45,642 nucleotides of DNA from Acidilobaceae archaeon. GTDB lineage: Archaea > Thermoproteota > Thermoprotei_A > Sulfolobales > Acidilobaceae. Positions 1-45,642 of this stretch are shown in pieces. Every line of letters starts with the position of its first letter. Position 1 is the first letter of the stretch. A program made the position numbers and the translations under genes. A model generated the notes under the pieces. That model had not been told where the DNA came from. It searched no databases and saw nothing but the letters and a program-made list of their open reading frames with translations. The stretch is from assembly GCA_026986415.1 (NCBI GenBank), contig JALSOR010000041.1, positions 1 through 45,642 on the forward strand, given 5' to 3'.

Positions 1-185
1 CACCGCTCCAGAAAAAGGTTTAAACAAAAACCTAGGGCGGCCGCACGTTTTAGCCCCTCATACCATCTCTATTCCCCAAAGTCCTACGGCCAGACCATGC
101 CCCCAATACTGAGAACCCTGGTTGTGCGCGGCACATGCCTTTAACAGCCCGGTAAAGACCGATAGCAGACGGGTGCTATGGTCTA

Positions 186-1292
186 ATGGAAAATAACGGT
201 GACCCCTGCATACTGGTGAAAACCGCTCTGGGAATGGAGAAAATCGCGGCATCCAGGATAGAAGAGGCTGCCCCATGGCTGCGTGCCGAGCCTAATCCCG
301 GCGGCTTCAAAGGCCTAGTTCTCGTCTATGGGTGCCGTGATGCGGGCTCCGATGCAAAACTAATCCTAGAGAGTGTTCCAGAGGCAGACAGGGTTATAGA
401 GATAATGGGTGTTGCCGAGGCCGAGCCGGAGAAAATAGCTGAGATCGCTGCAAAGCTAGCTTCAGGAATGATTCGGAGTGGCGAGTGTTTCGCTGTGAGA
501 ACCGTCAGGAGAGGGAAGCACCCGTTTACAAGTATAGATGTGAACGTCATTGTAGGTGATAGGGTCAAACGGGAGACGGGAGCGTGCGTTAACCTGTCCA
601 ACCCCGATAAGCTCGTGCTTGTAGAAATCATTAGGGATAAGGCTTACATATCTGTAAAACCCGGAAGTTTCGAGTATAAGAAGTTACCCCCCGGGAAGAA
701 GCCTATCCTGAGCGTGCTAAGGAGGATCCGCGTAGTTCAAATGCCCTATCTAGGACCCCTAGAGGCCTGCTATAAAATGGGCGTGCGTGTCGGGAGGGAA
801 GTCCAGAATTTCGAGGTTGGAGAGCTCGTCGTTTCGCCTATAGGGAAGGTGAAGGCGGACGAGCTCCACGAGTTCCTTAGGGGAGTATTAGAGGGGGTCG
901 AGTCCCGCTATAGGATACAGGTTAGGAGTTATAATAATAGGAAGCCTAGAAGGGTCCCAGTCTATGTCCAGGACCTGCACCAGTTCGTCCGAGACCACCG
1001 AGAGGAGCCGATAATAGTCTTAGAACCAGAGGGAAAACCGGTCACAGACGTTATAGGGGAGCTGGAGAAGATCTTCTCGTCGAAGAAAACAGTAAATATA
1101 CTGGCCGGAAGCAGGGAGGGCATCCCGCTCGGAATCTACAGGTTCGCCGACCTCGTCCTAGATATTGCACCGGGCATAACCCTCTCGACAGAATATGCCG
1201 TCTCCTCGGCGCTAATCGCAATTATAACAGCCCTTTACCCGTATCTGGGCGAGGACATACCAGCTAATGGTGACGAAAAGGGTGGGGAATAG
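186..1292 (+). CDS. THUMP-domain protein with SPOUT-like C-terminus (predicted RNA modification protein, COG1818-like)
   Basis: 368-aa ORF; THUMP-like N-half (GECFAVRTVRRGKHPFTSIDVNVIVGDRV...VNLSNPDKLVLVEI) and SPOUT-like tail (ILAGSREGIPLG...ADLVLDIAPGITLSTEYAVSSAL). Confidence 0.75.
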   Translation: MENNGDPCILVKTALGMEKIAASRIEEAAPWLRAEPNPGGFKGLVLVYGCRDAGSDAKLILESVPEADRVIEIMGVAEAEPEKIAEIAAKLASGMIRSGECFAVRTVRRGKHPFTSIDVNVIVGDRVKRETGACVNLSNPDKLVLVEIIRDKAYISVKPGSFEYKKLPPGKKPILSVLRRIRVVQMPYLGPLEACYKMGVRVGREVQNFEVGELVVSPIGKVKADELHEFLRGVLEGVESRYRIQVRSYNNRKPRRVPVYVQDLHQFVRDHREEPIIVLEPEGKPVTDVIGELEKIFSSKKTVNILAGSREGIPLGIYRFADLVLDIAPGITLSTEYAVSSALIAIITALYPYLGEDIPANGDEKGGE

Positions 1293-2808
1293 TAGGGGAA
1301 TAGCAATCATTTACCCGTCAACAAGGAGCGCTGCATACAGCAGCCTATTCTATAGGTACCTCCGCTACCAGCTTACCGTGAGGGGGATTTATGCGGGTAC
1401 AGTGTTTATAGATTCCCAGGGTAGGATAGTTCTCGAGAGGCCCCGCAATAGCTTTACCGTTAATGTGGGAGCCTATCTTGTTAGTCTACCGTACGAGGTT
1501 ATGTATAGGGACTATGTGAGCATACTCCTACAGCTCGGCCTGAATCCTTGGAGGAGAAGTGCTCGGGACGACAAGATAATCGTAGCTGGAGGCCCAGCAG
1601 TGACAGGGAACCCTCTACCAGTACTACCCCTTGTCGACGCAGTGCTTATAGGCGAGGTAGAGAACGTTGAAGACGAGATATATGATGCGCTGTTATTGGG
1701 AAAGCGGAGAGCGCTAGAAAGTCTGTCAACAATAAGGGGCCTGCTAGTTCCAGGTTATACGAGAGGCATTGTTAAGAGGAACTACGTGCCAAACCTTGAC
1801 ATTATAAGCCAGCCCTTCCCTCAGGGCGTGCCGGAAGACGTGGAACCCGTATGGGGGAGGAGCTATGCTATAGAGGTTTCTAGAGGGTGTGGTAGGGGGT
1901 GCCGCTTCTGCCTTGAAGGGTTCATTTTCCGCCCAAAACGGGACCTCTCGTATTCGAAGGGGAAAGAACACATAGATTACGCTCTAGCACAGAGATATAG
2001 TAAAGTATCGTTCTACAGCCTCTCATTCTTCGACAATCCGCACGCAGAGAGAATCCTCGAGTACGCGGTTTCACAGGGTATGGAGGCGTCAGTTCCAAGC
2101 CTGAGAGCTGACACGCTAACACAGGAGAGGCTCGATCTGATTGCGCGCGCCGGGCAGCGTACTCTTACTATAGCTCCAGAAACTGGGAGCAGGAGGGTTT
2201 GCCGGGCGATAAGGAAGAATATTAGTAGCGATATAGTATATAATGTTGTTGACCAGGCTGTGGAAGCTGGTATAAGACAGGTCAAACTCTACCTTATAAT
2301 CGGGTTCCCAGGCGAGACCGAGAATGATATCGAGGACACAGCCGTTCTGATCAGGAATGTTGCCTCGCGGCTCAGAAGGTCTGGGGGGAGGATTAAAGTA
2401 TCTATAAACCAGTTCGTTCCGAAACCTGTAACCCCCCTGCAGTGGGCTGGATTCCAGGACTACCTTGCAGCCCGCCGGAAGATAGAGTATCTTGCAGGAA
2501 TAACGAGGAAGATGGGGGGAGTAGCATCATACTACGATACGAGATGGGCTAGGATTCAAACAGTACTAGCGAGAGGAGACTCCAGGCTTGCAAGTCTTAT
2601 AGTTGAATGGTCTAAAACGAGTCCTGGACTGGGAGGATTCAGGAGGGCTGCGAAGAATGCTGGCGTAAACGTTGAACGCTACCTTTCCCCTATCCCTATA
2701 GATGAGACTCCCCCCTGGCATAGGATTGTCGAACATCCTTATGCTGGTATCAAACTGCTCCGGCTAGAATATCAGCACTACCTGGAGGCGGTCCACGATA
2801 AAAGCTAG
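1267..2808 (+). CDS. Radical SAM protein with N-terminal B12-binding-like domain
   Basis: CGRGCRFC radical-SAM CxxxCxxC motif; YLIIGFPGETENDIEDT; overlaps the 3' end of the upstream gene. Confidence 0.85.
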   Translation: MVTKRVGNSRGIAIIYPSTRSAAYSSLFYRYLRYQLTVRGIYAGTVFIDSQGRIVLERPRNSFTVNVGAYLVSLPYEVMYRDYVSILLQLGLNPWRRSARDDKIIVAGGPAVTGNPLPVLPLVDAVLIGEVENVEDEIYDALLLGKRRALESLSTIRGLLVPGYTRGIVKRNYVPNLDIISQPFPQGVPEDVEPVWGRSYAIEVSRGCGRGCRFCLEGFIFRPKRDLSYSKGKEHIDYALAQRYSKVSFYSLSFFDNPHAERILEYAVSQGMEASVPSLRADTLTQERLDLIARAGQRTLTIAPETGSRRVCRAIRKNISSDIVYNVVDQAVEAGIRQVKLYLIIGFPGETENDIEDTAVLIRNVASRLRRSGGRIKVSINQFVPKPVTPLQWAGFQDYLAARRKIEYLAGITRKMGGVASYYDTRWARIQTVLARGDSRLASLIVEWSKTSPGLGGFRRAAKNAGVNVERYLSPIPIDETPPWHRIVEHPYAGIKLLRLEYQHYLEAVHDKS

Positions 2809-3437
2809 GCGTGCTCGGGACGGTCGCCCTCCGGGAAAAGCCTCTGATACGAGTTGGAGAGCCATGCAAGAACCTTCTCTGGGGGTATGCCCAGTATTGA
2901 CCCTATACCCGCGATATGGTATGGGTGCCATGCCATGCTCGGGGTTCTAGCGCAGCTGGAGAAGACTATAGGGATAGAGTATCCCGCAGCTCTTCGGAGG
3001 GTAAAATAGAGGTACCTCCATGCCCTGTAGGAAGGTTCAAGCATATAGTTCAGAGTGACCTCCAGCGCGCCATACCCCTTTTGCCGTAAAAGGATAGCGG
3101 TGCTTTCGTCTACAATCCTCTCCATTCCAGGCGTTACTCTTATCAGGCTCACCTTTTTATGGGTAGCAGCATACCTGGCGACATCGACAGTTTCAGGTTC
3201 AACAGCGATTATGTCGGGCTTGTCTTTGCGTAGCGTTTCTTCTATTTGACTCCTAGCACTCTTACGGGTCCGGGCCTTTATTGTTGACCTTCTCAGGATC
3301 TTAATGCTTGCTTTTCGGTACTCTAGGTTTAGTCCTGCAGGTATGAGCACGCGGGTATAACCCATCCTATATAATAATGAGAGTGTTTCCTGGTCCGAGG
3401 GTTTTACGCACCCGTCTAGGAACCCCCTAAGGCTCAA
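2805..3437 (-). CDS. rnp3: RNase P protein component 3 (Rpp30)
   Basis: 210 aa with PHP-like Rpp30 features (VFSSCARTPSMAWHPYHIAGIGSILGI); conserved synteny. Confidence 0.85.
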   Translation of the reverse strand: MSLRGFLDGCVKPSDQETLSLLYRMGYTRVLIPAGLNLEYRKASIKILRRSTIKARTRKSARSQIEETLRKDKPDIIAVEPETVDVARYAATHKKVSLIRVTPGMERIVDESTAILLRQKGYGALEVTLNYMLEPSYRAWRYLYFTLRRAAGYSIPIVFSSCARTPSMAWHPYHIAGIGSILGIPPEKVLAWLSNSYQRLFPEGDRPEHA

Positions 3438-3889
3438 CTATCTGCACCTTTATCGGCCGCCCGCTTTAACGCTTCTTGGTATTCGGTGAGGGCCTTTTTC
3501 CTCCTACCCTGGAACCCTATGGAGACGTGTATTACATCGTCAGCCTCGTAAAGGACCAAGTCTCCCCGGAAAGCGTCCTGCTTGCTGAGCCTGAAGAACA
3601 GGGTTCCCTCCTTGTCCACCCTCTCTTCTAGAGTTGAGGATAGGGCTAGCAGGTCTGCTTTTCCGAGTTTTGACAGTATTCTGTTGAGCAACTGTTCGGC
3701 ATTATTGTTTTTAACTTTTATAGTAATAATTTTTATATTATTTCCATAATGTCCTGTGGCGTTCTCCACCCGGACCTCAGCCGTCGACAGGATATCACTC
3801 CCAACAACGTTCTCAATGGCACGCATAACCTTTTCCTCGCTCTCCGTCGAATGAACATAGACGCGTAGTTCAACATCCTTGACACTCAA
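3434..3889 (-). CDS. COG1325-type predicted exosome-associated RNA-binding protein
   Basis: Length, synteny between L15e and Rpp30, and FRLSKQDAFRGDLVLYEADDVIHVSIGF motif. Confidence 0.75.
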   Translation of the reverse strand: MSVKDVELRVYVHSTESEEKVMRAIENVVGSDILSTAEVRVENATGHYGNNIKIITIKVKNNNAEQLLNRILSKLGKADLLALSSTLEERVDKEGTLFFRLSKQDAFRGDLVLYEADDVIHVSIGFQGRRKKALTEYQEALKRAADKGADS

Positions 3890-4022
3890 CTAAGCTCACC
3901 CGCAGTGCGAACTTCCAATATCCATCATATTATTCTTGGCTTGCTCTGTATCGGACAATACTGGATGATAGTATATTGCTCGGTAAAACGTGAAATTATA
4001 TTTAATTGTAGAAAATAATATT

Positions 4023-4700
4023 TTACTGTAGATCGCCCTTATGGTACTTCTCCCGTATGGGGTCAGGCTCTATGAGCCTAGCCCCCCTGCTCGCCTCATG
4101 CCGCCTCTTTTCGAGCCTCTCCTTCTGCTTCTTCTTCCATTTCTGCTTGTGCGTTCCCTTGAGCCCTCTCGACTTTAAGAGTCCTCTCATCTTACGGCCA
4201 GCACTGGTTAACCCGCGGAAGGGTCTTCCCTTATGCTTTCCTGTCGCGACCCATTTCAGTTCCGGATCGCTCTTTATGGCCGGATGGTTGGGATCTACTA
4301 GTATGACCTCATACCACTTGTGAAGACCGTCCTCGCCAACGTAATAGCTGTTCAGGACGATAAGGTTTGGATACTTTCTCTGAGCTCTCTCCTCGGCTAT
4401 AAGCCGGAGGCTCTTCGCTGGAGCGAACCCGTAAACGCCCATCCTCTTAGGTCTCCTCCCCTTATTCGGCCTCGGCTTCCTCCTTCCACCCTTGCGAACC
4501 CTCACTCTGACAACGATAACTCCCTGCTTGGCCTTGTATCCGAGGTTGCGAGCCCTATCCAGCCTTGTAGGTTTCTCTATCCTAACTATAGCGGGCTCAC
4601 GCCTCCATTCCATGAGGCGCTGCTTCATGAGGTCGCCGTGATCCCCGTCGTACGGCCTTCTCCACGCCTCAGCAATGTAGTGGTATGCCGATTTGGCCAC
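4023..4700 (-). CDS. rpl15e: 50S ribosomal protein L15e
   Basis: [20 protein letters not shown]...[23 protein letters not shown]. Confidence 0.95.
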
Positions 4701-4826
4701 TTCTAACCATCCCTCCGGCTACCCATTTGGGCCTCTCACGCTTTAAACATTTTCACTGCTCTCTTAAGCCTTGACATGCGTCCGCTGGTGTATGAATAGT
4801 CTAAAGCCTTTAGCAGGCTTGGGTTA

Positions 4827-6065
4827 GTGATGGTGGAACGGATGGAGCCGTCGAACATCCTGGTCGGTATAGTGGGTAAAACTAACGTTGGGAAATCCAC
4901 GCTCTTCGCCGCTCTAACAGAGGTTACGGTCGAGATAGGTAATAGGCCGTTCGTCACTATCAATCCGAATATTGGCGTGGGATATGTCAAGAAGAAGTGT
5001 GTTCACGTTGATCTCGGGCTCGACCATTGCGATGCCGCTAATAGTGTGTGCCTAGAAGGGTGGAGGATGATCCCTGTAAAGCTAATGGATGTGGCAGGCC
5101 TTGTTCCAGGGGCCCACAAAGGTAGAGGGCTCGGGAACAGGTTTCTAGACGATCTTAGGAGAGCAGACGTTCTACTATTTGTGGTCGACGCTAGTGGTTC
5201 AACCGATCCTGAAGGGGTCCCCGTCGAGCCTGGAACGTATGATCCGGTAGAGGAGGTCGAACAGATTCTTAAGGAAATAGACGAGTGGATGTACTCCATA
5301 ATATCGAAAGACTGGAGTAAGACCGCTAGAACAATAGATTCTAGCGGTATTCTAGACGTTCCAGGCGCGATTGCCCAGAGGTTGAGCGGCCTGAGCATAA
5401 GGAAAAGACATGTAGTGGAAGCTTTGGAGAGGACAGGGCTCTCGGGCAAGAAGCTCTCAAACTGGACAGAAGAGGAGCTGAGAAGCTTCATTAAGAACCT
5501 ACGGGAGATAGCAAAACCCATAGTTATAGTTGCCAACAAGATAGACCTCCCCATGGCAGAGAAGAACTATGAGAGGCTTGTCCAGCATTTTTCAGGAAAA
5601 TACCCTGTAATTCCAGCATCGGCGGCAGCAGAGCTCCTCCTCAGAAGACTAGCACGGAAAGGCGTGATAAGATACATACCGGGAGAGAGCGACTTCGAGG
5701 TAATAGGAAGTATTGATGCTAAGACCATGAAGATTCTAGACGCGGTGAGAGAGCGTATTCTAAAGAAGTATGGTTCCACAGGTGTTCAGAACGCGCTGAA
5801 CACTGCAGTACTAGACGTTTTGAAAATGATAAGCGTGTATCCCGTGGATGATCCTCACAGGTTTACCGATAAGAAGGGGAGAATACTGCCAGACGTTCTC
5901 CTAGTGGAGCAGGGAACAACGGCTAGAGAACTAGCATATAAGATCCACACCGATCTCGGAGAGACTTTCTTGTACGCGATAAACGCTAGGACGAAACAGA
6001 GGGTTGGAGAGTCGTATGTATTAAAGGATAATGATGTTATAAAAATTGTGGCTGCAAAGAAATAA
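4827..6065 (+). CDS. ychF: YchF/OLA1-type redox-regulated GTPase/ATPase with TGS domain
   Basis: GIVGKTNVGKST P-loop, DVAGLVPGAHKGRGLGNRFLDDLRRADVLLFVVDASG, VANKIDLP, C-terminal TGS. Confidence 0.9.
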   Translation: MMVERMEPSNILVGIVGKTNVGKSTLFAALTEVTVEIGNRPFVTINPNIGVGYVKKKCVHVDLGLDHCDAANSVCLEGWRMIPVKLMDVAGLVPGAHKGRGLGNRFLDDLRRADVLLFVVDASGSTDPEGVPVEPGTYDPVEEVEQILKEIDEWMYSIISKDWSKTARTIDSSGILDVPGAIAQRLSGLSIRKRHVVEALERTGLSGKKLSNWTEEELRSFIKNLREIAKPIVIVANKIDLPMAEKNYERLVQHFSGKYPVIPASAAAELLLRRLARKGVIRYIPGESDFEVIGSIDAKTMKILDAVRERILKKYGSTGVQNALNTAVLDVLKMISVYPVDDPHRFTDKKGRILPDVLLVEQGTTARELAYKIHTDLGETFLYAINARTKQRVGESYVLKDNDVIKIVAAKK

Positions 6066-6071
6066 GATATA

Positions 6072-6569
6072 TTATTTATTATTAAGTATCTTCTTAGCAC
6101 TCTTCAGCGTTCCAGACGTGGAAATAGGTAAGACCAAGACCTCGCAGTTAGAGATCCTACGAATAAGCCCTAGAGACCCCAAGACTTGATTTTTATAGTT
6201 ATTTCTAACCCGCAGGATCCCCCTTTTCAGGTGAGGATTGTAATAGACTAGTGCCACGCCGCTCTTAATGAGTCCTGGAGAGCCTAGCACCTCGCGGATA
6301 GTCTCTCTAAGTACTCTCCAGAGAGCCTGCTCGTCGACCTGGCAATCTCCTAGTACTTCAAACACGATATACCTCTTCTTAGGCTTCTGTTTTAATTCTT
6401 TTAATAATTTATTTATATTTTTATAATTTAAAATATTAAAAAGAATTCTGGATGCGGTCCTCTCCTTCAAACTAGCATACGCGCCTATAGACGCGACCAC
6501 CAGTGCGATTAGAGACATTGTAAGCGCCAATACGCATACCGGCTGCATACGTGAGACCACCCGCAGCAT
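6072..6569 (-). CDS. rnp2: RNase P protein component 2 (Pop5) with unusual N-terminal transmembrane extension
   Basis: Pop5 core KKRYIVFEVLGDCQVDEQALWRVLRETIREVLGSPGLIKSGVALVYYNPHLKRGILRVRNNYK; N-terminus MQPVCVLALTMSLIALVVASIGAYASL is hydrophobic. Confidence 0.8.
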   Translation of the reverse strand: MLRVVSRMQPVCVLALTMSLIALVVASIGAYASLKERTASRILFNILNYKNINKLLKELKQKPKKRYIVFEVLGDCQVDEQALWRVLRETIREVLGSPGLIKSGVALVYYNPHLKRGILRVRNNYKNQVLGSLGLIRRISNCEVLVLPISTSGTLKSAKKILNNK

Positions 6570-6572
6570 GAT

Positions 6573-6638
6573 ACCCCTCAGGGGAGAGTTAGACCTCTCA
6601 TCTCAATAGTCGATGGTCGGTCTCTTCATCATCGGGTA
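6573..6638 (-). ncRNA. Candidate C/D-box sRNA (or C/D-like k-turn leader element)
   Basis: Minus strand TACCC-G-ATGATGA(C)-AGAGACCGACCA-TCGA(D')-CTATT-GAGATGA(C')-GAGGTCTAACTCTCCC-CTGA(D)-G-GGGTA; TACCC/GGGTA terminal stem; TATA-like CTTAAATG upstream at about 6670-6680. Confidence 0.65.
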
Positions 6639-6748
6639 GTGCCAGGCTTAGTAAGACCCGAATAACGAAACATTTAAGCGTGAACGCTAAGATCGCATTC
6701 AACCCAATATTAGCAGTGAATTTGCTGTTAAGGCCGGGACCAAATACC

Positions 6749-6760
6749 TAGGCATGCCTA
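6749..6760. repeat. Perfect palindrome TAGGCATGCCTA
   Basis: Read directly; intergenic upstream of psmA. Confidence 0.6.
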
Positions 6761-6775
6761 CTAACTATCCTTTTT

Positions 6776-6792
6776 AGCCTCTACTAGAGGCT
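6776..6792. repeat. Inverted repeat AGCCTCTA-C-TAGAGGCT
   Basis: 8-bp perfect arms, intergenic upstream of psmA. Confidence 0.6.
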
Positions 6793-6857
6793 CTTTTAGA
6801 GCGTGGTTAAGTAGAGTAGAATTAAAGGATACAAATGTCTGGGTAAGGTGTGCAAGG

Positions 6858-7628
6858 ATGGCGCTTGGAGTTCCACCTACCGCGTATGATAGGGCGACGA
6901 CTATATTCTCTCCAGAAGGTGATCTCTACCAGGTAAAATACGCGTTCGAAGCCGTCCGTAAAGGCTGGACAAGCCTAGGAGTCAGGTCAACAAGGGGGGT
7001 AGTTATAGCCGCTGAGAAGAGGAGGCTCACCCCGCTACTAGATCTTGACGGTATAGAGAAGATATACCGGGTAGACGATCATATCGGGGTGGCCTTCGCC
7101 GGCATGGGGAGCGATGGCAGAATACTCATAGATCAGGCACGTCTTATAGCCATACGACACAGGCTAACCTACGGTGAGCCGGCAACCGTCGACTATGTCG
7201 CGAAGGCAATAGCGGATATTAAGCAGATATACACGCAGCATGCCGGGGTCAGACCTTTCGGTGTATCACTAATTTTCGGAGGCGTAAACCCGGACGGCCA
7301 GCCAAGACTGATTAAGACTGATCCTGGAGGACAGTTCTTCAGCTATTACGGGGTAGTAATAGGCATGGGCGAGCGCTACGCTACCGAGATACTAGAAGAA
7401 TACTATAATCCCGAGGCCAGTTTAGAGGAGCTTATAGTTCTAGCCTTGAAAGCACTCTTCAGGGCTAGGAAGGAGACCAGTGAAGAGAACGTTGAGGAGC
7501 TCAAAAAGACGTTCTATAGCCTAGTCGAGATAGGCTATGCTAGTGTCGACGAGAAATACTTTAAGAAGGCAGAAAGAGACTATATTAAAGAGATTATAGA
7601 GCGTAACACGGATAAGATTTTCCAGTAG
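6858..7628 (+). CDS. psmA: 20S proteasome alpha subunit
   Basis: YDRATTIFSPEGDLYQVKYAFEAVRKGWTSLGVR proteasome alpha signature. Confidence 0.97.
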   Translation: MALGVPPTAYDRATTIFSPEGDLYQVKYAFEAVRKGWTSLGVRSTRGVVIAAEKRRLTPLLDLDGIEKIYRVDDHIGVAFAGMGSDGRILIDQARLIAIRHRLTYGEPATVDYVAKAIADIKQIYTQHAGVRPFGVSLIFGGVNPDGQPRLIKTDPGGQFFSYYGVVIGMGERYATEILEEYYNPEASLEELIVLALKALFRARKETSEENVEELKKTFYSLVEIGYASVDEKYFKKAERDYIKEIIERNTDKIFQ

Positions 7629-7669
7629 AAGACCACGTTTTCCGGGCGGATCTCTGCACGGTTATACGG

Positions 7670-7699
7670 GGTTCCTGGGGAGAACCTTTACACCCCAGG
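7670..7699 (+). promoter_or_regulatory. Two mutually exclusive hairpins in the SBDS leader
   Basis: GGTTC(7670-7674)/GAACC(7682-7686) versus CCTGGGG(7674-7680)/CCCCAGG(7693-7699). Confidence 0.35.
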
Positions 7700-7720
7700 A
7701 GTATTAGGAGTTTAGTAAGC

Positions 7721-8440
7721 TTGGGTGGCGATGTGTTGGCGAGGAAGAAACAGGATTATGTTATAGCATGGATTAATATCGGAGGCAAACGCTTCGAGAT
7801 CCTAGTGAGACCGGATCCCGCCTTCAAATATAAAGAAGGGGAAAAAGTAGATATCGAGGATATCCTGTGGAGCGATACTGTTTACCGCGATACGAGGAAA
7901 GGACTTAAAGCAAGCCCCGAAGAGGTCAAGAAGGCTTTCGGCACTCTCGATGTTAAGAGAATAGCCGAGAAGATACTTAGAGACGGGGACATACAACTAA
8001 CAGAGGAGCAGAGGAGGAAAATTATCGAGGCGAAAAAGAGGCAGATAATAAGCTATATCGCGAGAAACGCTATAGACCCTAAAACTGGGAAGCCTATACC
8101 AGAGACGAGAATAGAGACCGCGTTCGAACAGCTCAGAATAGGCGTGGACCCCTTCAAGAGCGCGGAACAGCAAGCAATCGAGGCGGTAAGACTTATAGCG
8201 CGTCTAATGCCTATACGCCTGGCAAGAGCTATTGTGAGAGCAGTGATACCGCCAGCATTCTCCGGCAGGGTTTATAGAGAGTTAAAGAGGCTTGGCGAGG
8301 TCAAGAAGGTGGACTGGGGGAGCGACGGGTCTCTCCACGTGGAACTCGAAATACCTGCGGGCTCCCAGGTTGAGGTGGTCTCTAAGCTCCAAAGCCTCAC
8401 CAGAGGCCAGGCGAAGATTGATGTGAAGGTGGTGAAGTAG
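7721..8440 (+). CDS. SBDS family ribosome maturation protein
   Basis: YVIAWINIGGKRFEILVRPDPAFKYKEG...VDIEDILWSDTVYRDTRKGLKAS; synteny. Confidence 0.93.
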   Translation: MGGDVLARKKQDYVIAWINIGGKRFEILVRPDPAFKYKEGEKVDIEDILWSDTVYRDTRKGLKASPEEVKKAFGTLDVKRIAEKILRDGDIQLTEEQRRKIIEAKKRQIISYIARNAIDPKTGKPIPETRIETAFEQLRIGVDPFKSAEQQAIEAVRLIARLMPIRLARAIVRAVIPPAFSGRVYRELKRLGEVKKVDWGSDGSLHVELEIPAGSQVEVVSKLQSLTRGQAKIDVKVVK

Positions 8441-8442
8441 GC

Positions 8443-9138
8443 GTGTCGCTGGAAGGGAAACGCATAGTTGTCCCGGGAGAACGCCTGCCAGAGGGCGTTA
8501 TAGTGAAAGATCCTAGCTATGTTTACGAGTATGACGGGAAAGTTGTCGCCGCGGTTGTTGGCATCTTGGAGGAGAAAGAGAAGCCTGTTTTCGTACCGCT
8601 CCAAACGATCTATGTCCCGAAGCCTGGAGACATTGTTATAGGCCTTGTTAGTAGTGTCGCGATTATGAACTGGTACGTTGATATCAACAGTCCATACGTG
8701 GCTGTTCTGAACGCCCAAGACTTTCTGGGCAGGCCGTTCAACCCCCAGCAGGACGAGCTGGTGAAATACTTGCAGGTCGGCGATTATGTTAAGGCTAAGG
8801 TTGTCTCTTTTGACAGGGCGAGAAACCCGTTGCTAACGGTCAGGGAGGAGGGGCTCGGAAAAATAACTGAGGGTAAGATTCTAGAGATACAGCCTGCAAA
8901 GGTTGCTAGGGTTATCGGTAGGAAGGGTAGCATGCTTGACATGCTCAAGACCGAGACAGGATGCGATATTTTCGTCGCGGTTAACGGGAGGATACACGTT
9001 AAATGTGCGAACAAGGATATGGAACCGATAGTGGCGGCAGCAGTAAAGATGATCGAAGAGAAGGCCCATACTTCAGGTCTTACGGAGAAAGTGCGCAAGT
9101 ATATTAACGAGCTCAAGCTTGTCAGGGGTGTGAAATAA
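8443..9138 (+). CDS. rrp4: Exosome RNA-binding subunit Rrp4 (S1/KH)
   Basis: KH motif [34 protein letters not shown]; synteny. Confidence 0.95.
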
Positions 9139-9139
9139 A

Positions 9140-9880
9140 ATGGGCGGTAAAAAAGGAATAAAATTAATAGATGAGAACGGGTTAAGACACGATGGCCGCA
9201 AGCCGGACGAGCTAAGGCCTATAGAGATGAAGGTTGGGGTGCTAGCAAACAGCGACGGCTCGGCGCTAGTAAAGTTCGGGAGAACCCACGTGCTAGCTGC
9301 GGTATATGGCCCGAAAGAACCCATACAGAAGTTTGTACTGCTCCCGGACAGAGCGGTACTCAGGGTCCGTTACCATATGGCTCCATTCTCGACAAGCGAG
9401 AGGAAGAGCCCGGCCCCAAGCAGGAGGGAAATAGAGCTTTCAAAGGTAATAAGAGAAGCGCTCGAAGATATTGTGCTAACAAACCTGTTCCCGAGGACAA
9501 GCATAGACATATTCCTAGAAGTGCTACAGGCCGACGGGGGCACGAGAACGACCGCGATAACAGCCGCCTCGCTCGCCCTAGCAGACGCTGGAATACCGAT
9601 GAAAGCGCTCGTGGGAGGAGTAGCGGTAGGCAAGGTTGACGGCGTCCTAGTATTGGATATCGACGAGTTGGAAGACGGCAACGGGGAAGCCGACATGCCG
9701 GTTGCGGCCGCTCCCGATATTGGGAGGATAACGCTTTTCCAGTTAAACGGGGTGCTGACCCGGGAGGAGATCGAGAAAGCCACGACAATGGCGTACAATG
9801 CTATCCAGAAAATAGTCGAGATGGAGAAAGAGGTTCTAAGAAGGAAGTATCTGGCCGAGAAGGAGGGGGATGAGAAGTGA
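9140..9880 (+). CDS. rrp41: Exosome catalytic subunit Rrp41
   Basis: [43 protein letters not shown]; RNase PH domain. Confidence 0.97.
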
Positions 9881-10746
9881 GCCTCACACCTTACAGGATA
9901 CCTATAGTCTCGGAGCTCAAGAAGCAGACGATCTACTCTCTACTAGCGAAAGGGCTGAGAACAGGCAATCGAGACCTAGTATCGCCGAGAAGCATACAGA
10001 TACAGACGGGAGTGGTTGAGAAAGCCGAGGGCAGCGCGCTGGTAAGACTGGGGAACACGCAGGTTCTGGTAGGTGTAAAGATAGATGTTGGCACACCGTT
10101 TAGAGATACGCCAGACGAGGGAGTGCTAACCGTAAACGCAGAGTATGTGCCCGTAGCCTCGCCCTACTTCGAGCCGGGCCCGCCCGACGAGAACGCTATA
10201 GAGCTGGCAAGAGTGGTTGATCGTAGCCTGAGAGAGGTGAACGCGGTCGACAGGAAGTCCCTGGTAATAAGGGAGGGAGAGAAGGTCTGGGTAGTCTTCG
10301 TAGACATCTATGTTCTAGACTACGACGGGAACCTTTACGATGCTAGCATGCTAGCCGCAATGGCGGCACTCATGGACGCCAAACTACCGGATTTCGAGGA
10401 GTTGGAGACAGGTGAAATAGTGGTATTAAAAGACAAGTATCAGGGCCCGCTAAAACTAAACCATGTAGTTGTCAGCACTACGGTAGCGAAAATAGGCGAC
10501 ATCTACATTGTCGATCCCAATCTCGAGGAGGAGGTAGTCTCGGACGTGAGACTCTTCGTGGCGTTCGACGAGAATGGCAGGATAGTTGGAGTCCAAAAAG
10601 CCGGGCCAGGAAGCATAACTCAGAGCGAGCTTCTAAAAATGATAGACATTGCCAGACAGTCATCGAAAACGTACTTTGAAGCTCTAAAGGAGGCATTCAA
10701 AGACCGGGAAATACCGATACTGAAGAAACTGCAGGGAAACAGTTAA
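9877..10746 (+). CDS. rrp42: Exosome subunit Rrp42
   Basis: RNase PH-like; 4-nt overlap with rrp41. Confidence 0.96.
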
Positions 10747-10786
10747 TTAGACTCCAGACAATGATTGGCTGTGTGGGGGAATAGTA

Positions 10787-11047
10787 ATGGGAAGGAGGAC
10801 AAAAATAGTCGGACCTGTCGGCCGCTACGGGCCCAGATATGGTGTCAGTGTTAGAAAGCGTGTCAGGGACGTTCTCCTGAAAAAACAGGGGCCCCATGTG
10901 TGTCCCTTCTGCGGGGCGGAGGGAACTGTCGTCCGCGTGTCCGTTGGCATTTGGAAGTGTAAAAAGTGCGGCAATGTTTGGGCTGGCGCCGCATACACGC
11001 CTCGCAGCGGGCTAGCATCTTACTTTAAAAAATATATTGTTAAATAA
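10787..11047 (+). CDS. rpl37ae: 50S ribosomal protein L37Ae
   Basis: CPFC...CKKC zinc ribbon and family sequence. Confidence 0.95.
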   Translation: MGRRTKIVGPVGRYGPRYGVSVRKRVRDVLLKKQGPHVCPFCGAEGTVVRVSVGIWKCKKCGNVWAGAAYTPRSGLASYFKKYIVK

Positions 11048-11104
11048 TTTTATTCCACTTCACTTTTACACTTCCACTAGTCTGACGAAGACAAGGGTCC
11101 AGTC

Positions 11105-11692
11105 TTGGAAGAAAATGTGAAAATACTAGTAACCACGAGCAGGCGCCCGAACAGGAGAATAAGATCTTTCGTTAAAGATCTCGTAAGCGTTATCCCCGGC
11201 AGCATTAGAATTACCAGGGGACACCTGTCAATGAAAGATCTCGCGCTCGACGCAGCGAACCTTGGCGCGTCGAGAGTCATTATAGTGGCTGACAGGAGAG
11301 GAAACCCGGGTATTATCAGGTCGTACTCGGTTGTAAAAGAAGGAGAGGGGTTCAAGCTGGAGAATATTGTATCGTTTATAGTTAAGGGTGTGACACTATC
11401 GAGAGACAGGAAGACCAAAACGCCTGGCAACATTGCTCGAAGAGCCGACTACTTGCTTGTCGATCCTAAACTGCTCGACCCTAACACTTATGATTTCGCC
11501 GATGCTATAGCTCTAGCGTTTAACGGGAGACTTACCCCCCATAACTATAAGGGAACCCCGGTAGTTGTCAGGCCAATACCTTTAGACGCTGGAACCGTTA
11601 AGGTTGATTTTTACTTTGAGAACATGATTGTCGGGCCGAGAATTGTGCTTGCAAGGCCAAAGCAGATGATAAAGAAGACTGGTGGGGCATGA
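11105..11692 (+). CDS. Brix-domain (Imp4-like) rRNA processing protein
   Basis: ILVTTSRRPNRRIRSFVKDLVSVIPGSIRITRGHLSMKDLALDA. Confidence 0.9.
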   Translation: MEENVKILVTTSRRPNRRIRSFVKDLVSVIPGSIRITRGHLSMKDLALDAANLGASRVIIVADRRGNPGIIRSYSVVKEGEGFKLENIVSFIVKGVTLSRDRKTKTPGNIARRADYLLVDPKLLDPNTYDFADAIALAFNGRLTPHNYKGTPVVVRPIPLDAGTVKVDFYFENMIVGPRIVLARPKQMIKKTGGA

Positions 11693-11940
11693 TGAAGGCT
11701 CTCTTCAAGATATGCCTAGAGGAGTATACCGAGCCTATATATGAAGCGTTGAAGGCCGAGGAGGGGCAGTCGGCACCCGAGAAGGGGACCGTCAAGATCA
11801 CGCGTGATGGAGATTGTATCTCTATAATCATAGAGTCAGCCGACCTCTCAGGGCTTAGAGCGCTATCCAACAGCTACCTCCTCCTACTGCACGCAGCGTA
11901 CTCCTCTCTAGTGGGCGCCAGCGCGCGGGTTAGCTTATAA
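11689..11940 (+). CDS. pcc1: KEOPS subunit Pcc1
   Basis: 83 aa, Pcc1-like VKITRDGDCISIIIESADLSGLRALSNSYLLLL; synteny. Confidence 0.8.
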   Translation: MMKALFKICLEEYTEPIYEALKAEEGQSAPEKGTVKITRDGDCISIIIESADLSGLRALSNSYLLLLHAAYSSLVGASARVSL

Positions 11941-12356
11941 TGCCGAGGGGGTCCATGCGTAGTATGGAGGGGTTAGACGGGATGGTAGAGAAGGTGCCCC
12001 GCGAGGTCGAGGCTAAATATACGAAATACTTGAAGCTTAGGGAGACGCTCTCGAAAATAGCGCAGGAGAAAGTGCTTACACAGGCCGCGCTAGAGGAGAC
12101 TAAGGCTTTACTTGACGAGCTTTCCAAGCTGCCTGATGACGCAGAGGTCTACAAGCTCCAGGGCTTCGTCCTAGTTAGAGTTGCAAAGCAAGACCTCGTT
12201 AAAGAGCTCGAGGAGAAGAAAGAAGATTTGGAGATTAAGCTTAAAGCGTTGGAGGCGCAGGAGAAGAAGCTCTCAGAAGATATAACGAGGCTTCTAGAGG
12301 AGATAAAGAAGATGCTTGGAGCCGCTGGTACAGGGGCAGGTCCTGTTGGCGGCTGA
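11940..12356 (+). CDS. pfdB: Prefoldin beta subunit
   Basis: Coiled-coil; LPDDAEVYKLQGFVLVRVAKQDLVKELEEKKEDLEIKLKALEAQEKKL. Confidence 0.9.
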   Translation: MPRGSMRSMEGLDGMVEKVPREVEAKYTKYLKLRETLSKIAQEKVLTQAALEETKALLDELSKLPDDAEVYKLQGFVLVRVAKQDLVKELEEKKEDLEIKLKALEAQEKKLSEDITRLLEEIKKMLGAAGTGAGPVGG

Positions 12357-12771
12357 AGAGAGGCTTATTAGAGCCCTCGAGAAGGCGAATACAGCTCTTA
12401 TCTCGTTTTTACAGGAAAAACTGCCGGGAGCCGCATCCTTCTATACAGCAAGCTTATCACTCGTATACGATGAGGAAGGACCGGTAAAGTTAGTAGTAGA
12501 TGTAGCCGCTAGGCGTAGGAATACTCCGAAACTAGCATTACTATTGGAGGAGGCTATAGATGAGGCTAGACGCGTATTCGAAATGGAAGCTGGCATTAAG
12601 ACTGTCAGTATTGTTCGCCTCGGCCATAGTGAAACTAAGGGGGAGAAGAATAAACATAGTAGCTCACAGGAACGCGGATCTAGACGCGGTAGGCGCAGCG
12701 TTCGGAGTAGCGGAACTGGCAAAGGGGTACGGCGTAGAGCCAAGGATCGTATTCCCCGAAGGGCCAAATAG
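12316..12771 (+). CDS. DUF3194 family protein with extended basic C-terminal tail
   Basis: DUF3194-like core (VKLVVDVAARRRNTPKLALLLEEAIDEARRVFE); overlaps the DHH gene in another frame; exact start uncertain. Confidence 0.65.
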   Translation: MEPLVQGQVLLAAEERLIRALEKANTALISFLQEKLPGAASFYTASLSLVYDEEGPVKLVVDVAARRRNTPKLALLLEEAIDEARRVFEMEAGIKTVSIVRLGHSETKGEKNKHSSSQERGSRRGRRSVRSSGTGKGVRRRAKDRIPRRAK

Positions 12772-13618
12772 GAGCGCACGCACCCTCCTGGAAAGCCTAG
12801 GCGTCGGAGAATGGCGGGAGGAATGCGATAGTGAGAACCCGGTAATTACTGTCGACGTCGCCAACCCGTATCAGGTAGGCGTCTGCGAGAACCAGGCGCG
12901 TAAAGCCACAGTTATAGCTGTAGACCACCATAAAGAGTCGACCATAAGACACCTAGCTGAGATACCTATCATAATTACAGATGCGGCGTCCACTAGCGAA
13001 ATAGTGGCTGCTATAGGGTGGGGGCTAGACTTTTCTTTCACGCCAAAAACCGCTAACATCCTGTACGCGGGAATAATGAGCGACACTAGAGGGGCCAGGA
13101 CAGTAGGGATTTTCACTTTCGAGGCGCTAGCATTCCTACACGCCCTGGGCGCGAACCCAGAGTTTATCGCTAGAACTGGTAGGAGCGTTAAAGAGCCCGA
13201 TACGAGCGAGAGAATAGCGGTTCTCAAAGCACTCTCAAGGATGATACTCGGACGCGCATGTAAGGACATACTGGTAACCGTGTCATATGTAGGCAGCTTC
13301 GAGTCTTCAGCCGCACGAGCAATGCTTGAGGCTGGGAGCGACGTTGCGATTGTAGCACGAGATACTAGGGAGGGAGTCAGGGTTTCAATTCGAGTTTCGA
13401 AGCGGGCCCTAGACAATGGGATAGAAGCCTCGAGCCTTGCAAGTTATATAGCAGAAAAGTATGGTGGCGAGGGGGGAGGTCATCCCGCCGCCGCCATGGC
13501 GGAGATACGGGGCCAGAACTATTCTGCCGAGCTCGTGGCGAGAGAGCTTGGAGTATCCCTGCCAGGAAAAATTGGTAGGATTTGTACGAGAAACAGGGAA
13601 CTAGGAGGACAGGGTTAG
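12560..13618 (+). CDS. DHH family phosphoesterase (start at 12560 or internal GTG 12629)
   Basis: AHRNADLDAVGAA, VDHHKES, GGGHPAAAMAE motifs. Confidence 0.88.
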   Translation: MRLDAYSKWKLALRLSVLFASAIVKLRGRRINIVAHRNADLDAVGAAFGVAELAKGYGVEPRIVFPEGPNRSARTLLESLGVGEWREECDSENPVITVDVANPYQVGVCENQARKATVIAVDHHKESTIRHLAEIPIIITDAASTSEIVAAIGWGLDFSFTPKTANILYAGIMSDTRGARTVGIFTFEALAFLHALGANPEFIARTGRSVKEPDTSERIAVLKALSRMILGRACKDILVTVSYVGSFESSAARAMLEAGSDVAIVARDTREGVRVSIRVSKRALDNGIEASSLASYIAEKYGGEGGGHPAAAMAEIRGQNYSAELVARELGVSLPGKIGRICTRNRELGGQG

Positions 13619-13640
13619 GAGTCCTGAAGGGGTATAAGGA

Positions 13641-14396
13641 TTGGAGGAGCAGGGTAAGATTGCTAGGATCCCCGTCTATGCTGACTATAGAGAGGAGAAG
13701 AGCGGCATACCGAGCATGTTAGAGGCTTCGGGGATACCTGTTATTAGGGAGAACCTTAGTGTTGGAGACTACCTCGTTTCGAACGAAATTGTTATAGAGA
13801 GGAAGAGCGCGTACGATTTCGCTCACAGCCTGTTCGACGGGAGACTTTTCGACCAGGCAAAGAGGCTGAGCGAATCGTATCCCCTCGTGATATACATTAT
13901 TGAGGGCGACCCTACACGTATTAGAAGGTATAGGAGCAGGCAGAAGCAGATCCTCTCGGCTATGGTTTCCCTGTCTATAGAATATGGGGCACGCCTGCTC
14001 TATAGTGATTCTCCCGTCCAGACAGCATATATTATAGAGGCTATTGTGCGTCGGGTTGAGAGGAGTGGTAGAGCGCCTGTTGTTATGCATAAGAAACCAA
14101 AAATCGGTGATATCAGGTCCTGGCAGTTATATATTATACAGTCTTTTCCTAATATTGGGCCTAAAACTGCGGAGAGAATACTCGAGTATTACGGTACTAT
14201 AAAGGCTTTCTGTAATACTAGCCTTTCAGAGCTCTCCCGTATAGATGGTATAGGTGAGAAAAAAGCCGAAAATATTATAAAAATATTAAATATAAAGTAT
14301 AAATATGGAGCATCGAAGAAAGAGGCGAAAAATAGGAATCGGAGGCTTACACTTGAAGACTTCACTACTACTAGAGACAAAAAGAATAATGACTAG
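13641..14396 (+). CDS. xpf: XPF/Mus81-family structure-specific endonuclease
   Basis: IVIERKSAYDFAHSLFDGRLFDQAKRL nuclease motif and C-terminal (HhH)2. Confidence 0.92.
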   Translation: MEEQGKIARIPVYADYREEKSGIPSMLEASGIPVIRENLSVGDYLVSNEIVIERKSAYDFAHSLFDGRLFDQAKRLSESYPLVIYIIEGDPTRIRRYRSRQKQILSAMVSLSIEYGARLLYSDSPVQTAYIIEAIVRRVERSGRAPVVMHKKPKIGDIRSWQLYIIQSFPNIGPKTAERILEYYGTIKAFCNTSLSELSRIDGIGEKKAENIIKILNIKYKYGASKKEAKNRNRRLTLEDFTTTRDKKNND

Positions 14397-14431
14397 ATAT
14401 ATTATTAATTTTTATATGTTGAATGATAAAT

Positions 14432-14449
14432 TAGGGGGCTCACCCCCTA
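14432..14449. repeat. Hairpin TAGGGGG-CTCA-CCCCCTA
   Basis: 7-bp perfect arms between xpf and EF-2. Confidence 0.6.
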
Positions 14450-14512
14450 GTTTAAAAGTCTTATTAACCCGCCCGGTATCCTAGGCCATCCAGGAGGAGT
14501 ATAGGTGAACCT

Positions 14513-16732
14513 GTGATGGGTGCCAGAGTTAAAGTAGTCTCTGAAGTAGAAAAAATAATGAGTAATATTGAGCAGATAAGGAACATAGGCATTATCGCTC
14601 ATGTAGACCACGGTAAAACAACGTTAAGCGACAGCCTACTAGCTGCTGCAGGAATAATATCGGAAAGAATCGCGGGAGAAGCTAGAGTTCTAGACTTCCT
14701 AGACGTCGAGAAGCAGAGAGGAATAACGGTCAAATCGGCTAACATAAGCCTATACCACGAGTATGGCGGTAAACCTTACGTTATTAACCTGATCGACACT
14801 CCAGGCCACGTCGACTTCTCGGGCAAGGTTACCCGGAGCCTCAGGGTGCTCGACGGGGCTATAGTCGTTGTAGATGCTGTTGAGGGTGTAATGACGCAGA
14901 CTGAGACCGTTATAAGGCAGGCTTTAGAGGAGCGTGTGAGGCCACTCCTCTTCATAAACAAGGTTGACCGACTGATAAAGGAGTTGAAACTCAGCCCCGA
15001 GCAGATACAGCAGCGTTTCGTAGAGATAATACGTGATGTCAATAACTTGATAGACATGTACGCGGAGCCAGAGTTCAGGAAGAAATGGAAGCTGAACCCT
15101 GCAGAGGGTACCGTTGCTTTTGGCAGCGCCAAGGACAGGTGGGGGATCAGCATACCAATGGTTAAGAAGAAAGGTATAACATTCAAGGAGATAATCCAGG
15201 CGTATGAGACGGAGGACAAGGCGGAGATAGCGAAACTCGCCAAGCTGATGCCCGTGCATGAGACAATACTTGATATGGTAGTAAGGTTCGTTCCTAACCC
15301 TAGAGAGGCCCAGAGGTATAGGATACCGAAAATATGGAAAGGCGATCTCAACAGTGAAATAGGCAGGGCAATGCTAGAGGCCGATCCTAACGGTCCCCTA
15401 GTATTCTTCGTGAACGACGTCAGGGTTGAGAAGACAGGCCTAGTAGCGACAGGCAGGGTCTTCTCGGGCACGCTAGAACCGGGTAAGGAGGTATACCTCC
15501 TAACGGCTGGCAAGAAGGGACGCATACTGCAGGTAAGCCTCTACATGGGACCGTTCAGAGAGATAACTAAGAGGATCCCTGCAGGCAACATAGGTGCGAT
15601 TGCCGGACTCGAGGATGTTAGGGCCGGAGAGACCGTTATTGACCCGTCCAAGATAGACGAGGCAGCCCCGTTCGAACAGCTACACTATGTCAGCGAGCCG
15701 GTCGTAACTATAGCGGTAGAACCAACAAGAATACAGGACCTACCCAAGATGATAGAGGCGCTCAGGAAGCTCACAATAGAGGATCCAAACCTGGTCGTGA
15801 AAATAAACGAGGAGACAGGCGAGTATCTAATAAGCGGTATGGGACCGCTCCACCTCGAGATAGCCCTCACACTCCTAAAGGAGAGGTATGGTATAGAGGT
15901 GAAAGCCAGCCCGCCAATAGTAGTATACAGGGAGACCGTCCGCTCCAAGAGCCCTGTTTACGAGGGTAAGAGCCCCAACAAGCACAACAAGTTCTACATT
16001 AGCGTTGAACCGTTGAACGAGGAGACCATAGACCTGATCCAGAAGGGTATAGTAACGGAGAACCAGGATCCCAAGGAGAGAGCTAAGATACTCAGAGACA
16101 AGGCGGGATGGGACTACGACGAGGCCAGAAAGATATGGGCTATCGACGAGGGAATCAACGTATTCGTCGACAAAACGAGCGGTGTACAGCACCTAAGAGA
16201 AGTGAAAGACACGATACTCGCAGCATTCAGGCTCGCAGTAAAAGAGGGACCACTAGCAGCCGAGCCGGTCAGGGGAGTAAAAGTAGTCCTGCACGATGCA
16301 GTAATACACGAGGACCCGGTCCACAGAGGCCCAGGACAGATATACCCCGCTGTCAAGAACGCTATCTGGGCAGGCATACTCAGCGGGAGGCCAACACTCT
16401 TGGAGCCTCTCCAGAAGCTAGATATTAGAACGCCAATGGAGTTCGTAAGCCAGATAGCAAGCGTAATAGCAAGGAAACGCGGCAGAATACTAGAAGTGCT
16501 AAGCCAGGGCATGATGGCCAGGGTTATAGCTGAAGTACCCGTTTCCGAGAGCTTCGACCTTGCAGAGGAGCTGCGAAAGGCCACGGCAGGCAGAGCATTC
16601 TGGGGCATCGAGTTCAGCAGGTGGGCTCCTGTACCCGATTCAATGCTTGACGAGCTAATACGCAAGATAAGACAGAGGAAAGGCCTACCGCCGAGCCCGC
16701 CCAAGATAAACGATCTGGTAGGCCCGTATTAG
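14513..16732 (+). CDS. fusA: Translation elongation factor 2
   Basis: [24 protein letters not shown] diphthamide region. Confidence 0.98.
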
Positions 16733-16738
16733 CGGGCC
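16721..16738 (+). terminator. Hairpin GGCCCG-TATTAG-CGGGCC with downstream T-rich tract, spanning the EF-2 stop codon
   Basis: 6-bp perfect GC-rich stem followed by AACATATTTTTAATTT. Confidence 0.5.
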
Positions 16739-16947
16739 AACATATTTTTAATTTAGTATTATTTTAAACGATAATTATTCATATTTTTGTTTTAATTTTC
16801 TATATTCTACTACTGTTTTGCGGCCGTTCAAGTAGAGCGACTCCCGAGCTAGTATATACTTCTGTGTGTTTCCAGTTGAATATTAGGGGATCTCGGTTTA
16901 TCTATGAAAAATGGGGGTCACCCCGGTAATGCCGTGGTGATACTGGT

Positions 16948-17358
16948 ATGATGGAGCTACTGGGTGACGCGATTGCCAAGGCGTCTACAGCGCTTGTGAT
17001 ACTACCGGTTATACTGATTATAGTAATGGGCGCAGTGGTAATTCTCCTAATTAAGATTACTAGCGCTCGCCCCGATATCGTGGAGAAGGAGAAGTGGAAA
17101 TATGAAAGATTCGACGCTGCTAACCCATCAAAATATCCTGAGGCGAGACAAAGGGTATCAATGCAGTATCTCGGCTACCTGATAATGTTCCTCGCGGTCG
17201 AGCCGGCAGCAATAATCCTCGCGTTCCTGGCGACAACGCCAAGAAGTATGCTAGGCAGGTTCATAGAGATCTACGCAATATTCGTCGCGGTATATACTCC
17301 ACTATTATTCTATGCGATTCGAGAGGCTAGACGTGTAGAATCCTGGATCCTAGACTAG
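16948..17358 (+). CDS. nuoA: Complex I-like subunit A
   Basis: 3 TM segments, KWKYERFDAANP loop, first gene of the nuo operon. Confidence 0.85.
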   Translation: MMELLGDAIAKASTALVILPVILIIVMGAVVILLIKITSARPDIVEKEKWKYERFDAANPSKYPEARQRVSMQYLGYLIMFLAVEPAAIILAFLATTPRSMLGRFIEIYAIFVAVYTPLLFYAIREARRVESWILD

Positions 17359-17364
17359 AAGGTT

Positions 17365-17991
17365 ATGCAATCCTGTGATGTGAAGGTGGTGTGTATGAGC
17401 GGGGAGAGCCCGGAAGGAAGGGCCTACGTGGGGAACATCAACGTTAGCGCTAGGAGGGCCCGCAAACTCCTACTTGGCGACTTGAAGCTTGGAAAGCTCG
17501 TCGACTGGGGCACAGCATTTTCCCTATGGCCTGTACACCTAACAACGAGCTGCTGCGGATGCGAGTTCGCGGCCGCGTGGAGCCCGAGATTCGATAACGA
17601 GCAGCACGGAGCCCTTCCATGGATTGGGCCTAGGCAGACTAACATGATAATAATTGAGGGAACAGTGTCGAAAAAGATGGCGTGCGCTCTCAGGCTAGTA
17701 TGGGAGCAGATGCCTCAGCCCAAGTTCGCTATCGCTATGGGGGCCTGCGCTCTAGACGGGGGAATATTTTATAATAGTTATAATATTGTAAGGCCATGGC
17801 AGGTTGTCCCAGTCGACGTCTACATTCCAGGATGCCCACCGAGGCCGGAGTCTGTCGCTAGGGCTATTATCGAGCTCCAGAGGAAGATGAGGAAGAAGCA
17901 GATAGCCTCGAAGTTTGTCGAGGAGGGATGGAGGCCCGATAAGGAGTACGTGATGCCTAAGGAGGATCTATGCTCCTGGTGGAGGGGGTAG
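17365..17991 (+). CDS. nuoB: Complex I-like subunit B (N2 cluster)
   Basis: TSCCGCEF...MGACALDGG...YIPGCPPRPE. Confidence 0.95.
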   Translation: MQSCDVKVVCMSGESPEGRAYVGNINVSARRARKLLLGDLKLGKLVDWGTAFSLWPVHLTTSCCGCEFAAAWSPRFDNEQHGALPWIGPRQTNMIIIEGTVSKKMACALRLVWEQMPQPKFAIAMGACALDGGIFYNSYNIVRPWQVVPVDVYIPGCPPRPESVARAIIELQRKMRKKQIASKFVEEGWRPDKEYVMPKEDLCSWWRG

Positions 17992-17995
17992 CGCG

Positions 17996-18490
17996 ATGGA
18001 GCCTCAGGAGGTTGTAGACCTGGTACGCCGCGTCTTGGGCGACATGGTTAGGGATGTTAAAATTTGGAAAGGAAACGATTATATCGAGGTTGAGATTGAT
18101 GCCTCCAGTATTCGTGAAGCTGCAGCTAGAATGAAGGAGGCCGGTTTCGACCATGTGAAGGATGTTACTGCTGTCGACTATATGAAGGAGGGCAGGTTCA
18201 GGATAATATATAATCTTAGTAGTTATAATAATTTTGATTTATCATATTATATCGTAGGGTTAGCATATGATATTCCAAGGGACAAGCCCGAAACAGTCTC
18301 CTTAGCGGACATCTATACCTCTGCAGAGTTCCAGGAGAGAGAAGTATACGAGGGTTTTGGAATAATATTCAAAGGCCATCCGGATCTGAAGCCACTACTC
18401 CTCTCACCACCTGTCGCTGAACAGAAGCCGTTGAGGAAGGACTTCATTGTGAGGGAAGAGCCGGAAATAAAGGTGGAGAAGAAGAGGTGA
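17996..18490 (+). CDS. nuoC: Complex I-like subunit C
   Basis: ASEFQEREVYEGFGIIFKGHPDLKPLLL-type motif; order. Confidence 0.92.
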   Translation: MEPQEVVDLVRRVLGDMVRDVKIWKGNDYIEVEIDASSIREAAARMKEAGFDHVKDVTAVDYMKEGRFRIIYNLSSYNNFDLSYYIVGLAYDIPRDKPETVSLADIYTSAEFQEREVYEGFGIIFKGHPDLKPLLLSPPVAEQKPLRKDFIVREEPEIKVEKKR

Positions 18491-18496
18491 TCGCTG

Positions 18497-19738
18497 TTGA
18501 GTGGTATCGTTAGGGGTAATGTTGGGTTTAACGATCTCAAGATACCTGGAATGTGGAGTAGGAAGATAGGGAAGGACCTGTACGAAGTATTTATCGGGCC
18601 ACAGCATCCTGGAAGCGGGCATATGAGAATAATAATAAGAATAGATGGAGATATTATTGTTGAGGCCGAGCCGGATATGGGCTATGTTCACAGGACAATG
18701 GAAAAACTTTCCGAGGGAAGAGCATGGATCAAGGCGATACCTTTGTTCGAAAGAATGGCGATACATGATGCTTGCAACGTAACCCTACCCTATGTCAGGG
18801 CTGTGGAGAAACTGCTAGGCATCGAGGCCCCGCTGAGAGCCAAATATTTGCGTGTGCTCTTATGTGAGATCAACAGGATAGCGGCATTCCTATACGGCTT
18901 TGGAATTTTCGGAGTGTTCCTCGGCCACTCGACAATGTACATGTGGCCTTTCGGCGACAGAGAGGTGTGGGTAGAGCTTGCCGAGTGGCTTACCGGTGCA
19001 AGACTCACCCACACCTACCCGGTATTTGGTGGTGTTAGAAGGGACGTTCCTGAGGGGTTCACTGACTCTCTTAGGAAAGCGATAAGGTATATGCGTAGGA
19101 GGCTTGAGGATTACAGGAAAATCTTCGTGGACAACCCTGTCATACGGGCGAGGCTTGAGGACGTCGGAGTCATACCGAGAAACCTTGCAATAGAGCTCGG
19201 AATAACAGGACCTAACCTCAGGGCAAGCGGGGTCAGATACGACGTTAGAAAGAACCATCCCTACGAGGTATATGACGAGCTAGACTTCGAAATACCCGTC
19301 TTCCAGGAGGGCGACGCGTACGCAAGAGTACACCAGAGAGTGCAGGAGATACTGCAGAGCCTACGCATTCTCGAACAGGTAGCCGACTGGCTAGACAAAC
19401 ACCCTAGGGAGCCTGTTATGCACGAGCGATTCTGGAAGACCGCCCCGCCACTCTACAAGAAGATATTCCAGGAAACAGGCCGCGTCAAGCTCGGAGCGGT
19501 CATGGCAATAATGAAGATCCCCCAGGGCAAGGCATACGAGAGGGGGGAGACTGCTAGAGGAGAGATTTCCTATTATGTTGAGAGTGACGGCGGGAACAAG
19601 CCTTACAGGATACGGATTCATAGTGCAAGCGCTAGGAACGCCCTAGTTTACAAGTATATTGTTCCCGGTCATCGCGTGATGGACCTCCCCGCGATATACG
19701 GGAGCATAGACTACTTCCCTCCGGAGGCCGATAGGTGA
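18497..19738 (+). CDS. nuoD: Complex I-like subunit D (49 kDa)
   Basis: GPQHPGSGHMRIIIRIDGDIIVEAEPDMGYVHRTMEKLSEGR. Confidence 0.96.
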   Translation: MSGIVRGNVGFNDLKIPGMWSRKIGKDLYEVFIGPQHPGSGHMRIIIRIDGDIIVEAEPDMGYVHRTMEKLSEGRAWIKAIPLFERMAIHDACNVTLPYVRAVEKLLGIEAPLRAKYLRVLLCEINRIAAFLYGFGIFGVFLGHSTMYMWPFGDREVWVELAEWLTGARLTHTYPVFGGVRRDVPEGFTDSLRKAIRYMRRRLEDYRKIFVDNPVIRARLEDVGVIPRNLAIELGITGPNLRASGVRYDVRKNHPYEVYDELDFEIPVFQEGDAYARVHQRVQEILQSLRILEQVADWLDKHPREPVMHERFWKTAPPLYKKIFQETGRVKLGAVMAIMKIPQGKAYERGETARGEISYYVESDGGNKPYRIRIHSASARNALVYKYIVPGHRVMDLPAIYGSIDYFPPEADR

Positions 19739-19753
19739 GAGGGGTGGGCGGTT

Positions 19754-20782
19754 ATGAGTCCGATAATTAGTGATATAATTAAGATAATAATATGGCCTCC
19801 CCTATGGCAGCTCATAGTACTCGGACTACTACTACCTCTAGGAGTAGTGGTCTTTATCATATGGTTTGAGAGGAAAACAGCGGCCAGGGTTCAGAGGAGA
19901 ATAGGCCCTTACCACGTCTCCCCCCGCATAGCAGGCGGCCTACAGCTCGTAGCAGACCTGATGAGATACATGTTCCAGGAAATAATAATACCGAAAACCG
20001 TTGATGTGGCGCCATTCATTATGGCTCCCCTAATAGCACTCATACTCTCAATATTGCCGGTAGTCGCGATGCCCTTCACCAGTAATGCAAGCTACTTCCC
20101 GATAGGTATGAGGTATAGTCTCATAGTAGCGCTAGCGCTCATAACTCTCAGCCCAATATTCGTGATCGTAGCGGGATGGGCCAGCAACAACAAGTTTAGC
20201 CTGATAGGCGGTATGAGAGAAGCCTACCTTATAACCGCGTACGAGCTAATAGTGATGGTCTCGTTCCTCTCTGCTAGCGCCGCCACAGGCTCCTTTGATC
20301 TCGTCAAGATAGTGGAGGCTCAGGCTGGAGGAAAGTGGCTCGGCCTCCTGAACCCGTTGGCCCTACTCGCAGCGTTGATAGGTGTGCTCCTATCAACAAG
20401 CGGGTTCCCCTTCGAGATACCGGAGTCTGAGCATGAAGTGGTTGCAGGCGCGTATACCGAGTACAGCGGGCTCGTTTATGGTATCAACATGGGTGCAGCA
20501 TATCTGAAGAGGATGGTGTACAGTATTCTAATTGCGCTGGTATTCCTTGGGGGATGGAGGCCTTACACTCCTGGGCCCGGCTTTGTTTCAGGATATCTCA
20601 TACCGTCAATAGTAGTATTTATTAAAGCAACAATACTAATGATGATATTCAGCTTTTTAAGAGCGGTTTATGGGAGGTACAGGCTCGACCAGGCTCTCGA
20701 TATAGCGTGGAAATACATATTCCCCCTAGCCGTGGCAGGCTTCGGCCTCTCACTAGCCCTCGCATACCTGGGCATATACTAG
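19754..20782 (+). CDS. nuoH: Complex I-like subunit H
   Basis: ERKTAARVQRRIGPYHVSPRIAGGLQLVADLMRYMFQE; GFPFEIPESEHEVVAGAYTEYSG. Confidence 0.96.
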   Translation: MSPIISDIIKIIIWPPLWQLIVLGLLLPLGVVVFIIWFERKTAARVQRRIGPYHVSPRIAGGLQLVADLMRYMFQEIIIPKTVDVAPFIMAPLIALILSILPVVAMPFTSNASYFPIGMRYSLIVALALITLSPIFVIVAGWASNNKFSLIGGMREAYLITAYELIVMVSFLSASAATGSFDLVKIVEAQAGGKWLGLLNPLALLAALIGVLLSTSGFPFEIPESEHEVVAGAYTEYSGLVYGINMGAAYLKRMVYSILIALVFLGGWRPYTPGPGFVSGYLIPSIVVFIKATILMMIFSFLRAVYGRYRLDQALDIAWKYIFPLAVAGFGLSLALAYLGIY

Positions 20783-20806
20783 GCCCCCTCCGGAGGTGTA
20801 AGGGTA

Positions 20807-21355
20807 ATGCCTGTAGAATTCGCGGAGAAAACCGTTCCCCCGGGACGGGGAATATTCAAGAGGTTCAAGGGCAACATTGAAGCCATAGCTATAGGCGTAA
20901 AATACTTCTTCGACCCGAAGCGGAGCACCCTGATATATCCGAAAGAATACATAAAACTCAGAGAAAACTACAGGGGCTTCATAGTTCTCAACGCTAAAAA
21001 GTGTATTAACTGTGGCTCTTGCGCCAGGATATGCCCTGCCGCGGCCATGAAGCTGATACGCAGGCCATACACGGATCCCAAAACAGGGAAGACGAGGATG
21101 AAGCTTTGGCCCGTTATAAACTATAACAGGTGTATCTTCTGTGGCTACTGTGTCGATGTCTGTCCTACAGAGGCCCTGCACCATGTTAACTATCACGATG
21201 TTGTTTTCGATAATATGGAGGAGATGGACCAGACGTTAGAATCATTCCAGCAGGCTCCAGAGCATCCCACAGCCAAGGAGGGGATCCCTGTCCGCTATAT
21301 TATCGATGAGGAGAAGGGGCTCGTAAAAGTGAGGGTTGAGGGTGGAGAGCAATGA
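20807..21355 (+). CDS. nuoI: Complex I-like subunit I (two 4Fe-4S)
   Basis: CINCGSCARICP and CIFCGYCVDVCP. Confidence 0.95.
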   Translation: MPVEFAEKTVPPGRGIFKRFKGNIEAIAIGVKYFFDPKRSTLIYPKEYIKLRENYRGFIVLNAKKCINCGSCARICPAAAMKLIRRPYTDPKTGKTRMKLWPVINYNRCIFCGYCVDVCPTEALHHVNYHDVVFDNMEEMDQTLESFQQAPEHPTAKEGIPVRYIIDEEKGLVKVRVEGGEQ

Positions 21356-21837
21356 GCCTCGAAACATACCTACCCTTTATGGCGGCTATAACGGGGGCGT
21401 TCATGGTATTCGTAGCATTCCTAGTTGTGAGAGGGGAAGACCTGGTATATTCGAGCAGTAGTCTGGCAGTGCTGGGGATGCTTAACGCGCTCATGATAGC
21501 GATCCTAGGCTACTATCTCATTGCGGCATTCCTAGTAGTAGTCTATGTTGGGGCAGCAGTGATGTTTATCATAATAACAGTCTCAATGCTGGGAGGCAAG
21601 AGCCCCGAGCCTAGAGAGGAATGGAAGGGCTTCTTCACAGCGGGCGCAGTAGGTACGGCAATATTCCTGCTAGCGGCAACTGTAACGGCGTATCTAGGAT
21701 TCACCAGGCCGGGCACTATCAGTTCAGGCAGTGTTGCAGGAGAGCTTCTCCAGGGCCATGAGGCCGTGGTTGGGATAATTCTCCTAGCGCTTGCAGCTAC
21801 CCTGGTAGAAGCTATCTCGATAGCCAGGAGGGGGTGA
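21352..21837 (+). CDS. nuoJ: Complex I-like subunit J
   Basis: Membrane protein, YYLIAAFLVVVYVGAAVMFIIITVSML; order. Confidence 0.88.
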   Translation: MSLETYLPFMAAITGAFMVFVAFLVVRGEDLVYSSSSLAVLGMLNALMIAILGYYLIAAFLVVVYVGAAVMFIIITVSMLGGKSPEPREEWKGFFTAGAVGTAIFLLAATVTAYLGFTRPGTISSGSVAGELLQGHEAVVGIILLALAATLVEAISIARRG

Positions 21838-21843
21838 ACGCTA

Positions 21844-22158
21844 GTGAGCCTAGTGGATTCAAGCGTGGCGGGCATAGCCCTAGTTACTGGAGCATTCCTC
21901 ACAGGTATAGCCGCATATGGCATGACGTACTCAAGGAATTTCATCCGCCAGATGCTATCGATAGAAGTACTGTTTAATGCTGTTTTATTATTTATAATTG
22001 TAATGTCTTCCCTTAAGCCCGCCCTACTAACAGCGGTAGGAATAATCGTAATCTCGGTGGTATCCGGCGAGGTCATAGTGCTCGTATCGGTCATAGCGGC
22101 ATACTACAGGGTCGCGAAATCCCTAGAATCATCAAGCCTGGAAGAAGAGGGGGTGTAA
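21844..22158 (+). CDS. nuoK: Complex I-like subunit K
   Basis: MLSIEVLFNAVLLF; order. Confidence 0.9.
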   Translation: MSLVDSSVAGIALVTGAFLTGIAAYGMTYSRNFIRQMLSIEVLFNAVLLFIIVMSSLKPALLTAVGIIVISVVSGEVIVLVSVIAAYYRVAKSLESSSLEEEGV

Positions 22159-22162
22159 AATA

Positions 22163-23710
22163 ATGTATGCAGGGATACCTATATGGTATATAAGCCTAGT
22201 CCTCCCCGTACTCGTAGGCATAGTAGCACTGTTCGCCAGTGAAAAGCATGGACGGGCAATATCATGGCTATCCGCCCTGACACTAATCATACCGATGATA
22301 GCAACCGCCTACTATTGGGCAGTAAACGCTGTTAGCAACGGGGTTGTGGATCCCTGGGTCTTGCATCTTGAGAAGTACGGGCTAGGAACATTCTACCTCT
22401 TCATGGACGGCCTATCAGCCCCTATAGTGGTCGGCGTATCGCTTGTAACAGCGTTCGTCGCAGTATACGCCTACAAGTACATGGCGACAAGGATAGAAGA
22501 AATGAGGGAAGAGGGTGAGAACCCTCCAGGGCTAGGAAGATTCTTCTTCCTCTATAACGTCTTCGCTGTCGCGATGCTAGGAATGGGCCTATCAAGCAAC
22601 CTATTGGAATTCTACTTCTTCCTCGAAATCAGCCTGATAAGCTCATTCCTGCTGATAGCATATTATGGATACGGGGATAGGAAGAAGATCGCGCTCCTCT
22701 ACTTCATCTGGGCTCATATTGCAGGCGCACTCTTCATAGCAGGCTCCCTAGTCTACGGGCACTACGCGCACAGCCTAGACGTTGTAAGAATAGTCTCCGG
22801 CAAAGTCACATACGTCAGCCCTGCAGACGAGCTGCTGGGATCCGCTGCCAGAATCGTAGCGGGGGTCATGCTTCTAGGGCTATTCATAAAGATGGCTGTT
22901 CTAGGAGTACACATGTGGCTCCCATACGCGCACGCCGAAGCCCCAACACCTGTAAGCGCCCTGTTATCGCCAAACCTTATCGGGCTTGCAGGCTATGCTA
23001 TCGTGAGATTCGTCCTTCCACTCTTCCCTGCAGAGCTCAAGTCAATACACGGATACCTCATACTCCTGGCAGTATCAACAATAATATACGGCGGTCTCGT
23101 AGCATTGAGACAGACCGATTTCAAGCGGTTCCTAGCGTACTCCAGCGTTAGCCAGATGGGATACCTCCTGTTAGGGATTGCGACCCTGACGGCCTACGGT
23201 ATTGGAGGCGCAATACTACACTATCTAACACATGCGATAGGAAAGGCAGTCCTCTTCATGGTAGCCGGAGTCTTCATAACAGAGGAGCACGGACTAAGAG
23301 ATATGACTAGAATGGGGGGACTCGCAAAATACTACCCCTTCACCGCCGCGGCAGCACTATTAGGGTTCATGCACCTAGTCGGAATGCCGCCCACACTAGG
23401 AATGTGGAGCGAACTGCTAATCACGATTGGCGTGGTAAAAGCGTACCCGGCTGTCAATACGGGTAACGTGATTCTAGTGGCCACAATGTTGTTATTAGCC
23501 TACGGTGTTAGCGCGGGCTACGCGTTTATCACTATGAGGAAAGTGTTCTACGGGAGGCCGCGCGAGGGCTATAAGCACGAAGTTCTTGACGGGTTCAAGA
23601 CCACCGTTGTAATCCTCGCAGTCCTAGGCGTACTACTATTCCTAGGAATAGCCCCGCTCATGGCCCCGCTCAAGACAGCCTCGCAGCAGATTATTAGTTT
23701 GTTAGGGTAA
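22163..23710 (+). CDS. nuoM: Complex I-like subunit M (antiporter-like)
   Basis: MAVLGVHMWLPYAHAEAPTPVSALLS; YSSVSQMGYLLLG. Confidence 0.93.
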   Translation: MYAGIPIWYISLVLPVLVGIVALFASEKHGRAISWLSALTLIIPMIATAYYWAVNAVSNGVVDPWVLHLEKYGLGTFYLFMDGLSAPIVVGVSLVTAFVAVYAYKYMATRIEEMREEGENPPGLGRFFFLYNVFAVAMLGMGLSSNLLEFYFFLEISLISSFLLIAYYGYGDRKKIALLYFIWAHIAGALFIAGSLVYGHYAHSLDVVRIVSGKVTYVSPADELLGSAARIVAGVMLLGLFIKMAVLGVHMWLPYAHAEAPTPVSALLSPNLIGLAGYAIVRFVLPLFPAELKSIHGYLILLAVSTIIYGGLVALRQTDFKRFLAYSSVSQMGYLLLGIATLTAYGIGGAILHYLTHAIGKAVLFMVAGVFITEEHGLRDMTRMGGLAKYYPFTAAAALLGFMHLVGMPPTLGMWSELLITIGVVKAYPAVNTGNVILVATMLLLAYGVSAGYAFITMRKVFYGRPREGYKHEVLDGFKTTVVILAVLGVLLFLGIAPLMAPLKTASQQIISLLG

Positions 23711-23727
23711 ATAGGGGGTGGCAGGCA

Positions 23728-25797
23728 ATGTTCGCGGCAAGCGCAATGGTTAACCCGAATAGCGGTTTAATGCCTTGGGCCCTCATATGGGGGATCCCCT
23801 ATCTGGGGGCAGCAATCCTAGCGATACTGTTCTTCGTGGGGGTCAGGAACGAGAAGATATACTCTTGGGGTGCAGTGACGAGCATAGGACTCGGAGCCCT
23901 AGTAGCTGTTTACGCGCTCTACAAGGTGCTCAAGGAAGGGCCAATATACGGGGCGTCGAACACTAACTGGGTACCCTGGCTTAACATCAAAATAGGAGTA
24001 TACCTTGACGGTCTAGGAGCCATAATGGCGGTCATAGTAAGCGTTCTCAGCTTCCTAATCGCAGTGTATAGCGTTGAATATATGAGGGGAGACTGGGGAG
24101 TACAAAGATACTTCTTCTTCTTCACATTCTTCGTTGCAAGCATGCTACTGCTAGTGACAGCCGATAATCTAGTACTCATGTTCATAGGCTGGGAGGGCAC
24201 AGGCCTCGCGAGCTACGCGCTAATAGGCCACTGGTATACTGATGAGGAGGAATATTGGGTTGGCGTGCCAGGAAGAAAAGCTCTAGGCGTGCCAATGTAT
24301 TTCGAGCCGAGCCATAGCGGTGTTAGAGCGCTAATGTTCACCAGGATAGGAGACATTGGACTCCTAATAGGTATGAGCGCCATATACCTGCTGACACACA
24401 CGTTCAGCATACCACTACTAGCGGCCAACACACACTGGATAGTGGAGCTCGCGACCAAAGGATCACTAACAGCGCTCCTCATAGTCTTCAGCATGGGAGC
24501 ACTAGCAAAAAGCGCCCAGTTCCCCTTCCAGGAATGGCTTGTAACGGCAATGACCGGCCCCACACCGGTAAGCGCTCTAATACACGCCGCTACAATGGTG
24601 AAAGCCGGAGTATACTTCATGCTGAGAATGGCGCCAATATTCCTCCTAGGAGCAGCGGCAGGCCATGTAGTAGCGGCGCAGCTCCAGAGCTACTTCTACA
24701 TTATGGCTGGCCTCGGAGCGATAACCGCGTTCATGATGGCGACAATGGCACTAGTATCGAACGAGCTAAAACTGATACTAGCCTACTCGACCGCCAGCCA
24801 GCTAGGATACATGTTCCTCGGAGTAGCCGCTGCAGGCTACATAGTGTCGAAAGCCAACGAGGCCGCCGCTCTAGGCGTCGCAGCAGGCCTATCACACCTC
24901 ATGAGCCACGCAATATTCAAAGCCGCACTATTCCTCATAGCAGGATGGCTCATCCACGTCGCCCATAGCAGGTTCATAGACCACATGGGTAACTATGCTA
25001 AGTATATGAAGCTAACAGCACTCTCAATGTGGCTAGCAGGCCTAAGCCTAATGGCTATACCCCCGCTGAGCGGCTTCTTCAGCAAAGAGCTAACACTCAA
25101 ATCTGCAGAGGAAGCAGGCCTAGTCTGGGACTGGGCTCTCGGCGCGCTAACCGCGGGCCTAACAGCAGCCTACACGCTGAGAATGATACTCAGGGTAATG
25201 CATCTCCCGCCAAAGAAGGAGACACACGGTCATCCCCACGAGGCTCCACCGCTAATGCTAATACCCTACCTACTGCTGAGCCTCACAGCCCTAGCGCTCG
25301 GCCTTGCATGGGTATGGGTGTATCCTGGCCTTGCAAAGGGAATATCTGAGACCCTAGCAGTGCAAGTACCCCTGGATGAGGTGAAACAGGCTTTCACTAT
25401 TGCTGTTACGAGCGCTAAGACCTTGGGCACGCTCGCTTGGGTAGGAGTAAGCCTGGCCATTGTATGGTACCTCTACGTGCCCGCGAAAATAGACTTCGAC
25501 AGGATACTGGAAAGGAGCACTATAGCGAGAGCCGTTCACGACTTCCTCTTCGATAGGTGGTATATTAACTCGCTCATATACATATTCATAGTCGGAGGAT
25601 TCGCAGGCCTCTCACTAATACTGGCAGGGTTCAACAACATACTGGATATCGCCTACCATATGGCTCTCCCAGCGCTTTTCGTCTTAGCCGCGGCAGGTAT
25701 CAGGAGCCTCCATAGAGGTAAGACCGACTACTACCTCATGCTATACCTGTATTTCGCGGCGCTAGTACTCCTATACCTCTACATCGCGTGGGGGTGA
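23728..25797 (+). CDS. nuoL: Complex I-like subunit L (antiporter-like)
   Basis: SAQFPFQEWLVTAMTGPTPVSALIHAATMVKAGVYFMLRM. Confidence 0.95.
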   Translation: MFAASAMVNPNSGLMPWALIWGIPYLGAAILAILFFVGVRNEKIYSWGAVTSIGLGALVAVYALYKVLKEGPIYGASNTNWVPWLNIKIGVYLDGLGAIMAVIVSVLSFLIAVYSVEYMRGDWGVQRYFFFFTFFVASMLLLVTADNLVLMFIGWEGTGLASYALIGHWYTDEEEYWVGVPGRKALGVPMYFEPSHSGVRALMFTRIGDIGLLIGMSAIYLLTHTFSIPLLAANTHWIVELATKGSLTALLIVFSMGALAKSAQFPFQEWLVTAMTGPTPVSALIHAATMVKAGVYFMLRMAPIFLLGAAAGHVVAAQLQSYFYIMAGLGAITAFMMATMALVSNELKLILAYSTASQLGYMFLGVAAAGYIVSKANEAAALGVAAGLSHLMSHAIFKAALFLIAGWLIHVAHSRFIDHMGNYAKYMKLTALSMWLAGLSLMAIPPLSGFFSKELTLKSAEEAGLVWDWALGALTAGLTAAYTLRMILRVMHLPPKKETHGHPHEAPPLMLIPYLLLSLTALALGLAWVWVYPGLAKGISETLAVQVPLDEVKQAFTIAVTSAKTLGTLAWVGVSLAIVWYLYVPAKIDFDRILERSTIARAVHDFLFDRWYINSLIYIFIVGGFAGLSLILAGFNNILDIAYHMALPALFVLAAAGIRSLHRGKTDYYLMLYLYFAALVLLYLYIAWG

Positions 25798-25803
25798 TAT
25801 GAG

Positions 25804-27255
25804 ATGAACGGGATGGACAGTGTACTAGCTCTAAACTACCTGTCCGTAGCGCTAGCACTACTTATCGCGGTAGTCGCTGCTCTCGGAAAGAGGACCTCAA
25901 ACATTATACGAGTACTAGCATGGCTCTCAATACTATCGTTCGCGGTGGCCAGCGGCATATTGTTACTAAAAACAATTGACGGGCCAGTAGAATACTACAA
26001 CGGCCTTATAGTCCACGACAAGTTCACAGCCTTCCTACTGCTAGGCATATCGCTCACAGGAGCTCTCGCCCTTATAGGGGCAGGAAAAGACCCGCTAATA
26101 TGGGAGAGCAGCCCCGGCTACTACAGCCTCCTCCCCCTAGTGCTATTCGGATCCTTCATAATAACAGGCGTAACGGACACTCTCACACTAATAGCAGCAT
26201 GGTTGCTAGTAAGCGTCATAAACTACGTGTTCATAGCCCTCCCGCCAGACAAGGAAAGCCGCGGGGCAGCGGTACGATACATCATGATCGGAGCCGTTGC
26301 CACACTCTTCCTACTAGTCTGGCTCACCGGGAATAGCGTTGTAGCGTCGGCACAAGGACTACAGGGGCTCCAGATAAGCCCGCTAACACTAGACAAGATA
26401 TCCGGCCTCACAATAGCAGCGTTCATAGCAGCCCTCGGCTTCAAGATAGGAGTGGTCCCATTCCACTGGTGGGTTCCAAGCGTGTACGGCAAAGCGGAGG
26501 GCAGGGTTGTAGCCCTAGTTGCAGGAGTCACAAAACTAGCATTCATAGGCGTACTGGCAAGAGTTGTGTATCTGGCAAGCGGTGGGAGCCTGGGAGGCCT
26601 AACACTCGTAAAATACCCGTTCGCCACGCCTGCAGCCGCAAAGAATATCGCGTTGGTTCTGGGAGTCCTAGCCGTGGCAAGCATGTTCTATGGCAATATA
26701 GCGGCAGTCGCTACCAGAGACATGAAGATAATGCTCTCCTATAGTGCTATAGCGCAGGTGGGCTACATACTTGCCGCGCTCTCTGCTGTGGCATACTTTG
26801 CAGGGTCCAACGAGAAGCTAGCATACTATGCTATGGCAGCCGTAGCAGTACAAGCTGTGGCCTATGGGCTAGCTAAAGCGCCACTTTTCACCCTCACGGG
26901 CGTTGCCGAGAGAATAGAAAGGCTCAAGGGTCTAATGTCTAGAGACTCTATATCGGCGGTGAGCGTGGGGATCCTCCTGATGAGCCTTCTAGGCTTGCCG
27001 CCAATGCTAGGATTCTGGGGTAAAATATTGATGTTCTATGCTGTCGCAGGCTTCAGTATTATACTAGTCATTATATCATTCATAAACACTACGATCAGCG
27101 CGGCCTTCTATATTAGAATGGCGCGGGACATTATGGCTACCGATGTTGAAACGGATGTTGTCGTACCGGGCGACATGAGGCTGTCGCTTCTCACCGGGGC
27201 CCTGCTAATAGTATTCTTTGGATTCATAGCACCCATTGTTTTCTCTATAGCTTAG
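25804..27255 (+). CDS. nuoN: Complex I-like subunit N (antiporter-like)
   Basis: GVVPFHWWVPSVYGKAEGRVVALVAGVTKLAF; order. Confidence 0.9.
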   Translation: MNGMDSVLALNYLSVALALLIAVVAALGKRTSNIIRVLAWLSILSFAVASGILLLKTIDGPVEYYNGLIVHDKFTAFLLLGISLTGALALIGAGKDPLIWESSPGYYSLLPLVLFGSFIITGVTDTLTLIAAWLLVSVINYVFIALPPDKESRGAAVRYIMIGAVATLFLLVWLTGNSVVASAQGLQGLQISPLTLDKISGLTIAAFIAALGFKIGVVPFHWWVPSVYGKAEGRVVALVAGVTKLAFIGVLARVVYLASGGSLGGLTLVKYPFATPAAAKNIALVLGVLAVASMFYGNIAAVATRDMKIMLSYSAIAQVGYILAALSAVAYFAGSNEKLAYYAMAAVAVQAVAYGLAKAPLFTLTGVAERIERLKGLMSRDSISAVSVGILLMSLLGLPPMLGFWGKILMFYAVAGFSIILVIISFINTTISAAFYIRMARDIMATDVETDVVVPGDMRLSLLTGALLIVFFGFIAPIVFSIA

Positions 27256-27376
27256 CAATATATTTTCTTAAATATAAATTATTATTAAAAATATTTTTAA
27301 AATAACTATAAGGAAGCTTATTACTCTACCAGCAGGCCTCACCATAAACGGGGAGACAAGGAGGTATCGACAGCCG

Positions 27377-28417
27377 ATGCAAGTCATAGGCGGGATGATA
27401 CCAGCACCCGACGAGGACACAGTCAAACAATGCGCAAAGTACATCCACTATAACAGTGGCGATCCCAAATCATACGACGGACTCGAAGAAGCTATACAAA
27501 GAATCGTACAGGAAACAGGAAGGTACACACTAAACACCCAGTTTCCGGGGTGGATAACCAGTGGTGCGACAGAAGGAAACATCCTCTCACTCTACTACAA
27601 CAGGGAATATCTAGGCAAAAAGAGGATAGTCGCATACGATACCGTTCACTATAGCGTGCTAAAGGCTGCGAAACTGCTTGGCATGAAAATAGAGCTACTG
27701 CCCACGCGCGGCGGTTACATGGCAGATCCTAGACTGTTGAAAGACCGGTTAGACCGTGACACAGTGCTTGTTTTAACATACGGCACTACCGAGACGGGCT
27801 TCATAGACCCTATCATTGAAGCAAGAGAAATAGCCGAAAGGAAAAACGCCACGATACACGTAGACGCCGCGTTCGCAGGCTTCGTAGCAAACGGCTTAGG
27901 CCACAGCCGCATGCTACAGCCTGACGGCGTGATCGTTAGTGTAGCGGTGGATCTCCACAAAATACCTGAAGCACCTATACCTCTAGGAGTAATTCTCACC
28001 TGGAGCGAAGACATGCTAGACAAGCTTTTCTTCGAGAGCCCGTATATCCCGAGCAAGAGGCAGTTCGGCCTGCTCGGGACAAGGCCGGGATGCACTGTAA
28101 TGGCAGGCGTAACCGCTCTCAGCATTTTAGAAAAACGCTACGGAGGCCCGCAAGGGTTAACGGAGAAGCTCATGCAGGCATCGAGAAGCCTAGCAGATAA
28201 CCTGTCAGGCTCCTACCGGCTAGTCCATGAGATAATGACTCCTATACTATGCCTAATCCCCGAGCAAGGATTAACACGGATACTAGAGCGAGCAGAGAGG
28301 ATGAGATACAAACTCTATACGTGCCCCCGGCATGCCGGCATAAGAATAGCGGTCCTACCACACATTGCGTATACTATTAACGATGTAGCACGTATTCTTA
28401 ACAGCCTAACATATTAG
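27377..28417 (+). CDS. PLP-dependent group II decarboxylase (MfnA/aspartate decarboxylase-like)
   Basis: VDAAFAGFVANG, SVAVDLHKIPEAPIPLGVIL (PLP lysine context); start uncertain. Confidence 0.8.
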   Translation: MQVIGGMIPAPDEDTVKQCAKYIHYNSGDPKSYDGLEEAIQRIVQETGRYTLNTQFPGWITSGATEGNILSLYYNREYLGKKRIVAYDTVHYSVLKAAKLLGMKIELLPTRGGYMADPRLLKDRLDRDTVLVLTYGTTETGFIDPIIEAREIAERKNATIHVDAAFAGFVANGLGHSRMLQPDGVIVSVAVDLHKIPEAPIPLGVILTWSEDMLDKLFFESPYIPSKRQFGLLGTRPGCTVMAGVTALSILEKRYGGPQGLTEKLMQASRSLADNLSGSYRLVHEIMTPILCLIPEQGLTRILERAERMRYKLYTCPRHAGIRIAVLPHIAYTINDVARILNSLTY

Positions 28418-28497
28418 TATAAATATATTTAAAATATTATTATTGTTTCCGTTATACCGCGTCTGGTGAAAGGTTGATATGCTATGGCTTGCAGTAG

Positions 28498-29250
28498 ATG
28501 CCGTGGTGCGATGTTGTGCGTGGATCGCTTAGGGATTCGTACGAGAGATATAAGCATCTACTACACGGCGGGTCTATAGACGTGGATCTCGCCGAGAAGA
28601 TAGAGAATGTTGAAAAAAATATAATTAATAATATTAAAAATATAATAGACCTTGATAAAGACCTCGAAGAGATAATCAGAGAGTTAACCGAAAACGGCGT
28701 CCTCGACGAGCTTATAAGAGATGTTGGAAGAGAGTTCAAAGTTAACGTTAAGGACGCTAGGAAAGCGGTTAACACTTTTCTAAACGGCAACCTCCAGGAC
28801 GAGCAGGCTAGGATAGCATTTATCGTTATACAGGCAGTTGCGAGGCTCAAGGCTATGCACAGCGAGCAGAAGGGTCTAAGCGAGAAAGCGCGAATAACCC
28901 CTTACTGTCCTGTTTGCGGTGCGGAATCCGGCACTATGGTGAGGTATAAGGGCGCCTTCTACATGGTCTGCCCCTTCTGCGGGTTTATGTGGAGAGTATC
29001 AGACACGTTCACATGCCCCTATTGTGGGAACACTGACAAGCTAAGGTTGGGGGTGATGACCGGTAAGAGGAGTAAGAGGCTCGGCATAGCCTGGTGCCAG
29101 GAGTGTGGGAGGACCTGGCGTGTTATACTTGATGAGCGTGTAGTACTATCAGTGCCCAGGCTATTACTGCCTGTTATTGCTCATGGCGCCGAGATTTACA
29201 GGGAAGCACTATCCTCTGTTATGGATGATGAGTCTTCAGGGGGAGAGTAG
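28498..29250 (+). CDS. FdhE-like zinc-binding protein
   Basis: Four CxxC knuckles: CPVC, CPFC, CPYC, CQEC. Confidence 0.65.
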   Translation: MPWCDVVRGSLRDSYERYKHLLHGGSIDVDLAEKIENVEKNIINNIKNIIDLDKDLEEIIRELTENGVLDELIRDVGREFKVNVKDARKAVNTFLNGNLQDEQARIAFIVIQAVARLKAMHSEQKGLSEKARITPYCPVCGAESGTMVRYKGAFYMVCPFCGFMWRVSDTFTCPYCGNTDKLRLGVMTGKRSKRLGIAWCQECGRTWRVILDERVVLSVPRLLLPVIAHGAEIYREALSSVMDDESSGGE

Positions 29251-29777
29251 GAGTATTCTGGAGGCTTACCAGCCTGTTCCTTAGATATGCAAGTGTTTGT
29301 CCTTATTGTGGTTTTGAGCGCTTCGGATTGCAGCTGTATTAATGGTAGCCCGAGTAGTAGTAGTGTTGCGGCGAGTGTGGGCGGTGTTCTCGCATGCTTT
29401 TCGTTCTCAGGACATATTTTATTTATTAAATTTATATAACTATTTATTTTCTTATAAATCAAATAAATTCCAATGAATATAAAGTAGAAGCCTATAGAGG
29501 AGGCGTTATACACGAAATCGGTAACCCCCACCTTACGATCTACAAGCATGGTCTCCCGGAGAGTGATATAGGTTAGAAGGGCGTATTCGAGGAATCCGGC
29601 GGAGAAGAGAAACCCCAACCCTATAGACACTAGAACGGCCCCCAGGCTACCTCCACCCGTAAAATATGAGGCCACAACGAAGACCAGACTTACTAGTATA
29701 ATAGCAGGGGAGAACGCGGCTATCCAGGACCATCCGGGCACTCGGAGGCTAGCGACACCACTATTACTAGCGCTCAT
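29196..29777 (-). CDS. Hypothetical membrane protein
   Basis: 193-aa ORF with several hydrophobic segments; tail overlaps the convergent neighbour by 55 nt. Confidence 0.6.
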   Translation of the reverse strand: MSASNSGVASLRVPGWSWIAAFSPAIILVSLVFVVASYFTGGGSLGAVLVSIGLGFLFSAGFLEYALLTYITLRETMLVDRKVGVTDFVYNASSIGFYFIFIGIYLIYKKINSYINLINKICPENEKHARTPPTLAATLLLLGLPLIQLQSEALKTTIRTNTCISKEQAGKPPEYSYSPPEDSSSITEDSASL

Positions 29778-29810
29778 AACTCAGGCCCTGTAATCCTGTT
29801 ATGCAACACT

Positions 29811-30872
29811 TCAAGGCATATATGTTGCCTTGACGCCCAGCAGCCTCTCAATATATTTTGCTGTGAGCATCGCCTCGCTACTCCTATACCCGTCGACAAT
29901 GACCATGCCCGGGTTAGCCTCCCTGATATAGTCGAGTATTTCGCTGAATGTTGCGTGATCGCTATATGATACGTTATACGATTTGGGCCCGGTCCTCACA
30001 GCCACGGCGCGGAGCTCCCATCCCGTGAGTGTCACGTGAGTCCCTGGAAGCCTTGTATAGGAGCGGCGCCGTCTCATATGGGCAAGAACAATATCGCCCG
30101 GACCTGGGAGTAACGGGTCTGTTAGGACCTCTATCCTCCCAGTGTCGACCCTCTCATATTCTGCTGCTACACTGGCAAGCGCTATTGTTCTGGCGTCCGC
30201 CATTATTCTATATTCAACTCCGCGCTTCCTCAATTCTAACAGTATTTCCTGGAGCTTCCCATGGTAGCCGTAGATCCACACGGGCCCCTCCCAGACGTTA
30301 TCTTCTATAATAGCTATAAGAGCCTCGAGGGCCTCCCAATCTTTCCATCTCCTCTGCAGCCTCGGACTGCCGTAGGTCGCATCAACAACAAGGACGTCCA
30401 GATCTCTCAGGGGTGGAGTGCCAGGAACCTTGAAATCGCCAGTATAACCGACCCTATAATCTGGAGCCTCCACAACCACTTGAGCGCTCCCCGGAATATG
30501 CCTAGCCGGGACGAGCATGATACGCTCAGAATCAATATTAATAGGCTTATAGTATGGGAGCTCGACCCTCTTCTCCCCAGGCACCTTATACCCTAGAACT
30601 TCTAGAAACCGGAACGTGATTGGTGTCGCAATAACGAAAAGGGAACGTCTAACACTCGATCTTAGACCTTTAGTATGGTCGCTGTGGGCGTGCGTCACAA
30701 CCCTCACAGGCCTACCATCACAGTGGGAGTCAACAGTAAAATTCGAGCCTAGAAGAATAGCACCATTATCGCTGATACTGGCAGGCACGTGTCCCCCGCT
30801 ACCCCGTTTGTTAGCGAGCAAACCGGTACACACCCTTAAGCCAGGAATCTTCGAGACAGTACGCTTGCCCAA
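29811..30872 (-). CDS. Metallo-beta-lactamase-fold nuclease (COG1236-like RNA processing exonuclease)
   Basis: VVTHAHSDHTKG metal motif; VGYTGDFKVPGTPPLRDLDVLVVDATYGSP. Confidence 0.85.
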   Translation of the reverse strand: MGKRTVSKIPGLRVCTGLLANKRGSGGHVPASISDNGAILLGSNFTVDSHCDGRPVRVVTHAHSDHTKGLRSSVRRSLFVIATPITFRFLEVLGYKVPGEKRVELPYYKPINIDSERIMLVPARHIPGSAQVVVEAPDYRVGYTGDFKVPGTPPLRDLDVLVVDATYGSPRLQRRWKDWEALEALIAIIEDNVWEGPVWIYGYHGKLQEILLELRKRGVEYRIMADARTIALASVAAEYERVDTGRIEVLTDPLLPGPGDIVLAHMRRRRSYTRLPGTHVTLTGWELRAVAVRTGPKSYNVSYSDHATFSEILDYIREANPGMVIVDGYRSSEAMLTAKYIERLLGVKATYMP

Positions 30873-30958
30873 CTGGGGCCTAGCCTAGAGAGTGCCCGGG
30901 TTTGGACATAAAGCTTCCTAGCCCTATAGCAGGGATGAAAACAAATATTAGGGCAGTA

Positions 30959-31681
30959 TCAAGGGCTGTACTCCAACGTGTCGACGTACCAGTCAGGAGC
31001 AACTCTACGCCTTCTACGTCTCTTAGCCCATGCTACGGATCGTATTGAAGCTATGACTGCTATAAGCAAGAATGTTTCACTAATAATGCTGCTAAGAAGA
31101 GGTGGGAACCTGTTTTCGCAGGCGCCAGAATTGGCGAACACTGCTTTAAGCCTTACAATATATATTGGCTTGATGGCTACTTCGTTCCCTCCTGGAGTGT
31201 TGGCAGGGAAAACTGCTAAAACTATTTTAAGAGGAATAATATTTTTATTATAAGTAATATAATAATATATCATAAAGTTTTGTTCAATTATTTTTCCAAA
31301 TCCTTGATATAAATTACTACAATAATATTGTTTTTTATTATATTGATCTATTAATATAAAAATATTATTAGTAGATATTAAATTATTTACATTAATATTA
31401 TTTATTAATAATAATAGTTTATAACAATTAGGATATTTATATATAAAATTTTTATCAAAACTAATATAGATTTTATTGTTTATTATTTTATAGTTGATTG
31501 TTATGTAATTTGGACAGTAAGCTATCCAAGCCCCCTGCTCATCGACGAGATAGGTTACCTTTATTGTTTTGTTATGGCTAGATAAAGTGTTAGCAGTGGC
31601 TATAGTAGCAATCGAGTTTAATAATAATATAATAGTAACTATTATTAAAATGAAATATTTATATTTATTATTTTTATTCAT
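30959..31681 (-). CDS. Hypothetical exported/membrane-anchored protein, very AT-rich 5' two-thirds
   Basis: Signal-like N-terminus, C-terminal hydrophobic helix followed by AKRRRRRR. Confidence 0.55.
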   Translation of the reverse strand: MNKNNKYKYFILIIVTIILLLNSIATIATANTLSSHNKTIKVTYLVDEQGAWIAYCPNYITINYKIINNKIYISFDKNFIYKYPNCYKLLLLINNINVNNLISTNNIFILIDQYNKKQYYCSNLYQGFGKIIEQNFMIYYYITYNKNIIPLKIVLAVFPANTPGGNEVAIKPIYIVRLKAVFANSGACENRFPPLLSSIISETFLLIAVIASIRSVAWAKRRRRRRVAPDWYVDTLEYSP

Positions 31682-31691
31682 ATCATCACCA

Positions 31692-32222
31692 TTATTGTTT
31701 ATTATATCTTTTTATAGCATTGAGTATTATGTCATGTGCTTTTGACTTGGGTTCCCATCCTGTGACTTTCACCCACTTGCCCGGTTCTAGCTCCTTGTAG
31801 TGCTCGAAGAAGTGTCTGATCTTATCTTTTATATAGTCTGGGATGCTGTCTATGTCGTCCCAATCCTTATATAGTGGGTCTAGTTTCGGCTTGGGGACTG
31901 CAACTATCTTCCAGTCCTTACCCTCTTCGTCCTCCATGTTGAGCACGCCTATCGGTTTAACTTCTATTAGCGTTCCGGGGGCGACCGGCTCCCTGCTTAT
32001 TACAAGAATATCCACAGGGTCGCCATCCTCTTCTAGCGTGCCCGGTATGAAACCGTAGTTGAATGGATAGTACATGCTAGTGTACAGGAACCTGTCGACT
32101 TTAACTATGCAGTGCTTCTTATCGTACTCGTATTTTATGCTCGACCCCATAGGTATCTCTATTATTGCGTTAACAATCTCCGGGGCCTTATCCCCGGGCC
32201 CAAGACCTTCCATGCACGCCAC
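31692..32222 (-). CDS. ppa: Inorganic pyrophosphatase
   Basis: [54 protein letters not shown]. Confidence 0.97.
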
Positions 32223-32260
32223 TATTTCTCACCAGCTTCCCACTCATATGTGAGAAGCCA

Positions 32261-32270
32261 TATTTAAATA
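32261..32270. promoter_or_regulatory. Bidirectional TATA-like box TATTTAAATA between ppa and L7Ae
   Basis: Palindromic TATA-like core between divergent genes. Confidence 0.45.
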
Positions 32271-32329
32271 GTCGAGAGCGGTTCTACGGCTAGATGAGAC
32301 GACCCAGAGTCAGGGGAGGAGGATGAGCT

Positions 32330-32713
32330 GTGAGTAAGCCGTTCTATGTGCGGTTCGAGGTCCCCGAGGATCTAGCAGAGAAGGTGTATGAGGCTGTCAG
32401 GAAGGCCAGGGAGACCGGTAAGATAAAGAAGGGTACTAATGAGACTACGAAGGCCTGTGAGCGCGGTATTGCCAAGCTTGTAGTCATAGCTGAAGACGTT
32501 GACCCGCCGGAGATAGTGGCTCACCTACCCATACTCTGCGACGAGAAGAAGATCCCCTACGTCTACGTTCCAAGCAAGAAGAAGCTCGGTGAGGCCGCGG
32601 GAATAGAGGTTCAGGCCGCCTCGGCAGCAATAATAGACCCCGGAGAGGCGGACGCCCTGGTTAAAGAAATAATAGAGAAGGTTAAGGAGCTCCGTAGCAA
32701 GGCCGGAGTCTAA
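32330..32713 (+). CDS. rpl7ae: 50S ribosomal protein L7Ae (k-turn binding)
   Basis: [48 protein letters not shown]. Confidence 0.98.
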
Positions 32714-32825
32714 CCCCCGTAATCCTGTCCTGCCAAAGTCTGCGGCTAGAACAGTTTTTTATCTCGCTACGCATCCTCCAGGCTAGGATGGCGCTAGGGA
32801 GGTAAGACTAAAAGGGTGTATAAGA

Positions 32826-33278
32826 GTGTCAGAGCAGAGACAGTTCAAGTATATCGTGAGAATAGCCGGCACGGATATCAACGGGAAACTTAAACTCGTC
32901 TACGGCCTATCCGAGATTAAAGGGATAGGATATACTACAGCTCTAGCTATAACCCGTACTTTAGGCTTGGATCCTTTCATGAGGACAGGGTTCCTTACAG
33001 AACAGGAGATTAAAAAACTGGAGGATGCAGTCAGGGATATCACCAAGCTAGGCCTACCATCGTGGCTCTACAATAGGCGTAAAGACTATGAAACAGGCCT
33101 CGACAGGCACCTCATAACAAGCGACCTAATATTCGTGGCCAGGAGGGATATTGAGAGGGAGATAAGGATACAGAGCTGGAGAGGTGTAAGACATAGGTTC
33201 GGGCTGAAAGTCAGGGGACAGAGGACGAAGACGACGGGAAGGCTTGGAATGACGGTAGGTGTGAGGAAGAAGAGGTGA
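32826..33278 (+). CDS. rps13: 30S ribosomal protein S13
   Basis: [46 protein letters not shown]. Confidence 0.97.
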
Positions 33279-33285
33279 GCATGCC

Positions 33286-33798
33286 GTGGGGGATCCCCGC
33301 AAGCCTAGGAAGAAGTGGGAAGGCCCTAAACATCCATGGATAAAAGATAGGCTCATGAAAGAAGTAGAACTGGTTGGGAAATACGGGTTAAAGAACAAGA
33401 GGGAGCTTTGGATCGCGGAGACCCTGGCCAGAAAGTTAAGGCACCGGGCCAGGAACCTACTGGCACTTCCCGAGGCTGAGAGAGAGCATGCTATGAGGGT
33501 CCTACTGGAGAAGCTCTACCATATGGGGCTTGTCGAGAAGGACTCCACGCTAGACGATATTCTAGGCCTGACAGCGGAGAATATACTAGAGCGCAGACTG
33601 CAAACAATAGTCTTCAAGAAAGGCCTTGCCAAGTCAATATATCATGCGAGACAGTTGATCGTGCACGGCCACATAGCAATCCAGGGTAGGAGGGTTACAA
33701 GCCCGGGCTATCTAGTGTCAAGAGAAGAAGAGGACCTGGTAGATTATGCTCCCGGGAGCCCCTATCGTAAACTCCAAGAGGCGGAGAGTTCAAGCTAA
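33286..33798 (+). CDS. rps4: 30S ribosomal protein S4
   Basis: S4 domain [45 protein letters not shown] start. Confidence 0.96.
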
Positions 33799-33818
33799 AC
33801 TTGGTGGGGTGAGCAGGA

Positions 33819-34220
33819 ATGGCCTTCGCAGGAAGAGACCTGAAATGGGGTGTCGCCCACATCTATAGTAGCTTCAACAATACGATTGTTCATATAACAG
33901 ACCTTACAGGAGCCGAGACAGTGGCACGTGTCAGCGGTGGAATGGTGGTCAAAGCGGACCGTGAGAAACCTTCCCCCTACGCCGCCATGATCGCTGCCAG
34001 CAGGGCCGCACAGCAGGCCATGGCTAGGGGCATAGTGGCTATTCATATCAAGGTTAGGGCCCCCGGAGGCCACGGTCCTAAAACGCCTGGACCAGGAGCG
34101 CAGGCCGCAATCAGGGCTCTCGCGAGAGCAGGCTTCATTATAGGCCGTATAGAAGATGTAACACCCATACCGCACGATACGACCCGTAGGCCTGGCGGCA
34201 GGAGAGGCAGGAGGGTATAG
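33819..34220 (+). CDS. rps11: 30S ribosomal protein S11
   Basis: [51 protein letters not shown]. Confidence 0.98.
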
Positions 34221-34226
34221 CGCGCC

Positions 34227-34252
34227 TCCAGGGCTCTCTCAGCCTGGATTTT
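34227..34252 (+). terminator. Hairpin TCCAGG...CCTGGA followed by TTTT after S11
   Basis: 6-bp stem, 10-nt loop, short T tract. Confidence 0.35.
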
Positions 34253-34341
34253 CTCCTGCCGGCCCCGGATCATTGTTTTCCCTGCAGGACGCCTATGGGG
34301 CTGACTTTAATTTACCTCCGATAGACGGCCAATTCTAGGAG

Positions 34342-35223
34342 GTGGTGCTTAGAGTGGCGAATAAGGATAATAACAGGAAAGTCGAGATTACCGCGTTGAA
34401 CGAGACAAGCATAACAGTTTATATGGAAGGCTATAGGCTTGCTCTCGCTAACGCTATTAGAAGGATAGTATTGTCTGACGTTCCAACGCTGGCAGTCGAC
34501 TTCGCATACTTCTACGATAATAGTACTGGCGTGCCAGACGAGATTATAGCTCACAGGCTCGGCCTTATAGTGCTCGACAGCCTGGAGGCCATAAGGAAGC
34601 TCCGCCCGCCAGAAGAGTGCCGCGAGGCTAGCGAGAAAGACGAGTCTTGCTATGTCGAGATACTCCTAAACAAGGAACACCCGCAAGAGGCTGAAAGCGG
34701 GATATACGTTCTAGCAGAAGAGCTAAGCTTTAGTCACCCCTACGTGAAGCCCGTATACCCGAAGACCCCGATAGTATACCTAGCACCGGGACAGAAGATC
34801 TATCTTGTCGCCTATGCGAGGCTTGGAAGAGGCAGAGAGCACGGTAAATGGATGCCTGCCAGCGCCAGCATACTGCAATATCTCCCAGTAGTAGAGTTTG
34901 ACGGGGAAGGCGCCAGTAGCGAGTGTTTAGAGTGTATTTCCGCCTATAGGGATCTCGCCAAACGTATGGCGAGAGGGGAGAAGGGCGTTATAGAATATAA
35001 ACGGAATATCAATACGAGCGGGCTCCTCTACTGCTATGAGAGCGGCGTCTGCGGTGACAAGCTAAAACTACGCTATGACGAGAACAGGCTCCTACTAACG
35101 GTTGAATCCACTGGAGCCCTCCCGCCGGAGATAATAGTGGAAGAGGCTATTAATACCCTAAAGACACGAGTAACCAGGGTACTGGAGGAACTAGATAAGG
35201 CTGTAGTGGTGGAGAAGAGATGA
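34342..35223 (+). CDS. rpoD: RNA polymerase subunit D (Rpo3)
   Basis: [23 protein letters not shown]; insert with CLEC and CYESGVC. Confidence 0.95.
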
Positions 35224-35582
35224 AGAGAACCGGGCCGACAAACATACTCGTCAGGAAACTATCTGACGAGCTAATGAAGCTTTCCAAGAAGGAGAACGCT
35301 CCGGTCTGGAAGAGTGTAGCCGAGCTACTCGTGAAGCCTACGAGAGACAGGGTAGCCGTTAACGTGTCCAAAATAAACAGGTACGCGCGCGAGGGGGAGA
35401 TAGTAATAGTGCCGGGCAAAGTGCTAGGAGCCGGGCGGCTGGAGAAGAAGGTGACAGTGGCGGCACTGTCATTCAGTAAGACGGCTATCGAGAAGATCAG
35501 GGCGGCAGGAGGAGAGCCTATAACAATCAGCGAGGCTATGAGAAGATACGCTAGGGGTTCCAACACTAGAATTATAATGTAA
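35220..35582 (+). CDS. rpl18e: 50S ribosomal protein L18e
   Basis: Sequence and operon position. Confidence 0.94.
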
Positions 35583-35597
35583 TAGTAGGCTCTGAAC

Positions 35598-36080
35598 ATG
35601 GGGGTGTGCCTAGTGGCAGAACAGAAGAGCGGGAAAGTACTGGTAGTAGACGGTTCAGGCCATATACTTGGCAGGCTGGCAAGCATCATAGCAAAACGTC
35701 TCCTAGAAGGAGAAAGAATAGTTGTAGTAAACACTGAGAAGATAGTGGTGAGCGGGAGGCCCAGCGAGGTCATAAAACAGTATAAGAAAACAATTCTGCC
35801 TGTCAGGAGCCATCACTCGCATAAATGGCGCCCTAAAAGGCCTCGGAGCCCGGTGAGGCTCTTCAAATCCACGGTTAAAGGAATGCTGCCAAAGAATAAC
35901 AAGCGCGGGCGAGAAGCGCTCTCGAGGCTTAAAGCATATGTTGGCGTTCCAGACGAGTTTAAGGGGGCCGAGCTTATAAGATTCGAGGACGCTGATGCAA
36001 GCCGGCTCGCTAGGGGCTACGTAGAGCTAGGGCGTATTGCCCGAGAGTTAGGCTGGAAGGGGGGTGTGGATGAGCAGTGA
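35598..36080 (+). CDS. rpl13: 50S ribosomal protein L13
   Basis: DGSGHILGRLASIIAKRLLEGERIVVVNTEKIVVSG. Confidence 0.96.
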   Translation: MGVCLVAEQKSGKVLVVDGSGHILGRLASIIAKRLLEGERIVVVNTEKIVVSGRPSEVIKQYKKTILPVRSHHSHKWRPKRPRSPVRLFKSTVKGMLPKNNKRGREALSRLKAYVGVPDEFKGAELIRFEDADASRLARGYVELGRIARELGWKGGVDEQ

Positions 36081-36526
36081 TGAAGAAGATAGTCGTGTCT
36101 AGCGGTAAGAGGAAGAGGGCTATAGCGGTAGCCGTGGTTAGGCCTGGAAACGGGAAAGTCCATGTCAACGGCGTTCCAATAGAAATATGGCCTGTGGAAA
36201 TGGCAAGACTGAAAATGATGGAGCCTCTCCTTCTCGCGGGAGAGAGCATTAGAAGCCAAGTAGACATTGACGTGAAAGTACGCGGAGGCGGATTTATGGG
36301 ACAGGCAGACGCTACCAGGATGGCGATCGCAAGAGGCCTCATAGAATACTTCGCTTGCGAGGGCGAAGACGAAGAGTGCAAGAAGAGTAACGAGATAGCA
36401 AGCGCTCTAAGAGTGATATTCGAGGAGTATGATAGGACGATGCTTGCTGGCGATCCGAGAAGGACCGAGCCCGAGAAGTATATGAGGTATAGCGCTAGGA
36501 GGAGATGGCAGAAGTCGTACAGGTGA
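36077..36526 (+). CDS. rps9: 30S ribosomal protein S9
   Basis: [39 protein letters not shown]. Confidence 0.97.
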
Positions 36527-36533
36527 TGCACTT

Positions 36534-36767
36534 ATGATGCCTCCTATAAGGTGTTTTACGTGTGGCGCCCCGCTCGGCCACCTCTGGGAGGAGTTTAAGG
36601 CGAGAGTGGAAGCCGGTGAACCCCCAGGCAAGGTCCTGGACGACCTGGGTGTTAAGAGGTACTGCTGTCGCAGGATGCTCCTAACCTCCATAACCTATGT
36701 GGAGGAGGTGGCTAAATACTATACTCTAAAGGCTAGAAGACTTAGGGAGGTGGGTGGTCTGGCATGA
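36534..36767 (+). CDS. rpoN: RNA polymerase subunit N (Rpo10)
   Basis: [21 protein letters not shown]...[14 protein letters not shown]. Confidence 0.97.
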
Positions 36768-37384
36768 GCACTCAAACAAAAGAACTACTCGTCCCAGCGG
36801 AACTCTACCGTAAAGCCGGAGTAGTATTTGGAACCCAGATCTGTACCAAGTATATGAGACAGTTTACCTATAAGATCCTACCGGACGGATTCTACCTGCT
36901 GGACGTTTCAAAAATAGATGAGAGGCTGAGGATCGCCGCCAACTTCCTCTCCAAGTTCGACCCGCAGAAAATAGCGGTAGTATCGGTCAGACTGTACGGC
37001 CAGAAGCCTGCCCGGATGATGTGCGAGAGGGTGGGATGCAAGGCCATAACAGGCAGGGTCGTCCCAGGCATATTCACTAACCCGTACCTGGAATACTATA
37101 TGGAGCCGGATGTGGTCCTAGTCACCGACCCGCGTACAGACAAGCAGGCTATAATCGAGGCAAGCAAGGTCGGCATACCTGTTGTCGCGTTCGCCGACAC
37201 CGACAATAAGATAGAGAACATAGACCTCGTTATACCAGCCAATAACAAGGGGCGTAGAAGCCTAGCACTGCTATACTGGATACTGACCCGCGAGATACTG
37301 AGGAACCAGGGACGCCTGGGACCCGGAGAGTCTCTAGACGTGGAGTATGAAGCGTTCATGGCCGGCAAGATAAGAAGATTCTAA
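36764..37384 (+). CDS. rps2: 30S ribosomal protein S2
   Basis: [52 protein letters not shown]. Confidence 0.97.
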
Positions 37385-37478
37385 CACTATTTTTACTAGT
37401 AAGACTATTTTCTTGAAATACCAATATCCCGGATATATCCCCTCTCATAGCACTAATCATACTCCTGGTGAGAAAAAC

Positions 37479-38348
37479 ATGGCTGCAACAGTAAGGTACC
37501 CCGCCCATGCGGGTACCTTTTATCCCAGAGAGAAAGAGGAGCTCATAAAACTCATAGAGTGGTCGTTCGAGCACCCTCTAGGGCCGGGAAGCCTACCCGA
37601 CCCTACTAGCCGGGTCCCCGAGAGGCTCCATCACGGGTTTGTTGTGCCCCACGCAGGATACATATATAGCGGGCCCGTCGCGGCGCATGCATACTACAAG
37701 CTGGCACACGAGAAGCCCCCGGACGCAGTCGTAATAGCAGGGCCAAACCATAACGGAGTAGGCCTGCCGGCGGCAGTGTTCAAGGGTAAAGCCTGGCTTA
37801 CACCGCTAGGCGAGGTAGAGGTTAACATGGAAGTTGCTAGAATGATAGTATCTAACACTCGTTATTTCGGTTTCGATAATGACGCACACTACTATGAGCA
37901 CAGTGTTGAGGTACAGGTTCCATTCCTACAATATATTTACGGGGACGAGCTAAGCATCGTCCCAATAGTCATAGAGTACCAGTCCCTAGACGTTGCTAGA
38001 GATCTTGCCAAGGCGCTCGCCAAGATCGCTATTGAAAATGGGGTTGACATAGTCTTTCTCGCCAGTAGCGATTTCAACCACTACGAGCCGCACAATATTA
38101 CGGTCGAAAAGGACATGAAGGCAATACAGGCAATACTCGAAATGGACGAGGAGAAACTGTACAGGGTTTTAGAAGAGTATAACATAACAATGTGCGGCCC
38201 ATGCCCGGTAGCCTCGCTAATAGTATACTCTAAACTCGTGGGCTCAGATAAACCTGTGCTCCTAAAGCATGCGACAAGCGGTGATATAACAGGAGAGAAA
38301 GACTGGGTCGTAGGCTATGCCTCCATAGCATTCCCAGTCAAACGGTAG
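37479..38348 (+). CDS. MEMO1 family protein
   Basis: RYPAHAGTFYPREKEEL; FVVPHAGYIYSGPVAAHAY; FLASSDFNHYEP. Confidence 0.93.
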   Translation: MAATVRYPAHAGTFYPREKEELIKLIEWSFEHPLGPGSLPDPTSRVPERLHHGFVVPHAGYIYSGPVAAHAYYKLAHEKPPDAVVIAGPNHNGVGLPAAVFKGKAWLTPLGEVEVNMEVARMIVSNTRYFGFDNDAHYYEHSVEVQVPFLQYIYGDELSIVPIVIEYQSLDVARDLAKALAKIAIENGVDIVFLASSDFNHYEPHNITVEKDMKAIQAILEMDEEKLYRVLEEYNITMCGPCPVASLIVYSKLVGSDKPVLLKHATSGDITGEKDWVVGYASIAFPVKR

Positions 38349-38390
38349 GACCGCCGTGCAATAGCCGCTACAGGTTAGAGGTGCTATTGT

Positions 38391-39212
38391 TTGGCGGGGA
38401 ATAGAAGAAAGTACAAGGTCCACGTGCCAGTAATACTGTTAGGAGTCCCCCTCTCTAGAGTCGAGAACGGATATCTGGCCGCCCCTACAACGGCCAGGCT
38501 GGAAATGGTCTTCGAGCAGGCAAGCAAGGGAGGGATAATCCTAGATTGGAACGGGCCCCCAACATACAGTGACAGTATGAGGTATGCCAGGCTTTTCCTG
38601 TCAAAGCTCGTGGAAGAGTTAGAGTTGGACAGCGGTATCTATGCTAGAATAGCCCTAGACAACCCGGACGCTCTCAACCTTCCGGAGGCAGGGATCTACG
38701 CGTCGCTCACAGGAATACTACTATACGCTATAGCCCGGGAGTATGGCGAGACGCCCGGAGTAGACGATATTATTGAGATGTCTAGGATGTTAGACCAGCT
38801 GGAATACGTGGCGGGCTGGGAGAGGGTGATGGATGCATTAAGGTATTCCGCCTTGCTAGGCGCCATAACAGTATACAGGAACGATGAGGAACACGGAGAA
38901 ATCAGGAGGGGTACCGTTAAAGTTACAAGGAAAATTGTGGTGGAATCGCACGGTCAAAGGCTGGACGAAAAGCTTCTAGGCCCCGACGTTTATGGGGCTG
39001 TAGCCCACCTGGTAGGGACTATTGTGCTGGAGGCTGCTGTCAGGATAAGAGAGCTCGAGAACCCTGATGGGGAGAGAATATACCGGGCCTTGGAACCCTT
39101 ATTACAAGTATCCTCCCCGATACTCTCATCTTTCTGGGGGGTCAGGGCAGAGGGGCTTATAGTGTCCCCCGGCTTTCCGAGGAGGTTCGAGATAGTGAGT
39201 ATTACAAGGTGA
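38391..39212 (+). CDS. Divergent GHMP-kinase-like protein at the mevalonate-kinase position (catalytic motifs degenerate)
   Basis: VPVILLG and NLPEAGIYASLTGILLYAIA resemble GHMP motifs 1 and 2; no recognisable KLTGAGGGGC motif; located between MEMO and IPK. Confidence 0.55.
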   Translation: MAGNRRKYKVHVPVILLGVPLSRVENGYLAAPTTARLEMVFEQASKGGIILDWNGPPTYSDSMRYARLFLSKLVEELELDSGIYARIALDNPDALNLPEAGIYASLTGILLYAIAREYGETPGVDDIIEMSRMLDQLEYVAGWERVMDALRYSALLGAITVYRNDEEHGEIRRGTVKVTRKIVVESHGQRLDEKLLGPDVYGAVAHLVGTIVLEAAVRIRELENPDGERIYRALEPLLQVSSPILSSFWGVRAEGLIVSPGFPRRFEIVSITR

Positions 39213-39223
39213 GGTATTAGGGG

Positions 39224-40009
39224 ATGAGCGGCGTGTCGGAGTGTGGATCCGCCGTTATAAAGTTGGGGGGCAGTGTTATAACCGATAAGACAAAGAAGTA
39301 TACTATTAACACTCACAATCTCGACAGGATCGTTGGGACCATTAAAGAGTATGTTACAAGAGGGGGCAGGCTTGCACTAGTGCACGGGGGCGGCAGCTAT
39401 GGGCATTTCGAGGTTAAAGCTATCGAGGACGCTAAGGGCGTCCTCGAACCTGTCGATGCTCCTAGAGTGCAACTCTCCATGCTTAGGCTGGCAGTACAAG
39501 TGCTAGACAAGCTTGTTAGCAACGGCATTCCCGCGGTGCTACATCCTCCCCACACCCTGTGTCATGATGGTAGAGTGGAGAACTGTAAGCTTGGCGTAAT
39601 AGTTAAGGATTACGATATGCACCTGGTCCCTGTGACATACGGAGATGCGATTCCCGTCGAGGACGGGGTCAAAATTGTTAGCGGAGACGATCTAGCAGCC
39701 GCCCTAGCATCTATACTATCGACCGACTGTCTAGTATACGTGATCGACAAGCCTGGAATAATAGGTGAAAAAGGGGACGTTATTCCAGTCGTAACAAGCA
39801 TAGGCAACCTGAAAATCGTTCAGGAGACAGGGGACGTTGATGTTACTGGCGGTATAACGCATAAGCTTACTGTAGCCTTAGATCTCGCGAGAACATACCG
39901 TGGGAACGTGATCATTACTAATATTGACGGGCTCCAGAGGCTTCTAAACACGGGCACTATTGAGGGTGTGGGGAGCCTGGTGAAGCCCGAGGATAACGAG
40001 GAGACTTGA
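39224..40009 (+). CDS. ipk: Isopentenyl phosphate kinase
   Basis: VIKLGGSVITDKTKKYTIN; LVHGGGSYGH; DVTGGITHKL. Confidence 0.93.
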   Translation: MSGVSECGSAVIKLGGSVITDKTKKYTINTHNLDRIVGTIKEYVTRGGRLALVHGGGSYGHFEVKAIEDAKGVLEPVDAPRVQLSMLRLAVQVLDKLVSNGIPAVLHPPHTLCHDGRVENCKLGVIVKDYDMHLVPVTYGDAIPVEDGVKIVSGDDLAAALASILSTDCLVYVIDKPGIIGEKGDVIPVVTSIGNLKIVQETGDVDVTGGITHKLTVALDLARTYRGNVIITNIDGLQRLLNTGTIEGVGSLVKPEDNEET

Positions 40010-40010
40010 A

Positions 40011-41150
40011 GTGTCGGGGAACCCAGAGGTAACGAAGAACAGGAAGCTGGACCACATAAAACTAACGGTCAGTAGAAACGTAGAGGCTAGAGAGTCTACT
40101 CTGCTCGAATACGTGAGAATAGTGCATAACCCCCTGCCCGAAGTAGACCTCGACAATGTCGACCTTACAGTGGAGTTCTGCGGTAAAAAGCTACGTGCCC
40201 CGTTAATGATAACAGCAATGACGGGAGGCCACGAGGAGGCTTACAGGATTAACAGAGAGCTAGCGAGAATAGCTGAGAAGTACGGGCTCGCGATAGGTGT
40301 TGGGAGCCAGAGGGCGGGGCTTGAAGATCCCAGTGTTGTGCACACCTTCAGGGTTGTGAGGTCGGAAGCCCCGCACGCATTCGTAGTGGCGAACCTTGGA
40401 GCACCCCAGCTCTCTAAAGGCTATGGTGTGAGGGAGGCCAGAGCGGCTGTAGAGATGGTTGGGGCTGACGCTCTAGCCATACACTTGAACGCTGGTCAGG
40501 AGGCATACCAGTACGAGGGGGACCCGTACTATTCCGGGGTCTTGACCAAGATACTAGAGATACAAGAGGAGCTTGACGTGCCGGTACTCATAAAGGAGAC
40601 AGGCTCAGGGCTCAGCCGAGAGGCAGTACGCCTACTCTATAGGCTGGGAGTAAAATGCTTCGACACTGCCGGGCTAGGCGGTACTAGCTGGATAAAAGTT
40701 GAGGCTCTAAGAGCCCCGAGCAGGGACTCCTACAATCCTCCAGGCCCCCTAGCAGACTATTGGGGTAACCCGACCGCGGTCGCCGTCGCCGAGACTAGAT
40801 ATGCAGCGCCGGACGCTTACATTGTGGGTAGTGGCGGCGTTAGAACAGGGCTTGACGCGTCGAAAGTAATAGCTCTGGGCGCGGATATAGCGGGGATGGC
40901 GTTACCGTTCCTTAGAGCTCTAGTAAGAGGGGGTGTTCAGGGGCTCGACAGGTTCGCTGCAACAACAATATACCAGCTAAAAACTGTAATATTTATGGTT
41001 GGAGGGAGAAGCCCTAGAGACCTCTGGAGGGCCCGCATATCTGTTTGGGGCAGGCTTTACGAGGAGCTTAGATCGGCCGGAATAGACCAGAGCGAATATT
41101 TAACTAGAACACGGCTGTTACCATTGGTGCTGCGTTATGGCAGATTTTAG
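40011..41150 (+). CDS. fni: Type 2 isopentenyl-diphosphate delta-isomerase
   Basis: ITAMTGGHEEAYRINRELARIAEKYGLAIGVGSQRAGLEDP. Confidence 0.96.
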   Translation: MSGNPEVTKNRKLDHIKLTVSRNVEARESTLLEYVRIVHNPLPEVDLDNVDLTVEFCGKKLRAPLMITAMTGGHEEAYRINRELARIAEKYGLAIGVGSQRAGLEDPSVVHTFRVVRSEAPHAFVVANLGAPQLSKGYGVREARAAVEMVGADALAIHLNAGQEAYQYEGDPYYSGVLTKILEIQEELDVPVLIKETGSGLSREAVRLLYRLGVKCFDTAGLGGTSWIKVEALRAPSRDSYNPPGPLADYWGNPTAVAVAETRYAAPDAYIVGSGGVRTGLDASKVIALGADIAGMALPFLRALVRGGVQGLDRFAATTIYQLKTVIFMVGGRSPRDLWRARISVWGRLYEELRSAGIDQSEYLTRTRLLPLVLRYGRF

Positions 41151-42165
41151 TCGGCTCCTATCGCTGGCATCAACCTATGCTGCAAGGGTCGACTGGTTCG
41201 TCTATTCTAAGTTCGAGAACGGCGCCCCCGAGGAGCTATACAGGGCCGCCTTCCACCTGTATAGGGCGGGGGGTAAACGGTTCAGGCCGTTTGTAGTTAT
41301 GGCAACAGCCAGAATGCTTGGGGGGCCTCAGTCGGAAAGCGACGCTCTACCCTTCGCGGCGGCCGTTGAGCTATTCCATACCTACACCCTAATACATGAT
41401 GACATTATGGACGACGACGACTACAGGAGAGGGGTCCCCACGACCCATAGGATCTGGGGGGTCCCCTACGCCATACTTGCAGGGGACTTGGACTATGCTC
41501 TCTCGTTCAAGTCCATAATTTCCGCTGGATCAGGCTCTGAAGCTTTCGATAGGACATGTATTCTAGACGCGGTCGAAACAATGGTTGAAGCCTCTATACG
41601 CGTGGCTGAAGGCCAGGGCTATGATATGCTCTTCGAGAGAAGGATCGACGTCGACTATCACGACTATCTCTCAATGATATACCGGAAAACAGGAGCCCTT
41701 ATAGAGGCTTCCGCCAAACTAGGCGCGATAGCCGCATGCCAGACAAACTTGAAAGAAACGATGGGCGAGTATGGACGTCTAGTAGGCATAGCATTCCAGA
41801 TAAGAGATGATATCCTGGGAGTGTTTGGGGACCCCTCAAAGACGGGAAAGCCCATATACAACGACCTGAGGAGAGGAAAGAAAACACTCCTAGTGTTATA
41901 CGCGTACAAGCACGCGGCAGGCGAGGACAAGAAAATTATAGAGAGCGTGCTACGCGGCGAGGCCCGCGATGAGGAGACCTTGAGGCGCGCGGCAGAAATA
42001 ATCCGTGAAACGGGCGCCCTGGAATATGCGGAAAACCTTGCGAGAAGAATGGCTGACACGGCAATAAAAATACTTGATGATATTGGGGAGGACGTTATCG
42101 AGGACGAGGATGCTAAAGAGGCGCTAGTCGAGCTGGCGAGATTCACAGTCGAAAGAGAAAAATAG
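41137..42165 (+). CDS. Polyprenyl (geranylgeranyl) diphosphate synthase
   Basis: FHTYTLIHDDIMDDDDYRRGVPTTH; AFQIRDDILGVFGDPSKTGKP. Confidence 0.94.
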   Translation: MADFSRLLSLASTYAARVDWFVYSKFENGAPEELYRAAFHLYRAGGKRFRPFVVMATARMLGGPQSESDALPFAAAVELFHTYTLIHDDIMDDDDYRRGVPTTHRIWGVPYAILAGDLDYALSFKSIISAGSGSEAFDRTCILDAVETMVEASIRVAEGQGYDMLFERRIDVDYHDYLSMIYRKTGALIEASAKLGAIAACQTNLKETMGEYGRLVGIAFQIRDDILGVFGDPSKTGKPIYNDLRRGKKTLLVLYAYKHAAGEDKKIIESVLRGEARDEETLRRAAEIIRETGALEYAENLARRMADTAIKILDDIGEDVIEDEDAKEALVELARFTVEREK

Positions 42166-42176
42166 TTTATTTTAAA

Positions 42177-42203
42177 ACAGTTCTATTAGAGAATTAGAAC
42201 TGT
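42177..42203. repeat. Inverted repeat ACAGTTCTA-N9-TAGAACTGT upstream of gltX
   Basis: 9-bp perfect arms. Confidence 0.65.
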
Positions 42204-42273
42204 GCTTCCCCACTATTTTAAGGAACACACGAAACTATGCAACTACCAGGCCCATAAAGGGGAGGGTAGAGCA

Positions 42274-44004
42274 GTGGAACTAGAAAAACTGGTCTATGCT
42301 TACGCTCTCAAGAACGCGGTAAAACATGGGGGCAAAGCTAAGCCCGGAAGCGTTATCTCGATGATACTAGCCGACCGGCCGGATCTCAAGCCTAACGCTA
42401 GAGAGATAGCCAGAATAGCGAGAAAAGTTGTGGAGGAAGTTAACAGGCTAAGCCCGGAAGAGCAGAAGAGAATATTGGAAGAGGAATACCCCTGGCTGCT
42501 AGAGGAGCCCCGAAAAGAGGAGGCACAAGAGAAGGGCAGACTCCCCCCGCTCCCTAAAGCGGAAAAAGGACGCGTTGTCACCAGGTTCGCTCCAAACCCC
42601 GACTTCGTAATCCACATAGGGAATGCCAGGCCTGCAATTCTTAGCGATGAGTACGCGAAAATGTATAACGGGAAAATGGTTCTCCGTTTCGAGGACACGG
42701 ACCCTAGAACTAAGAGGCCTATGATAGAGGCGTATGATCTCATCAAGCAGGACCTGAAATGGCTTGGAGTTGTATGGCATGAAGAGCATATTCAAAGTAA
42801 AAGGCTCGAGATCTATTATGGGATTGCCAGGACGCTCATCGAGAAGGGATGCGCCTATGTTGACACGTGCGGCGAGAAGAGCCGCGAGCTCCTGAGAGCG
42901 GGAAGGTACTGTGAGACTAGGGACTACCCGCCCGAGTGGCACCTAGAACAGTTCGAGAAAATGCTGAACGGCGAGTATGCCGAGGGACAAGCAGTGCTCC
43001 GGGTGAAAACGGATCCTAACCATCCGAACCCTAGTGTTAGAGACTGGGTTGCTATAAGAATAATCGACCCCTACAAGTACCCGCACCCTATAGTAGGGAG
43101 TAAGTACTGGGCATGGCCCACGTACAACCTAGCGGTTAGCATAGACGACCACCTCCTCGGGATAACCCACGTGCTGAGAGGAAAAGAGCATCAGGTCAAC
43201 ACCGAAAAACAACTCTACGTCTACAAGTGCATGGGCTGGGAGCCACCAGTTTTCATACACTTCGGCAGGCTAAAACTGGAAGGCTTCATAATGAGTAAAA
43301 GCTACATACGTAAGCTGATAGAGGAGAACCCTGGCAAGTTCCTCGGCTACGACGACCCCCGGTTCGGCACTATTGCCGGTTTGAGGAGGCGAGGCATTAC
43401 CCCGGAGGCCATAAGGGAAGTCATACTCGAGGTTGGAGTAAAGCCTGGAGACGCAAAGCTCAGCTGGGCGAACCTTGCAAGCGTGAACAGGAAGATACTC
43501 GACAGTAGAGCGGACAGGATAATGTTCGTGAGAGAGGGCTCCGTCAGGGCGGTGATAGACACTAAAGGGTCCTGCATAGACGCCATGATACCCTACCATC
43601 CCGAGAGGCCGAGGAAGAGGACTATACGGGTCTGCCACGGCGATACCGTGCTTGTCGAGCGCAAAGACCTGGAGGCTGGCGAAGTCAGGTTAATAGGGCT
43701 GGGCAACTTCAGGGTGGAGCTTAAGGACCGCTCAACGGCCCGCCTAGAACTACTGGAGGATTCAAGCCTAGAATACGCTAGGAGGAACAAGTTAAGGCTC
43801 GTGCACTGGGTTCCCGATAAAGGAAAGATCCCGGTAGAGGTTCTCATACCGGAAGGGCTAGAGCTTATAGTAGAGAGGGGCTATGCTGAGCCTGCAATTT
43901 CCGAGTATGGGGTTGATAGTATCCTCCAGTTCATGAGATACGGTTTCATTAGAATAGATAATATTACAGATGGAAAATATACTGTAATATTTAGCCATAA
44001 ATAG
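42274..44004 (+). CDS. gltX: Glutamyl-tRNA synthetase (probable GTG start at 42274; longest ORF from 42202)
   Basis: TRFAPNPDFVIHIGNARPAILSDEYAKMYNGKMVLRFEDTDPRTKRP. Confidence 0.95.
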   Translation: MELEKLVYAYALKNAVKHGGKAKPGSVISMILADRPDLKPNAREIARIARKVVEEVNRLSPEEQKRILEEEYPWLLEEPRKEEAQEKGRLPPLPKAEKGRVVTRFAPNPDFVIHIGNARPAILSDEYAKMYNGKMVLRFEDTDPRTKRPMIEAYDLIKQDLKWLGVVWHEEHIQSKRLEIYYGIARTLIEKGCAYVDTCGEKSRELLRAGRYCETRDYPPEWHLEQFEKMLNGEYAEGQAVLRVKTDPNHPNPSVRDWVAIRIIDPYKYPHPIVGSKYWAWPTYNLAVSIDDHLLGITHVLRGKEHQVNTEKQLYVYKCMGWEPPVFIHFGRLKLEGFIMSKSYIRKLIEENPGKFLGYDDPRFGTIAGLRRRGITPEAIREVILEVGVKPGDAKLSWANLASVNRKILDSRADRIMFVREGSVRAVIDTKGSCIDAMIPYHPERPRKRTIRVCHGDTVLVERKDLEAGEVRLIGLGNFRVELKDRSTARLELLEDSSLEYARRNKLRLVHWVPDKGKIPVEVLIPEGLELIVERGYAEPAISEYGVDSILQFMRYGFIRIDNITDGKYTVIFSHK

Positions 44005-44008
44005 TATT

Positions 44009-44455
44009 TTATCTATTTTCAAATATAAAATAGTCGATGAACGGTAAAACAACGCTTGGTACGACGAAGAACGTGAAGAAGACTATTATGAGAGGTGTAA
44101 TGTTTAACTGGAAAGATATGCTATAATCACCACTACTTATGGGACCAGCACTTATAACCCCATTATTAAGGTAGGAGAAGGAGTATAATGCACCCAGCAG
44201 GTTAGCCGATGCGAGCAGGACGGGCCTGAATACTGTGCCCCTGAAGAATCTACTTGCAATCGCCAGACCCGATATGAGTGCTATGGCAACATAATAGCGT
44301 GTTAGGGAGGGTCCTATCTGCTGCACAGCCTCTAGCTGCTGGCTTATCGCTGAGAACAGGTAGGGGAGAATGTACACGTAAAGTAGGGTTATCAGTGCTG
44401 CGTCTAACATGCCATAGACGATATTTTTAAGTAATATTTTATGTTTTCTTCTCAT
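44009..44455 (-). CDS. Hypothetical multi-pass membrane protein
   Basis: 148 aa, about four hydrophobic segments. Confidence 0.6.
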   Translation of the reverse strand: MRRKHKILLKNIVYGMLDAALITLLYVYILPYLFSAISQQLEAVQQIGPSLTRYYVAIALISGLAIASRFFRGTVFRPVLLASANLLGALYSFSYLNNGVISAGPISSGDYSISFQLNITPLIIVFFTFFVVPSVVLPFIDYFIFENR

Positions 44456-44461
44456 ATTATA

Positions 44462-44818
44462 TCACCTTTTTATTTTAATACTAATATTATATAAATTATA
44501 TATTTTGCCAGATATTGCTAACGTGAAATTCTCAGTGTTAAACGAGTTTAGAGGGGCCTTTAGAATGACGACATCCCCGTTCTCGAGCACCTGCCCCGAT
44601 GCCCGGTCTACAAGAACGCCCCCGCTATAGAGTGATATGGTATAATTGTAGAGTGGCGCGGTATCGTTATAGTCTATCTCGAGATAAAGCATTCCTCCCC
44701 GGCTATACGAGTAAATGTTTATATTATCTGCTGTCTCCGCGAATTCGACCAGCGGTATCGCGACTAGCACAACCATTATCAGCCCAGCTATGAATAGTGG
44801 GATAGACACGCTCTTCAA
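44462..44818 (-). CDS. Hypothetical single-anchor exported protein
   Basis: N-terminal hydrophobic anchor and beta-rich ectodomain with several N-x-S/T sites; TTG start with upstream GAGGTG. Confidence 0.6.
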   Translation of the reverse strand: MKSVSIPLFIAGLIMVVLVAIPLVEFAETADNINIYSYSRGGMLYLEIDYNDTAPLYNYTISLYSGGVLVDRASGQVLENGDVVILKAPLNSFNTENFTLAISGKIYNLYNISIKIKR

Positions 44819-44905
44819 CGCCTTACACCTCTAACGCCGGGGAGGCGCATCCTATATGCTAGTACCAGCCTGGCCTGGCGGGGACGGTGGAGACTATACA
44901 GTAAC

Positions 44906-45187
44906 CTACACCTCCTGTTTGGGGCACTTCTTTAGGAGGTCGACACCCTTAGAGATTATTATGGAGCCGGCGGCCAGGCTTATGCCTAGGAATGCTAGCT
45001 TGACGAGCAGGTTTATGAGCACCTGGGCGCTTACGCCTAGCACTTGTACAGCGTTCGACCCATTAACGTTAACCTGAAGATTCGTAGTCTTGTATGCCGT
45101 ATACCCGGCATAGAATACTGCTAAGAGAAGCAGTAGGCCCACTATTACTAGGCCAAGACCGATTCCTTCCCCCCGATCAAGACCCAT
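44906..45187 (-). CDS. Hypothetical two-TM membrane protein (ORF extends to 45235)
   Basis: Two hydrophobic segments; internal ATG at 45187 preceded by GGGGTGG. Confidence 0.55.
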   Translation of the reverse strand: MGLDRGEGIGLGLVIVGLLLLLAVFYAGYTAYKTTNLQVNVNGSNAVQVLGVSAQVLINLLVKLAFLGISLAAGSIIISKGVDLLKKCPKQEV

Positions 45188-45244
45188 ACGATGGCCACCC
45201 CATCTAGCAGTACAGTCCAAACCGGCTAGAGACAAGTGGTATTA

Positions 45245-45320
45245 GTGGGAAGCCATGTCCCACCGTAGTGCTCACATATATGCGTACAATGAAGCGTAAT
45301 ATAAGCATAATGGTGGGACA
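45245..45320. promoter_or_regulatory. Competing hairpins between the membrane cassette and the probable pheS
   Basis: GTGGGA(45245-45250)/TCCCAC(45258-45263) versus TGTCCCACC(45256-45264)/GGTGGGACA(45312-45320). Confidence 0.45.
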
Positions 45321-45400
45321 TTATTAAAATATGAGGCACGCAATTATGCGTGGAAAACCTTGCTTATTAATACCCTCAAGTCTTCGCCTGTGTCTACTAG

Positions 45401-45642
45401 GTGGAGGTGCCATTCTACTTGACAAACAAGATACCGGTCTCCAGGAGCGAGTATGAGATAATTAGAAGGGCGGCCGAGAGAAACTTCAGAAAAGGAAGCC
45501 TGTCTGAAGCGGAGAGAATTCTTGAGATGCCCAGGAGCACTCTTGAGAGTGTCTTCCGTCTACTCGCCGATAGGGGGCTAGTATCTATCATTGGGGAGGA
45601 GCAAAAGACATACACTCTTACAGATAAAGGCAGAGAGGCGCT
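45401..45642 (+). CDS. pheS: Probable phenylalanyl-tRNA synthetase alpha subunit, N-terminal fragment (truncated by window end)
   Basis: Winged-helix-like SLSEAERILEMPRSTLESVFRLLADRGLVSIIGEEQKTYTLTDKGREA. Confidence 0.5.
   Translation, partial: MEVPFYLTNKIPVSRSEYEIIRRAAERNFRKGSLSEAERILEMPRSTLESVFRLLADRGLVSIIGEEQKTYTLTDKGREA

Follow-up and report, generated by a model that had tools for sequence, protein, structure and literature searches.

A psmA-adjacent C/D box guide sRNA gene, conserved across an order of thermophilic archaea, with predicted 23S rRNA targets at C2606 and G2056

Comparative analysis of the window, a stretch of 45,642 nucleotides from an Acidilobaceae archaeon (contig JALSOR010000041.1), identified a real small guide RNA that, judging from its sequence relatives, is conserved across an order of thermophilic archaea. 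We consider it very probable (roughly 0.88) that this locus is a housekeeping gene for a double-guide C/D box sRNA, with its own promoter, guides to C2606 and G2056 of the 23S rRNA and a probable role as a chaperone of helix 73. Its constant neighbour across the compared loci is psmA, read in the opposite direction. The anatomy, conservation and location of the sRNA, as well as the compensatory changes linking guides and targets, follow from sequence comparisons, whereas the steps from expression to methylation and chaperoning are discussed below as predictions. The features considered are the following:

6858..7628, plus strand: psmA, encoding the alpha subunit of the proteasome, next to the sRNA and divergent from it
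6671..6678, minus strand: TATA-like box CTTAAATG, predicted sRNA promoter (an AT-rich element recurs in homologues)
6572..6638, minus strand: double-guide C/D box sRNA, 67 nt (sequence, homology, alignment, held-out model)
6634..6638, minus strand: 5' strand of the terminal k-turn stem, TACCC, partner GGGGTA at 6572-6577 (the stem covaries)
6626..6632, minus strand: box C, ATGATGA, an exact RUGAUGA
6614..6625, minus strand: guide 1 (D' guide), AGAGACCGACCA, predicted target 23S GGUCGGUCUCU, D'+5 at C2606 (E. coli numbering)
6610..6613, minus strand: box D', TCGA, NNGA type (alignment of homologues)
6605-6609, minus strand: D'-C' spacer, CTATT (sequence)
6598..6604, minus strand: box C', GAGATGA (alignment of homologues)
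6582..6597, minus strand: guide 2 (D guide), GAGGTCTAACTCTCCC, predicted target in relatives 23S GGGAGAGAAGA, D+5 at G2056
6578..6581, minus strand: box D, CTGA, an exact CUGA
6072..6569, minus strand: pop5, RNase P protein component 2 (PF01900), start ATG 6569 or 6548
6468..6548, minus strand: hydrophobic, membrane-anchor-like N-terminal segment of Pop5 (hydropathy, open frames)

Every element that the first-pass annotation had quoted in support of a C/D box RNA was found on the minus strand between positions 6638 and 6572, where GGGGTA (6577-6572) is directly followed by TC and then by the ATG at 6569. Two details of that reading required adjustment. The proposed TACCC/GGGTA stem does form five pairs if the G after box D is skipped, but the k-turn register of the family consists of 3 bp and a bulge; and the TATA-like CTTAAATG, which had been placed 25-35 nt upstream, lies 33-40 nt from the 5' end of the sRNA. 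The D' box of the window is of the NNGA type only, yet the alignment of homologues indicates that NNGA is the norm in the family. An Rfam scan of the window at gathering thresholds yielded no match. A short inverted repeat, AGCCTC-TACTAGAGGCT, is present at positions 6776-6795, between the sRNA promoter and psmA.

BLASTN searches with the 86-base stretch against 197 genomes revealed matches (E 8e-10 to 2e-4) at the corresponding position next to psmA in other genera. Consistently, a held-out covariance model of 16 sRNAs, all from outside the genus of the window, recovered the sRNA with 50.8 bits (E 1e-13) as the sole significant match within the window, the next-best match scoring 12 bits. Homologues were present in 24 of the 43 psmA loci of the family that were read, 80-225 nt upstream of psmA and on the opposite strand. 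In the alignment of 22 homologues, the letters of the boxes, among them the T, G and G of box C, do not vary, nor does most of either guide core; the internal boxes are conserved as NNGA (D') and (G)AUGA/GUGA (C'). The D'-C' spacer varies in length from a few to >20 nt; long spacers that may fold into a hairpin, such as GCCCCTAGGGACATGTGGGGGC, occur in genus g3 (L044, L035, L047, L049). The terminal stem covaries, with 16 cells displaying two-sided change where shuffles averaged 5.0 (the nearest control being a +1 slide), and in 11 of the 22 homologues, G-C takes the place of the U.U pair in the k-turn. In 22 of 24 homologues, an AT-rich or TATA-like element precedes box C by ~25-50 nt.

An accidental likeness to C/D boxes in an intergenic stretch might be entertained since the boxes are short and the single-sequence fold of the leader is unremarkable (z -1.26), although the latter test is weak for C/D sRNAs, which have little internal helix. 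Set against this are the held-out homology (E 1e-13), synteny across families, covariation of the terminal stem and guide-target compensation; chance resemblance had already been refuted by BLASTN, the alignment, synteny and the held-out model, and we regard it as practically eliminated.

Order-wide searches with model R1 yielded matches at E <= 0.01 in 78 of 214 genomes, a set whose weak tail may include other sRNAs; strong matches fall in families f1, f7, f9, f10, f6 and f4. No homologue was detectable by the order-wide model search and the exact guide pattern in several genera (g4, g6 and g10), and the exact-pattern search for the C2606 guide, which covers this spelling only, found none in g4, g6, g10, g13 and one g1 genome.

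Neither 23S nor 16S rRNA was found in the assembly of the window, and targets were therefore sought in 23S genes of the same family, taken from nine of its members. Guide 1 pairs 11/11 with GGUCGGUCUCU, which spans 2603-2613 in E. coli numbering, and mapping onto the E. coli 23S aligns the D'+5 nucleotide with C2606. Both the proposed match to the conserved segment 3' of A2602 and the predicted modification site of the first-pass annotation were thus borne out. The 11 pairs cover the +5 nucleotide and exceed the minimum of nine pairs in the archaeal guide rule (PMC4644070). Guide and target also change together at position 2609: genomes G005 and G006 have U2609 in the 23S and A in the guide, families f6, f7 and f9 have A2609 and U in the guide, and G046 likewise follows the covariation, the exception being G016, in which guide A faces A2609. 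In f7, the +5 register on C2606 is preserved although the flanking guide letters differ. The 23S of genus g2 reads GGUUGGGCUCU at 2603-2612 and its psmA locus is without the sRNA; in 3 of the 4 g2 genomes, GAGCCCAACC is the guide of another C/D sRNA, encoded elsewhere in the genome, with the +5 position on U2606 (L219, L221, L222). Several 23S genes (L059, L060, L061, L065) are 0.4-2 kb longer than usual, probably due to introns, and that of L065 contains foreign sequence immediately before the C2606 region.

In 19 of 24 genomes, GGGAGAGAAGA (E. coli 2052-2062) is matched by guide 2 over 9 or more Watson-Crick pairs that put G2056 at D+5. In the window itself, the site is matched by 7 contiguous Watson-Crick pairs only, below the rule of at least nine, and the activity of guide 2 there is accordingly uncertain; a comparison of this guide with the 16S and 23S of the family turned up no site in keeping with the +5 rule that improves on the 7 pairs at G2056. 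The pairing score alone was no better than that of column-permuted guides, and we therefore relied on compensation. At position 2055, f7 genomes with C2055 carry the guide CTTCTCGCC (guide G), whereas A2055, found in the f7 genome G063 and in Acidilobaceae-type f1 genomes, is matched by CTTCTCTC (guide U). Another 23S site, TGGAGAGATGA, scores nearly as high for guide 2 in G046 but is absent from most other genomes. In I. hospitalis, the two guides, one for C2606 and one with the same TCTTCTCTC, are located on two separate sRNAs (L214, L215).

In the established secondary structure of the 23S rRNA, the strands of helix 73 are positions 2043-2057 and 2611-2625, and the two guides, with targets on these strands, would grip both of them. 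As the target strands lie ~550 nt apart yet form one helix, the sRNP is probably also a folding chaperone. The sRNA would be transcribed from its own promoter, away from psmA, and L7Ae, Nop5 and fibrillarin would assemble on the C/D and C'/D' boxes. Guide 1, positioned on 2603-2613, would then direct 2'-O-methylation of the ribose of C2606, next to the peptidyl-transferase centre, while guide 2, a good match in most relatives and a weak one in the window, would pair with 2052-2062 and place G2056 at D+5, the strands of helix 73 probably being held together before release. Excision from a pop5 leader would be incidental to this function.

The open reading frame downstream of the sRNA encodes Pop5, as the first-pass annotation had it (Pop5/Rpp14 domain PF01900, E 9e-18), with a start that is uncertain between ATG 6569 and, by comparison with relatives, ATG 6548. 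The gene just downstream is variable. In 17 of the 27 family loci, pop5 follows on the same strand (g1, g5, g7, g8, g11, g12, g13), and in the other 10 it does not (6 genomes of g3, 3 of g9 and 1 of g14). The sRNA sits beside pop5 without psmA in g8, and in g12 and most of g1, it precedes a candidate start of pop5 by a few nt; within the genus of the window, box D is separated from possible pop5 starts by 8 to ~29 nt. In g5, g7 and g13, a second sRNA and ~100-200 nt separate the sRNA from pop5. This tandem C/D sRNA, ATGATGACGCCGTCCCAG...CTCACGAC..CTGA (L050, L051, L052, L056, L034, L053, L055), has a D guide that pairs with 23S CGTCGTGAG, with D+5 at ~U2593 in helix 93. In other families, the sRNA runs antisense to pop5 or lies at a distance from it. 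A divergent psmA adjoins the sRNA in f1, f7, f9 and f10, and f7 retains the sRNA with no pop5 just downstream, whereas in f9 and f10, pop5 and psmA are co-directional and the sRNA lies antisense between them. Given this variation of the pop5 neighbourhood, the position in the Pop5 leader is one of several arrangements.

These arrangements bear directly on the proposal, advanced in the first-pass annotation, that L7Ae, once bound to the k-turn, masks both the Shine-Dalgarno sequence of pop5 and its start, linking the supply of RNase P with the assembly of sRNPs. The box D stem of the window does end 3 nt before ATG 6569, the close spacing recurs in g12 and most of g1, and other mRNAs are under L7Ae control through k-turns (PMC5539422). 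However, a leader k-turn has no need of the two conserved guides, and the k-turn is not conserved together with the downstream ORF in g3, g9, g14, f7, f9 and f10: 10 of the 27 family loci keep the sRNA with no pop5 just downstream, it is antisense in f9 and f10, and further RNA and spacer intervene in g5, g7 and g13. The Pop5 start is itself uncertain, and Pop5 is unnamed in the main text of PMC5539422. Hence L7Ae coupling of Pop5 supply is not supported as a conserved function, and a leader switch as the main role of the locus appears very unlikely. A milder version, in which a true guide sRNA also sets pop5 expression in the genus of the window through its excision or RNP assembly, for instance because the pop5 mRNA would be left almost without a leader or transcription would be reduced, is also unlikely, though less so. 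The sRNA and pop5 share promoter and strand, and 5' overlap with an ORF reduced reporter transcription (Tripp 2017, as summarized in the review PMC7994747); on the other hand, the distance from box D to the start varies within the genus, the arrangement is missing from several sister genera, and such overlaps are read in the literature as by-products of sRNA gene birth. A cis effect on pop5 in this genus is possible on the basis of these parallels. The more specific idea that, where the sRNA abuts pop5, its excision as an L7Ae sRNP sets the amount of membrane-anchor-bearing Pop5 strikes us as improbable; if true, methylation at the peptidyl-transferase centre would be tied to the supply of membrane-held RNase P. 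The reading that we favour, a housekeeping guide RNA, places the function of the sRNA in its guides: the neighbouring gene is not what keeps it.

The extension of Pop5 on which that idea depends is a separate observation. The pop5 ORF of the window encodes ~60 residues before the solved Pop5 domain, including a hydrophobic stretch, compared with ~12 residues in archaeal crystal structures; solved Pop5 structures of other archaea are without the extension. Every Acidilobaceae genome examined has an extension of this kind, as do 27 of the 28 other genomes taken from families f2-f14 of the class, G051 being the one without it (loci L194-L213, L175, L180, L183, L185 and L190-L193; window 6468-6569, minus strand). 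The mean Kyte-Doolittle value of the 19-residue hydrophobic segment is mostly 1.7-3.4; the stretch is weakest in f7, with best 19-residue means of 1.4-2.6, and weak in G082. A literature search for membrane-anchored archaeal Pop5 found no report. Hydropathy and open frames suggest a membrane-anchored RNase P in Thermoproteia, and this N terminus may be a more surprising lead than the sRNA.

The guides of archaeal C/D sRNAs have been described as evolving rapidly, at loci that vary. A single locus that is traceable through an order, with guides that track the 23S, offers strong comparative support for the C2606 mark, and guide 2 names a concrete site, G2056, together with the idea of a helix 73 chaperone. 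By sequence comparison, 3 aspects are new: an orthologue adjoining psmA and divergently transcribed from it in at least 4 families, guide letters that change along with positions 2609 and 2055 of the 23S, and, in 19 of 24 genomes, a second guide with a match of at least 9 bp around G2056, on the other strand of helix 73.

Leaders with L7Ae-binding k-turns are known for the l7ae and nop5-fibrillarin mRNAs (PMC5539422) and, like the sRNA of the window, place a k-turn before an ORF; the sRNA differs from them in that its second pair of boxes is complete and both its guides are conserved, and it is not tied to the downstream ORF. The closest known relatives in function are the archaeal C/D sRNAs that target C2606. 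In Dennis 2015 (PMC4644070), each of the six thermophiles studied has C/U2606 among its predicted targets, and the group (Iho sR6, Pca sR30, Sac sR13, Mka sR3, Neq sR10, Tte sR152) belongs to the same RNA class and shares the target of the window sRNA (alignment U/C2880 corresponds to E. coli C2606). Targeting of C2606 by this RNA class, and hence the main function of the sRNA, was thus already known. The C2606 guide is the D' guide in Iho sR6 and Mka sR3, as in the window, whereas the second guide differs, addressing C2807 in Iho sR6 and G2056 in the family described here; an I. hospitalis sRNA with a C2606 guide was recovered in our searches, its second guide not being matched to C2807. The same paper proposes distant double guides as rRNA folding chaperones (Table 3, including Neq sR15/sR17), in which two guides hold the strands of one rRNA helix that are distant in sequence, a design that the sRNA here would share; the present sRNA would grip helix 73 of the 23S, at the catalytic centre, a site pair absent from Table 3. 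Finally, where the other guides of the six C2606 sRNAs are called unrelated in that paper, here both the locus and the guide pair can be traced through an order.
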